Shown in pieces: positions 1-64,000 of a stretch of DNA of 64,000 bases (within the stretch, counting starts at the first letter, position 1; each line of letters begins with the position of its first letter). The stretch covers positions 209,839,912-209,903,911 of the forward strand of contig BTPG01000004.1 in assembly GCA_036245525.1 (NCBI GenBank), read 5' to 3'. Below the pieces are notes generated by a model that saw nothing but the letters and a program-made list of their open reading frames with translations, was not told the origin of the DNA and did no database searches. The position numbers and the translations under genes are program-made. The DNA is from Semisulcospira habei (taxonomy: Eukaryota > Mollusca > Gastropoda > Semisulcospiridae).

Positions 1-31
1 AGCTATTCTGGCACTACCCGTGACTAAAGCC
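1..31. repeat. Family-B hairpin element, right arm only, cut by window edge
   Basis: The first 31 bases are the reverse complement of the left arm of the element at 44560-44600 (shared CTATTCTGGCACTACCC and the following CTAAAGCCATTGGTC). The left half lies outside the window. Confidence 0.7.
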
Positions 32-272
32 ATTGGTCTATATTATCCTTATCTGTCTCTGAGTATTATAATGTAGCTTGCATATTGCAGTGTACAAACT
101 TGAAGCGTTTTGCCGCAGTATGATATGGGTTTCAACAAGGCTGGCTGTAATTAGACAGGTGAAGCCTGAGTCGGTGACTGAAAAAACTGTCACGATGTCT
201 GGCCCCATTCGTTCAAAAATAAAAATGTCAACGCCTCCACCGCCAAAAATATACGAACACCACCCAGAAGCA

Positions 273-428
<156 letters not shown>

Positions 429-496
429 ACGGGTCCCCCTTTACCCCTCTCCACACTCACCCCTCTCCACCTACTCCCCCGCTCCCTACCAGACTG

Positions 497-1239
497 ATCA
501 ATACGGTCACATCGCGTAGATTTTCGTGCTGTGGTTCATAAAGATTTCCCTCTCTTTTTAGCCCTGTTTTGTAACCACGTTTCTTTGTAGGTTTGATATT
601 TGTCTGATTTTATACTTAAAGCAACTCGTAGTTAGTGGTTCGAAGTTCTTCTTTGAGGTCAAGACATGAAATGCACTATGCGTAAAAAGTAATGATTCAA
701 GATGGTGATCGGAATGCCAGATACCCCAACCATTTTCACGCCCCAAGCTTAGTCAAGAAACCGGAAGTCTCGTTTCCGCTTGCAAATGGCCGCATCTGTA
801 ACCTATTTGATTGGGTGAATGCTTAAAAAGCTCAAAATATTCCTCTTTGTGAAAATGAAATACTAGTCGAACCGAGTTTTTAACATGTGCAGAAAACGAC
901 TAGCAGATTCCCCCCCCCCCCAACCCCCCCCCCCCCCCCCCCGCCCCCCACGCTCCAAATCTGCAGATTTTAGAAACCGGAACTATTTTGTACCAAAGCT
1001 TGGGGCGTGCAAATGGTTGGGGTCTAACAGCAGACTTACATATTTTCAATGGTTTCTTATCCGACAATAAGCCGATGGAATTTGATCGTGTAATGTAATG
1101 TTTGTCGTCAGCTCTGCAGTCTGACGTGATTGACTTTTTACATATGACGTCAGTTCAAGTTGTCCTTGCTTAAAGCAGACGAGAGATCGTTGTGAAAACC
1201 AAACAACTGATTGTTACAGAAATTTCCCCAGTAGCGAAA
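497..1239. other. No gene seen; poly-C tract
   Basis: No coding region or recognisable repeat family was found. A C-rich homopolymer tract lies at about 909-943. CAAGCTT next to GGGGCGTG recurs at about 743 and 1000 in opposite orientation, suggesting a decayed inverted repeat around the poly-C. Confidence 0.4.
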
Positions 1240-1290
1240 CGTCTTCAGGGCCACGACGGTAGTCGTGGGCCCGAGGACCTTTGCATGCGC
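1240..1290. repeat. Family-I palindrome fragment
   Basis: Contains GGGCCCGAGGACCTTTGCATG, the arm end shared with the family-I hairpins at 11462, 13633 and 30692. Only part of the hairpin is recognisable. Confidence 0.45.
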
Positions 1291-1354
1291 AGCTCTAGAC
1301 GATGTTGATCTGAAGGGAAGAGAATTTGCTCACACTTTTTAACCCCTTCACAGT

Positions 1355-1589
1355 TTAACCCCTTCACTGCCGAGAAATAAAGTGAACACTGATGATCCAA
1401 CCGCAAGAGACATATATCGTCATGAACCCCCTCGACAGCGAGGGCTCATGAGGATCTATGCCTCTTGCTGAGACCAATGTTTGCTCCTGTTTCTTGGACG
1501 GATTTTGACTTCTGGTCGTGAAAATGAACCAAGATTTCAGAAACGAAAATGAACGTACAGTGTACGTTCGGTGGCAGGGAAGGGATTAA
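1355..1589. mobile_element. Family-A TTAA hairpin element (MITE), complete
   Basis: A 235-bp element begins TTAACCCCTTCACTGCC and ends GGCAGGGAAGGGATTAA. The central hairpin (1403-1468) pairs GCAAGAGACATATATCG with the CTATGCCTCTTGC side. A second TTAACCCCTTCAC stands just upstream at 1339, perhaps the edge of another copy. TTAA ends with C-rich termini resemble non-autonomous piggyBac-type elements; this is inference because no transposase is present. Confidence 0.85.
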
Positions 1590-1920
1590 AGGATAATTCA
1601 GTGGTATATTCGAAAAAAGAACTCTAGAAAACCGTGGCAAAGCTATAACTGGAAAGCCCAGATAAGTTTCCAAGAAAGATCAGTCCTCAAAGTCGGTAAA
1701 AGACTTTGGTCAAAATTACTATTTTCAACTACAGGATGCACATTACCAGGTACCGAAGTAAGTCTTGACAGGATCGATATTCCCTGCCAAAATAAATAAT
1801 GTCTGAAACGGTGCGCTACGCGATTTGTTTACCACATTACGTCAATGGGGACGACATCAAATTTATCATTTTGCGGTCAACGTTTTGAGGTCAAATTTAT
1901 CCTTTGAGGTCAAGGTAATC

Positions 1921-2009
1921 GGCCCTGATAGTTCAAGGGTGGCGTCAGAATAGCTTGGCGCCTATAGGCGCCAATCTATTCTGACACCACCCTTGAACTG
2001 TCACGGCCT
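1921..2009. mobile_element. Family-B hairpin element core
   Basis: An 89-bp palindrome with centre GGCGCCTATAGGCGCC and arms ending GGCCNTGA. It carries the family-B words GTTCAAGGGTGG and AGAATAGCTTGGCGCC and their complements. Outer TTAA ends are not visible. Confidence 0.85.
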
Positions 2010-2276
2010 AGCCACGTCCTTTTGTAGCATGGCAGTGCTTGGTGGGCTACATACACTGGGTCATGTGTCCCAGTTGTCGGATTCTCCACTATAAAGAGGA
2101 CAACGCTTTCTGTACTTTAGTTTAGCTACATTGTAGAAGCAAATATGTTGTGTAAGTGCAAGAACACAACCTATCGATTTCCTGAGCTGCTGCTTTTTTT
2201 TTTAAATCAATATCCGTTTTGTAATTTTAGAAATGCCACTGCAATGTCAATCTGAGACTCGAGCCTAAAAGGCTCC

Positions 2277-2482
2277 TTAATCCCTTCGATGCCGAGAAAA
2301 ACTGAACACTAACCAACTGCAAGAGACATAGATTTCATAAGCCCCCGCAGTTGCGGGGGCTCATGAGGTCTATGCCTCTTGGGGAAATCACTTTGTGTCT
2401 ATATACCTTTGACGGTTGGAGATGTTTGTCGTTGGATTTACAAAAACAGAGCCGGGCAGAGCCGGGCAGTGAAAGGGGTTAC
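2277..2482. mobile_element. Family-A TTAA hairpin element
   Basis: Begins TTAATCCCTTCGATGCCGAG and ends GCAGTGAAAGGGGTTA. The hairpin core at 2319-2380 has a GCCCCCGCAGTTGCGGGGGC centre. The right terminal TTAA has decayed to TTAC. Confidence 0.8.
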
Positions 2483-2505
2483 ATTTGGGTGCTCAGGACA
2501 GAGGT

Positions 2506-2570
2506 CGAAAGGCACAGATTCTCATGAACCCATGCAGCTGCAGGGGCTGATGGGGATCTATGCCTCTTGC
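2506..2570. mobile_element. Family-A hairpin core
   Basis: Imperfect palindrome centred on CAGCTGCAG, with right arm GGATCTATGCCTCTTGC. It lies only 24 bp after the neighbouring family-A copy, so two elements abut. Confidence 0.75.
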
Positions 2571-2714
2571 AGATTAAACAGAGTAGTTGAGAGACTCACT
2601 CTTTTGTTATTTTGCTCTGAAATGCGCAGAACCGGTGCACTAGTATTGTGTCGGGCAAAACTGTCTGCTTTAGTGCTTTTCTTTTGCATTGAAATGATGT
2701 AGTGTGCACTTCAC

Positions 2715-2820
2715 AGTAAGCAAAGGGTCCTCAGGCCGAGATAGGCAGTCGAGGCCCTTTTGTGCTGCGAGTTGAAGCTGCAATCGCAGCCTAGGACCTT
2801 TTGTGCTGTGGCTTAAGGCT
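2715..2820. repeat. Degenerate family-I-like fold-back
   Basis: AGCAAAGGGTCCTCAGGCCG and two later AGGACC/AGGCCC TTTTGTGCTG words recall family I. The pairing is poor and assignment is tentative. Confidence 0.35.
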
Positions 2821-2988
2821 GCATCGTACATTTAAAAGTGCATTCCCGATAATTTCAAAGGCCGCAGATCGTCAGGAGCGTTGCCCAGTGACTTCTATCG
2901 TACACCACTTACACTACCTACCCATTGTCTATGGTGACAGTTTGCACGCCGTGTACGGTGGATAGGCATCCCTGTTCTCTTGACGCCA

Positions 2989-3109
2989 GGGACCAGTTGC
3001 ATGAGCGAGCTTAGTCCTGCACCAGCCGCTAAGCATGGTGCGCCGCTATAGCGGCGCACCTTGCTTAGTGGCTGGTGCAGAACTAAGCTCGCTTATGCAA
3101 CTGGTTCCA
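2989..3109. mobile_element. Family-F hairpin element
   Basis: A roughly 120-bp near-perfect palindrome. Ends are GGACCAGTTGCATGAGCGAG and its complement; the centre is GCGCCGCTATAGCGGCGC. Homologues lie at 11110-11237 and 33903-34022. No TTAA ends are seen, so this is a family distinct from A and B. Confidence 0.88.
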
Positions 3110-3506
3110 TGCCCGAGTTTGCTAACGCAAAGAGAGCTAAATTCGTGTCTCAAAACGAAGTCTTTTCGTCGTGTGTTGAAACAATAGTGAGATGTCGTTT
3201 GCAATGAACGACTCCCAACACTGAACGAAAGAGAGCGAAATCCCTGAGGATAAAAAGCTTGTACCATACGCATAGACAACACTCCAACAACTTGCCCAGG
3301 CAAAACGCCGGGCTTGTTCAGATAGCTTGTCCGTTATGGGGTACTGGTAAATCAAAGTGGCACAGTTACAGTGCCTCCAAACTGATCAGTGTTCAGATCT
3401 TAATCTATAGGTCACAGCTGTCCCTGCCCCCAATAATCCCGCCCGCTAGGGCCATCCATTATCACCCAGGTGCCGTGGACGTGAAACCCCGAACTAACAA
3501 CAACTC

Positions 3507-3562
3507 CAATTGGCATAGATCCTCATGAACCCGAAGGGCTTATGACGATCTATGCCTCTTGG
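3507..3562. mobile_element. Family-A hairpin core, short
   Basis: Arms GGCATAGATCCTCATGAACCC and the matching right side ending CTATGCCTCTTGG close on a three-base GAA loop. The usual GC-rich loop stem is missing. Confidence 0.75.
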
Positions 3563-3624
3563 AGATGTATGGTCTACTGCCCTGTGTTTACAAGCTGGTT
3601 GTCCGTCGTGATTTCGACGCTCTC

Positions 3625-3852
3625 GTTCGTTGATGGCAGTCGTTCGTTGATGGCAGTCGTTCGTTGTTGGCAGTCGTTCGTTGATGGCAGTCGTTCGTTG
3701 ATGGCAGTCGTTCGTTGATGGCAGTCGTTCGTTGTTGGCAGTCGTTCGTTGTTGCCAGTCGTTCGTTGATGGCAGTCGTTCGTTGTTGGCAGTCGTTCGT
3801 TGTTGCCAGTCGTTCGTTGTTGGCAGTCGTTCGTTGTTGGCAGTCGTTCGTT
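3625..3852. repeat. 17-bp minisatellite, about 13 units
   Basis: Unit GTTCGTTGATGGCAGTC, varying as GTTCGTTGTTGGCAGTC and GTTCGTTGTTGCCAGTC. The minus-strand 184-residue open frame over it is only the repeat translated. Confidence 0.95.
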
Positions 3853-4039
3853 GCAAGCGAATCCTCACTAATGGCTGACTAATGGTTGACGCAGCTACGC
3901 CAGTGAGTGAAAAAAAATGCGCATATAACGAAATTTTTTTTGTCAGCATCTGAAAAGAAAGAATAAGAAAGGCCGTAGAAAATGTCAAGAGAAACAAGCA
4001 AAGATTCGATATTGGATTAGGTAATTTGCCGAGATGGCT

Positions 4040-5117
4040 GTAGTCCATAAGCTAGGAAGGTCTACCGTGCACCCCCCCCCTGCCCCCCCCCCCCAGTACT
4101 CAATAAGATGGGTTTCAAAGTGTTCCTTAGTATGTCCTGAGATGTTTAAGCCATGTTCCCCGAAAATCCTTAGCAACACACCAGAGATATAGCCGATGGC
4201 GCAAGGGTACCCCCATTCATGCTCTTCGCAGGTGCTAAAATGAGGTTGAGAAACATTTTCCTCTAAATAAATCAGAATTCATTCCAGAAACCCAAATCAG
4301 GCAATATTATGTCAGGGCACACCTTCTGCATCCTCTGCAAAAAACAGAATGAAAAAATATTGAATCTCTGGCTCACAGTGAAGGTATTTGTGCACCCAGT
4401 AAACGACCATTTCCCGTGAAATCGCAAAAAAAGACAAAAATAATGTGTCAGATGCCTTCAGACATTTTCTATAGCACTGACAGTCCATTTTCATGTTTAC
4501 ATCATTAAAACAGGATGTCACAATTATTATAAACTTGACTAGGTGATGCTGTGATTACTGTGAGTGCCACAGTGGTTGATTTTGTATCCCTACCCCCAAG
4601 TTGTAAAAATACACAAAATTAATTAGAAAAAATTGCTTAAGTTATTCCATTTTATTTTGACCTCTCTTTACCTATTAAGTTTCAATAATGTGAGCATAAA
4701 GTGCAAGAAAATAAGGAAAGTCGGCATCCTTTACGGTATGTTCATGGTCAATGATAACTTTTTCCCATTTAAAATTGCCGAATTGGGAAACGTACATTGT
4801 TTCTGATGCCCTCAGAAATTTTGTATACAACTGATAGGTCTTTTTTAGGTTTTATTGTTTAGGAAAGAGTACCACAGTTACTCCCAACCTGATTTTATGA
4901 TGCTGTGATCCATTTAGGGGGCACAGTGGCTGAATCTGCTGCCCTACCCCCATTTTACCTGTACGCAAAGGAACGAAAAATGATCATAACAATTGCTCCT
5001 CTGATTAAATATGTTTGTTGCCAGTTTCTTAACAAAATATGCATATTGAGCATAAACATTTGTGATCATTTCATTAATTTCAATGTGACCCATCAATTTA
5101 ATTGTAATTCTTTTTAT
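4040..5117 (+). repeat. Left terminal inverted repeat of the 4.5-kb element
   Basis: Pairs with 7450-8528. It holds a C-rich tract at about 4071-4094. A 69-residue open frame at 4312-4521 (minus) is mirrored at 8049-8258 (plus), but the second copy is frame-shifted, so it is not judged a gene. Divergence between arms is scattered substitutions and small indels. Confidence 0.88.
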
Positions 5118-5159
5118 TTAAGGCATGCTTAACAGGGGCTGCCGCTGAAGCTTCTATCG

Positions 5160-6650
5160 TCTGCACATTCAGCACTCTTGTCAAACTCGGGGAAGGTGTA
5201 CCTCAAGGAGATGTTGTGTCTGATGCTGTTTTTGGTCTACATTAATGACATCAGTACAACAGTACCAATGTTCGTCTCGAACATCCTCCATGCGGATGAC
5301 TTTGCAGTGTGGAGCGCAGCAGAACATAAAGAAATAGCATCCTCCAGAATCCAGGATGCTGCCAATAGAGTCAGCAGCTGGACTGAAAGAGGCCACTCAA
5401 ACTGAGCTAGACCATCTCTTTCAATCAGACGGAAGAGGTCGCCTCAAAACTGGAGACCTTCGAGTACCAAAGACAGACAGGCCAACTTTACTGGCAACAA
5501 ATAAATTACTGGATTCACGTGGAGGCCTCACATTTAATCCATGGAAGCTAGAGCTGCAAAAATTTTTAAAAGTCTCTGATGAAGAAACTGGTGGGGACCA
5601 CATTGGCGCAAATTACAGCTTCCTGGCACAAGCAAACACCTGCTCGGTCAGACCAGTTGTGCGGTACCAAGATACATCGACAACATGAAACACTGCCTGC
5701 AAAACCCAAAAAGCCAGGCTTGACGAGATGCAGAACATGGGTCATTCTCATGATGCAGTGACATTCTTAGAGCCATCTGGAGCACCCCAATTTAGGAAAT
5801 AGAGGACATTGGAGCCACTGGAATGCAGAACAGCACACACGATGAAGAAACTTACTAAACACCAACAACATGGGGGACTACAGGAGCAGACCAAGAACCG
5901 TCAGAAATGTCCAAATCTGAACCGCCCAAATCTGAACCGCCAACTGAAGGTCCTGCAAAGGGCTAACACTGACGTCCTGGAACCAAGCCCAAAGATGTGT
6001 GAACAGCTCCCTTCAGATACCTGGACATCTCGAAAGAGCCTTCAAGACAACATAAACAATGTTCCAGGACTCTTTGTCAAAGGTCGCGGCACTGCACAAA
6101 GCCATCTTGCTGGAGGTTGTGCACAAGCGCTACCCTCACAGCAGCTGTGATACCACACAAGATGCCGTGCGGAATGAAGGAAGTGGCGTGTACATCTGTT
6201 GTGCAGACCGCACTACTACCTCCCTTTCCTTACCAGCTGGCGGCAGCAGCTCCAACTATCGTACAGATCTGCAGGTGCTCAACACAGCAGCAGAGCACTA
6301 GCTAGGGAAAGGCAGCAGCTTGATCCACTGATCTCACCAGGAAGCTTCAAGATAGACTGGATGCCCTGTCCACAAAATAGTGCTGCAGTGGATTCCAGTG
6401 CATTCTGGACTAGCTGGGAATGGAGACACAACAACAACAAAGTGATTGGCAAGCAGAATGGCGGTTGCAGCCCGTGGGCAGATGACATCAACAAGCTGAA
6501 CAGGGAGAGCCAGGCCACCATCTTTCATCTACGCACTGATTAGTCTGGACTGGGTCCATACAGAAAAGCAGGAACGTTTCACAAACCCAAAATGAAGCCT
6601 GAAGGTTTACACACTTTAATCAGATCACTCTGTATCAGCAATTATTTAAA
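5160..6650 (+). pseudogene. Decayed non-LTR retrotransposon ORF2 (reverse transcriptase to RNase H)
   Basis: Reverse transcriptase fragments appear in order. GVPQGDVV lies at 5195-5218. After a frameshift come VYINDI and HADDFAVW (the YADD-type catalytic box) near 5240-5310, then AANRVSSWTERG. Further fragments are MKKLVGTT (5579), AKPKKPGLTR (5698), MEPLECR (5809), QEQTKNRQK and LQRANTDVLEPSPK (5880-5995). An RNase H remnant reads AVRNEGSGVYI (about 6165) with SSNYRTDLQVLNTAAEH, and a tail includes TIFHLRTD. Many frameshifts and stops show it is dead. The order matches RNase-H-bearing non-LTR elements of the I/Jockey group as I know them; the clade is not certain. It lies wholly inside the long inverted repeats. 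Confidence 0.85.
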
Positions 6651-7449
6651 GCTTCCGTGCCTAATGCAAATAAAAGAACGCTTAGCGAATGGCGGACTTC
6701 GGTAGAAGCATAAACAACCACTCAGAATGTTCGGCAGAAAGGCCATGCAGTCACTTTATTATCAGAGCTAAATATAGATCACTTGCAACAAGCGTCAGCA
6801 TGATCGTTTGCAATGAAATAGTCACAAATTGGGGGAGAAAAAAAAAAAGTAGACAAAAGCAGCACGTTGTAATTTTTTACAAACTTTCACAGACTTTAAC
6901 TAAGGAAAAGGACTGAAATTGACAGACTTTCCAGGGCCATGAAAAAGTCTTGTCATTTTTAAACAACTTTCACAAATGTTCACAGACCGTAAGGACCCTG
7001 CTGGACTCACCTCGTGAGAGTGGGTCATGCGGAAACAGCCCTATGCGAATTTGGCGTAGAAAATCAGTCTCCTTAGCACATTCTCCAAACATGTCCATAC
7101 ACAGAAGCGGTCTGCTGGCAGTTCTGACCAGAAGACACGCCCCTATACACCAAACTCTGAAAACATGCTGCCTAGCTCTTGACAGCTCACTTATTGGCAG
7201 CCAGAACAATATAAGATTTAAAGATGGCCATAAAAAATTGAACGTTGCAGAAGGTGGAAGTGGAGATCTCGTGGTCGACATGTGGAAACTAAGTATTTTT
7301 GATAACATTGTTTTGGCTATTAGGAACCATGAAACTTTATTACGCATTCATATTTACACATTTCTAGATGAAAATAAATCAAAGGAAAAGGGGAGACCTT
7401 ACTAGACCCGCCTTACGCTAGGTAAAATATCACCTAAAAGACTAGCCAG
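6651..7449. other. Interior of the 4.5-kb element; unrecognised open frames
   Basis: Two plus-strand frames stand here: 6689-6916 (75 residues) and 6950-7405 (151 residues). The second starts MSFLNNFHKCSQTVR and ends near the right inverted repeat. Neither shows a motif I recognise, and repeated CTTTCACAGACTTT/CACAGACCG words suggest decayed non-coding sequence. They could be a relic of the element's own gene, but nothing supports that beyond position. Confidence 0.3.
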
Positions 7450-8528
7450 TTAAAAATAGTTACAATTAAATTGGTGGGTTACATTGAAATTAATTAAATG
7501 ATCACAACTTTGTATGCTCAATATGCATACTTTAAAAAAAAACTGGCAACAAAAAAATATTTCAACAGAGGAGTATGACGTAAGCAATTTTTATGATTAT
7601 TTTGCGTTACTTTGCGTACAGGTAATGGGGGTAGGGCAGCAGATTCAGCCACTGTGGCCCCTAAATGCATCATAGCATCACAAAATCAGGTTGGGAGTAA
7701 CTGTGGTACTCTATCCTAACCAATAAAACCTAACAAAGACCTATCGGTTGTATACAAAATTTCTGAGGGCACCGGAAACAACGTACGTTTCCCAATTTTA
7801 AATGGGAAAAAGTTATCATTCACCACGAATGTACCGTAAAGGATGCCGACTTTCCTTATTTTCTTGCACTTTATGCTCACATTATTGAAACTTAATAGGT
7901 AAAGAGAGGTCAAAATAAAATGGAATAACTTAAGCAATTTTTTCTAATTAATTTTGTGTATTTTTACAACTTGGGGGTAGGGATACAAAATCAACCACTG
8001 TGGCACTCACAGTAATCACAGCATCACCTAGTCAAGTTTATAATAATTGTGACATCCTGTTTTAATGATGTAAACCTGAAAATGGACTGTCAGTGCTATA
8101 GAAAATGTCTGAAGGCATCTGACACATTATTTTTGTCTTTTTTTGCGATTTCGCAGAAGTGGTCATTTACTGGGTGCACAAATGCCTTCACTGTGAGCCA
8201 GAGATTCAATATTTTTTCATTCCGTTTTTTTGCAGAGGATGCAGAAGGTGTGCCTTGACATAATATTGCCTGATTTGGGCTTCTGGAATAAATTCCGATT
8301 TATTTAGAGGAAAATGTTTCTCAACCTCATTTTAGCACCTGCGAAGAGCATGAATGGGGGTACCCTTGCGCCATCGGCTATATCTCTGGTGTGTTGCTAA
8401 GGATTTTCGGGGAACATGGCTTAAACATCTCAGGACATACTAAGGAACACTTTGAAACCCATCTTATTGAGTACTGGGGGGGGGGGGGGGGGGGGGTGCA
8501 CGGTAGATCTTCCTAGCTCGTGGACTAC
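7450..8528 (-). repeat. Right terminal inverted repeat of the 4.5-kb element
   Basis: Reverse-complement partner of 4040-5117. The homopolymer equivalent to the left C tract is an uninterrupted run of about 19 G at 8478-8496, so it has changed length between arms. Confidence 0.88.
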
Positions 8529-8749
8529 TGGCTTTGAAGTCGGAACTTGGATTGAATGAAGTCACACGCATGTCGTCTGCGTGTTGATATTCAACATCCG
8601 GGTTCTGGTAGCCATCTCATAATGAGGTATTTCCGGTCGAGCAGACGGGGAAAATGGTGCACTTCGATCTCAGAAACACGAACTTTCTGGTCGCTGGCGG
8701 TCACCGTTTACCCTTTTCATCCTGAAACACTACTCCTTGAAATAAATTT

Positions 8750-8951
8750 GACTATGATAGTTCACGGATGGTGCCACGGGTAGTTCACGGGTGGTGCCAG
8801 GATAGCTTGGCGCCTAAGGCGCCAAGCTATTCTGGCACCACCCTTAAAGTTGATCTAAAATGGTTGATCTATCTCCTAATCAGTAATGTAGCCTTTTATA
8901 GGACGATAAGCATTTGTTTTAAATAATCAGTCTCAGGATGTAATGGGTTAA
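8750..8951. mobile_element. Family-B hairpin element with duplicated arm piece
   Basis: The palindrome around GGCGCCTAAGGCGCC (about 8781-8850) is preceded by a second partial arm (TAGTTCACGGATGGTGCC). The right end reads TCAGGATGTAATGGGTTAA, the same terminus as the element at 60549-60762. The left TTAA end is not recognisable. Confidence 0.75.
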
Positions 8952-8996
8952 TAGGTAACCATGTTTTTTGTGTACACACGTCTATGATAGAGTAAG

Positions 8997-9164
8997 GGGA
9001 GCTGGGTGGCTCGGTGGTAAAAGCGTTTGCCTCTAGACCAAAAGGTCCCGGGTTCGAATCCAGCTTGGGTCAAAATTTGCTCAGACCCTTTTTCGTTGTC
9101 CCCGTCTTTGAAATCACCCTCGTGGTGGACAAAAGACGTTAAGCCCTAAACATTTAACATTTTT
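8997..9164 (+). mobile_element. tRNA-derived SINE, complete with target duplication
   Basis: A 168-bp insert is bounded by a 14-bp direct repeat TATGATAGAGTAAG (8983-8996 and 9165-9178). A box-A-like TGGCTCGGTGG and a box-B-like GGTTCGAATCC lie in the first 65 bp, as in a polymerase III promoter. The tail contains GACGTTAAGCCCTAAAC. A minus-strand relative lies at 59317-59494. It is a SINE rather than a tRNA gene because it has the extended tail and the target duplication. Confidence 0.88.
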
Positions 9165-9462
9165 TATGATAGAGTAAGACAGGCACACAGACACAATATC
9201 AGTCTGAGTCATCTATTCCAAACTATATAGTTCTCGGGCGTTTGGTCAAGATGGAAATCACGGAGTGTCCCTTTATTATGACTACGCGTTGTACGTGTGT
9301 TGTTTACTATTATGTTTGTGACAATAACGGTGTCCATGTACGGATCGCAATGGCCCGCATCCAACAAAACCTAAAATAATGTTTTACGTATCGATAAGTT
9401 GCTGTGAAGTGGCGTAGGAAAGGGAGGCGCGGTAGGGCTTATTGGTTGGTCCGGGCCGGACC

Positions 9463-9747
9463 CTACCTCTTTTCAACCCGTTCAATACCACTGCGTTTTT
9501 GCAATCGTCGTAAATTCAATACCAAAATCCCGTAGCTGTCCCAGGAACATGGATTACAAGTGGCGTCAGCATAGGCAATTAAAATCCCGTAGCTGTCCCA
9601 GGAACATGGATTACAAGTGGCGTCAGCATAGGCAATTAAGGTTTCAGCAAGAGGCATAGATCCCCATGAGCCCCCGCATTTGCGGGGGCTCACGAGGATC
9701 TGTACCTCTTGCAGGTAGGTGGTGTTCAACTTTTCTGAATGGGTTAA
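9463..9747. mobile_element. Family-A hairpin element with 57-bp internal duplication
   Basis: The hairpin core at 9647-9712 pairs GCAAGAGGCATAGATCC with its right arm. To its left, a 57-bp segment beginning AAAATCCCGTAGCTGTCCC is perfectly repeated head to tail (9524-9580, 9581-9637). The right end reads GAATGGGTTAA at 9747. Confidence 0.8.
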
Positions 9748-10232
9748 ACATGGTAGTGCCATAATATGCTAGTATACTCTACCGTCGTATTGAAAGAATG
9801 AAAATCAGTTGGATATAGTTTACAGTTTGGTATAGTTTACAGTTTGGTGTAGTTTGGTGTAGAGAAGAACCCAACGGTGAAAGCATTTTACACGCTTGGC
9901 AGTCACCTTTTTGGTATAGGTTGCACAGTTCCTTTTTGTGTGGTCAGAATTTTGTCAACGTTGATATGTCGACGCTGTACATAGCGTGCTGAATTATCTC
10001 TTGAACGCATCGCGTTTGAGCGTCATTAACTAAGATCAGTGGTTAACGTGAGCGTGCGTGTTTACTCAGCTCACGGCGCTTTGGGTCCGTTCAGTTCAGA
10101 AATTATCATAGAGCTGTTGTGTACCCTCTTTATGTGTGTGTCGATATGATATCTCCGAGCTCCATTACCGCTGTGAGTCCACAATGGACATGTATACCAG
10201 TACACGCTTATAGGTTATTATCCACAGGGGCC
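9748..10232. other. No gene seen
   Basis: Contains short local repeats of AGTTTGGTATAGTTTAC (9825-9862). CATTTTACACGCTTGGCAGTCAC at about 9885 recurs inverted near 17478, so a dispersed repeat of unknown type has an end here. About 10130-10215 is similar to 11285-11365 in the same orientation. Confidence 0.35.
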
Positions 10233-11109
10233 TGACGAATGGTGCTTTGACTAAATGCAAATCCGCTGCATCACCGGGTGCGCGCCACCGCGTCCACTAG
10301 CTCAATTTACAATACAAGGGATAGAGGATGGAAATGATCGTCTTGTTCTATACCTGCGTATTTCTCTGTGGGCTGGCGATTGGGTGCCTGATAGGCGGGG
10401 GCACTGTTTGTCTGTCCAGCGCTGTAATTCCCCTTGGTTTGAGTACAATACAAGGGAGGAAATGAAAGGCACGCAAAGCGACGAAGCACTGTGATTCCAG
10501 AGCTGTTTTCAACCCTCGAAGCAACCATCCGCCTAAAACGTCGAACTGAACAAACTCAGTAGATATATTTTGCCACAATTCTATACCAACTTGTCCGCCG
10601 ATCAAAACTGACAGTTTAGTATCAAGCATCACCTTAGCAGACGTCCATGTGCTGGGTTTTAGATGTGGCCGGAAATATGCCTCATGCTCATTTTCCATTA
10701 GTTTGTGCATATCCAATGAAATTAAAACAAGAGTGCATCTTACCGTCGACATGAACGTGCACGCAGCAATCGCTTTAGATACGTATTTCCCCCAGGCCGA
10801 AAACTCTACTTTAATGGAGTCTGGTTTAAACGCTGCTCATCTGTCAATATCTTTTCGAGTAATTCGCTTCGACTTTAGAGTAGACACGGCAGAAACTAAT
10901 GAATGCACAACAGTGCAGGGTGGCCTCTTTCACGGCACTCTACTAAAAGGTTTAACGTTGAACTCTAGATGTTTAGAAAGAGGTCCCGGATATGTCCGGC
11001 CACAGCTAGAATTTCGCGCGTGCCTTTCGTTTCCTCCCTTGCATTTTTAATTGAGCTAGTGAACCCGGTGGCGCAGCGGATTTGCATTTAATCAAAGCAC
11101 CACTCGTCA
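10233..11109. mobile_element. 0.88-kb element with terminal inverted repeats
   Basis: The left end TGACGAATGGTGCTTTGACT pairs with the right end. Pairing continues through AAATGCAAATCCGCTGC and CTAGCTCAATT, and again at AAGGGAGGAAATGAAAGGCACG (about 10453) against 11015-11040. GGGGCC precedes the left end and follows the right end, but the right GGGGCC may belong to the adjoining family-F hairpin. Open frames of 134 (minus) and 133 (plus) residues inside are unrecognised. Confidence 0.6.
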
Positions 11110-11237
11110 GGGGCCAGTTGCGTGATCGAGCTTAGTCCTGCACCCTTTCACTAAGCGTGGTGCTCCGCTGTAGCGGAGCACCTTGCTTAGTGACTGGCGC
11201 AGGACTTTGCTCATTCATGTAAGTGAACACAGGCCCC
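11110..11237. mobile_element. Family-F hairpin element
   Basis: Palindrome with ends GGGGCCAGTTGCGTG and a complementary GGCCCC end. The centre is GGTGCTCCGCTGTAGCGGAGCACC. The outer right arm is more diverged than the centre. Confidence 0.82.
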
Positions 11238-11461
11238 TATTTTATTATCATATCAGCTAAGTACTGTGTACCGTCAGTCTTATCTTTATGTGTGTGTCGG
11301 TCTGACTTCCATTTTGTTAGTCCACAATGGACATGTATACTGGTATACGCTTACGACTTCGTCAGATTATGCGTGTTACCTTTGCAGTCAACATTTTTGT
11401 CTTAGCACTTTTCCCATCACAACCTCCCACCCCTTTCCCTAGCTTTAGAGCAGGAGTCCAG

Positions 11462-11575
11462 TAAGCAAAGAATCCTCGGCGCGTCGTCAGCCTTAGTTGG
11501 CCCGCGTACGGCTGTGCCAGAACCAATTGTGGCGGACATTGGCCCGAGAGTCTTTTGCACATTGGCAGTTATCAT
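11462..11575. repeat. Family-I imperfect palindrome
   Basis: Left side AGCAAAGAATCCTCGGCGCG and right side GGCCCGAGAGTCTTTTGCAC pair loosely around TTGGCCCGCGTACGG. It is the same layout as 13633-13738. Confidence 0.55.
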
Positions 11576-11665
11576 TTCCTCTCGAGCCGACGATGTGGGG
11601 ATTACCACATTTCATGACGATTTTTTTTTTATAGAAACCTTGAGGTCAACGTCACAGTTCATATC

Positions 11666-11742
11666 AACCGTGATAGTTCAAGGGGGTATCGGAATAGCTT
11701 CAAGCTATTCCGACATCACCCTTGAACTAACATGGTCGATCC
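11666..11742. mobile_element. Family-B hairpin, loop-deleted
   Basis: Arms ATAGTTCAAGGGGGTATCGG and the complementary CGACATCACCCTTGAACTA close on GCTTCAAGC. The GGCGCC loop stem of other copies is missing. Confidence 0.8.
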
Positions 11743-12194
11743 ACATTCTGTCGTAGCATGTCAGGATTTATGGGTTATTGGAGTTCGTAGATAGCTGAAC
11801 CGACGTCTGCCCGATTGATCTCCTGCTTCGCTGGGAGGTTTCATTTCCTCCTGAGCCGATGATGTTACGATGAGGGCCTGAGGATGGTTTGTGTATTCAA
11901 AGGATTAGTCGGACCAAATGCGGTCACTGTGCCGATGACAAGCAAAGACAGACTGCAACCGGGTTCCGGACATGACCTACTTTCATTAAGCACGTGAAAC
12001 ACGGCTGCCATCTTCGCTTTACAGTTTGACTGGCACTGGACGGCGTTTTGTTGATCACCGAGACAAAAGCAGTTTTGTCCATCTTCTAGAAGGTTTTGTC
12101 AAACCATGCATACGTGCGTCTGACGAAGTGCGCATGGCTCAGTCCACAGCGATCTAATCACCGGTACGTCACTTCCCGTGGTCACTGAGGTTGC

Positions 12195-12408
12195 TTAACT
12201 CATTCTACCCCAACACCGAAATCCTAAAATTTTGCCGTTGTCCTCCGAAGACTGCACTGCAGTGCAGGACATAGATCGACCATGATAATTCAAGGGTGAT
12301 GCCAGAATAGCTTGGCGCCCATAGGCGCCAAGCTATTCTGGCATCACCCTTGAATTATCATGGTCGATCCTTATCTTCCTGTGGTGTGTCTGGGGTAGAA
12401 TGAGTTAA
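12195..12408. mobile_element. Family-B TTAA element, complete 214 bp
   Basis: Begins TTAACTCATTCTACCCCAAC and ends GGGGTAGAATGAGTTAA. The central hairpin runs from GATCGACCATGATAATTC through GGCGCCCATAGGCGCC to GAATTATCATGGTCGATC. Copies of the same length and ends lie at 16813, 20769, 31546 and 36104. Confidence 0.92.
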
Positions 12409-12462
12409 ACGGAGCTGACCCAGAAAAAGATAGTCTTTGACACCTCACGTGAAAATTAGAGG

Positions 12463-12522
12463 GTAATGGGCGTTATACTTGTAATGGTCGTTATACTTGT
12501 AATGGGCGTTATACTTGTAATG
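12463..12522. repeat. 18-bp tandem repeat, three units
   Basis: Three near-identical units GTAATGGGCGTTATACTT stand head to tail. Confidence 0.9.
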
Positions 12523-12545
12523 TTCTTGCTAACTACATGTCTCCT

Positions 12546-13141
12546 TTAACCCTTCGCTTCGAACGGACGTACATTTTGTGTCTGAAATCTGCGTTTAGTG
12601 AACGACCCAAAACAAAGTCACAACTGTCCAAAGAACATGGATACAAATTGGTTTCAGCAAGAGGCATAGATGCTCATGAGACCCCGCGGTCCGTGGCGCA
12701 GTGGTTAAGGCGCCTGCCACCAATGCCAAAGGTGCGAGGTTCGATACCGGGTTCCGGCGTTGGACTTTTCTCCTCTGGTAAGTGTCACCGTTAATTCGGG
12801 CGGACTGTCGGGGGTTCTTTCTCCGGGTACTCCGGTTCTTCCACCCCCCACACTTTGGTACCGGTCTCAGGCCACTTTACAAAATTTCAAATACAAGCGA
12901 TCAAAAATCTCTGTAACTTCAGTAGCTGACTGGCCCTTCGTTTGTCTTGTACTGTGTTTGTCTTAAATGGCGTAAATCCGTGTCTGTTTCGTGAGTGTGT
13001 GTGTTGGGTTTCAGGCGCGGCGCTTTGAGTCGATTTCCCCAAAATTGAGAAAAAGCGCCTATATAATAACGGTATTATTATTATTATTATTATTTTTGCA
13101 GTTAGATCGCGTTCACTTTTTCGCGGCAGTGAAGGGGTTAA
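12546..13141. mobile_element. Family-A TTAA element interrupted by a SINE
   Basis: The left end TTAACCCTTCGCTTCGAACG and right end CGGCAGTGAAGGGGTTAA belong to family A. The left hairpin arm (GCAAGAGGCATAGATGCTC, 12657-12688) is intact. The right arm is replaced by a SINE, after which the element resumes at TTGCAGTTAGATCGCG. Confidence 0.85.
12686..13095 (+). mobile_element. tRNA-derived SINE with L2-like tail
   Basis: The head carries box A (TGGCGCAGTGG) and box B (GGTTCGATACC). The body runs to GCGCTTTGAGTCGATTT and AAAAGCGCCTATATAATAAC, then (ATT)n. The GCGCTTTGAG...AAAGCGC ending resembles 3' ends known from L2-type LINEs and their SINEs. A second full copy lies at 31858-32269 and a 5'-truncated one at 21121-21379. 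It begins precisely at the GC-rich centre of the host hairpin. Confidence 0.87.
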
Positions 13142-13632
13142 ACGATGTTGGTCCTAATTGATCCTTTCAGCTATTCTTGCACCACCCGTGCGCTATCATG
13201 GTCGATCTATTTCATCTGTGGTGTAGGAACCGGGGAGGGGGGGGGCAGGCCCAATTTACACCCCCCCCCCCCCTCCCCCTCTCCCCGAACACTCCCTCCT
13301 CCCTGGCCTTATCCAAAGAAAATATTTGTTTGATTTTTCGTAGGGGACTGTCGTCGGTTGGATTTTTGTAGGGTAGAAAGTAACATGTCAGGCACGCTGC
13401 CTCCCCTCCCTCCACAATCTCCCTACGCCTCCCTCACCCCCTAATGAAAATTTTCCGGTTGTACATTAATGTCATACCTATCAGAGGTCAACTCACAAGT
13501 GTGGGAATTTCAAGCCGTACAGCTGCAGGGGTTCATGAGAATTGTACCCTCTTGTTCGGGCCCACAGATCGGGCGAATTCGACAGTGTGACTTTGACGCG
13601 AAGCGTACGACGCACGACTTGCGGCTGGCATA
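13142..13632. other. No gene seen; family-B arm and C/G-rich tracts
   Basis: A lone family-B right arm (AGCTATTCTTGCACCACCC to CATGGTCGATC) lies at about 13170-13208. G- and C-rich tracts follow at 13230-13275. A weak family-A-like hairpin (GCCGTACAGCTGCAGGGGTT) lies near 13512-13555. Confidence 0.4.
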
Positions 13633-13738
13633 TGCTAGTCAAGCAAAAAAGATCCTCGGATCGACGTTGACCGTGGTTGGCCCGCGCACTGTCAACTGCG
13701 ACCGATGTCGGCCCGAGGACCTTTTGCGCGCACACAGA
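13633..13738. repeat. Family-I imperfect palindrome
   Basis: GCAAAAAAGATCCTCGG pairs with CCGAGGACCTTTTGCGC around TTGGCCCGCGCACTG. The ends match 11462-11575 and 57990-58073. Confidence 0.6.
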
Positions 13739-14047
13739 GATGGAGCGATCTCTAGTCTTCTTCAGCTCGGTACCGATGGAGTCGATCGATACGATGACTA
13801 AATTAGTCCGCTGGATCGTACAACTTCTGGCGACCTTTGTCGTTTTTGTGGCCAGAAAACAGAACAATATTGTGGACACATAATTATGTGAATGCGGCAC
13901 GCAGATGTGAATGAGGTCACGCTACGTGCATTGATCCTCACGGAAATTACACGAAATAATTTACGATGACCGAGAAATGTCCAACAAAGACAAAAGCACA
14001 CAGTTCAGTAGCCCGTCCAGTGCCGAGAACATCGCCCTGCGGCAAGA

Positions 14048-14390
14048 GCACTTGCTGACACCACTTTGAATCCATGCTTCTAGGTCCTATGCCTCTTGCT
14101 GACACCACTTAATCCATGCTTCTAGGTCCTATGCCTCTTGCTGACACCACTTTGCCTCCATGCTTCTAGGTCCTATGCCTCTTGCTGACACCACTTAATC
14201 CATGCTTCTAGGTCCTATGCCTCTTGCTGACACCACTTTGAATCCATGCTTCTAGGTCCTATGCCTCTTGCTGACACCACTTTGAATCCATGCTTCTAGG
14301 TCCTATGCCTCTTGCTGACACCACTTTGAATCCATGCTTCTAGGTCCTATGCCTCTTGCTGACACCACTTTGAATCCATGTTATATTCCT
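14048..14390. repeat. 44-bp tandem array derived from a family-A half hairpin
   Basis: About eight head-to-tail units of 41-44 bp contain CTATGCCTCTTGCTGACACC and ACTTTGAATCCATGCTTC. This is the right arm and outer flank of family A (compare 44827-44868), so the array grew from half of such an element. Two units are short by 3 bp (CACTTAATCC). Confidence 0.92.
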
Positions 14391-14727
14391 GGGTCAGCTA
14401 GGCTATTTTCGTGTTGAATTAACGAAGATGGCAGCAACGCCTTCTGCAACGTCTTCTTCTGAACGGGTAAAAAAAAACTGTGCTGCACTTGTTTATTTCT
14501 TTAGCTGGATTGTGTTGTTGTTTCGTTTTTCACTCAACCCTCTTACTTGGTTTGGAGTTCACAAAGACAGAAACGCGCTTCAGATTTTTTTTTTTTTTTT
14601 TTTTTTTTTAAAGACAAGGACAAAAAGTAACAGTTTTTCCTTGCTTTTCCAAAGCATGTTTTCTTTCTTTGTTGGTCACTTCCTCTCGTTTTGCAGGCCT
14701 GGCAGTCACTCTTTGGGTCTGCTTCTC

Positions 14728-14942
14728 TTAACCCCTTCACGGTCAGTGGACTCTGTGTTTTTGAAATCATTGTCAGTACGACGTCAAAGATCCTTAGCCG
14801 TAAAAGAAACTGGATACAAAGTGGTTTTCAGTAAGAGGCATAGATCCTCATGAGCCCCCGCAGTTGCGGGGGCTCATGAGGATCTATGTCTCTTGCATTT
14901 GGTGATGTTCATCAGTTTTTTTTTCTGCAGTGAAAATGTTAA
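14728..14942. mobile_element. Family-A TTAA element, complete 215 bp
   Basis: Begins TTAACCCCTTCACGGTCAG and ends CTGCAGTGAAAATGTTAA. The hairpin at 14831-14896 is almost perfect, with centre CCCCCGCAGTTGCGGGGG. Confidence 0.9.
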
Positions 14943-15546
14943 ACACCAGCCGAAGCAGCTCGCCATTCATCAGTTGGCAAGATGTAGAAATTCTGAGCAT
15001 GGGCCGGCAGAACGTGCTGGCGCTTATTCAAAGTACGAGCATACTCTTTGAGTAACACCAATACCACCATCACTAACGCCAGATGGTGAGTAACAGAGCC
15101 TCGTGAGTCAAACTGTGGATGATGACTGGTTCATGGGGGTCTATGTGCGCTTCTGGCAGAATTATCGATCCTGTTCTTGTAGAGTGATCAGCTTTGTTTA
15201 GCGGCGGTCCACGTTCCGTCTGTAACCGAAATCCTGTCCATGGGGATTGTCTCCCTCCGTAAAAGGAACGCGAACTTTGATGGAATCAGTAATATGCGTG
15301 GATTAAGTCTTCTGACCAACCTCCCTCCTAAAGCCTGCAGTTGGGGGCTGAGAGGATCTTTGCGTGTTGCAGATTGAACTGCTATTTTATTTGCTTCAAG
15401 ACGTGAAGACGCAGGGTACCATTTTCCTTTTGAGACGACAAAGTTTTGCTCTGTGGTATTGAATATACCTTGAACACGCCACAATCTCTTGTCCCTTTAA
15501 ACTAAAAAATAAAAAAAATAATATAAAAAAGAGCTACGTACGTATC

Positions 15547-15585
15547 AGCAAGAGGCATAGATCCTCAAGAGCCCCCGCAATTGCA
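15547..15585. repeat. Family-A left arm only
   Basis: GCAAGAGGCATAGATCCTC is followed by the loop (GAGCCCCCGCAATTGC), then unrelated sequence. The right arm is lost. Confidence 0.75.
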
Positions 15586-15692
15586 GACGTTAACATTTAC
15601 CTTTCATACCGCCAACTCTCAGTCTGTGGCGGCATTGAAGGCTGGACGATTTTCTCTTCCTCTGAACGGAAAACTCAGATAATTACAATTTC

Positions 15693-15760
15693 AGCAAGAG
15701 GCATAGATCCTCATGAGCCCCGGCAATTTGCGGGGGCTCATGAGGATCTAGGCCCTCTTG
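15693..15760. mobile_element. Family-A hairpin core
   Basis: Palindrome around CCCCGGCAATTTGCGGGGGC, with the left arm GCAAGAGGCATAGATCC and a right arm ending CCCTCTTG. Confidence 0.82.
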
Positions 15761-16060
15761 TAGATGCAACGAATCTCACCCTTAAATGCCAACCGAAGAC
15801 GACTTTCAGTGAAAGGACAGTGTTGCTAATAATTCATGGGGTCGCTGGCTCCACAGCCGATGTGACGTCAAGACTGATCGATACTGAAGCAGACTGACGG
15901 CCAGGGATAGAGGGAGGGATGGAGAAATACAGAAGTGTGTGTGTGTGGGGGGGGGGGGGGAGGGGGGGTAGTCTCCAAGCAAACCAGTCTAAAGGACTAG
16001 GTCTGTAAAACTTTGAAACACGTGGCTCAAATGATCGGTCAAAATGCTAGAGGGTTTTCC
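15761..16060. other. No gene seen; G-rich tract
   Basis: A (GT)n-poly-G stretch lies at 15932-15968. Nothing else is recognised. Confidence 0.4.
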
Positions 16061-16150
16061 AGCCTACTTTGTTCGCTTCGAAATAACCGTGCCATTTCTC
16101 CGCTTAAGCGGAGAAATGGGCACGGCTATTTCGAAGCCAACAAAGTAAGC
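16061..16150. mobile_element. Family-G hairpin element
   Basis: Palindrome of about 90 bp centred on CTCCGCTTAAGCGGAG. The outer arms are CCTACTTTGTTCGCTTCGAA and complement. A right half-copy lies at 16363-16412. Confidence 0.85.
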
Positions 16151-16362
16151 TACAGCGGACGTGGTGCGAATTCCATCAGGTCAAAGCAGACCTCATTAAG
16201 AACTATTTATTTGTTCGTATGATAAGGTTCCCTGTGATTGTAATTATATATTCAGACGTTTACTACAAATAAATCTAAAAACAACTTTTTAAAAATAAAA
16301 ATGCTGCGCATTGACTTCCGGCGTCGTATGAAAGGTCAACTTCCACCGACGTCATTTGTCGT

Positions 16363-16412
16363 TTAGTAAGCTGAGAAATGGCACGGTCATTTCGAAGCGA
16401 GCAAAGTAGGCT
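16363..16412. repeat. Family-G right arm only
   Basis: Reads AAGCTGAGAAATGGCACGG then TTTCGAAGCGAGCAAAGTAG, matching the right arm of the hairpin 210 bp upstream. Confidence 0.75.
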
Positions 16413-16812
16413 AAGGGAGGGGTGGCGCTGGGGATAAGGGAAGTACAATAGAGTACGTGTGTCTGGTCAAGACGAAACACAATAGATCCAAATATTACTA
16501 GTCGAATAAATGGACTTGCTCCTGGCTGATTAAGAGCTAATAGTGCGCAATATCTCATTGATAAACGTTATAGGTTCGTCTCTCGATAATGCTGGACAAA
16601 ATGGCTAACTTGAATTTTGAAGTTTGAATGTCTTAAAAGTGAAAGCATTTCTACCGTTCTTCTCCTGTGTAATGAGGATAGTTACTGTTACGTGTGCTCT
16701 ATCACGCTGATTGTGAAGAGAAGGGTAGAAAGTCTTTAGTTGAGGCAAGACAACATTGAGAACCGTCATATCATAGTGATAGCAAACAAAACCCGCCGTG
16801 CAGCTGATTGCT

Positions 16813-17025
16813 TTAACTCATTCTACCCCAGACACACCACAGGAAGACAAGGATCGACCATGATAGTTCAAGGGTGATGACAGAATAGCTTGGCGCCTAT
16901 AAGCGCCAAGCTATTCTGGCATCACCCTTGAACTATCATGGTCGATTATGTCCTGCACTGCAATGCAGTCTTCAGAGGATAACGGCAAAATTTAAGGATT
17001 TCGGTGTTGGGGTAGAATGAGTTAA
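16813..17025. mobile_element. Family-B TTAA element, complete 213 bp, inverted
   Basis: Same ends as 12195-12408, but the asymmetric outer segments (GGATTTCGGTGTTGGGG) are on the right, so it is inserted in the opposite orientation. The hairpin centre is GGCGCCTATAAGCGCC. Confidence 0.92.
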
Positions 17026-17071
17026 CATACGGAACACTAACCTCGAAATTAACAGTTACCACTGTCAATAC

Positions 17072-17163
17072 TTAACCCTTTGCGTGTCGGTAGCGGTTTT
17101 TGTCGCGATGATTCCTGTAGGAATCTTCCCGAAAAAAAACGCTACCGACACGCAAAAGGTTAT
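17072..17163. mobile_element. Family-D TTAA hairpin element, 92 bp
   Basis: Begins TTAACCCTTTGCGTGTCGG; arms (CGTGTCGGTAGCG) close on GATTCCTGTAGGAATC. The terminus TTAACCCTTTG is strikingly piggyBac-like. The right TTAA has decayed to TTAT. A deleted relative lies at 28310-28367. Confidence 0.82.
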
Positions 17164-17718
17164 AGTAGCCCAGGGTCGGAATTGCATCTGCCAATCATCG
17201 TCTTAGCGGCTATCGGGTTAAAAAAATTTTTTTTTCAAAACAGACATACAAACACGTGCACACTTTGCAACATATCGTATTGAAGGGATTATGCAACATA
17301 TCTTATCGTGAAGGCTTTAACCCGAAATATTAATAAGATATGTTTAACTGACCTTTCCAAGCGTGTTTCTTTCTTCTTTGGGTTCTTCAGCACTTTCCCC
17401 TCGCTACTCTGTTTTCAGCTTTTGTTTTAGATGGTCTTTCAAACTGGGTGTCAGTGTCTTGATATCCACAGCAGCACAGTGACTGCCAAGCGTGTAAAAT
17501 GCAGAGAAGAACCCAACCAAGAAGAAGTACGCTTAGAAAAGACAAATGCCGCGCAATTTATTAATATTTCTTCCTTTTTTTCCGAAAACATACGAACAAA
17601 CAAGCACACAATTTGCAAACTCTTCTTGGGAACAAAATGGTCAAATTGTGTACTTGGCTGTATGTTTGTTTTGAAAACAATTGTAACAAAAAGATTTCAA
17701 AAATTATTATAACAATTT
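17164..17718. other. No gene seen; diverged dispersed repeat
   Basis: AAGCGTGTAAAATG (about 17488) recurs at 20475 and, inverted, at 9882. CTTTCCAAGCGTGTTTCTTTC (about 17352) resembles 17773-17795. A 93-residue frame at 17431-17712 is unrecognised. Confidence 0.35.
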
Positions 17719-17758
17719 TATTGATATTTCCGGTTTTAACCGGAAATATCAATAAATT
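17719..17758. repeat. Perfect AT-rich palindrome
   Basis: Arms TTTATTGATATTTCCGGTT and the exact complement meet with almost no loop. Confidence 0.85.
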
Positions 17759-17995
17759 TTGTTAAAATTAATTTTTCAAAGCGAGTTTCTTTTTATTCGT
17801 TGCATGTTCTGTATTTCTCGCCAAGATGAGACATATATACTGACGATGAAAATAAAAGCAGCAAGAGAGTCATGTAAGTGTGCCTAGAAACACACAGGGA
17901 GTTCGACATTCAACCGTTGTTCGAGGGGATTCTCGTTGACGACAGAAACTTGTAACCCCTTCCCTGTGCCGGGACTCAGATTGTGCTTAGAATTC

Positions 17996-18070
17996 GCTGT
18001 CGAGCAAAGGAAATGCGACATTTTTGGAATCATCGGAACACTAAAGCATTTGTTATGCTCGTCAGAATAC
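17996..18070. repeat. Family-K half hairpin
   Basis: TCGAGCAAAGGAAATGCGAC and TTTTTGGAATCATCGGAACAC match one arm of the palindrome at 38114-38211. TGCTCGTCAG closes it. Confidence 0.65.
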
Positions 18071-18620
18071 TTGCATCGCAGGATTTTGCAAAGGCTGCAT
18101 TTTACAGCAGATGTGCGAACCACGGAACTCTGTCCCATTCGCGTTAGCAGAACACGCTGTGACTAGACGGTAGAGAGCGGTCAGTGCGGGTGAGCCACGT
18201 TGATGTGCTGCATAGGAGTTTGCAAACGTTGCATTTGGGAGGAGCTTTCGTAATCCATCTCCGTCAGGATCAGGTGTGTTATCTGGACACAGACAAAATG
18301 CTGGCTTGGAACCGCTGCGCTGGAAAAAACAAAACAAAACAAAAACACCTCGTGTGCCTGGAAGTTTAAAGCAGACCCAAAGCCGAAGGGACATATTTTG
18401 TAGTCTCACGCAACAGAATCGGCTAACATAATGATTAAAAAAATCGGAGCAGTAAGTTCTGTCACATTAGAATATTGACGTCACTGACGTCAGTACGTTT
18501 CTCTACTATATAATTATTTTTCAAACACTCTCTGCTAGCTGATTCTGTTGTGTTACTACAAGAAACGTGTTAGATTACAACAAAAGTCCTTAAACATGTG
18601 GCATTTACTGCTGTTCCTCT
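18071..18620. other. No gene seen
   Basis: No supported coding region. CGCATCGC-type inverted words flank it, but no family is assigned. Confidence 0.35.
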
Positions 18621-18880
18621 TTAAATCCATTCAACCCTGACACACACAACAAGCTTATGGATCGACCATGACAGTTTAAGGGTAGTGCCAGCTTAACTTG
18701 GCGCCTGTAGGCGCCAAGCTAACGGCGGCACTACCCTTAAACTATCGTGGTCGATCTCTCTCCTGAGACGCGATGCTATTGTCACACCACCCTGAACTGT
18801 CACGGTCAATCATTCTCATGAACTGTCAAGTAGTTATCAGAGCACAAATCCCAACTGTTGGGAGTTTAGACATGAGTGTG
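18621..18880. mobile_element. Family-B element, diverged, with extra arm
   Basis: The hairpin at 18660-18756 (GATCGACCATGACAGTTTAAG to CTATCGTGGTCGATC) has centre GGCGCCTGTAGGCGCC. A second right arm (CACACCACCCTGAACTGTCA) follows at 18780-18812. TTTAAATCCATTCAACCC at the left and GTGTGTTAATTC at the right may be the original ends. Confidence 0.75.
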
Positions 18881-19461
18881 TTAATTCATTAGTGACGTCA
18901 GTGCCACATATGGACGCGTAGCCAGATGCTGCAAGTCACAAAAGTGTTAATAGAAAATGTTGGTGCATGTACACGTGTACAATGATGATTCAGTTTAAAA
19001 TCATGTCATATGATCGGAAATGTTCTACCTGCACGAACGACTTTGGTTTCGTGCAAGTTAAGAATACAATAGAATGCGATAGAAACGGCCGTAACACAAT
19101 ATAACACAACGTAACATAATAGGTAAAATGCCATAGAACTTTGCAATAAAGCGATAGATAGAAATGAGATAAAGACACGGTCACAATACTACACTAAGGG
19201 AGGGCGTACTATTGAAAAGGATGGCACCGTGCGATAATGCCATTGAAAATGCTCGCTTCGTACAATAATGGCGCCGTACAATAACTGTATCACGTGATTC
19301 CACGGGAGATCACTCCATTGATTTTCAGACAATGTTTGCAGCTGCTGAGTCAATACCGCGGAACAAACGCTCGAAGCATTCATTGGAAATTGGCGAAAAC
19401 CCAGCCCAGTATTACATATTAGAATGAGTCACCGCACACTTCGAACAAACATCACCTAATT
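18881..19461. other. No gene seen
   Basis: No coding region or clear repeat. Weak inverted pairing of GGCACCGTGCGATAATG with GGCGCCGTACAATAAC occurs around 19225-19285. Confidence 0.35.
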
Positions 19462-19528
19462 GCAAAAGGCATAAATCCTCATGTGCCCCCAGCATTTGCG
19501 GGGGCGCATGAAGATCTATACCTCTTGC
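19462..19528. mobile_element. Family-A hairpin core
   Basis: Palindrome GCAAAAGGCATAAATCC to ATACCTCTTGC around CCCCAGCATTTGCGGGGGC. Its right flank resembles that of the next copy (TGGTTTTYGGGTGTTGT), so the pair may be a local duplication. Confidence 0.82.
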
Positions 19529-19632
19529 TGGCCTCATTTGGCATATTGTTTTTCAAGCATGGATGGTTTTCGGGTGTTGTATTTGCTATTAAAACCTACG
19601 AAAGAACAATCTTTAACAAACACCGCCATTTT

Positions 19633-19698
19633 GCAAGAGGTATAGACCTGCATGGGCCCACGCAGTTGCGGGGGCCCATGAAGATCTAAACCTCTTGC
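19633..19698. mobile_element. Family-A hairpin core
   Basis: Palindrome with left arm GCAAGAGGTATAGACCTGC and right arm ending AACCTCTTGC, centre CCCACGCAGTTGCGGGGGCC. Confidence 0.82.
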
Positions 19699-20254
19699 TG
19701 GCTTCCTTTATTCCTATGTTCCTTAAACGTAAATGGTTTTTGGGTGTTGTGTAGACGATAGCACCTAGAATGCTCGTTATTTGGTAATTATGATAGAGCA
19801 CAATGTACATTTAATTGCATGTTAGTGGTCTGGCAATTATGCAGCGTTTGGACCAGAAGCGTGACTTTGTTCTGTGTTGACATATTCCGTTTCCGAGACA
19901 TAAAACAATTTCGCTCCTCGCTTTGAATGTGATGACATTTTTATGAATACTGTTTTTCCATTAATGTGAATAACTACCGTTGTTGCTGTTTCACTAATTC
20001 AAAGCGAGTCAGAGTAGCAAGGCAAATAAGTACAAGTACTACAATTTGGCTGTAATTGTCGATCAATTTCACTTAGATTGTACTTGGCAAACAGTACTTC
20101 ATCCCTTTCCCGCCAGGACACACAGAACGCCACCGAACCGCAAGAGTGGACTTCAACATTACACGCGTTTAGTTTTGACAGTTCTTGAAAGGTTTTACCA
20201 ACAGAGCTCTAAGATAACATACACATGAGAAACATAAAATAGAGCTTCACCCAA
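19699..20254. other. No gene seen
   Basis: Apart from the flank shared between the two family-A copies, nothing was recognised. Confidence 0.35.
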
Positions 20255-20430
20255 TAAACCTTTGGTTAGCATCATGTTTCGATGTTAAAGGCCCAAATGA
20301 AGATTTGTTTAACGTCATGTTTTGATGTTGAACTCCCAATGAAGCTTTGTTCAACATGACATTTAAAAGTTAAAGGCCCAATGGAGCTTTGTTTAAATTT
20401 CTTGTGACTTTAAAGGCCCACGAACGCTTT
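20255..20430. repeat. Degenerate tandem repeat of about 55 bp
   Basis: Three to four diverged units each hold GTTAAAGGCCCAAATGAAG or a variant, followed by TTTGTTTAA. Confidence 0.7.
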
Positions 20431-20768
20431 AGTTTACTTAGTTAATGTTTGGAATTCAGACCAAAACGGAGCAAGCGTGTAAAATGACAAGAAAGACCGG
20501 CCAAAAAAAAATGTAACTTGAATAAACAACACATTGTCCTTTCTCGATCCTGTCTGTTTGCAAAAAAAAAAAAGATATTAACAGGACAATGTAATAAACT
20601 GTTTTGCATTTGTTCTTTCAACGCCTGTGTATTTTTGCGTAGGTTATTTCTTTGCTCTTAGTTGAAGTTAACTTATATATACGACATCGCGTTCCTACCA
20701 AAGCAGCAAATCTTTATTACATAAAATTTGTTTTGCGCGACCAGGGTTTTGCATGATAAAAAGTAATC
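20431..20768. other. No gene seen
   Basis: Contains an inverted pair (CATTGTCCT / AGGACAATG) around 20530-20610 and the dispersed word AAGCGTGTAAAATG. Confidence 0.35.
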
Positions 20769-20982
20769 TTAACTCATTCTACCCCAACACCGAAATCCTT
20801 AAATATTGCCGTTGTCCTCTGAAGATTGCATTGCAGTGCAGGACACAGATCGACCATGATAGTTCAAGGGTGATGCCGGAATAGCTTGGCGCCCATAGGC
20901 GCCAAGCTATTCTGGCATCACCCTGGAACTATCATGGTCGATCCTTATCTTGCTGTGGTGCGTCTGGGGTAGAAGGGGTTAA
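20769..20982. mobile_element. Family-B TTAA element, complete 214 bp
   Basis: Begins TTAACTCATTCTACCCCAAC and ends GGGGTAGAAGGGGTTAA. The hairpin centre is GGCGCCCATAGGCGCC. A family-J fold-back starts almost directly at its right TTAA. Confidence 0.92.
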
Positions 20983-20988
20983 AAGACA

Positions 20989-21105
20989 GGTGCTCTCTAG
21001 AGAGACGTCTTGATAGGTGAAAAGTGTCACCTGTCACTAAAGACCATCATGTAGGTGGCTATAGCCAACAAAATGATGGTTTTTAATGAGAGATGATCTC
21101 TCAAT
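20989..21105. repeat. Family-J palindrome
   Basis: Arms CACTAAAGACCATCATGTAGG and the complementary AAATGATGGTTTTTAATG pair around GGCTATAGCC. A better-preserved copy is at 46763-46860. Confidence 0.75.
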
Positions 21106-21120
21106 AAAGTGGTTTTGCTG

Positions 21121-21379
21121 CACACCCATCCACACTTGGGTACCGGTTTCAGGCCACTTTAGAAATTTCAAATACAAGCGATCAAAAATCTCTGTAACTT
21201 CAGTAGCTGAACTGGCCCTTCGTCTGTCTTGTACTGTGTTTGTCTTAAATGGCGTAAATCCGTGTCTGTTACGTGAGTGTGCGTGTTGGGTTTCAGTTCG
21301 CGGCGCTTTGAGTCGATTTGCCCAAAAATTGAGAAAAAGCGCCTATATAATAACAGTATTATTATTATTATTATTATTA
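21121..21379 (+). mobile_element. 5'-truncated SINE (same family as 12686-13095)
   Basis: Begins inside the body (TTGGGTACCGGTTTCAGGCC) and keeps the tail GCGCTTTGAGTCGATTT, AAAAGCGCCTATATAATAAC and (ATT)n. The tRNA-like head is absent. Confidence 0.85.
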
Positions 21380-21507
21380 CATTTGAAAACACAGCCTTCA
21401 AATCCGCAGTATACAATGCCATCGGGGATTGTAGCGTGTCCCTGGTAAACGCGGTAATCGCTTAGACGCGGTGTTCGACAGGTTCTAAGACATCACAGCG
21501 GAAGATG

Positions 21508-21531
21508 GATCGTTCATGATAGTTCAAGGGT
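21508..21531. repeat. Family-B left arm fragment
   Basis: GATCGTTCATGATAGTTCAA plus GGGTA, then unrelated sequence. Confidence 0.65.
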
Positions 21532-21851
21532 ACTTCTGTTACGCAGTTTTGTTTTGTTTTTTAAAGTTACTCTACTTCTGTGACACGTTTTTTTTTTTTT
21601 TATTGGGCACCTGATCAATCGACACTCAAAAAGCAAAGGGAGATAATTGTAACAAGGTCACGAAACTCTGAAACTCCACACTTGTCATTGAGGACTTTAA
21701 CCCTTAGCTTCCACAGCCAAGAAATCTCACTTTTTTCAGTCTGTACAGCAAAGAAAATTCTAACAATGTAAAGATAACCCCGTCTTACCGCGCGCTGGAG
21801 GAGATTGCAGTTAAGGGTACTGCCTGATTAGGTTGGCACATGAAAAAATGA
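21532..21851. other. No gene seen
   Basis: A T-rich tract lies at 21589-21602. Nothing else is recognised. Confidence 0.35.
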
Positions 21852-21947
21852 ATCGACCATGGTAGTTCACGGGCAGTGCCTGATTAGCTTGGCGCCTATA
21901 GGCGCCAAGCTAATTAGGCACTGCCCGTGAACTATCACGGTCGATCC
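21852..21947. mobile_element. Family-B hairpin core
   Basis: 96-bp nearly perfect palindrome, GATCGACCATGGTAGTTCAC...GTGAACTATCACGGTCGATC, centre GGCGCCTATAGGCGCC. Confidence 0.9.
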
Positions 21948-22292
21948 ATCTTCAGTCATGGACGCTGGTTGTGAGACTTAAGAAAACACCTTCCTCAGCA
22001 ACATCTGCTGAAATCACCATCAAACTCATTCACACTCCGTTTTCATGTGAAACATAGATGCTCATAAGCTCCAATAATATTTGGCCCGCGGGGGTCGTGA
22101 CAGTCTACGGGCTCTCGGCTGATACGTTTTACGTCTGTTTGGAAGACGCTGTAGTAGGTCACTTGGTGACGTAGCAATGTGTGTTCGATTTGTAATAAGA
22201 CGCAATTTTGAATCCTGATGGAAGTGAGATGTTGATACAAGGGGCTGGGCGTCTATAGTGCAGTTTGCGTAGCGGCGCAGTAATGATGATCT

Positions 22293-25200
22293 TAGTGAGG
22301 TTACGTTTACGCCAAACGACTCTCAACAACGAACGAGAACAAAGTCACGGCGGATAACCAGCTTCAAACCATAAGCGAAGACAACGGCACTCCGAACATC
22401 TCTAAGAGGCATATATCCTCAGGAACCCTCCGGGCTCCTGAGGATATAGGCCTATGGCATGCCTCTTGGAGATGTTCGGAGTGTTGTCTTTTGCATAGAT
22501 CATCCGAAGGAACTATGCCTCTTGGAGATGTTCGGAGTGTTGTCTTTTGCATAGATCATAAGGAACTATGCCTGCTGGAGATGTTCGGAGTGTTGTCTTT
22601 TGCATAGATCATAAGGAACTATGCCTGCTGGAGATGTTCGGAGTGTTGTCTTTTGCATAGATCATCCGAAGGAACTATGCCTCTTGGAGATGTTCGGAGT
22701 GTTGTCTTTTGCATAGATCATAAGGAACTATGCCTGCTGGAGATGTTCGGAGTGTTGTCTTTTGCATAGATCATAAGGAACTATGCCTGCTGGAGATGTT
22801 CGGAGTGTTGAGTTTTGCACAGATCATCAGAAGGAACTATGCTTCTTGAAGATGTTCGGAGTGTTGTCTTTTGCATAGATCATATTAAGGAACTATGCCT
22901 GCTGGAGATGTTCGGAGTGTTGGTCTTTTGCATAGATCATCCGAAGGAACTATGCCTGCTGGAGATGTTCGGAGTGTTGTCTTTTGCATAGATCACCAGA
23001 AGAAACTATGCCTCTTGGAGATGTTCGGGGTGTTGTCTTTTGCATAGATCATCCGAAGGAACTATGCCTGCTGGAGATGTTCGGAGTGTTGTCTTTTGCA
23101 TAGATCACCAGAAGAAACTATGCCTCTTGGAGATGTTCGGGGTGTTGTCTTTTGCATAGATCATCCGAAGGAACTATGCCTGCTGGAGATGTTCGGAGTG
23201 TTGTCTTTTGCATAGATCATCCGAAGGAACTATGCTTCTTGGAGATGTTCGGAGTGTTGTCTTTTGCATAGATCATAAGGAACTATGCCTGCTGGAGATG
23301 TTCGGAGTGTTGTCTTTTGCATAGAGCACCAGAAGAAACTATGCCTCTTGGAGATGTTCGGAGTGTTGTCTTTTGCATAGATAATAAGGAACTATGCCTG
23401 CTGGAGATGTTCGGAGTGTTGTCTTTTGCATAGATCATCCGAAGGAACTATGCCTGCTGGAGATGTTCGGAGTATTGTCTTTTGCATAGATCATCCGAAG
23501 GAACTATGCCTGCTGGAGATGTTCGGAGTGTTGTCTTTTGCATAGATCATCCGAAGGAACTATGCCTCTTGGAGATGTTCGGAGTGTTGTCTTTTGCATA
23601 GATCATAAGGAACTATGCCTGCTGGAGATGTTCGGAGTGTTGTCTTTTGCATAGATCATCCGAAGGAACTATGCCTGCTGGAGATGTTCGGAGTGTTGTC
23701 TTTTGCATAGATCACCAGAAGAAACTATGCCTCTTGGAGATGTTCGGAGTGTTGTCTTTTGCATAGATCATCCGAAGGAACTATGCCTGCTGGAGATGTT
23801 CGGAGTGTTGTCTTTTGCATAGATCATCCGAAGGAACTATGCTTCTTGGAGATGTTCGGAGTGTTGTCTTTTGCATAGATCATAAGGAACTATGCCTGCT
23901 GGAGATGTTCGGAGTGTTGTCTTTTGCATAGAGCACCAGAAGAAACTATGCCTCTTGGAGATGTTCGGAGTGTTGTCTTTTGCATAGATAATAAGGAACT
24001 ATGCCTGCTGGAGATGTTCGGAGTGTTGTCTTTTGCATAGATCATCCGAAGGAACTATGCCTGCTGGAGATGTTCGGAGTATTGTCTTTTGCATAGATCA
24101 TCCGAAGGAACTATGCCTGCTGGAGATGTTCGGAGTGTTGTCTTTTGCATAGATCATCCGAAGGAACTATGCCTCTTGGAGATGTTCGGAGTGTTGTCTT
24201 TTGCATAGATCATAAGGAACTATGCCTGCTGGAGATGTTCGGAGTGTTGTCTTTTGCATAGATCATAAGGAACTATGCCTGCTGGAGATGTTCGGAGTGT
24301 TGTCTTTTGCATAGATCATCCGAAGGAACTATGCCTCTTGGAGATGTTCGGAGTGTTGTCTTTTGCATAGATCATAAGGAACTATGCCTGCTGGAGATGT
24401 TCGGAGTGTTGTCTTTTGCATAGATCATAAGGAACTATGCCTGCTGGAGATGTTCGGAGTGTTGTCTTTTGCATAGATCATAAGGAACTATGCCTGCTGG
24501 AGATGTTCGGAGTGTTGAGTTTTGCACAGATCATCAGAAGGAACTATGCTTCTTGAAGATGTTCGGAGTGTTGTCTTTTGCATAGATCATATTAAGGAAC
24601 TATGCCTGCTGGAGATGTTCGGAGTGTTGTCTTTTGCATAGATCATCCGAAGGAACTATGCCTGCTGGAGATGTTCGGAGTGTTGTCTTTTGCATAGATC
24701 ACCAGAAGAAACTATGCCTCTTGGAGATGTTCGGGGTGTTGTCTTTTGCATAGATCATCCGAAGGAACTATGCCTGCTGGAGATGTTCGGAGTGTTGTCT
24801 TTTGCATAGATCACCAGAAGAAACTATGCCTCTTGGAGATGTTCGGGGTGTTGTCTTTTGCATAGATCATCCGAAGGAACTATGCCTGCTGGAGATGTTC
24901 GGAGTGTTGTCTTTTGCATAGATCATCCGAAGGAACTATGCTTCTTGGAGATGTTCGGAGTGTTGTCTTTTGCATAGATCATAAGGAACTATGCCTGCTG
25001 GAGATGTTCGGAGTGTTGTCTTTTGCATAGAGCACCAGAAGAAACTATGCCTCTTGGAGATGTTCGGAGTGTTGTCTTTTGCATAGATAATAAGGAACTA
25101 TGCCTGCTGGAGATGTTCGGAGTGTTGTCTTTTGCATAGATCATCCGAAGGAACTATGCCTGCTGGAGATGTTCGGAGTATTGTCTTTTGCATAGATCAT

Positions 25201-27359
25201 CCGAAGGAACTATGCCTGCTGGAGATGTTCGGAGTGTTGTCTTTTGCATAGATCATCCGAAGGAACTATGCCTCTTGGAGATGTTCGGAGTGTTGTCTTT
25301 TGCATAGATCATAAGGAACTATGCCTGCTGGAGATGTTCGGAGTGTTGTCTTTTGCATAGATCATCCGAAGGAACTATGCCTGCTGGAGATGTTCGGAGT
25401 GTTGTCTTTTGCATAGATCACCAGAAGAAACTATGCCTCTTGGAGATGTTCGGAGTGTTGTCTTTTGCATAGATCATCCGAAGGAACTATGCCTGCTGGA
25501 GATGTTCGGAGTGTTGTCTTTTGCATAGATCATCCGAAGGAACTATGCTTCTTGGAGATGTTCGGAGTGTTGTCTTTTGCATAGATCATAAGGAACTATG
25601 CCTGCTGGAGATGTTCGGAGTGTTGTCTTTTGCATAGAGCACCAGAAGAAACTATGCCTCTTGGAGATGTTCGGAGTGTTGTCTTTTGCATAGATAATAA
25701 GGAACTATGCCTGCTGGAGATGTTCGGAGTGTTGTCTTTTGCATAGATCATCCGAAGGAACTATGCCTGCTGGAGATGTTCGGAGTATTGTCTTTTGCAT
25801 AGATCATCCGAAGGAACTATGCCTGCTGGAGATGTTCGGAGTGTTGTCTTTTGCATAGATCATCCGAAGGAACTATGCCTCTTGGAGATGTTCGGAGTGT
25901 TGTCTTTTGCATAGATCATAAGGAACTATGCCTGCTGGAGATGTTCGGAGTGTTGTCTTTTGCATAGATCATAAGGAACTATGCCTGCTGGAGATGTTCG
26001 GAGTGTTGTCTTTTGCATAGATCATCCGAAGGAACTATGCCTCTTGGAGATGTTCGGAGTGTTGTCTTTTGCATAGATCATAAGGAACTATGCCTGCTGG
26101 AGATGTTCGGAGTGTTGTCTTTTGCATAGATCATAAGGAACTATGCCTGCTGGAGATGTTCGGAGTGTTGTCTTTTGCATAGATCATCAGAAGGAACTAT
26201 GCCTCTTGGAGATGTTCGGAGTGTTGTCTTTTGCATAGATCATAAGGAACTATGCCTGCTGGAGATGTTCGGAGTGTTGTCTTTTGCATAGATCATCCGA
26301 AGGAACTATGCCTGCTGGCGATTTTCGGATTGTTGTCTTTTGCATAGATCATCAGAAGGAACTATGCTTCTTGGAGATGTTCGGAGTGTTGTCTTTTGCA
26401 TAGATCATAAGGAACTATGCCTGCTGGAGATGTTCGGAGTGTTGTCTTTTGCATAGATCATACGAAGGAACTATGCCTGCTGGAGATGTTCGGAGTGTTG
26501 TCTTTTGCATAGATCATCAGAAGGAACTATGCTTCTTGGAGATGTTCGGAGTGTTGTCTTTTGCATAGATCATACGAAGGAACTATGCCTGCTGGAGATG
26601 TTCGGAGTGTTGTCTTTTGCATAGATCATCCGAAGGAACTATGCCTGCTGGAGATGTTCGGAGTGTTGTCTTTTGCATAGATCATCAGAAGGAACTATGC
26701 TTCTTGGAGATGTTCGGAGTGTTGTCTTTTGCATAGATCATCCGAAGGAACTATGCCTGCTGGAGATGTTCGGAGTGTTGCCTTTTGCATAGATCATGAG
26801 GAACTATGCCTGCTGGAGATGTTCGGAGTGTTGTCTTTTGCATAGATCATCCGAAGGAACTATGCTTCTTGGAGATGTTCGGAGTGTTGTCTTTTGCATA
26901 GATCATCCGAAGGAACTATGCCTGCTGGAGATGTTCGGAGTGTTGCCTTTTGCATAGATCATAAGGAACTATGCCTGCTAGAGATGTTCGGAGTGTTGTC
27001 TTTTGCATAGATCATCCGAAGGAACTATGCCTGCTGGAGATGTTCGGAGTGTTGTCTTTTGCATAGATCATAAGGAACTATGCCTGCTGGAGATATTCGG
27101 AGTGTTGTCTTTTGCATAGATCATCAGAAGGAACTATGCCTCTTGGAGATGTTCGGAGTGTTGTCTTTTGCATAGATCATAAGGAACTATGCCTGCTGGA
27201 GATGTTCGGAGTGTTGTCTTTTGCATAGATCATCAGAAGAAACTATGCCTCTTGGAGATGTTCGGAGTGTTGTCTTTGCTTATGGTCCAAGCTGACCGTG
27301 AGCCGTGATTCGTTCTCGTTTGTTGTCGGGTCTAGTTCATTCCAAATGTAACCTCACTA
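22293..27359. mobile_element. Palindromic element whose right arm expanded into a satellite
   Basis: The left outer arm (22293-22400, AGTGAGGTTACGTTTACGCC through AACCATAAGCGAAGACAAC) pairs with the right outer arm (27270-27359, TTGTCTTTGCTTATGGTCC to AAATGTAACCTCACT). A central hairpin AAGAGGCATATATCCTCAGG lies at 22404-22470. The whole tandem array sits between the central hairpin and the right outer arm. The original element would have been only a few hundred base pairs. Confidence 0.85.
22440..27280. repeat. 53/56-bp satellite array, about 88 units
   Basis: Each unit reads CATAGATCATCCGAAGGAAC (or the 3-bp-shorter CATAGATCATAAGGAAC), TATGCCTGCTGGAGATG, TTCGGAGTGTTGTCTTTTG. Rare variants mark higher-order structure. 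AGAGCACC occurs at 23323, 23930, 25029 and 25636, spacings of 607, 1099 and 607. AGTTTTGCAC occurs at 22811 and 24518, 1707 bp apart. No open frame of note crosses it, so it is non-coding. Confidence 0.97.
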
Positions 27360-27522
27360 TTAATACGTGATCCTCCGACAAACTGATATCAGTGCTTTAC
27401 GCATCTTATCATCTGCATACTAGTGTATTCATTTTATTATTATTTTTTTTTTAATAACAAAGGTGTCAATTTACCTTACCTCCCTTGTCCTTACGTCCTG
27501 GGCTTAAATTTCACCAGACAGA

Positions 27523-28175
27523 TTATATATATAATTTTTCATTAAATTCTGTGAATGCTGTGCTAAAGCCATGGAACTCCAGGCTGGTAAGTTTGCATTG
27601 TGTCATCAGGACATCAGCTGCCCTTTTTATGACTGCATCGCTCACAAGATCTTTTGAGGTTCCACTGAACACCTACTACATACAGCAGTAGGGACTACCC
27701 CCAAGGCGCTCCGCTATACGCTGGATGACTGGATCGGGGGGAGGACTGGAACACCTTGCATCCCTAAAGCTTTATGAGGTGTTGCAGTGGAAGAAGACTA
27801 ACAAATTTTGAAAAGGCAACGCCTAGGCAATTTTGTGGTGCAATTATTCTTTATGTTTAATAAAGGCGTCGCCCAAAGCCAAAAAATGCACTCAATCAGA
27901 TTAGCTCCAAGGGACGTAATTTTTCATTAAATTCTGAGAATGCTGTGCTAAAGCTATGAAACTCCAGGCTGGTAAGCTTGCATTGTGTCATCAGGACATC
28001 AGCTGCCCTTTTTATGACTGCATCGCTCATAAGATCTTTTGAGCCCTCCACTGAACGCCTACTACATAGAGCAGTAGGGACTACCCCCAGGCGCCCCGCC
28101 ATACGCTGGATAACTGGATCGGGCGGAGGACTGGATGGCGCATAAAAAGGGAGCTGATGACACAATGCAAGCATT
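27523..28175. repeat. Dispersed repeat shared with 47.9-52.9 kb; ribozyme segment absent
   Basis: Two copies (about 27523-27905 and 27906-28130) share TAATTTTTCATTAAATTCTG, GGCTGGTAAG, TGTGTCATCAGGACATCAGC and CAGTAGGGACTACCCCC with 47935-48160 and 51600-52620. The segment that carries the hammerhead at 48 kb is missing. The end (28140-28170) returns as an inverted piece, GAGCTGATGACACAATGCAAG. Minus-strand translation keeps DAVIKRAADVLMTQCKLTS, also seen in the 52-kb copies. Confidence 0.85.
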
Positions 28176-28309
28176 TATATATATATACGTCAAATGTATG
28201 GTGCAGTTTGTTCCCACGACGTACGATTAAGATAGTACAACGCTGATATTTGCACTAGTGCGTCATGTGTAAAAATTACACCATACAGTTTGCATAGACT
28301 TCGCAATGA

Positions 28310-28367
28310 TAACCCTTTAGCTGTCGGTAGCGGTTTTTGTCGCGATGATTCCTACAGGACTGGTTAA
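28310..28367. repeat. Family-D element, internally deleted
   Basis: AACCCTTTAGCTGTCGGTAG and GCGGTTTTTGTCGCGATGAT match 17072-17163. The right arm is gone and the fragment ends GGTTAA. Confidence 0.75.
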
Positions 28368-28410
28368 CATTACGGTGCAATTTCTACCCGCGACGAAGAA
28401 ATAAGGTAGG

Positions 28411-28498
28411 CAAAAGGCGACGCGTAGCGAATGTAAATGGACTCTTTGTCACGACACGAGAAGGTGTCCATTTGCATTCGCTGCACGTCGCCTTTTCA
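28411..28498. repeat. Palindrome with about 32-bp arms
   Basis: CAAAAGGCGACGCGTAGCGA and ATGTAAATGGAC pair with GTCCATTTGCATTCGCTGC and CGTCGCCTTTTC, with a loop of about 23 bp. No second copy was seen in the window. Confidence 0.8.
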
Positions 28499-28684
28499 TG
28501 AACTGCACGACACTAGTATTGTGGGAACACTGGAACCCGTGTAAAACCTGTAGCTTTCCGGAACACAACGCGACGACGACGATTTTGATGATGCTGTGTA
28601 AATGGTGATTTTTAACATTTCTGATACTATATTCTGATATTCTGATACTGTGTCTTTTAACGCTTTTACGCTCGGCAGGCAAAG

Positions 28685-28806
<122 letters not shown>

Positions 28807-28943
28807 TTACATCGGCGATTGGGTGATCCCGAGAATCTCACTCGAGTTTGGTTTTAAAACCTTATTCTACGAGCGAAAGCGAGTAGGATAAGGTTTTCAA
28901 ACCACTCGAGTGAGATTCTCAGTATCACCTAAACACCGATGTA
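28807..28943. mobile_element. Family-H hairpin element
   Basis: 137-bp palindrome. Outer arms are TTACATCGGCG / CGATGTAA, and inner arms are GAGAATCTCACTCGAGT and AAACCTTATTCTACGAGCGA with complement. It abuts the (GA)n microsatellite. Confidence 0.87.
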
Positions 28944-29202
28944 ACAATCTATTTCTTACTCACCTTTTCCTTGGCATGAATCCATGTGAGCTGATTTTCT
29001 GCACACTCTTAGCCACAACAAAGACCCCATTTTACATAACTGCTCAATACGTGACGCTTGAGTGCTAGTCGGCACTATGAAATGATGTCATTGCGCGTGA
29101 GATAAAAGTAGGTCAAGTTTCAATATCGCGTGCCCGTACCTTTTCGTTGACCAGACTTTCTACAAGACAATTTTGTGCACACGTGGCCGTTCACGCAGCA
29201 GG

Positions 29203-29258
29203 GCTGTGTCACACACGTGTGATAACCTCAAGCTGTATCGCACGTGTGTGACACAGCG
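29203..29258. repeat. Palindrome with about 20-bp arms
   Basis: GCTGTGTCACACACGTGTGA pairs with the complement ending GTGTGACACAGC around AACCTCAAGCTG. Confidence 0.75.
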
Positions 29259-29725
29259 TTCCGCTTAAAGGCAGAAAAAAAGGTGTGTAAGACATATCCT
29301 TCTTATGGACAATACATTTCTTGAATCTTGAATCTTGAATCATTATTGTCGACGACGATGATGACGTCATCATCGTTATCATCATGACCACCGTTCCTGT
29401 TATGCGAACGAAGCAAAAATATCCTACTCCACTGCTTGTCCTACTCTGACTGCCCTTCACTCCACTCCCTCCTACTCCACCACCATCACCACCCCACACC
29501 GCCACCCGGAATCTCCATATTGCCCTCTCCTCTGATGTAGATAAAAACAGCACGTACATAAAAGCCCCCGCCACTCTGGTCTGTATTCATGAAAGGCACC
29601 GACACTGGACCCGGAGTCTTACCGCATCATGCATATATTCATAGCCTTGCCTTCGTGCTGAGACGGTGATTTCTCTAGAATGGCTTGCAAGACTACGGGT
29701 CCAGGACGAGAGAGGATGGCCATCT
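29259..29725. other. No gene seen
   Basis: Short repeats of TTGAATC (29326-29342) and GATGATGACGTCATCATC (about 29356-29374) occur. Open frames are small and unrecognised. Confidence 0.35.
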
Positions 29726-29791
29726 GCAAGTGGCATAGATTCTCATGAGCCCCCGCATTCGCGGGGGCTCATGAGGATCTATGCCTCTTGC
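29726..29791. mobile_element. Family-A hairpin core
   Basis: Palindrome GCAAGTGGCATAGATTCTC to CTATGCCTCTTGC, centre CCCCCGCATTCGCGGGGG. Confidence 0.88.
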
Positions 29792-30691
29792 TGTCTTCTA
29801 TCTGCAGGTTTCTTTTGTGGGGTTTGTGTGCGTTTTTTTCTCGGTTGAGGTAGTAGCAGAGAGCGTAGTTGACGAGGGGTTTTGGAGACACCATGATGAA
29901 CGATGGAAAATTCCCGGGGTAGTGCGGGACAGAATGAGCTGTGGGGTGGGGGTCTGGGTGGGGGTCGGGTTGGGGGGGGGGAGAGGGGGGGGAGGGAGTG
30001 GGCGGGAAAATGCGGGGTGGGCGGAGCGGGGGGGGGGGGGGCAGGAAAAGACTAACAAAACAAGAGCGACTAGGACGGAACGAAATAGCCACAGCAGACG
30101 TTATCAACTTGCTACCGATCACAAGTTTCGTACACGTGATGTGCAAGAACGCTTTTAATTGGCTGTCTTTTATATAGGTCAGTGTGTTCAGTTTAGCAAC
30201 TTCCGGGAAAAAGAATGTACCTCCCTCCTTTATCCTGGTTATTTTACGACCTCCTGGTGCATGCACCTACCGCTTCCGTTTGCAGTACCGATGACTGCAC
30301 GCACACTGGGGTTTTACAGGTTTTAAGAGTCTCGATATGTGACAAAAATATGAAATGCATGATTAACGCTCTTTTTTTTTTTCTTTTCTTTTTTTTTTTT
30401 TCCTTCTTCTTCTTCGGTTTGCCACAGTTTCGTTGCTGATAGGGAAGAGTTTAATGGAAAATGCAATTGGATTTCTGTGCTTTTTGTGTTAATTTCGCGT
30501 AACCGAATAACGCCGTAACTTTGCGAATGTTTTGCTGTTTCTCTTAAGGCCGTGCCTTAAATGTGCCATGTTACTGTGTGTTTGCTGTAATTGGAAACAA
30601 GTTCCGTTGTTGTTTACCGCAGTGTTCTAGCGTCTTCATGCATTAATTGTATTTATTTACCGCAAAGGTATACATTCCTTCCTCCCCAGTT
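29792..30691. other. No gene seen; G-rich and T-rich tracts
   Basis: A G-rich tract at 29940-30045 gives proline-rich frames on the minus strand and glycine-rich frames on the plus strand. These are compositional. A T-rich tract lies at 30371-30415. No family is recognised. Confidence 0.4.
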
Positions 30692-30800
30692 AGCTAAAGA
30701 CTCACGGGCCGACGTCGGCCGAAGTGAGCCCACGCACGGCCGTGCGTGGGCTCACTTCGGCCGACGTCGGTCATGCATAGGACCTTTGCTTGCTGAGTCC
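30692..30800. mobile_element. Family-I hairpin element with perfect loopless core
   Basis: 30709-30770 is a perfect 62-bp palindrome without loop; each 31-base arm begins CCGACGTCGGCCGAAGTGAG. Outer words TAGCTAAAGACTC and GACCTTTGCTTGC are less symmetrical. It lies about 400 bp upstream of the calcium-channel exon. Confidence 0.88.
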
Positions 30801-31181
30801 TTTTCAACACGCACCAAAAATATCACAAGGAACTGAAGAAAGACAAACATGCAGACATGCATATAGACAAAGAAGATCAGTTTGTAATTGAAATACCACT
30901 GAATACGGATCTTCGTCCAGGATGGGGGGGGGGGGGGGAGGGATGTTTGTGTTCTCTAGATGTTTACATGTTACGGTATTTACGTTTGTATGTATTTGTG
31001 TATTCATGCATGTGTATATTCATATCATTATTTGTTGAATCGTGTACGTATGTTTTGTTTTTATAAAATATTATTATATACATGATATTTATATAGTCCA
31101 TGTATTTATGTATTTGTATATTGTATATTTTGAAAAAAAAAACTGATTTTGAATAACAAATTTTCTGACCCTTTGTTTTAG
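30801..31181. other. Sequence upstream of the calcium-channel exon
   Basis: AT-rich, with a poly-G run at 30923-30935 and many TATTTATGTATTTG-like words. It ends in a good 3' splice-site shape: a pyrimidine-rich CCCTTTGTTTTAG whose AG is at 31180-31181, two bases before the ATG. It may be an intron after a non-coding 5' exon, or 5'-UTR and promoter. No clear TATA box or start site can be fixed. Confidence 0.4.
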
Positions 31182-31182
31182 G

Positions 31183-31373
31183 ATGGCCCATTTCCAGGAT
31201 TCAGGGGGGCGTGACGAGGGCGAGGCGGGTTCAGACGGAACGTTTGGCGCCATCAGTCGCAAAGCGGCGCTGATGAGCCTTCCAGGCATGGCCACGCAAA
31301 GCACGCGCTCGCTGTTCATATTCAGCGAGGAGAACTTCATCAGGAAATACGCCAAGATCATCATAGAATGGGG
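31183..31373 (+). CDS. Cav2-type voltage-gated calcium channel alpha-1 subunit, first coding exon
   Basis: The frame reads from ATG at 31183 to codon 63 (W) plus two bases. The N-terminus MAHFQDSGGRDEGEAG is followed by RSLFIFSEENFIRKYAK and IIIEWG. Vertebrate Cav2 proteins (CACNA1A, B, E) begin MARFG/MVRFG and have NRSLF-F-ED--VRKYAK--T/I-W immediately before transmembrane segment IS1, normally followed by PFEYM. The cytoplasmic N-terminus is therefore complete to the edge of IS1. High G/C at third codon positions contrasts with the AT-rich surroundings. The exon ends in phase 2 (GG of a glycine codon), directly before a U12-type donor. An AG acceptor two bases upstream suggests a preceding non-coding exon. 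The remainder of this very large gene is not in the window to its right. It could be an isolated exon copy, but intact frame and splice signals argue against that. Confidence 0.82.
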
Positions 31374-31382
31374 ATATCCTTT
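31374..31382 (+). other. U12-type AT-AC 5' splice site
   Basis: ATATCCTTT is an exact match to the U12-dependent AT-AC donor consensus and begins where Cav2 homology stops. No GT is available at the exon edge. U12 introns are known in voltage-gated sodium and calcium channel genes. The matching branch point and AC acceptor are not identified here. Confidence 0.75.
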
Positions 31383-31407
31383 CATGGGAATGAAACACGG
31401 CTGTCTT

Positions 31408-31549
31408 TTAACGCCTTGACTGCTACACTGGCGATACCGCTCGGCGGAAAAGACTTGTGGTTACGCGTCAGTAGCAGTTGAGTCGAGGGTTTAGGTGGTT
31501 ACACGTCTTTCACGCCGAGCAGTAGCGTCACTAGCAGTCGAATGATTAA
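31408..31549. mobile_element. Family-N TTAA hairpin element, 142 bp
   Basis: Begins TTAACGCCTTGACTGCTAC and ends GTCACTAGCAGTCGAATGATTAA-wards. Arms GCGATACCGCTCGGCGGAAA and complementary words near 31505-31535 pair imperfectly. Its right TTAA is also the left TTAA of the next element. It lies 35 bp inside the calcium-channel intron. Confidence 0.75.
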
Positions 31550-31759
31550 CTCATTCTACCCCAACACCGAAATCCCAAAATGTTGCCGTTGTCCTCTGAA
31601 GACTGCATTGCAGTGCAGGACACATCTCGACCATGATAGTTCAAGGGTGATGCCAGATTAGCTTGGCGCCCATAGGCGCCAAGCTATTCTGGCATCACCC
31701 TTAAACTATCATGGACGATCCTTATCTTGCTGTGGTGTGTCTGGGGTAGAATGAGTTAA
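31546..31759. mobile_element. Family-B TTAA element, complete 214 bp
   Basis: Begins TTAACTCATTCTACCCCAAC and ends GGGGTAGAATGAGTTAA. It shares TTAA sites with family-N on its left and with another family-B element on its right. Confidence 0.92.
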
Positions 31760-32379
31760 CTCATTCAACCCCACGCACGTATTTCCCAAATTCTGGAGGC
31801 ATCTAACATAGTCATGCACCTGTTGCATGAGACGGATCGACAATGATAATTCAAGGGGCGGTCCGTGGCGCAGTGGTTAAGGCGCCTGCCACCAATGCTA
31901 AAGGTGCGAGGTTCGATACTGGGTTCCTTCGTCCGACTTTTCTCCTCTAGTAAGTGTCACCGTTAATTCGGGGAGACCGTCGGGGGTTCTTTTTACGGGT
32001 ACTCCGGCTCTTCCTCCCGCACGACTTTGGTATCAACTTCAGCCCACTCAATCAAATTTCAAATATAAAACGATTTGAATTTCCAAAAACTTCAGTAGCT
32101 CGCTTGAGCTTGCCCTCAGCACCACGTGAATGTTCTGTGTTTGTACAGTGTGTGAATCAATGCGCGTGATTCACCTGAGCGTGCTTGTTGGGTTCAGTTC
32201 GCGGCGGCGTTTTGAGCCGATATTCAGTTGGGTAAGGCGCCTATTCAATGCGCTGATTTATTTATTTTTAGTGCCAGGTTAGCTTGGCGCCGACAGGTGC
32301 CAAGATAATCTGGCACTACCCTTGAATTATCATGGTCGATCCATTTCCTGCTGTAGTGCGTCAGGGCTGAATTGGTTAA
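31756..32379. mobile_element. Family-B TTAA element interrupted by a SINE
   Basis: Begins TTAACTCATTCAACCCCACG and ends CAGGGCTGAATTGGTTAA. The left arm GATCGACAATGATAATTCAA breaks at GGG (31857). After the SINE, the hairpin resumes GTGCCAGGTTAGCTTGGCGCC. Without the insert it would be about 212 bp, the usual family-B length. Confidence 0.87.
31858..32269 (+). mobile_element. tRNA-derived SINE, full length
   Basis: Same family as 12686-13095: head GCGGTCCGTGGCGCAGTGG with box A, box B GGTTCGATACT, and tail GTTTTGAGCCGATATTC...TAAGGCGCCTATTCAATG. The tail is (TTTA)-like rather than (ATT)n. No obvious target duplication is seen. Confidence 0.87.
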
Positions 32380-32860
32380 AGGACCATATTTTCTAGGTCT
32401 TTTCTGTCAGTCAGATCTGGGTCTTTCCTGTCAGTCACTAGACTGCCCACATGACGAAATATCAGTCAATAGTTCGATAGGAATTGAGCAGCCACGTGTT
32501 TGGTTTTTTTTTTTTGTTTGTTTAGGGAAAACATTGTCACAAACATGCTGCCTGTACCGCACTGCTTTGTCAAAAACCGGTATATAATCCAATTTGCGAC
32601 AAGCGAGATTTTCTTTTGTAAGACAGAAATACCAGTCTGGCTTTTGTCAGTGTATGAATGACATCATTGCGTGTACACGTGTCTAGTAGCAGCCGCCGTG
32701 GAATTTAATGGGAGCTACTTCCGGCTCATTAACCCAGAAAAGGTGGTCAATTAGAGTTATCTCTAAATCAGAAGTAGGTCAGCAAGATAAAGACCGAATC
32801 AGGGCAAGTGACCTAAGCAGTCCGAGCGCAGCGATAGCGCTTGCTATCTGCTCGTATTGC
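32380..32860. other. No gene seen
   Basis: A 71-residue frame (32372-32587) with a T-tract-coded phenylalanine run is not a gene. GGTCTTTCCTGTCAGTCA occurs twice near 32397-32430. Confidence 0.35.
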
Positions 32861-32948
32861 ATCGACCATGAAAAGTTTAAGGCTGGTGCCAGGTAGTGCC
32901 TTCCAGGCGGCAAGGTATTCTGGCATTACCCTTGAACTATCATGATTG
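32861..32948. mobile_element. Family-B hairpin, degenerate
   Basis: ATCGACCATGAAAAGTTTAAG pairs with CATTACCCTTGAACTATCATG. The centre has decayed to CCTTCCAGGCGGCAAGG. Confidence 0.7.
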
Positions 32949-33011
32949 CCCCATCTCCAACTGTTTACGTTGTTTTATCCCAGTTAGCCCCGACGCATTA
33001 CAGCAAGAAGT

Positions 33012-33106
33012 GGATCGACCGTAATAATTCAAGGGTAGTACCAGATTAGCTTGGCGCCGACAGGCGCCAAGCTAATCTGGCACTACCCTTGAATTATCAT
33101 AGCCGA
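33012..33106. mobile_element. Family-B hairpin core
   Basis: GGATCGACCGTAATAATTCA to TGAATTATCATAGCC, centre GGCGCCGACAGGCGCC. It lies only 63 bp after another family-B hairpin. Confidence 0.87.
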
Positions 33107-33616
33107 GCCTTCTCCTGAAATTTTTCGTTAGCTGACAAGTCCAAACTTTGGGAAATGCGGCCGTGAGGTTGAATAGATTAATGACGGGTGCGTTAAAAAT
33201 AATCTTATCTCTGTACTAGTCTTTGCTATAATCAAAATTGTTCTGTGGGGATCACTTTTTCTGGCCACATGCTTTCATGAACAGTTTCGTCTGTCTTGTT
33301 TTGCCTAATCTGTTTATGTCGCAAGTCTACAATATTTCTTGTGTACTCGTCTTGTTTGTTTGTGTTCGTTTTAATAAGCTACATTGCAGGTGTTTGGCTC
33401 TATTATTGTGCACCCGACCATTCGTAGCACTCGATTCCAGCGTCATGGAGAAAGGAAACAGAATTCTGCCTTTCTTCTACGCTAGCATTAAAGAAGACAT
33501 CTTCGTACCACAATCAGCGGACATCCATTAATTTCCGACATCCTCCAGCTACAAGCACCCTACCCTGAAAGGACGGTGCCACTGCTGTTTGGACTGTATA
33601 CAGACAAGGAACGTGT
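33107..33616. other. No gene seen
   Basis: A 97-residue plus-strand frame (33238-33531) is hydrophobic at its start but matches nothing I recognise and has no splice context. Confidence 0.35.
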
Positions 33617-34210
33617 GTGAACTGGTCTGTGTGTTTGGACCTGACGGCTTTGCTTTCAGCTGGCAGGTCCAAAATCACAGACGAGCACACAGATGGATGT
33701 TTTTCAATTTTGGGGAATTTCTGCCGTAAGGCCCAAGGTCACTCCGCAGCACACCTATTGACATTTTCAAATTTGAATTTCTTGGAATTCATCAAATCTT
33801 GTTTGTGCGAGCTAAAGCTGTTAGGTCCCGATCACATGACAAGCACACACATGGACGTTTTCAGTTTCTTGGAAGTCATCATCACAAGCCGTGAAGCACT
33901 AGGGGTCAGTTGCATGAGTGAACGTAGTCCTGCGCCAGCCACTAAGCGAAGTGCTCCGCTACAGCGGAGCACCATGCTTAGCAGTTGGTGCAGGACTAAA
34001 TTCACACATGCAACTGACACCAGAACCCCAAGCCAGCACAAAACATGGATGTTTTCAATTTTCAATTTTCTTGGAGCTCATCAGATGCAGGGTGTGTCCT
34101 ACGGCATTTCAGGCCTGGCAAGGGAATTAAAATTTCACAGCTTCAATATCGATTTTGGGACTGGATTGTGTGCGAAGAATCTTGGATTGTACCGTGTGAC
34201 CTACAATTGA
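33617..34210. repeat. Degenerate repeats, interrupted by a hairpin
   Basis: Three or four diverged copies of a unit contain CACAGACGAGCACACAGATG or CATGACAAGCACACACATGG, then GATGTTTTCAATTTTC-like and CTTGGAAGTCATCA-like words. The same CACAGAC-AGCACAC motif appears at 58885 and at the right window edge (63975). The 197-residue open frame across it is not thought to be a gene because it runs through the family-F hairpin. Confidence 0.6.
33903..34022. mobile_element. Family-F hairpin element
   Basis: 120-bp palindrome with ends GGTCAGTTGCATGAGTG / CATGCAACTGACACC, centre GTGCTCCGCTACAGCGGAGC. Confidence 0.87.
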
Positions 34211-34349
34211 GTACCGGGTGTCACGTGCTGTGACCTGGATTTCCGTGTGACCCAGATTCTCAGGTTGAGGTGAGAGGTGTCGTTTATGGTAAGTACGCAC
34301 GCATTTTTTAACCCTTATTTTCTAGCGTAGCATATATCCGCTGAGAACA

Positions 34350-34514
34350 TTGTATGTGCGTGTGCCTGTGTGTGTGCATGTGTGTGTCTGTGCGTGTGTG
34401 TGTGTGTGTGCGTGTGTGTGTGTGTGTCTGTGTGTGTGTGTTTGTATGCGTACGTGCGTGCGTGCTTGCGTGCGTACGTGTGTGAGTGAGAGAGGGAGAG
34501 AGAGAGAGAGAGAG

Positions 34515-34560
<46 letters not shown>

Positions 34561-34570
34561 TGTGTGTCAC
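34350..34570. repeat. (GT)n with embedded (GA)n
   Basis: Interrupted GT microsatellite, a 40-bp GA block at 34483-34518, then pure GT to 34566. Confidence 0.95.
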
Positions 34571-35158
34571 TTGTTAAAGATTTTGTCTGTGTGTTCCCAA
34601 AGAAACGTGTTTTATGTGATTCATTAATTGGTTGTGCGCTTGATTGGTTGGTTGGTTGGCTGGTTGGTGCCGGGTTAGTTATTTTGTTAATTTGTGGTGA
34701 ATATACTCGTACACCGTGGATCTTCAAAGACAGTGTAAGCTTACCTTTGTTGAATTTGCATTGTTAACACATCTTTAGTATATGTGTCTCTTCGAAAGTA
34801 GGCGATCAGTAAGCCTAACATATTCATGCCATAGACAGCTTTATTTTCTCGTCAGCGCGGCGAATCTTATTCGAATTTAGACGATGCATAAACAATTATA
34901 TATATATAATCGATGCAATTATTCATAACGTCTGTCTGCTGACGCAATTTTACGCAATAATCAATAAAGGTCAAAAGTGTCAGATGGCGCGCAATAAGTA
35001 ACGACCTCTCTTGAGGAACTGCCAGCTATACAACAGGTTGCTTCATGCGTATTACGAAAGCATTAGCATTGACGTCATCGTGATCGGCGGAGCACAGATG
35101 TCCAACAACGCTGGTGATAACAAATGCTGTTCTTCTGCGCTTTATATATAGCAACAGT
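34571..35158. other. No gene seen
   Basis: A short GGTT run lies at 34644-34667. An inverted pair around ATTATATATATATAAT occurs at 34896-34911. Otherwise unrecognised. Confidence 0.35.
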
Positions 35159-35430
35159 GTAACCCCTTCGCTGTCAGCGACCACGAAATACGCGTCTGAA
35201 ACGACCGTACACTGACCGACTTACGCGTGAACAACGCAGATGTAAATGAAACAAAAAGTAGACATAAAGAACTTTGGACTAGCAAGAGACATACTCATGA
35301 ACCCTCCTCCCCTCTCCCCCTTCCTCCCTCCCCCCTCCCCCCTCCCCCCTCCCGATAGCGGGGGCTCATGAGGGTTTATGTCTCTTGCAGCTGGGTAGCA
35401 TTTGCCTTGCCTCGGTAGTGACGGGGTTAA
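35159..35430. mobile_element. Family-A element with expanded polypyrimidine loop
   Basis: Begins GTAACCCCTTCGCTGTCAG and ends GGTAGTGACGGGGTTAA. The hairpin (35282-35388) keeps GCAAGAGACAT and ATGTCTCTTGC ends. One side of the GC loop stem has grown into a run of CCTCCC/CCCCCT of about 48 bp (35304-35352). Confidence 0.8.
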
Positions 35431-35639
35431 CACACTGTGTGCTGATTTGTAATTATAGACCTTACGAGCAAAGTCGTGCTGTCGAAAATAGCTTTTCATC
35501 GCACAATTACGAGTGTTCTGTCGTGTAAAGAGTCAAAAACAATGCGGTCTGTTCTCGAACGGAGTTGTCATGGTGCTTAATAATAAACTCATGCGCACGT
35601 TAAAAATCCCATCTCCACTGTTAAAAAAGAGTAGGCTCG

Positions 35640-35790
<151 letters not shown>

Positions 35791-35906
35791 CAAACACCGA
35801 AGCCGACAGCAGGGCGAAACTTTGCACGTAAAGTAGGGCTTTGTACCTACAGCCAGGCTTTCAAAGCTACAGTTATATAGTCCAGCTCTGCGGCGCCTAG
35901 CTAATC

Positions 35907-35986
35907 TTAACTCATTCGCGGCCAGCCGCATCCGGATGCGCGGATTATGCCGCGCATCCGGATGCGGCTGGCCACGAATAAGTTAA
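35907..35986. mobile_element. Family-E TTAA mini-hairpin, 80 bp
   Basis: Begins TTAACTCATTCGCGGCCAGC, ends AATAAGTTAA. Two 37-base arms with two mismatches close on a 6-base loop ATTATG. Architecture is the same as 63530-63591 and 57323-57402, but the arm sequence is different. Confidence 0.88.
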
Positions 35987-36064
35987 GAAGGGTGTAGATG
36001 TGTACCTGGGAGATGCCACGCCGGGCCATACCCCGCCAACTTCTTGGCAGCCATACTCCTTATC

Positions 36065-36475
36065 TCCTTCCCTGCCACTGTACGTACATTCGTGTTTGTT
36101 TATTTAACTCATTCTACCCCATCACCGAAATCCTCAAATTTTGTCGTTGCTCTCTGAAGACTGCACTGCAGTGCAGGACACAGATCGACCATGATAGTTC
36201 AAGGGTGATGCCAGAATAGCTTGGCGCCCATAGGCGCCAAGCTATTCTGGCATAACCCTTGAACTATCATGGTCGATCCATATCTTGCTGTGGTGTGTCT
36301 GGGGTAGAATGGGTTAAAGACCAAAAGCCAAAACCGTCCAAGAAACATCGATACAAACTGGTCTCGGCAAGAGGCATGGATCCTCATGAGCCGCCCCGCA
36401 TTCCGGGGACTGACGAGGATCTGTGTCTCTTGCAGTTGGATCGAGTTCACGTCTTCTCGGAGATGAAGGAGTTAA
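36065..36475. mobile_element. Family-A element split by a family-B insertion
   Basis: The left end CTTCCCTGCCACTGTACGTAC matches family A at 62725. After the family-B element, family A resumes (AGACCAAAAGCCAAAACCG, as at 62777). The hairpin core follows at 36367-36433. The right end is GATGAAGGAGTTAA. Confidence 0.83.
36104..36317. mobile_element. Family-B TTAA element, complete 214 bp, nested
   Basis: Begins TTAACTCATTCTACCCCATC and ends GGGGTAGAATGGGTTAA. Hairpin centre GGCGCCCATAGGCGCC. It sits inside the outer left segment of a family-A element. Confidence 0.92.
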
Positions 36476-36915
36476 GCTAATATGGAGCTGAGTCACTTAT
36501 ACAGTACTGTTTCTGTCAATGCTTGCTTCCTCATTCTATGGTCGGAAGAGTCTCCACTCTGTACCGTAGCATTGCATACACTGTACCATCGTGAACACCC
36601 GCGGACAGGACGTTCTTGCGCGTTGCCATGGCAACTGAGATGTCGGACACCTGACGCCTTGATGGGATTTTGTGTTTTGACGCGGCTGGAGTAACGCATC
36701 TTCGCTTTAACCCTCCCAAAGCCTGCCGGACACAACTGGTTCAGTTTAGAAAGTGTGGACTCCAAGACTCAAGAGTCAGTTAAACCCGTCCATCCAATAA
36801 ACACGACCTAATGAGGTCCAAACACTTTTTATAAAATATATAGTCTTTGAAACTATGGCAAATTCAAAAGCCAAATAACATCATTCGCCCGATGAACACG
36901 AGATAAGTAGGGCCA
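36476..36915. other. No gene seen
   Basis: Small unrecognised frames only, for example 90 residues on the minus strand at 36493-36765. Confidence 0.35.
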
Positions 36916-36981
36916 GCAAAAGGCATAGAACTTCATGAGCCCCCGCAGGTGCGGGGGTTCATGAAGTTCTACGCCTCTTGC
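36916..36981. mobile_element. Family-A hairpin core
   Basis: Near-perfect palindrome GCAAAAGGCATAGAACTTC to CTACGCCTCTTGC, centre CCCCCGCAGGTGCGGGGG. The arm change GATCC to GAACTTC is present on both sides, so the arms changed together. Confidence 0.87.
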
Positions 36982-37482
36982 ATTTGGGTGACCTCACTTT
37001 TTCTAGTCCAGTGTACACGGATATGACTGGTCAATAAGGTTGGGACTGGGGGGTGGGGGAGACTGGGGGTGGGGGGTGGGAGGGAATTAAGACCTGAAGC
37101 AAAGTTTTCTTCCTCTTAAAAGCTGGTGGTGTTGCATTTCCGTGGCAGTCGAGGGTTCAATAGATAATATTGCTTGTAGAGGTTTAGTGACAGTTGAGTT
37201 CCGATTATTATTATAGACAAATTACTAAATCATGTAGATCGCCAGTTTATCACCCCACCCCACCCCACCCCCAACCCACTCCACCCCCTACCCCTCCCCT
37301 CCCTTCTCCCCTTCACCTCCTCCGATATTACGACACAGTAGAATTTCCTTTCATAATTTTTTTTTATTGTTCTGCTCTTTTGTTTAATTACTTTTTTGTT
37401 GCTGAGGGGAGGGGCTGTTTCCAAAGTGCGACATTGCATCATGTCCGCCACAACATTATTTCGTCATCCAGCCGTATCCACC

Positions 37483-37550
37483 TGCAAAAGACATAGAACT
37501 TCATGAATCTTTGCAACTGCAGGGGTTAGTGAGAATATATGCCTCTTTGC
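37483..37550. mobile_element. Family-A hairpin core inside the fold-back element
   Basis: GCAAAAGACATAGAACTTC pairs with ATATGCCTCTTTGC around TTTGCAACTGCAGGGG; moderately decayed. Confidence 0.75.
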
Positions 37551-37641
37551 GGAACAAGTTCAGCACCAATTGCCCCTGAAACGGTGGGGGTTGTCGGTGG
37601 TTAAACAAGGCTGGATGACGGCAGTTTTCTCCATTAGCTGA

Positions 37642-37790
37642 ATCAGGTGGCTCCTCGTGGCTCCAAGTGTGTTCTGCGCCTTGTCCAGCCTGGCTTTGTT
37701 GGTTTTGCAGGCATTGCTCCATGTTCTCCAAGATTACTTCGCCTCTGGTCTGACGAAGCCAATGTAAACTTACTCCAGGACCAGATGCAC
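37642..37790 (-). pseudogene. Reverse transcriptase fragment of the RNase-H LINE
   Basis: Minus-strand sequence GCCTGCAAAACCAACAAAGC followed by CAGGCTGGACAAGGC is closely similar to 5690-5735 in the 4.5-kb element. Translated, it gives AKPTKPGWTRRRT against AKPKKPGLTR. It is a short fragment of the region between the reverse transcriptase and RNase H domains. Confidence 0.7.
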
Positions 37791-38113
37791 AAGTCTGGAC
37801 GACAGCCTGATGTTGGGGCTAACATGGTGCAATGCTGCACTTTGGAAACAGACCCACCCACCCTCCTCCCCATTCCACCCTACCCTCCACCCCCACCACC
37901 CCCACCCCCCCCCCCAGCCTAACCCCCACCCCACCCTCAACCCCAACCCCACCCATTCTAAAGAAAAAAGAAACAAAGATACAAACAAAAATGCCAGAAC
38001 ATAAGAGATTGTGAAATGTCATTCTGCTATGTCGTAATATAGGAGTGGAGAGGGGGGAAAGGGGGGGGGGAGGCTGCTAAAATCTACATGACTCAGTCAT
38101 ATTTCCATAAGAT

Positions 38114-38211
38114 ACTGGCGAGCAAAAGGAATTCGACATTTTTGGAACCATCGGAAACAATATAGTGTTCCGATGATTCAAAAAATGTCGCATTTCTTTC
38201 GCTCGTCAGTA
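38114..38211. mobile_element. Family-K hairpin element
   Basis: Arms GGCGAGCAAAAGGAATTCGAC and ATTTTTGGAACCATCGGAA pair with complement around ACAATATAGTGT. A half copy is at 17996-18070. Confidence 0.82.
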
Positions 38212-38492
38212 GGTTTTCGGAACTCAACTGCCACTAACACCCATCAACCCCCCACCTCCACCCCCCCACCCCCCACCCCCAGAGCAGTTCAATAAAGCTA
38301 CTAATTCATCCACCGCCATGGAAACATGCGAACACTACCACCCGCTTTCAAGAAGAATAGAACTAACTTCATGTACTCTCATGGTTTTCTTTTCTCTCTT
38401 GTTGGCCTGATCACACCCCTGCACATCGTGGCCGCAGAAACGTGAAAGCAGCCAAATTTCAAATGCTGACCTGATCATTCACCAACTCTATC
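38212..38492. other. No gene seen
   Basis: Right end of the fold-back arm, then C-rich CCCCACC tracts at 38248-38281. Otherwise unrecognised. Confidence 0.35.
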
Positions 38493-38558
38493 TGCAATAG
38501 GCATAGAGCCTCATGAGCCAATGCGAAGCAGGGGCTCATGAGGATCTATGCCGCTTGC
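38493..38558. mobile_element. Family-A hairpin core
   Basis: GCAATAGGCATAGAGCCTC to CTATGCCGCTTGC around GCCAATGCGAAGCAGGGGC. Confidence 0.8.
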
Positions 38559-38851
38559 TGAAGTAGATCGGATATGCTATCTCCTTCATTGATGACGCGG
38601 AAATTCCGACGCTTCAATGCAAATGGGCTCGCCCACACGAAAAAGGCAAGAAAGCGGGGTAGCCATATTTTGGGTCGTTGAGAAGTGGGGTCCTGGCCCT
38701 GCGATCTTCGACAGATCTGTCAAAATAGAAGTGGACAGTCGAGACTGTTGGGGGGTTCTGAGGGGGACGGCGGATCGGATGGGGTCGTTTGCGCATGCGG
38801 GGAAAGATGAATAGATCTACGTCATTCTTTTCGCCACGTCTATATCCGTTA

Positions 38852-38882
<31 letters not shown>

Positions 38883-38894
38883 GCCAACTCCAAC
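38559..38894. other. No gene seen; (CT)n
   Basis: A (CT)n tract lies at 38851-38880. A 100-residue minus-strand frame over 38614-38916 is partly the microsatellite and is not supported. Confidence 0.4.
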
Positions 38895-39066
38895 TGCAAA
38901 AGACATAGATCCTCATGTGGCCCCGCAGTTGCGGGGGTCATGAGGATCTATGTCTTATGCTGAAAGCACTTTGTATCCTTGTTCCTTTGGCGGATAGATA
39001 TCTTTGACGTTGAATTTACAATGCCAGAAAAAGACTATCTGCGTCTACTGGCAGAGAAAGGGTTAA
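38895..39066. mobile_element. Family-A element, hairpin to right TTAA
   Basis: Hairpin 38895-38960 (GCAAAAGACATAGATCCTC, centre CCCGCAGTTGCGGG). The right end CTGGCAGAGAAAGGGTTAA abuts a CT-rich microsatellite. Confidence 0.8.
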
Positions 39067-39110
39067 CCCCTCTGTCTGTCTGTCTCTGTCTGTCTTTGTC
39101 TCTGTCTCTG

Positions 39111-39183
<73 letters not shown>
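39067..39183. repeat. (CTGT)/(CT)n microsatellite
   Basis: CTGTCT-rich start grading into pure CT from about 39129. Confidence 0.95.
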
Positions 39184-39186
<3 letters not shown>

Positions 39187-39246
39187 GGTTAAACAAACCC
39201 TGATGGTTAATGCTTTCATGTAATATAATTATGCATTTATCTATAT

Positions 39247-39328
<82 letters not shown>

Positions 39329-39554
39329 GTATAAGATGAATGTTAAGTGTTATTATTATTTTGTGTCATTTTTTTTTTATTTTATTGTTGCATGAAATAA
39401 TATGTAAATATAATTTATTATTATTATTATTATCTTTTAATCTATTTTATGTTGTAGATGTTAGCAACGGCAAGTTTGTAAAATGACGATTTGTTTCTGT
39501 CAAAACTTTTTACCGTTGATAAATAAAGTTTCATCATCATCATCATCATCATCA
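39184..39554 (+). mobile_element. LINE 3' fragment between CT microsatellites
   Basis: Contains (GT)n at 39249-39325. The 3' terminus is GCAACGGCAAGTTTGTAAAA, CTTTTTACCGTTG, AATAAAGTTTCAT and (CAT)n, then CTCTCT. The terminus is nearly identical to 43265-43345, where it follows a reverse transcriptase. Confidence 0.82.
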
Positions 39555-39563
39555 TCTCTCTCT

Positions 39564-39740
39564 CTTGTTGCCTGTACTTTTAACTATTACGTACACATTT
39601 TATGTGTACAAATATGCGTATATGTGTTTATGTGCGTGCTGTAGTTTAGCAAGGACATGATTGAAAAAAGGTAATTGAATGTACCTAATCATTTATCCTT
39701 GTAAAATAAAGTTTCATTTCATTTCAAGTTTCACTTCATT
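39564..39740 (+). mobile_element. LINE 3' tail fragment between CT microsatellites
   Basis: GTAGTTTAGCAAGGACATG, TATCCTTG, AAATAAAGTTTCATTTCATT: a diverged version of the same tail, with the GCAAGGAC/TATCCTTG stem. Confidence 0.7.
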
Positions 39741-43345
<3,605 letters not shown>

Positions 43346-43370
43346 TCTCTCTCTCTCTCTCTCTCTCTCT

Positions 43371-43567
43371 CCTCCTTCTCCTCCCCCCCCCCCCCAATTT
43401 TTCTTCATCCTCTTTTTACTAAGTATGCAATACATAACATTTATAGCATATATTGCCTATATATAGTCTTGTAGTTGTTAGCAACCACACCAGGTTTCAA
43501 AAATAGCTGTGTCTGTGAAGATGTCGATGCCTCAGCCGTTGACAAATAAAGCTTCATTGATTCATTT
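43371..43567 (+). mobile_element. LINE 3' tail fragment between CT microsatellites
   Basis: C-rich start (43384-43395), then TTAGCAACCACACCAGG, CAGCCGTTGACAAATAAAG and CTTCATTGATTCATTTATT, followed by CTCTCTC. A diverged third version of the tail. Confidence 0.7.
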
Positions 43568-43576
43568 ATTCTCTCT

Positions 43577-43624
43577 CTCCGCCGTGAGATGGCCTTAGTT
43601 GCCTTCTCGGCGTTAAACCCAAAT

Positions 43625-43626
<2 letters not shown>
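43577..43626 (+). repeat. SINE-like 3' end next to CT microsatellite
   Basis: GCCGTGAGATGGCC...CGGCGTTAAACCCAAATAA resembles tails of tRNA-derived SINEs (compare GTTAAGCCCTAAAC at 9140). Only about 50 bp is present. Confidence 0.45.

Positions 43627-43714
<88 letters not shown>
43627..43714. repeat. (CT)n microsatellite
   Basis: About 88 bp of CT followed by a C-rich tract. Confidence 0.96.
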
Positions 43715-43720
<6 letters not shown>

Positions 43721-44035
43721 CCCCCCCCTTCCCCTCCGCTTCAACACCCCTACCATCCACCCCACGGCCTTTCTCACTCGACTGACAAATCGAATTCGGT
43801 GTCACGAAAAATCCTCTACAGAGCCCCCTCTCTCAGGATCGATAACTCTGGCAACGATCGTTTGAGAAACGCGGAGTTCTATGCCCCTATATTGCGAAAC
43901 CCTTATTTCCATAGATATAGGACGGAGCCGTGTGTTAGTGCATAAAACACAGAGGTGGAATCAAGTTTGACGAACAATTTTTCTGTCGAGACCGTCTTAT
44001 TTCCTTCCACCATTAAGGCACCGCATCAAGAGATG
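43715..44035. other. No gene seen
   Basis: C-rich tract at 43717-43737, otherwise unrecognised. Confidence 0.35.
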
Positions 44036-44160
44036 GGTCGGTCATGATAGCTTGAGGGTAGTGACATCGACCATGACAGATCAAGGGTAGTGCCAGATCA
44101 GCTTTGCGCCTGAAAGGCGCCAAGCTGATCTGGCACTACCCTTAAATTGTTATGGTCGAT
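44036..44160. mobile_element. Family-B hairpin with duplicated left arm
   Basis: Hairpin 44066-44160 (CATCGACCATGACAGATCAAG to TGTTATGGTCGATG), centre GGCGCC-like CGCCTGAAAGGCG. A second left arm (TCGGTCATGATAGCTTGAGG) stands directly upstream. Confidence 0.82.
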
Positions 44161-44292
44161 GCATCTCCCACAATTTTTATGGACTTCCTCCCCTCCCCCC
44201 TTCCCCCCCCCCCCCCTCGCCCCCCCCCCTCCCCACCCTAAAGTTAAAAAGAGTTATCGTTATTGGAATCTGAATTCATTCCACTTGATGTG

Positions 44293-44322
44293 TTCGCCGT
44301 TATAATTCAAGGGTAGTGCCTA
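44293..44322. repeat. Family-B left arm fragment
   Basis: CGCCGTTATAATTCAAGGG plus TAGTGCC, then unrelated sequence. Confidence 0.6.
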
Positions 44323-44412
44323 TTTATGAATCCGAACGCCTCTCCTGTTGCCAGACTAATCAAGCACTGTGCTTAATCCGCCACACCTAGTTTCTTGGCT
44401 GGTTATATGTCC

Positions 44413-44737
44413 TTAACCCCTTTACTGATACTAACGATACCGCTCGGCAGAAAAGAAGCTTAACCACATCACACTGAGGCTAAAAGCTTCAAATTAATTT
44501 TGTACACTGCCATGTGCAAGCTACATTATAGTACTTACGGATAAGGATATAGACCAATGGCTTTAGTTCAAGGGTGGTGCCAGAATAGCTTGGCGCCCAG
44601 AGGCGCCAAGCTATTCTGGCACTACCCTTGAACTATTTTAGTCAAACTGATTTCACACGCTGGTGTATTTCGAATGATATGGGTTAACTACACGTCTTTT
44701 TCGCCCAACAATATCGTCCGAAGCAGTCACGAGATGT
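44413..44737. mobile_element. Family-N TTAA element split by a family-B insertion
   Basis: The left end TTAACCCCTTTACTGATACT with CGATACCGCTCGGCAGAAA matches 31408-31460. The right part (ACACGTCTTTTTCGCCC) matches 31500-31515. A family-B element occupies the middle at a TTAA. Confidence 0.72.
44460..44687. mobile_element. Family-B TTAA element nested in family N
   Basis: Begins TTAACCACATCACACTGAGG, ends AATGATATGGGTTAA. Hairpin TAGTTCAAGGGTGGTGCC to CTACCCTTGAACTA with centre GGCGCCCAGAGGCGCC. The ends resemble the subtype at 60549-60762. Confidence 0.8.
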
Positions 44738-44776
44738 ACTCCTTCACTGCCAAGAAAAAGTGAACACGATCCAACT

Positions 44777-44841
44777 GCAAGAGACATAGATCCTCATGAG
44801 CCCCCGCGACTGCGGGGCTCATGAGGATCTATGCCTCTTGC
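44777..44841. mobile_element. Family-A hairpin core
   Basis: GCAAGAGACATAGATCCTC to CTATGCCTCTTGC, centre CCCCCGCGACTGCGGGG. The flank CTTCACTGCCAAGAAAAAGTG upstream is the family-A left end without TTAA. Confidence 0.88.
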
Positions 44842-44946
44842 TGAGACCATTTTATATCCATGTTTCTTGGACGGTGCTGGCTTTTTGTCGTTGAATGAAG
44901 AAATTTTTCAGAGACAAACATGTATGTACAGTGGCAGGTAATAATA

Positions 44947-45114
44947 GTTATTGGTCGGAGGGGTTTGCTACACGGACCGGCCTTGTAGGCCTGAGGGAGG
45001 TCAAAGCCCGGAAACATTGTACCCCGAAGGCCGAAGGCCTGAGGGGTACAATGGTTCCTTTAACCTCCCGAAGGCCTACAAGGGTCCGTGCAGCGAACCA
45101 CTCCGACCAATAAC
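44947..45114. mobile_element. 168-bp hairpin element (family L)
   Basis: Outer arms GTTATTGGTCGGAGGGGTTTG and complement; inner arms GGCCTTGTAGGCCT, CATTGTACCCC; centre GAAGGCCGAAGGCCTGAG. Single copy in the window. Confidence 0.85.
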
Positions 45115-45447
45115 GTATTTGTTTTCATTCCTCCACTATTTTCGTAAAAGAAATCAAGAAGACATCTTGCGATCTGGATCACGCCAGACATGACTGACGT
45201 TATCGTAAGTTAAAATATGTCATGACGTTGCCGTCTCCAGTACTGAGTGTGCTTGTTGTTTCGAACAACACTGTGTACTACTTTGGCGATCTTTTATAGA
45301 ACAAAACTGGCATCCAAGATGCGTGATCGAGAGGACTACAACACGTCCGCCATTTTTCGCTACAGGCTTTTTTATATCACGTCACATGGTACGGTTTGCG
45401 CTAAAGTGACTGGTCGTGTGACGTAAGGAGGAAAGCAAGAGGGTTTA
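45115..45447. other. No gene seen
   Basis: No supported gene or repeat. Confidence 0.35.
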
Positions 45448-45662
45448 TAAACCATGTATAATATTTAATGCGTCATCCGCAATGCGTCAACGTCATTCAA
45501 GGACGCCACCATACCTGAAACTGAATGCGGTAAATATAGACATGTGTATTATTTTAAACCATGCATAATATTTAATGCGTCATCTGCAGCTAAGATATAG
45601 TCATTCGAGGACGCCAGCAAACGTGAAGCTGAATGCGGTAAATATAATTATACGTGCGTATC
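45448..45662. repeat. Diverged tandem duplication, about 107 bp
   Basis: AAACCATGTATAATATTTAATG, GACGCCACCATACC and GAATGCGGTAAATATA recur about 107 bp later with substitutions. Confidence 0.85.
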
Positions 45663-45859
45663 ATTTGGTGACCCGTTTAGAAACAGCTGTTACGAGAAAA
45701 GATTATGACCCCCCTCTCCCACCCACCACCCACCCCCCACCCCCACCTACCCATTCGTATAGTAAAATAAATTATTTTGTTTCTATGGCAAACAGGGATA
45801 GGTGGGAAAAGCAGCCACCTAACCTGCCACACAGCTAATCAAAACTGCAATGAGCTTGC

Positions 45860-46228
45860 AGTTAAAGGCTCACTACCGCCGTAAATGTTCAAAGGTACAC
45901 TTCTGTAACAGATGGCTACGAAACGCTATACACAGGTCTAGCTATGGTTCATTTAGACACAGGACAATCCGGTTCAGCACACGTCGTCTTCATATCAAGT
46001 AGCCTGACAATGACTCCACTCCAATCTATAAATACAACGGTATCAATGCGAGACACAGCTAAACATAGACTGACACGCTAACGGCAGCGCACAATAAAAA
46101 TAAGTGCGATTACGCGTGTGCTTTTGCTGCGTGTCCAAACTGCTGTTAAAAATTATTAGATGTGCCGACAAGGCATAACAAACACCACTGGTGCTGAAAT
46201 GTGTCTTTAGATTCATGCGTAATGGTAC
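45860..46228. repeat. Dispersed 370-bp repeat, copy 1
   Basis: Closely similar in the same orientation to 61378-61748, for example ACACTTCTGTAACAGATGG, TATGGTTCATTTAGACACAG and GCTAACGGCAGCGCA. No coding potential or terminal structure was recognised; it could be a SINE or MITE body. Confidence 0.82.
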
Positions 46229-46505
46229 TTTAAGCCAGTGGAATGTCGAACAGGAAAAGCTGGTGTTTGATTGTTTAGTTTTCACGTCACGCAAGCACAG
46301 CAAAGACTTTGCCTTATGGCAAGTTGAAGGCGAGTGCACGCTGCTTATTGGAAAGAAAAGAAAAACCACACACACACAAATAAGACAAGATATGAAAAAT
46401 ACAAATGTAAAAACAAATTTTTCTTGGATTTGGCCTTTAACGAACTCGGGGCTTTTATCGATCGATATTTCAATTACCAGTGCCAACTAAGAAAGAGGAC
46501 GTGGA

Positions 46506-46596
46506 TTGCCCATGATAGTTCAAGGGTAGTGCCGGATTAGCTTGGCGCCTTTCAGGCGACAAGATAATCCGGCACTACCCGTGAAGAATCACGACA
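46506..46596. mobile_element. Family-B hairpin core, decayed
   Basis: TTGCCCATGATAGTTCAAG to the CACTACCCGTGAAGAATCA side, centre GGCGCCTTTCAGGCGAC. Confidence 0.78.
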
Positions 46597-46762
46597 GTCT
46601 AGATCCATCTTCGTCGACGTGCACTTAGCGCAATGCAAACAATCGTAATTTGCGTCCTGGCTGGCTGGAGGTGTCAGTGTGGAACTTGTAATTAGTCCGC
46701 TTGTGCAGTGATATCTCTTCTAAACAACTCCTTTTTTTAACATAGAAAAAGTGGTCTTAATG

Positions 46763-46860
46763 GAAGGCACTCTCTCATGTGTCACCTGTCATTAAAGACC
46801 ATCATTAGGTGGCTTCAGCCACCTAAATGATGGTCTTTAATGATAATTGAACTCTCGTAA
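46763..46860. repeat. Family-J palindrome
   Basis: Core CATTAAAGACCATCATTAGG plus TGGCTTCAGCCA and complement (46790-46842) is perfect apart from one base. Outer words CACTCTCTCATG / GAACTCTCG are weaker. Confidence 0.82.
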
Positions 46861-47225
46861 GGGTGACCGCTCAAAACAGGTTCTGGTCTGATTTATTGGG
46901 CACTAAAATCCGTCTAATTAGTATTGACACGTGGTCATTAGGGGTGTCCTCAAAGGGAGCAGGAACAGGAAAAAAAGCTGAAAAATAAATAGTCGGTCGA
47001 TCCATGTCCCGTAACTTTTACATAGTTCTCAGCCGGAGGGACGTTGGGGAAATGTAAAACATATGCCTCGGAACGAAGACGTTTATCGATTGGATGGCCC
47101 GGACGCTTCGTTTCGCGGAAAAGTTCACGTCGCATTTTTGTATGTTATTCCGGAAGTGCTAGGGATGCGTCTTGTTTTCGAACTGTGCGTTTAGATTTTT
47201 TTTAATAAATAGCCTTGTTGTAGTT
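46861..47225. other. No gene seen
   Basis: No supported gene or repeat. Confidence 0.35.
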
Positions 47226-47401
47226 AGTTGGTTGGTTGGTTGGTTGGTTGGTTGGTTGGTTGGTTGGTTGGTTGGCTGGCTGGCTGGCTGGCTGGCTGGT
47301 TGGTTGGCTGGTTGGTTGGTTGGTTGGTTGGTTGGTTGGTTGGTTGGTTGGTTGGTTGGTTGGTTGGTTGGTTGGTTGGTTGGTTGGTTGGTTGGTTGGT
47401 T
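47226..47401. repeat. (GGTT)n microsatellite with (GGCT) block
   Basis: About 176 bp. The central GGCT variants at 47274-47310 give alternating A/V in the WLVG shadow frames. Confidence 0.96.
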
Positions 47402-47492
47402 TTACATTACGTAGAAAACAAGTGTCGGAACCGCCTGTTTCAAAAATGCCAACGTCTTTACTGCCGGGAAAAAAATATGAACACCATCAAAG

Positions 47493-47559
47493 TGCAAGAG
47501 GGATAGATCCTCATGAGCCCCCGCTGTTGCAGGGGCTCACGAGGATTTATGCCTCTTGC
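47493..47559. mobile_element. Family-A hairpin core
   Basis: GCAAGAGGGATAGATCCTC to TTATGCCTCTTGC, centre GCCCCCGCTGTTGCAGGGGC. A (TTTA)n run at 47574-47604 follows. Confidence 0.85.
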
Positions 47560-47859
47560 TAATAAGACTTAGTATTTATTTATTTATTTATTTATTTATT
47601 TATCTTATATTACGTCGTCCCCATGGCAAGTGTCGCTGGAACTGCGTGTTTCAGAATTTTTGTCCTTTCTTTGTCATGCGTGTGCTGGTCTGGGATTTGG
47701 GACCTTGCGCCTCTAGACCCGCAAGGTCCAAATTCACATTCCAGCGCTGTGCGTTTTATGAAATCAAGAAGATGTAGCATACATATATTTTGGCCTGCAG
47801 ATGTCTGACTTTTTTTCACACGCTGTTTCTTTGTGTTAGAGAGGGAGTGGTGAAGTTGT
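47560..47859. other. No gene seen; (TTTA)n
   Basis: The (TTTA)n run is the only recognised feature. Confidence 0.4.
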
Positions 47860-47914
47860 TCCCAGTTAGCAAAGCCTGGTCGGGCCGGCGTCGGCCGCAC
47901 TGGGCCCGCGCACG
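47860..47914. repeat. Family-I half hairpin
   Basis: CCAGTTAGCAAAGCCTGG, GGGCCGGCGTCGGCCGCACT and GGGCCCGCGCACG match the left half of 30692-30800. It is cut off where the hammerhead repeat begins. Confidence 0.65.
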
Positions 47915-47934
47915 AATGTATGTGTATATATAAT

Positions 47935-48303
47935 TTTTATTTCAATTCTGAGCATGCTGTGCTAATGCCATGAAATTCCAGGTTGGTAAGCTTGTATTGT
48001 GTCATCAGCTGCCCTTTTTGTGACTGCATCACTCACTAGTTCTAGAAAAGAGAGGGTAGTGGGAGAGAAGAAATGACAGACCTATCATTTTGAGCCTTCC
48101 ACTGAACACCTACTACATAAAGCAGTAGGGACTACCCCCAGGCGCCCCGCCAGAGAATATCCAGACCTCCCCCCCCTAGGGGGATGCTAGAAAATATTCC
48201 CAAACAGATATTGGACCTGCTGAGTAGATTTTAAGTTTTTGCCGCCTACGACCGGTTTCGCCCCAAGGGGGGCTCTTCAGGTAGGCATACGGCGTAACCT
48301 GAA
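47935..48303 (-). repeat. Hammerhead-bearing repeat, first part (interrupted)
   Basis: Shares with 51.5-52.6 kb AATTCTGAGCATGCTGTGCT, TGTGTCATCAGCTGCCC, CAGTAGGGACTACCCCC and GGATGCTAGAAAATATTCCC. It ends with the ribozyme segment and GGCGTAACCTGAA. The repeat continues at 51513 after a LINE insertion. Strand is given as that of the ribozyme. Confidence 0.87.
48244..48286 (-). ncRNA. Type I hammerhead self-cleaving ribozyme
   Basis: Read on the minus strand from 48286: GCCTAC (stem I), CTGAAGA (matches the invariant CUGANGA core), GCCCC-CCTT-GGGGC (stem II and tetraloop), GAAA, then CCGG (stem III), TC, and GTAGGC (stem I, exact complement). The predicted cut follows the C of GUC, between 48250 and 48249. 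The self-complementary CCGG stem III without a loop is as in newt-satellite-type hammerheads, which act best as dimers. Known relatives sit in Penelope-like elements, amphibian and schistosome satellites and animal retrozymes. All invariant core bases are present. Activity is untested. Confidence 0.85.
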
Positions 48304-49139
48304 GTGCAAGTGCAAGTTTTAATGGATAGGGACTTCCAGCTGTCGCTGATTTCGTCCACGGGGGGGGGGGGGGGGGGGGGAGGGGCGGGGGCGGGGGGGG
48401 GGGGGGGGATGGGGGTCTAAGTTTCGCTGTTTGTCGCTGCCGTCCGCGCAGCACTTTTGTATCATCCCTCTCGTCATGGCCGTACGTGCCCTAGAAGGCT
48501 GGGTCGCTGGGGGGAACGCCTGTGCTCCCATGGAGGTCTGGATTCCCGTCTTGTTGGCCGGTGGTGTTGGTTCCTGTCTCTCCTTAGTGGGCACAGTCCA
48601 AGGCCGGGTTTTTTTAGGCCCCGCCCTCTCTTTTCCCTCATGGTTGTTTGAGGAGGGTTGATTCTTACTAACCCCCCTATATGTGTTTCTGTATTTCGTT
48701 GGAAGGGGGTGTTGTACCCTCCATTGCCCAGGGAGTGCATGGACGAAGGATGCTAAACCTCCCTGGGTACCCTATTTATTTTGATGGGTGGTGACCGCAC
48801 GCAGGCGAGCGGGGAGTCACGCGGTGTCGGAGTGCCATCGAGGGTACCTCCCCGCCCTGGGTTGTCTAACCCTCCTATCCCGCAGAGTGGGCCTTCCAGG
48901 AGTGTCCTCCTCTACGGCCCAATACGGAAAAGATGGACCCCGGATCCGGCTGCCAGCCCCCGGGCGCGTCCCACCGCAGAGCTCGGTGGGGGCGGGGGGG
49001 CCTCATGTGCTCGCCGCCGGGACCCTCTCACCGCTAGGAGGGGGGCAATTGGTCAAAAAGTCTCCTGGGGGGGGGGGGGGCTATCTTAACATACCGTTGG
49101 CGGAAAAATAAAGGAAAGTAACGTGTACAGACAAAAAAC

Positions 49140-49202
<63 letters not shown>

Positions 49203-50742
49203 ATAGGATGGTGTCATGGGTGGTCCCTGGGCACCCTCCCCCCCCCCCCACGCCCGAGCGGACCCTGGCAGTGGCCTCCGCCGGACCGGGGGACCCACCC
49301 GCGGCGGGGGGGGGGGGGGGGAAGAGGGGACGGCCAGGGACCGGGACCGGGTGATTGGTGATGATGAGGATGATGTGATATCTCTTTATTAACCATGGGG
49401 AGGTAGGGCGGGTGCGGGACCATGAGGTGGAGTGGCGACGAGGGTGACCTGTGTTTGCTGTTCGGCCCTAGGGCCCACGGCAACACTTCGCGAGTGGATA
49501 GTTTGAAAATAAGTGGGGAGGGGCCTGTGGGGGCGGGTCCGCCACCGCATGACTCTAGGAGGGTATTATCCTGCGCATAGGCCACCACCCATTATCTATG
49601 TTTATAAGGAGTGCATTGGCGATGGATGCTAAACCTCCTTTGTTTGGGCCTATTTTATTTAAGTGGTTGCCCCCCCCCCCCCCCTTCGTCCAGGCTGGGC
49701 TCCAGCCGCCCGGATTTGCCTGCTCTCTGGTTGCTCCCCCCTGTGTTCCTCCCCGGGTCCTATCTGGTCGGCCCCGGGTGGCCCAGCGGGGGACCGGGAC
49801 GCTCCGGGGCGCCCTGCGGTTTCCGACCCCGGCCTGCCGTGATAATGCCGACCATGGCGCGGTCACCGCGGAGCTCCCCGGGACTCCGCCCCCACTGGGT
49901 AGGGTTGGGAGTTGTGGGCCGTATTTCCCCGGTTCTGGGGGACTCCCGGCCCGGGAAGGTCTCAGGAGCCCCCCCGGCCGTGGACTGCTAAAAAAAAAAA
50001 AATAAAAAAGGTTTCGGGGGGTGGGGTGGGGTGGGGTGGGGGGAGTATGCGGATGAGATGACTCTTTATTACCCGGGGGGTGGAGGGCGTGTGTTCGGGC
50101 CATGAGATGAGAGGGTAGGATATGATGGGTTCACCCTCTCCCCCCTCACGCCGCCCCCCCCCCCCCCGGCCTTTATTGGGTGGGCGGCGGGGTGAGGCGG
50201 GCGTTCCCGGAGTGGATAGATACAAGAGGCTATGGGGTGGGGGTTGTGAGAGCAGGCACCGGGCAGTTCTGGGAGACCTGGATCGGGAGGGCTTCCCACT
50301 GTCTGGGGAGCTATCTTTTTGAGTACCCCGGCTGGGCTGCCCGGGCGGGGTGGTTGTGATGGGAGTGCGGAGGATGAACATGACGAGGGGGTGGGGAACG
50401 GTTTTTATTACCTTGGGGGTCCGTGGGAGGGGGGCGGGTGCTTTGACCATGGTCGATGGTGGGGGATGATTGATAGTGGGGGGACCCCTTCTGTCTCTCA
50501 CTCTTGTATTCTACATTCTTCCTTCTTTTATTGCCCTTGCATGCGCTCAGTCTCTCTCCTCTCTCATATCATTCTTACACCCGTTGTGCCCGGCCGGGGG
50601 ACTATCTATGTTTGAGCACTTCAGGCTCGGGGGTGCTCGGACGGCGACGAGAGCTAACCCCCCGAACTCAGCGCCATGATCGTGGATCATGAGCCTTCTG
50701 TGCTGTGGGAGAGGGGTTGGTATGGTTCTTAAAGTGTTTTGG
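48304..50742 (-). other. Long G/C-rich 3' region of the minus-strand LINE
   Basis: No coding region is supported; many proline/glycine frames are compositional. It contains diverged internal repeats: GGATGCTAAACCTCC at about 48748 and 49625, and a block with CTCTTTATTAACC or TTTTTATTACC near 49382, 50063 and 50400, each followed by a G-rich stretch and a CCATGA-like word. On the minus strand these blocks contain AATAAA. G runs of 8-22 bases recur at 48361, 48395, 49066, 49304 and 50030. A (CA)n run lies at 49139-49200. Confidence 0.6.
49139..49201. repeat. (CA)n microsatellite
   Basis: About 62 bp of CA within the LINE 3' region. Confidence 0.96.
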
Positions 50743-51499
50743 TTATATGTATTTGACTAGGGGGTGCTCTTTGAGTAGTTGAATTGTGTGTTTGGTGGTG
50801 GTGGACCATGTTGTTGGGTCAGGGTTTATGAGGCCTTCTAGGGTGAGGGGCGTGTTGAATTTATCTGCTAGTGTGGTTCTGGTTTCTTCTATGTTTGGGC
50901 AGTCTAGCAGTATGTGTTCCGTAGTGAGTATGTGGCCGCATGTGCACACTATTTGGTTAGGGTGGACTAGGTATTTTTCGCCCCCTAATCAGATTCTTGT
51001 TAACCGTGACTGGTCTCTCCTCTTGCCTGAAAAGAGGGTGGGTGTGTTGTTAAGTACCCTCGTGAGATTTTTTTCGCCTTCCTCTTTTGGTCTGGTGGAA
51101 TTCTTTTACCCATAGGTTTTGAAAAGCGGGTCGGAGTGCACTTGACCGTTCGTTCGCTGAGAGGGGTAGGTTGAAGAAGGTCGATTCTTGGTCGAGGCCT
51201 TTCTTCGCTATTCTGTCTGCTCGTTCATTGCCTGGGATCCACACATGGGAGGGGACCCACATGATTTTGACCGTTTGGCCGCGTTCTGCGAGTTCTGCTG
51301 CTCGTAGTCTGAATCAGGTAGGTTAGGTCTTCTCTGGACGAGTCTAGGTTTTGGATCGCCTGAATTGCTGATAAGGAGTCCGTCGCTATAAGTATGTGTT
51401 TGGTTTTCTGTAGGTCACTTTTTATTGCCTTAATGGCTTCTAAGATGGCCGTGAGTTCGGCTGTAAAAACTGCTGAGTAATCCGGTAGTTTTATAGCCC
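50743..51499 (-). pseudogene. LINE RNase H domain and C-terminal zinc-knuckle region, frameshifted
   Basis: Reading from 51499: IKLPDYSAVFTAELTAILEA and HILIATDSLSAIQAIQNL, the E- and D-bearing motifs of RNase H. A frameshift follows near 51300, then MWVPSHVWIPGNERADRIAK (last RNase H motif with its D). A second break comes near 51060. The C-terminal part reads CTCGHILTTEHILLDCPNIE (Cys/His knuckle CxC-H-H-C). It represents only the 3' quarter of an I/Jockey-like ORF2. It differs from the RNase-H LINE at 5160-6650. Confidence 0.85.
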
Positions 51500-51512
51500 G
51501 GCGTAACCTGAA

Positions 51513-52097
51513 ATTACAAACACAACGCAAGTACTAGAAGCCGCCTCCAGAATTTACTGGTAGCACCGCCAGAACAGCGCGGATTGCATCCCTAAAGCTT
51601 TATGAGTGTTCCAGTGGAAGAAGACAGACTAATTTCGAAAAGGCAACACCTAGTCAATTTTGTGGTGCAATTATTCTTTACTTTTAACAAAGGCGTCGCA
51701 CAAAGCCAAAAAAATGCACTCAATCGGATTAGTTCCAAGGGACGTAATTTTTCATTCAATTCTGAGAATGATGTGCTAATGCCATGGAATTCCAGGCTGG
51801 TAAGCTTACATTGTGTCAGCAGGACATCAGCTGCCCATTTGTGACTGCATCGCTTACTAGTTCTATAAAAAGAGAGGATAGCGGGAGAGAAGGAATGACA
51901 GACCTATCATTTTTAGCCTTCCACTGAACACCTACGACATAAAGCAGTAGGGACTACCCCCAGGTGTCCCGCCATCCGCTGGAGAATATCCAGACCTCCC
52001 CCCGAGGGGGATGCTAGAAAATATTCCCAAACAGATATCCGACCTGCTGATTAGATTTTAAGATTTTGCCGCCTACGACCGGTTTCGCCCCAAGGGG
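51513..52097 (-). repeat. Hammerhead-family repeat, monomer with truncated ribozyme
   Basis: Starts ATTACAAACACAACGCAAG, continues the copy broken at 48303, and repeats head to tail at 52098 with a 573-bp spacing (GCGCGGATTGCATCCC at 51578 and 52151). At 52071-52100 it keeps GCCTAC, GACCGG, TTTC and the stem-II GCCCCAAGGGGGGC. It then jumps to GCAAGTACTAG, so the CUGANGA strand is deleted and this ribozyme copy is dead. Counting across the LINE, the ribozyme-to-ribozyme monomer is about 618 nt. Confidence 0.87.
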
Positions 52098-52620
52098 GGC
52101 GCAAGTACTAGAAGCCGCGACCAGAATTTACTGGTAGCTCCGCCAGAACAGCGCGGATTGCATCCCTAAAGCTTTATGAGGTGTTGCAGTGGAAGAAGAC
52201 AGACTAATTTCGAAAAGGCAACACCTAGGCAATTTTGTGGTGCAATTATTCTTTACTTTTAACAAAGGCGTCGCACAAAACCAAAAATGCACTCAATCGG
52301 ATTAGCTCCAAGGGACGTAATTTTTCATTCAATTCTGAGAATGCTGTGCTAGTGCCATGGAATTCCAGGCTGGTAAGCTTGCATTGTGTCATCAGGACAT
52401 CAGCTGCCCTTTTTGTGACTGCATCGCTTACTAGTTCTATAAAAAGAGAGGGTAGTGGGAGAGAAGGAATGACAGACCTATCATTTTGAGCCTTCCACTG
52501 AACACCTACTACATAAAGCTGTAGGGACTACCCCCAGGCACCCCGCCATCCCCTGGAGAATATCCAGACCTCCCCCCGAAGGGGGATGCTAGTGCTAGAA
52601 ATATTCCCAAACAGATTATA
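52098..52620 (-). repeat. Hammerhead-family repeat, next monomer, 3'-truncated
   Basis: Same order of sequences as 51525-52020, ending at AATATTCCCAAACAG, where an ATATAT run begins; the ribozyme segment is absent. Minus-strand translation preserves a frame with RAADVLMTQCKLTSLEFHG. Confidence 0.87.
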
Positions 52621-52945
52621 TATATATATATTCTTTACTTTAAACAAAGGCGTCACCCAAAGCCAAAAATGCACTCAATCAGATTAGTTCCAAGGGACGT
52701 AATTTTTCATTTAAATTCTGAGAATGCTCTGCTGATAGGTCTGTCATTCCTTTTCTCCCACTTCCCACTAACCCTTTCTTTCTAGATCTAGTGAGCGATG
52801 CAGTCACAAAAAAGGCAGCTGATGTCCTGATGACACAGTGCAAGCTTACCAGCCTGGAATTCCATGGCATTAGTACAGCATAGCATTGTCAGAATTTAAA
52901 TGAAAATTTATATTTATATATATATATATATTGTTTCATGAAAGA
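52621..52945. repeat. Hammerhead-family repeat, inverted and rearranged pieces
   Basis: A plus-oriented piece (AAACAAAGGCGTCACCCAAAG to AAATTCTGAGAATGC) turns at about 52733 into an inverted piece (GATAGGTCTGTCATTCC through TCCATGGCATTAGTACAGCA). AT dinucleotide runs flank both ends (52618-52630, 52905-52932). Confidence 0.8.
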
Positions 52946-52975
52946 AAGGGTTACTAGTTCGTAATATCTCCCATA

Positions 52976-54431
52976 TGTGGTGTGTGAAACGGATGTGAGG
53001 CGGCTTCTCAGACATTTGAATGTGCGTAAGCAGCAGGCCCTGATGAAATTTCTCCTGGCCTTTTGCGTTACTGTGCCGACCAGCTCTCGAGCGTTCTCAC
53101 AGTCATATGTAACTGGCCATTACATGCATGCTAGGTTCCACACTGTCTCAAAAAGTCAGCTATTATCCCCGTACCAAAAAAAGGCAACCATCAGTACCCT
53201 TAACGACTATAGGCCTGTGCCATTGACCTCCGTCATAATGAAAAAGTTCGAGCGGCTGGTCCTGCAGCACATCAAGTCTGTCATGCCCCCCCCCCCCCCC
53301 CCCGCCCCTTCCCTCGATCCTTATCAGTTTGCTAACCGCGCGAACCGATCAGTAGAGGACGCTGTTTCGCTAGGGCTGCGCTATATTCTGCAGCATCTGC
53401 AGAAGCTAAATGCGTATGTTAGGCTGCTTTTTGTTGATTACAGCAGCGCATTCAACACTATCATACCGTCCAAACTGCATGAAAAGCTGCTGCACCTTGC
53501 TTCGCACACTTCCTCTGTAACTGGGTTCTGGATTTCCTGTTAAACAGACCCCAGATTGTCAGGATCGGTTCGTGCGGTCAGAACTGTGTTCAGCTGTGTC
53601 AGTTCCCTACTCCTGGTCAATGTGTACATTTATCCCAGTCTTTGACCTTGAGTACGGGAGCTTCCCAAGGATGTGTTTTATCCCCATTGTTGTATTCTCT
53701 TTTTACACACGACTATGATAGCACACGCATAGTGAAATTTGCTGATGATACGACAGTCAAGGGTTTTGTACATAACAATGACGAGAGTGCATAATTATCG
53801 GGATGAGGTAGACATGTTAGTAGGTTGGTGTTCTGACAACAACCTCGATTTGCATGTTGGTAAGACCAAAGAAATGATAATCGATTTCAGGAAAAGGAAA
53901 ACTGACCAATTTCCCTTAACCCTCCAAGGAAACGATATTGAAATTGTTGAAAAGTTGAAGTTCCTGGGCACTCTCATTTTGCACGATCTCAAGTTGGAGA
54001 AGAATATTGAACAGCTAGTAAAGAAAGCCCAGCAGCGCCTGTTTTTTCTTCGGTGGTTAAAGTCTTTTGGCGTCAGTCAGTAGATCATGGTGCAGTTTTA
54101 CCGCGCCGCCATTGAGAGCGTTCTTACCTTCTCTTTGACGGTGTGGTATGGCAGCGCAACGGACGAAACCCGCAAGAAATTAAATGGAGTGATCAAAACA
54201 GCACCTCGTATTGTTGGAAGCGATCTCCTCTCGCTGGAATCTCTGTACCACGCACGCACCATCAAGAGAGCGAGCTCCATCATACATGACGAGCATCATC
54301 CTGCAAATAGCCTGTTCGACCCCTTACCATCTGGCTCACGCTTTAAATCCATTAAGGCCAAAACCATTCGTTTTCAAAAGAGCTTTTATCCCTTGGCTGT
54401 TCAGGCCCTGTCTAATGTGGCTGTGATATGA
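52976..54431 (+). pseudogene. LINE reverse transcriptase, palm to C-terminus, several breaks
   Basis: In order: VRRLLRHLNVRK (after which GPDEISPGLLRYCADQL continues in another frame), NDYRPVPLTSVIMKKFERLV, LLFVDYSSAFNTIIPSKL (motif A, about 53427), [16 protein letters not shown] (53654), KFADDTTV (catalytic box, 53737), DNNLDLHVGKTKEMIIDFRK, KAQQRLFFLRWLKSFGVSQ, stop, then QFYRAAIESVLTFSLTVWYG and LFDPLPSGSRFKSIKAKTIR. Word order and C-terminus match the Rex1/L2-like branch of CR1-type elements as I recall; the clade is tentative. Frameshifts and stops mean it is dead. A poly-C run at 53286-53302 codes an added proline tract. Confidence 0.87.
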
Positions 54432-54573
54432 TTTAACTCAGCAAATTGACTCAAAGTCCCTTTAGAATTACCTACAGCCCATCTTAGTTGTTTATTGTTT
54501 TTTATATCTTCTCTTAACCCTTGCTTAGACAGGATCTATAGTTTTACAAATACGTTTGAATTTAGCTAATCTG

Positions 54574-56377
54574 CATGAAAAAGGCAAAAATAAGTGGATT
54601 GAAGATCAGTGTAAACACGTAGAAGAAAATCTGAACAAAAATAATAGCAGGAAAGCATACCAGCTGGTGAAAGACCTGACCAGTGTAAAACAAGGACGCT
54701 CCTCGGTCATTCAAGATAGTGAAGGGAACTGTCTTACGGAAGACCAAGACATACTGAAGAGATGGACAGAGTACTGCTCAGATTTGTACAACCACCGAGC
54801 TGCAGGGGACCCAGGCATACTTGTCAACCCACCCGTGACCAACGATGGCAACTATCCCATCCTCCGAGAAGAAGTAGAGGCTGCAGTGAAGTCGCTGGAA
54901 AAAAAAAAGGGAAGGCAGCAGGAGCAGACAATATCCCTGCAGAGCTAGTCCAAGAAAGGGGAGAAGACACGATAAGCGCCTTACTAACAATCTGCAATAA
55001 GATCTGGCAGTCAGGGGATTGGCCCACACCATGGACCCAATCACTTATAATAACTCTCCCCCAAAAAGGCAACTTACATCAATGCCAGAACTATCGCACG
55101 ATCAGTCTTATATCCCACCCAAGCAAAGTCATGTTAAAGATCCTACTGAACAGGCTGAAGCCACAGGCAGAGGAAATCATAGCTGAGGAACAGGCAGGCT
55201 TCAGACCAGGGCGCAGCACAACTGAGCAGATCGTCTACCCGAGAGTTCTATGTGAGAGATACCTCCAGCACCAGCAGGACCTCTATCATGTCTTTTGGGA
55301 TTTTAAGAAAGCGTTTGACAGGGTGTGGCATGCAGCCCTTTGGTCCACCTTGAAGCTATACAACATCAATGCCAACCTGATCAAAGTCATAGCAAACCTT
55401 TACAACAAGGCCACTAGCGCAGTCTGCTTCAACGGCAAAATAGGAAACTGGTTTAGGACTACAGTTAGAGTCAGACAAGGCTGCTTGCTCTCACCTACTC
55501 TTTTCAACATCTTCCTGGAAAGAATCATGACGGACGCTCTGAAAGATCATGAAGGAACTGTCAGTATTGGAGGCAAAACAATCACGAACGTGCGCTTTGC
55601 GGACGACATTGATGGCCTTGCAGGAACAGAGAAGGAGCTAGCTCAGCTGGTGGAAAAGCTGGATAGTACAGCCATTGCATATGGGATGGAAATCAGTGCA
55701 GAGAAGACCAAACTGATGACCAATAACGCCAGTGGCTTTGGCACTGAAATCACGGTTGGAGGCCAAAAACTGGAAACAGTTTAGAAATTCAAATACTTAG
55801 GAGCCATTGTGACAGATGAGGGATCGAAACCAGAAATACTGTCCAGGATTGCGCAGACAACAACATCACTGACAAGATTGAAGACCATAGAAACATCACA
55901 CTCTGCTCCAAGATCAGACTGATGCGCTCCTTAGTCATCTCAGTGTTCTTGTATGCCTGCGAGTCATGGACCCTCACAGCAGACCTTGAAAGGAGGATAC
56001 AAGCCACTGAAATGAGATGTTTTCGAAGGCTGCTTGGCATCTCATACAGAAATCACATCACAAACGAGGAAGTGGGAAGCAGAATCAGGCAAGCCATCAC
56101 GCCCTATGAAGACTTATTAGCCATTGTGAGAAAACGCAAACTGAAGTGGTACGGGCATGTCACGCGTTCAGCAGGGCTTGCCAAAACAATCCTGCAAGGC
56201 ACTGTGCAAGGAGGACGAAGGAGAGGAAGACAGAGGAAAAGATGGGAGGACAATATCTGAGGGTGGACAGGACTGAAGCTGGGCGATACGCTGAGAATGG
56301 CAGAGAACAGAGAGGAATGGAGGGAGCTGGTTGCCAAGTCATCAGTGGTGCCCCAACGGTCGGCAAGACTACGGGAT
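54574..56377 (+). pseudogene. LINE reverse transcriptase, near-complete domain, broken in at least three places
   Basis: In order: KQGRSSVIQDSEGN, REEVEAAVKSLEKKK, frameshift in an A run at 54900-54909, then KAAGADNIPAELVQ, NYRTISLISHPSKVMLKILL, AGFRPGRSTTEQI, FWDFKKAFDRVWH (motif A), RVRQGCLLSPTLFNIFLE, NVRFADDIDGLAGT (catalytic box, about 55585-55625). An in-frame TAG at 55782 precedes KFKYLGAIVTDEG. Another shift precedes SVFLYACESWTLTADLE, FRRLLGISYRNHITNEEV, KLKWYGHVTRSAG, GRRRGRQRKRWEDNI, and, after a stop, EWRELVAKSSVVPQRSARL. This layout is typical of the endonuclease-reverse transcriptase family often placed near RTE/RTE-X; the clade is tentative. N-terminal endonuclease is absent. 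Confidence 0.88.
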
Positions 56378-56451
<74 letters not shown>

Positions 56452-56630
56452 TAGATAGATTAGATTAGATAGATTAGATTAGATAGATTAGATTAGATAG
56501 ATTAGATTAGATTACATAGATAGATTACATAGATAGATTAGATAGATAGATTAGATTAGATAGATAGATAGATAGATTAGATAGATAGATAGATTAGATA
56601 GATTAGATAGATTAGATAGATAAGATAGAT

Positions 56631-56686
<56 letters not shown>
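56378..56686 (+). repeat. (GATA)n tail of the LINE, expanded and varied
   Basis: About 310 bp of GATA with interspersed TTAGATAGA variants. It begins directly at the coding end of the LINE (GACTACGGGATATAGATAGA). Confidence 0.93.
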
Positions 56687-56690
<4 letters not shown>

Positions 56691-56693
56691 CTG

Positions 56694-56995
56694 TTTACGT
56701 TGCGGCTCACTTGGCGGTTTTTATTGTCAGAATATGGTTATTATGCGATAGATTTCTCTTATTTTAATTACTTAGATGTGTGTGCATTTTTATTATAATG
56801 ACTGTTATACATATGTGTGGTTTGGCATTTTAGAGTCTGAGAAGTGCTTGATTGTGATGTATGTATGTTTTATGTGTTGATCTTAATATGGACGCTCGTC
56901 AGTTATGCCGCAAAAAATTCCTAATGTTGATGCATATATGGCAATAAAGTTTATCTTATCTTATCTTATCTATCTTATCTTATCTTATCTTATCG
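56694..56995 (+). other. 3' region and (TTATC)n tail of the interrupted LINE
   Basis: Non-coding. Ends GGCAATAAAGTTTATC then TTATC repeats, the polyadenylation-like signal and short-repeat tail of CR1/L2-type LINEs. Confidence 0.75.
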
Positions 56996-57322
56996 TTCTT
57001 TGTTTGTCTTACAATCGATGCTGGACAAAACGGTTAACTTATCGTATGTAGTTTGAATGTCGTAAAAAAGACATTTTTCTTCTCTTCTTCTGTTTAGAGA
57101 CTAGAAGAGTTAGATCTGATTGTCGTAAAATGAAGCACCTTTTTGCTCTTCTTTTTCTTCTTTGCCTGTAGAAGGGTGTTAGGTTGAATGTCGTAAAATG
57201 GAAGACTCTTCTACTCTTTTTCTCCTTTGTCTGTAGAAGAGTTTGTACTGATTTGTACCAAGAGAAGCAGAACCCTCTGATTCGTGTGCCTACTCACGTG
57301 GATTGTTACAAGGTTAGAAAGC
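56996..57322. other. No gene seen
   Basis: Contains three diverged copies of a segment with TTGAATGTCGTAAAA followed by TTTTTCTTCTCTTCTTCTG-like pyrimidine tracts (57050-57240). AATGCTGGACAAAATGG at 16585 resembles GATGCTGGACAAAACGG at 57017, so a dispersed repeat is shared with the 16.6-kb region. Confidence 0.45.
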
Positions 57323-57402
57323 TTAACTTATTCGAGACGACCAACATGCAGACACGCGGTGAACAGCCACGTGTCTGCATGCTGTAGTCTCAAATGAGTT
57401 GA
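57323..57402. mobile_element. Family-E TTAA mini-hairpin, 80 bp
   Basis: Begins TTAACTTATTCGAGACGACC, ends CTCAAATGAGTTGA. Arms include CATGCAGACACG and complement. It is the same size and ends as 35907-35986, with unrelated arm interior. Confidence 0.8.
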
Positions 57403-57537
57403 GGCGAAGCAAGACAATTACAGAGAACCTGTTGTATCGACAGATTTCAGCTATCAAAGCCTACCCTGGAGCAGATCTCTTGAACTGAAGGATACGGCCC
57501 CGTCTGGCTGAGTCCGACACAGACGAAAAAGGGACCA

Positions 57538-57591
57538 GCAAGAGGCATAGATCCTCATGAGTCCCCGCGATTGCGGATCTATGCCTCTTGC
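57538..57591. mobile_element. Family-A hairpin core, loop-shortened
   Basis: GCAAGAGGCATAGATCCTC, then CCCCGCGATTGCGG, directly to GATCTATGCCTCTTGC; the right CTCATGAG piece is deleted. Confidence 0.85.
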
Positions 57592-57989
57592 AGTTGGATG
57601 ATTTTCAGTAGGTTTTATTTTCTGTGAACCGGTTTAGTCCTGCTGATACTAACTGCTGGCGTTAACAAGGAGAACAAGATAGGTTCCTAGCGACATTTCA
57701 GAGAGTGGACACATGACATTTAATTTTGCAGCGTCTTCCGCGACAAACACTCTTTAACGAGTGTTTCTTTGCGTCAATAGCAAAGCTGGTGTGCATTACG
57801 CAAAACTGTATGTTATCGTTTGGCAAAATATATTTATATTCAAATGAGCAAAAGGTTACGGCTCGGGCCGACGTCGTCCAGAGGATATTTGCTTACTGGA
57901 ATTTGCCTCTCTGAAAAAGGAAACAGGTATGCATTACGTGGCAGCGTGTGTTACTGTTTTGCTAGCATGAATGCAGACTGAAGTAAATA
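57592..57989. other. No gene seen
   Basis: GGAAACAGGTATGCATTACG (about 57918) echoes GTGTGCATTACGCAAAAC (about 57789). Nothing else is recognised. Confidence 0.35.
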
Positions 57990-58073
57990 TCCTCAGGCCG
58001 ACTTCGGCTTTAGATGGCCCGCGCACAAGCCAACTAAAGCCGAAGTCGCCCTGAGGACCGTTTGCTTTTCGGG
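57990..58073. mobile_element. Family-I hairpin
   Basis: AAATATCCTCAGGCCGACTTC and GGCTTTAGATGG pair with CCAACTAAAGCCGAAGTCGC and CCTGAGGACCGTTTGC around CCCGCGCACAAG. Confidence 0.82.
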
Positions 58074-58109
58074 ATTACTTAGAGATTGCAACACTACACA
58101 TACTTGGAA

Positions 58110-58715
58110 GAGTTAGCAGTTATCTACTGCTTGTTTTATTGGCAGGCTTAGCGCAATGACAGCGAAGTGTTCGATTTTTATTGGCTGTTAGCCGTGGCAT
58201 ACGGCTACATGCCACATTCTGTTGGCTGTTACCCGTGTTATACAGAGACCCGCTCGATTTCATTCGCTGTAATAGTACGCAGTTCAGCTGAATTAGCAAC
58301 AGTACTCGTGTGACAAGCACTGAGTCGGCTTTAATGTTGTACATGTGTGTACACAGCATTATGTTCTATTTTGTTGGCTGCCACCCCGTGGTATACAATC
58401 AGCATGTATCATATGTAACCATAATTATATTCCCTTCTATTGACTATAAGACATGGTATATAACCATATATTAAATTCTATTGACTGCACATCATGATAT
58501 ATAGCCGGATATTCGTGTCCATGGTATATAACCTGATCTGTAATTTTTTATTTGTAGAGCATGGTATTTCATCCAAATTGCAGTTCCACTGGCTCAAGAA
58601 TATAGTATAACTTCTGCTGGCTGTATAAGTATATATAAAACCAGATATTCAATTCTATTGGCTGCAGACCATGGTATATAACCAGATATTCAAGTCTATT
58701 GGCTGTTGCAGTAGG
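58110..58715. repeat. Degenerate tandem repeat, about 10 units of 50-60 bp
   Basis: Recurrent ATTCTATTGGCTG, then CAGACCATGGTATATAACC-like words, with growing divergence toward the left. The clearest units are at 58470-58705. Confidence 0.78.
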
Positions 58716-58918
58716 CACCTCTAGGGACTACGCAGGGACACGACGCATCCGATGTTCATGAATATTTATCAAGAGTCGGTTTCCTGTCTCTGGGGACAGA
58801 TCACGCTGTACGTTCCGTGAAACAGAGGCTGCGAGGAAAGACATGTGCGCAGGTCTATGATTCTGGCGTAGATATGTAAGATTCAGAATCACAGACCAAC
58901 ACACTGACTTTCTCACTT

Positions 58919-59092
58919 CTTGGAGCTGGGTAGCGGAGTGTTCGACTCGTGTACGAAAGATTGTGGGTTTGAACCCAGTTGTGCCATTATCCCATTACAT
59001 CCTGACGCTGATTTTGTAAAATTTTGCTTATTGTCCCATGAAGGCTACATTATAAATTAGGAGATAGATCAACTGTTTTAGTTCATGACTCA
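58919..59092 (+). repeat. SINE-like tRNA head joined to a family-B outer arm
   Basis: GGAGCTGGGTAGCGGAGTG and GTGGGTTTGAACCCAG (box-B-like) resemble the head of the SINE at 8997, but a T-arm-like end follows. From 58989, CCATTACATCCTGACGCTG through AGGAGATAGATCAACTG matches the left part of the element at 60549. A poly-C follows at 59097. Confidence 0.6.
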
Positions 59093-59316
59093 TGACCCCC
59101 CCCCCCCCCAGGCCAAATTTGTTTGTATAATGCTATTACACAGTCCCCTTTTGGGGAAGTTCGGAACCCCCCTCATTGTTTGATTCTCGGTCACTGGAAT
59201 CAAGGTCTGTCTTCAGGGGGTCTTTTGTTTCAGGTTGAATGTCCCAAACAAATTGATCTGCCTCTGCGTGCATGGGGATAGGTGGGGTAGGGCGGGGGTG
59301 GGGGGGGGGGGGAGAG
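59093..59316. other. No gene seen; C- and G-rich tracts
   Basis: Poly-C at 59097-59109 and G-rich at 59285-59312 only. Confidence 0.4.
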
Positions 59317-59494
59317 AAGACGTTAAAAGTTAAACGTTTAGGGCTTAACGTCTTGTGTCCACCACGAAGGTGATTTCAAAGAAGGGGCACTGAAAAGAGG
59401 CCTGTGCACATTTTGACCCCAGCTGGGTTTGAAACCCAAGACCTTTTGGTCGAGAGTCGAACGCCGCTCTATCACCGAGCTACCCAGCACCCCG
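59317..59494 (-). mobile_element. tRNA-derived SINE, minus strand
   Basis: On the minus strand: GGGGTGCTGGGTAGCTCGG with box A (TAGCTCGGTGA), then CGACCAAAAGGTCTTGGGTT and box-B-like GGTTTCAAACC. The tail contains GACGTTAAGCCCTAAACG. It is the same family as 8997-9164. Confidence 0.85.
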
Positions 59495-59916
59495 GGAGGG
59501 GGGGGGGGGGGTAGGAGGAATCGGGGGGAGGGGGGGGGGAGGCAGGAGAGGGGATGGGTAGGGAAGGGGGCTTTAGCGTTAGCGTAACAACAGGCTTGGT
59601 TTGAAAATAATGCGTTTCACGATGTGTTTCCATGCATGGTAATCATCATTTCTTACTATCTTGTTTTACAGTGACTAGGAGAAATAAGAATAAAACAAGA
59701 CGGTGACTATTTTAAGAAATAAATACTATAAGAACTATGATACCTTCGATTCATATCGCGAAAAGTTATTTCTAGAACTGAGTACGCCAGTCATCTAGTT
59801 CAAAATTAATAATTCATGTGGTCACATCGGTATATACCTTATATGTGTTTCTGCCTACACCGTGAGTGATGCATTTCAACGCCTTCGGTGCAGAGACAAT
59901 CGAACACCATCCAACT
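59495..59916. other. No gene seen; G-rich tract
   Basis: G-rich 59495-59560. A family-A left end (CTTCGGTGCAGAGACAATCG) begins near 59883. Confidence 0.4.
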
Positions 59917-59982
59917 GCAAGAGGCATAGACCCTCATGAGCCCCCGCAGTTGCGGGGACTCATGAGGATCTATGCCTCTTGC
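59917..59982. mobile_element. Family-A hairpin core
   Basis: GCAAGAGGCATAGACCCTC to CTATGCCTCTTGC, centre CCCCCGCAGTTGCGGGG. The right flank reaches GACAGAGAAAGGGTAAAG at about 60090, a decayed end. Confidence 0.88.
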
Positions 59983-60156
59983 CGAAACCACTTTGTGTCC
60001 ATGTTCCTTTGAAGGCTGTGGATCGTTGACTTTGAATGTACAATGATTTCAAAAAGACACTCTGATTTTAATGACAGAGAAAGGGTAAAGGATTGTGGGA
60101 TAGCGATTAACTTCTACCAAATATGACGTAATATCGTAGTAAGCTAATGCGCGTCT

Positions 60157-60212
60157 ATGCACGACTGCGCTTCGGCCAGCTAAGGCCGACTTCGGACCGA
60201 GGATCGTGGGCC
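60157..60212. repeat. Family-I fragment
   Basis: GCTAAGGCCGACTTCGG and CCGAGGATCGTGGGCC match family-I arms, incomplete. Confidence 0.5.
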
Positions 60213-60426
60213 TCCCGAAGATGGACAAAAAAAAAACAGCAATGGCTGACATTGACAACAAATACTTCACGTCGATTGTTTGTCTGTGTCGACAACGGGA
60301 CACTCTGGCAGCGTGCGGCGCGATGATCTTTCGCCCACTGGGGAATAAAGACGAAACGGCAATAACAATAGCGACGTATAACTTTAAGCCCTTCACTGCC
60401 GAGAAAGAAACTGAACATGATCTCAC

Positions 60427-60492
60427 TGCAAGAGACATAGATCCTCATTGGCCCCCGCAGTTGCGGGGACTCATGAAGATCTATGCCTCTTG
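60427..60492. mobile_element. Family-A hairpin core
   Basis: GCAAGAGACATAGATCCTC to CTATGCCTCTTGC. The upstream end TTTAAGCCCTTCACTGCCG (60385) is the family-A terminus with a TTTAAG start. Confidence 0.87.
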
Positions 60493-60548
60493 CTGATATA
60501 CCACTTTGTACCCGTTTACCTTTTCACGGCGTTTCATGGGGCGTTCAG

Positions 60549-60762
60549 TTAACCCATTACATCCTGAGTCTGACTTTTGTAAAATATGCTTATTGTCGTA
60601 TGAAAACTACATTACAGATTAGAAGATAGATTAACTATTTTAGTTCGAGGGTGGTGCCAGAATAGCTTGGCGCCTCAGGCGCCAAGCTATTCTGGCACCA
60701 CCCTTGAATTGTCATAGTAAAATTTATTTTAAGCACTCGTGTATCAGGTTGAAAACGGTTAA
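60549..60762. mobile_element. Family-B TTAA element, second subtype, 214 bp
   Basis: Begins TTAACCCATTACATCCTGAG, ends GGTTGAAAACGGTTAA. Hairpin TAGTTCGAGGGTGGTGCC to CACCACCCTTGAATTG, centre GGCGCCTCAGGCGCC. The same ends occur at 8951 and 58989. Confidence 0.9.
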
Positions 60763-61377
60763 CACAGATTTTAGGAACACAGCCTGCGACCACTGGTGGT
60801 AAGGAGGTTAACGTGAACTGCCTATGGCGAAAATAGGATACCCTGATAAGTATTCCAGTCCGTCTCTGTGACAGAAAGCGCCGCGCGTTATCTGGCGTCC
60901 TGTTGCCATGGCAGCTGAGCCCGGGTGCTAACTGACAGCGACATACAATCGCTCTGTTTATGTGCATCGTTTACACGCTATTATACCACCGTGGTGAAAG
61001 TGTTCCATGGCAGACACTTTTGATACTCGTGTAAAATATACCGCGCGGCTGCTAGTGTCTAAGAACCGTGTAGTTCTAAGGGGGATTATTTTATTTACTC
61101 TGTTTCAATCATTCCATCATATACCACTAGATGTTGCGTGGTAAAACACATATTTTATTTTCTGTTCTTTAAGGTGACGTTCTTTTTTATGTCATTTTTT
61201 TTTTTTTTTTTTTTTTTTGGTCATTTGTTTGTAAAGCAGACAAAAACGTTGCTCTGGACCTAAAAGGAATTGATAAAGTAGTATTGTATTGTATTTCATT
61301 ATATTGTATTGTATTGTATTGTATTGTATTTATTGTATTGTATTAAAACAGTGGCGTCTCTGACTCTTTCAGTCCTT
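60763..61377. other. No gene seen; T-rich and (TATTG)n
   Basis: T tract 61194-61218 and TATTGTATTG repeats 61284-61345. No other feature. Confidence 0.45.
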
Positions 61378-61748
61378 AAAGGCCCAATACCGCCATAACT
61401 GTTCAAAGATACACTTCTGTAACAGATGGTTACGAAACGCTGCACACAGATCTAGTTATGGTTCATTTAGACACAGGACAATCCAGTTCAACAGAGTCGT
61501 CTTTATATCAAGTAACCTGACAATAACACTACACCGTTCATAAATACAACGCTGTCCGTACGAGAAACATCTAAAAATAGATTGACAGGCTAACGGCAGC
61601 GCAGACTAAATAAATGCGATTACGCGTGTGATTTTGCTGCGTGTCCCAAACGCTGTTAAATTTCATTAGGTGTGTCGACAAGGCATAATAAACACAAATG
61701 GTGCTGAAATGTGTCTTCAAATTTACACGTAATGGTACGTTAAATTGC
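61378..61748. repeat. Dispersed 370-bp repeat, copy 2
   Basis: Same-orientation partner of 45860-46228 with scattered differences; starts AAGGCCCAATACCGCC and ends ACACGTAATGGTACGTTAAA. Confidence 0.82.
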
Positions 61749-61917
61749 CACTAAATCAGATCAATTTAGCTATGTGGACAGATGGCTAAGAACTGATGTT
61801 GATTCTTGAAGGGTAATGCTTTGGCGCTTTGGAGGATTTCGTGCATTTTTCTGACTTATTTCAACTGACACCAAAGAACCGACGCCTTCCCAGGAACTTG
61901 GATTCAAAATGGCGTCA

Positions 61918-61982
61918 GCAAGGGGCATAGATCCTCATGAGCCCCCGCGTCTGCGGGGGCTCATGAGTATCTATGCCTCTTG
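61918..61982. mobile_element. Family-A hairpin core
   Basis: GCAAGGGGCATAGATCCTC to CTATGCCTCTTGC, centre CCCCCGCGTCTGCGGGGG. Confidence 0.88.
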
Positions 61983-62189
61983 CAGTCGTGTTCTTTTTTC
62001 GGCACTCAGGGAATTAAACCAACTAGAACCATAAGGCAAAGTGTTTCTTCGAACACGAACAAGTGCGCAGTCTACAGGTCGATTGGAACATCCCAGTCAC
62101 TGTAAAACTGCCTAAAGCATTTTATCATCACCTTCCACAGCGATCGATACGTGGGGAACGCAACACCGGCCAACTTAAAAGCATGTGTA

Positions 62190-62330
62190 CAGCACAGTAG
62201 CATATGGATCGTTGTAGCATGGTACGCTGGTATGGTACATGACTCGTGCCGTGGTATACTGGTGTAGTATATGACTCGCGCCGGTGTAGTATATGACTCG
62301 CGCCGTGGTATACTGGCATGTTATGTTGTT
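62190..62330. repeat. Minisatellite of about 30-40 bp
   Basis: Repeated GTATATGACTCGCGCC and GTGGTATACTGG words; a stray unit recurs at 62955-62990. Confidence 0.8.
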
Positions 62331-62718
62331 GTTAGTTCGGATTTAACGTCCACGGCACCGGAGTGATAACTTTGGACGGCCCGAGCGGGCGGGTTATTGG
62401 GGGTGGGGGTGGGGGGGGGGGAACAGGGACAGCTTTATCCTATTGAGTCCGACCTGAACATTAATCAATTCAGCCGCACTGTAATTGTGCCACTTTGATT
62501 TACCAGGACCTTGTTACGGACATGCCATCTGAACAAGCCTGGGGTTTTGCCTGGAGTGCAAAAGTTGACTTGCCAAACTTGTAATAGGCAAAGAAAGTGT
62601 CAACAAAAGAAGAAACAAGCTAAGAAAGGACATGTACAACACAATTTATTAAAATTTCGGGTTAAACTCCTTTTCCAAAATGGATAAACAGAAAGGATAC
62701 AATGCACTACCTAGCTTC
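62331..62718. other. No gene seen
   Basis: A G-rich tract lies at 62400-62421. CACGGCACCGGAGTG and similar words are not assigned. Confidence 0.35.
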
Positions 62719-62934
62719 TTAACCCCTTCCCTGCCACTGTACGTACATTTTTGTTTCTGGAATCCTTCATTCAACGACCAAAAGCCAAAACCGTTCAAGA
62801 AATATGGATACAAACTGGTCTCAGCAAGAGGCATAGATCCTCATGAGCCCCCGCAGTCGCATGGGCCCACGAGGATCTATGTCTCTTGCAATTGGATCCT
62901 GTTCACTCTTTTTTCTCGGCAGTGAAGGGGTTAA
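62719..62934. mobile_element. Family-A TTAA element, complete 216 bp
   Basis: Begins TTAACCCCTTCCCTGCCACT, ends CTCGGCAGTGAAGGGGTTAA. Hairpin 62824-62889. The terminal ~18 bp are near-perfect inverted repeats, making this the best reference copy. Confidence 0.92.
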
Positions 62935-63155
62935 ACGACTGGAATTTTCCTGGGCATGGTATATGACTCGTGGTATACTGATGTGGTGTATGGAACCTAT
63001 ATACAATGCTATATGGATCGAACCAGCGTCATTCTGTGGTTTCCAATGTCTAGCACATTATAGTCTTATTTCCAGTGCGGTGTAAATTATCAATGTTTAG
63101 ACGGAACATAAGGGGATCTCCTCCTGCTTGGGGAAACAGAGTTAAATAAAAACAA

Positions 63156-63203
63156 GCAAGACCCATAGATCCACACTGGACCTTGTAGATCCATGCCCCT
63201 TGC
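63156..63203. mobile_element. Family-A-like hairpin, decayed
   Basis: GCAAGACCCATAGATCCAC pairs with GTAGATCCATGCCCCTTGC; the loop is reduced to ACTGGACCTT. Confidence 0.65.
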
Positions 63204-63529
63204 AAATCTGCACTGTTCGCTGCCGAAGAAAGATGTGAGATTATGGATGCTGAGTCTTCTTGCGAATGTTTTTGCCAGTTCCTTTGAGTCTTAGCAAAGA
63301 AATGGACCAGTCAAAAGATTCATGTGATCATGCGGGCACACAGGTTGTCTCCATCGATTCGCTATCCATTATCAGCGGTAACTAATCGACGGAAACAACC
63401 AGAGCTTTTTCGACAATCAGTGTGGTGATCAGGTTGTGATTTCGTGTAAAGATACATGAAAATCAAGTAGAGAGTCTCACATTACAATGAATTTTGTGTT
63501 GTGTAGATGTAAAGGATAGACTGACATTG
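63204..63529. other. No gene seen
   Basis: No supported gene or repeat. Confidence 0.35.
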
Positions 63530-63591
63530 TTAACTCATTCGAGACGTGCCGCCTCCGCGAATCCGGAGGCGGCACGTCTCGAATGAGTTAA
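63530..63591. mobile_element. Family-E TTAA mini-hairpin, perfect, 62 bp
   Basis: Two exactly complementary 28-base arms (TTAACTCATTCGAGACGTGC...) with a 6-base loop CGAATC, ending GAATGAGTTAA. Confidence 0.92.
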
Positions 63592-63828
63592 TCACATAAA
63601 CATACCGCCGTCAGCATTCACGTCACATTTGGTTGATTCGTCATGTTTTGATCTAATAAGCGTAATCAAGCGTTACGAAACCCCCCCTTGCTTTGTGCGC
63701 AGGTGTGTCACGAATGACTGACATGAATATTTCATTTGGCCCGTAACGCAGGCTCAATAATAATTGTGTTATGCACTATCGGTATGAAACCGCTGAATGT
63801 AGCTATATACGTGTTCGGATAATTGAAG

Positions 63829-63869
<41 letters not shown>

Positions 63870-64000
63870 GGGGGAGCGCTTTTGTTATACGTTTTGTTAT
63901 TAGTTTACGTTAGAGGCGGAATTAAATGTGTACTGGTCTGTAATTATGGAACTTACGGCTAGGAGTCGTAATGCTCAAAATCACAGACAAGCACACTAAC
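63592..64000. other. No gene seen; (ATT)n
   Basis: (ATT)n at 63828-63869. The last 31 bases (AAATCACAGACAAGCACAC) begin another copy of the repeat seen at 33672 and 58885. Confidence 0.45.

Follow-up and report, generated by a model that had tools for sequence, protein, structure and literature searches.

The genome assembly of the gastropod Semisulcospira habei (GCA_036245525.1) contains, within a 64,000-nt stretch of contig BTPG01000004.1 (hereafter the window), a tandem and dispersed repeat with a hammerhead ribozyme motif, which raises the question of the type of mobile element this repeat belongs to. The original prediction offered two answers, a retrozyme or a Penelope-type remnant. The hammerheads of Penelope-like elements are described as minimal type I forms without helix III or tertiary contacts; they reside in pseudo-LTRs (pLTRs) or occur dispersed and may cut as dimers (PMC7761336, citing Cervera and de la Pena 2014 and Lunse et al. 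2017; the minimal form is also described in PMC6155905). Penelope-like enzymes are published candidates for moving animal retrozymes (PMC7761336).

The motif itself is located on the minus strand at 48286-48244 and reads GCCUAC-CUGAAGA-GCCCC(CCUU)GGGGC-GAA-ACCGGU-C/GUAGGC, the slash marking the cut predicted between 48250 and 48249, i.e. the same site as originally proposed. It displays the type I features CUGANGA, GAAA, a UH core and three helices with stem I open. As had been claimed, all invariant bases are present and stem I (GCCTAC/GTAGGC) is perfect, being formed by 6 Watson-Crick pairs without an internal loop; stem II has 5 pairs and a CCUU loop. Since stem I has no loop, loop-loop contacts are absent. 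A strict descriptor of type I hammerheads, requiring the core letters, at least 4 pairs in stem I and at least 3 in stem II, matched the window, both strands included, at this position only. The Rfam model Hammerhead_1 aligned to it over model positions 1-45 of 45 with 28.7 bits (E 5.2e-4, 5.5 kb scanned); as this lies under the gathering score of 34 bits, the Rfam scan of the whole window at gathering score yielded no matches. The permissive scan of the 5.5 kb returned seven further rows, all far under the cut-offs of their own families. Our guess would be that minimal Penelope hammerhead variants fall short of the Rfam gathering score.

A chance resemblance to a hammerhead, for which the sub-threshold Rfam score could be taken to speak, is extremely improbable. 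The strict descriptor had no match in 100 shuffled (first-order Markov) sequences as long as the window. In viral contigs 94 stretches, and in prokaryote contigs at least 117, matched the core letters together with CCGGTC, and none of these 211 listed matches combined a stem I of at least 4 pairs with a stem II of at least 3 pairs. An exact 18-nt stretch from the 3' half of the ribozyme was absent from viral contigs. Moreover, the ribozyme half retained in a second copy of the repeat (copy B, see below) is unchanged. The hammerhead motif at 48286-48244 is confirmed as real.

Folding predictions bear on the mode in which such a motif might act. In the monomer, stem III amounts at most to a loopless CCGG, whereas the self-complementary ACCGGU can form 6 bp between two strands. 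The lowest-energy monomer fold (-19.5 kcal/mol) mispairs the core CUG with CGG, versus -16.9 kcal/mol for the monomer hammerhead without stem III. Two strands folded without constraint are predicted to form a double hammerhead (-43.1 kcal/mol), in which ACCGGU self-pairs and the stem I strands swap; this supports the earlier assignment of the self-complementary CCGG stem III to the dimer type. The energy gain on dimerization is ordinary, being matched by 261 of 300 shuffles, and was dropped as evidence for dimer action. The informative part of the predicted dimer fold is that its lowest-energy form has the active topology.

The repeat unit measures 618 bp from the cut site of copy A to that of copy B with an intervening LINE-like insertion left out, in agreement with the approximately 618 nt originally given from ribozyme to ribozyme. 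Its GC content is 46%. BLAST and alignment across the window revealed eight repeat pieces in two clusters, covering all three places named before (27.5 kb, 47.9 kb and 51.5-52.9 kb). The features are as follows (repeat pieces by BLAST and alignment unless stated otherwise):

48244..48286, minus strand: intact minimal type I hammerhead ribozyme (descriptor, Rfam and fold)
47931..48303, minus strand: copy A, in ribozyme sense, its 3' end (47931) entering TA-rich DNA
48304..51498, minus strand: LINE-like insertion between copies B and A, with a 14-bp flanking duplication
51499..52100, minus strand: copy B, with the 3' half of the hammerhead at about 52071-52100
52100..52616, minus strand: copy C, lacking the ribozyme; a TA repeat takes the place of its 5' part
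52629..52736, minus strand: fragment D, upstream of copy C
52733..52910, plus strand: inverted fragment E, head to head with D, its 3' end in TA-rich DNA
27756..28113, minus strand: copy G of the second cluster, without the ribozyme segment
27532..27725, minus strand: copy F of the second cluster, its 3' end in a TA repeat (BLAST)
28141..28172, plus strand: inverted fragment H of the second cluster, 32 bp, E 5e-6 (BLAST)

Read in ribozyme sense on the minus strand, the first cluster runs D, C, B, A with E inverted, and the second G, F with H inverted, H standing head to head with G and being followed by a TA repeat. Each cluster thus combines partial copies in head-to-tail order with one inverted fragment placed head to head, and is bordered by TA repeats on the outside. 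The repeat is both tandem and dispersed, as had been stated. For the tandem spacing, originally given as 573 bp, BLAST of copies B and C gives 574 and 580 bp at the two ends of their match. Copies A, F and E share their end point to within a base or two, after AAAATT, where TA-rich sequence begins, while B, C, D and G continue into ACGTCC, i.e. the next unit; fragment H ends at another point of the unit, within a TA repeat. Because the repeat ends lie in TA repeats, no target-site duplications are readable. The sequence AATCTGTCTGG, which follows the 3' TA repeat of copy F (27500-27530), resembles AATCTGTTTGG after the TA repeat that starts copy C (52616-52640), and a TA repeat has perhaps replaced the ribozyme segment at both positions.

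Further repetitive features of the window comprise a 4.8-kb tandem array shortly before the second cluster (22459-27277; 56-bp unit, about 88 copies, 91% matches), a tandem array of the 17-bp unit TCGTTCGTTGTTGGCAG at 3623-3853, and a hairpin adjoining the repeat cluster at 47507-47546 (ATCCTCATGAGCCCC / GGGGCTCACGAGGAT; 14 of 15 pairs Watson-Crick, counted by eye).

Among the eight repeat pieces, only copy A carries the whole ribozyme. In copy B (52077-52100), stem II, GAAA and CCGGUC are retained, with the 3' strand of stem I located beyond them, and the substrate half is unchanged; CUGAAGA and the 5' strand of stem I are missing. The remaining six pieces are devoid of the ribozyme according to BLAST and alignment. 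Viewed by the four tandem junctions expected to hold it, the ribozyme is whole at B-A, halved at C-B, where a deletion of some 44 nt (the difference between 618 and 574) took CUGAAGA together with the 5' strand of stem I, exchanged for a TA repeat at D-C, and absent as a segment from G-F. It is therefore intact at one of four junctions and lost or half lost at three; loss of the conserved core from other genomic copies had originally been named as an argument against the prediction, and within the window this argument partly applies. Owing to the deletion in copy B, copies A and B could form at most one active site, A serving as enzyme and B as substrate, and they are predicted to fold as a single hammerhead (-38.3 kcal/mol) with A as the enzyme. 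A and B are identical over at most 36 consecutive nt, a run that starts in the ribozyme half but is no proof of selection, as the next longest measures 34 nt.

The insertion separating B from A is bounded by a 14-bp duplication (CGGCGTAACCTGAA, at 48290-48303 and 51499-51512) and, read on the minus strand, yields weak matches to RNase H/RVT_3 at about 51193-51488, all just under the Pfam cut-offs. The repeat unit itself contains no recognizable coding sequence. Its longest ORF comprises 103 aa, and a homologue search up to E 1 found none for it; Pfam assigned no family above cut-off to three ORFs of the unit; their weak rows (E 0.068-0.18) were taken as chance. In all, Pfam was applied to 24 ORFs of the window, these three included, namely 17 of the 32 with at least 130 aa plus 7 shorter ones; the other 15 of that length, many of simple repeats, and most shorter ones lay outside this sample. 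Three of the 24 contain reverse transcriptase (RT) domains (41811-42242, 52965-53540 and 54723-55781), two have sub-threshold RNase H or RVT_3 matches, and none matches GIY-YIG. No Penelope protein (RT plus GIY-YIG) was found in the unit or elsewhere among the 24 ORFs, consistent with the earlier remark that no Penelope coding sequence is visible. The RT domain at 54723-55781 (RVT_1, E 5e-39) belongs to LINE-like element ORFs at 54529-56260 and has 3983 homologues with E up to 1e-20; the best 120 of these, up to 83% identical, include an entry of the tubeworm Ridgeia piscesae and another under the label Thiolapillus sp.

Animal non-LTR retrozymes are transcribed into RNAs that cut themselves into monomers; ligation of these yields abundant small circles, the transposition intermediates. 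Retrozymes resemble the present repeat in being tandem and non-coding, with a GC content below 50% and a type I hammerhead (PMC7229834). The circular 618-nt monomer is predicted to fold more stably than 40 shuffled sequences (z -2.45; for the antisense strand z -1.61), and dimer-acting hammerheads are known from amphibian retrozymes (PMC7229834). In contrast, animal retrozymes measure about 170-400 nt and carry canonical type I hammerheads, which the authors of PMC7229834 call by the very loop-loop contacts that the loopless stem I lacks; tandem units of 150-450 bp with a canonical motif differ from the 618-bp unit and its minimal motif. Inverted head-to-head partial copies, as present in the clusters, do not form part of the description in the excerpted text of PMC7229834, and the window holds a single intact motif. 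A strict retrozyme therefore appears rather unlikely. Of the two options originally offered, Penelope-type fits better than retrozyme on account of the minimal loopless ribozyme, the unit of 618 bp versus 170-400 nt and the head-to-head inverted fragments in both clusters.

The Penelope side of the comparison rests on the kind of ribozyme and the layout of copies rather than on sequence relation to a known Penelope element. Like minimal Penelope hammerheads, which are thought to cut as dimers and occur also in non-coding DNA, the ribozyme of this dispersed, non-coding tandem repeat is of type I with a short or absent stem III and no tertiary loops; unlike the Penelope-like elements carrying them, the repeat has no attached Penelope coding region and no long ORF after the ribozyme (PMC7761336). 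In rotifer Penelope elements, a typical arrangement places a shorter pLTR, inverted head to head, next to direct ones (PMC3846280), and both clusters show this layout of direct and inverted copies. Rotifer pLTRs can also move foreign DNA in trans, as documented for an unrelated gene, and their families include members coding for RT and GIY-YIG, for which the 24 window ORFs gave no counterpart (PMC3846280). That the locus is an autonomous Penelope-like element reduced to solo or tandem pLTRs is very unlikely. Solo pLTRs do occur in rotifer Penelope (PMC3846280), but no RT plus GIY-YIG ORF was found among the 24 window ORFs, those of the unit included, and once the LINE is removed nothing coding separates B from A, which adjoin each other as a 618-bp unit. 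In the anole Penelope, which likewise has tandem copies and a hammerhead, the ORF begins at ribozyme stem II (PMC11167929), whereas here the frames of at least 45 aa open across or into ribozyme A end at 48179 and 48249.

Against the Penelope-type reading, the inverted outer ends of the first cluster, both in TA-rich DNA, could suggest a TA-targeting DNA element of the MITE or foldback type that contains the hammerhead by chance. This is a highly improbable explanation, since the end of fragment H in the second cluster falls elsewhere in the unit, which leaves no terminal inverted repeat in common. Head-to-tail copies are, in addition, unexpected for MITE or foldback elements.

The locus is best explained, with a probability of about 0.6, as a decayed, non-autonomous repeat of Penelope-type pLTR units, read on the minus strand, whose multimeric RNA would self-cleave and be mobilized by a helper RT in trans. 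As the Penelope ribozyme type and insertion geometry are combined with a retrozyme-like non-coding tandem nature, the unit is filed neither as an autonomous Penelope nor as a strict retrozyme. In the proposed mechanism, each 618-nt unit would contribute one minimal type I hammerhead to a multimeric transcript, in which two hammerheads would pair via ACCGGU and exchange their stem I strands to yield the double hammerhead. Cleavage after GUC would then release RNA of unit length, ending in a 5'-OH and a cyclic phosphate. A Penelope-like RT acting in trans might copy unit or multimer RNA, and insertion at AT-rich sites would leave partial copies in head-to-tail order together with one inverted head to head. 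A role of cleavage in spreading is itself hypothetical, because anole Penelope ribozyme mutants insert in vitro unaffected and, according to the excerpted text of PMC11167929, no RNA-seq reads end at the cut site.

The hammerhead repeat of S. habei adds one case to the Penelope-type ribozyme repeats already described and is mostly expected. A more far-reaching proposal is unlikely, namely that it stands for a long (about 618 nt) non-autonomous family combining a minimal, dimer-only hammerhead with Penelope-style insertion, in which circular RNA would be copied by a Penelope enzyme and which would link Penelope pLTRs and retrozymes. The present material is one decayed locus with one intact motif; a non-coding repeat uniting a Penelope-type ribozyme with Penelope-type insertion geometry is the kind of intermediate with which one could test which enzyme moves animal retrozymes.
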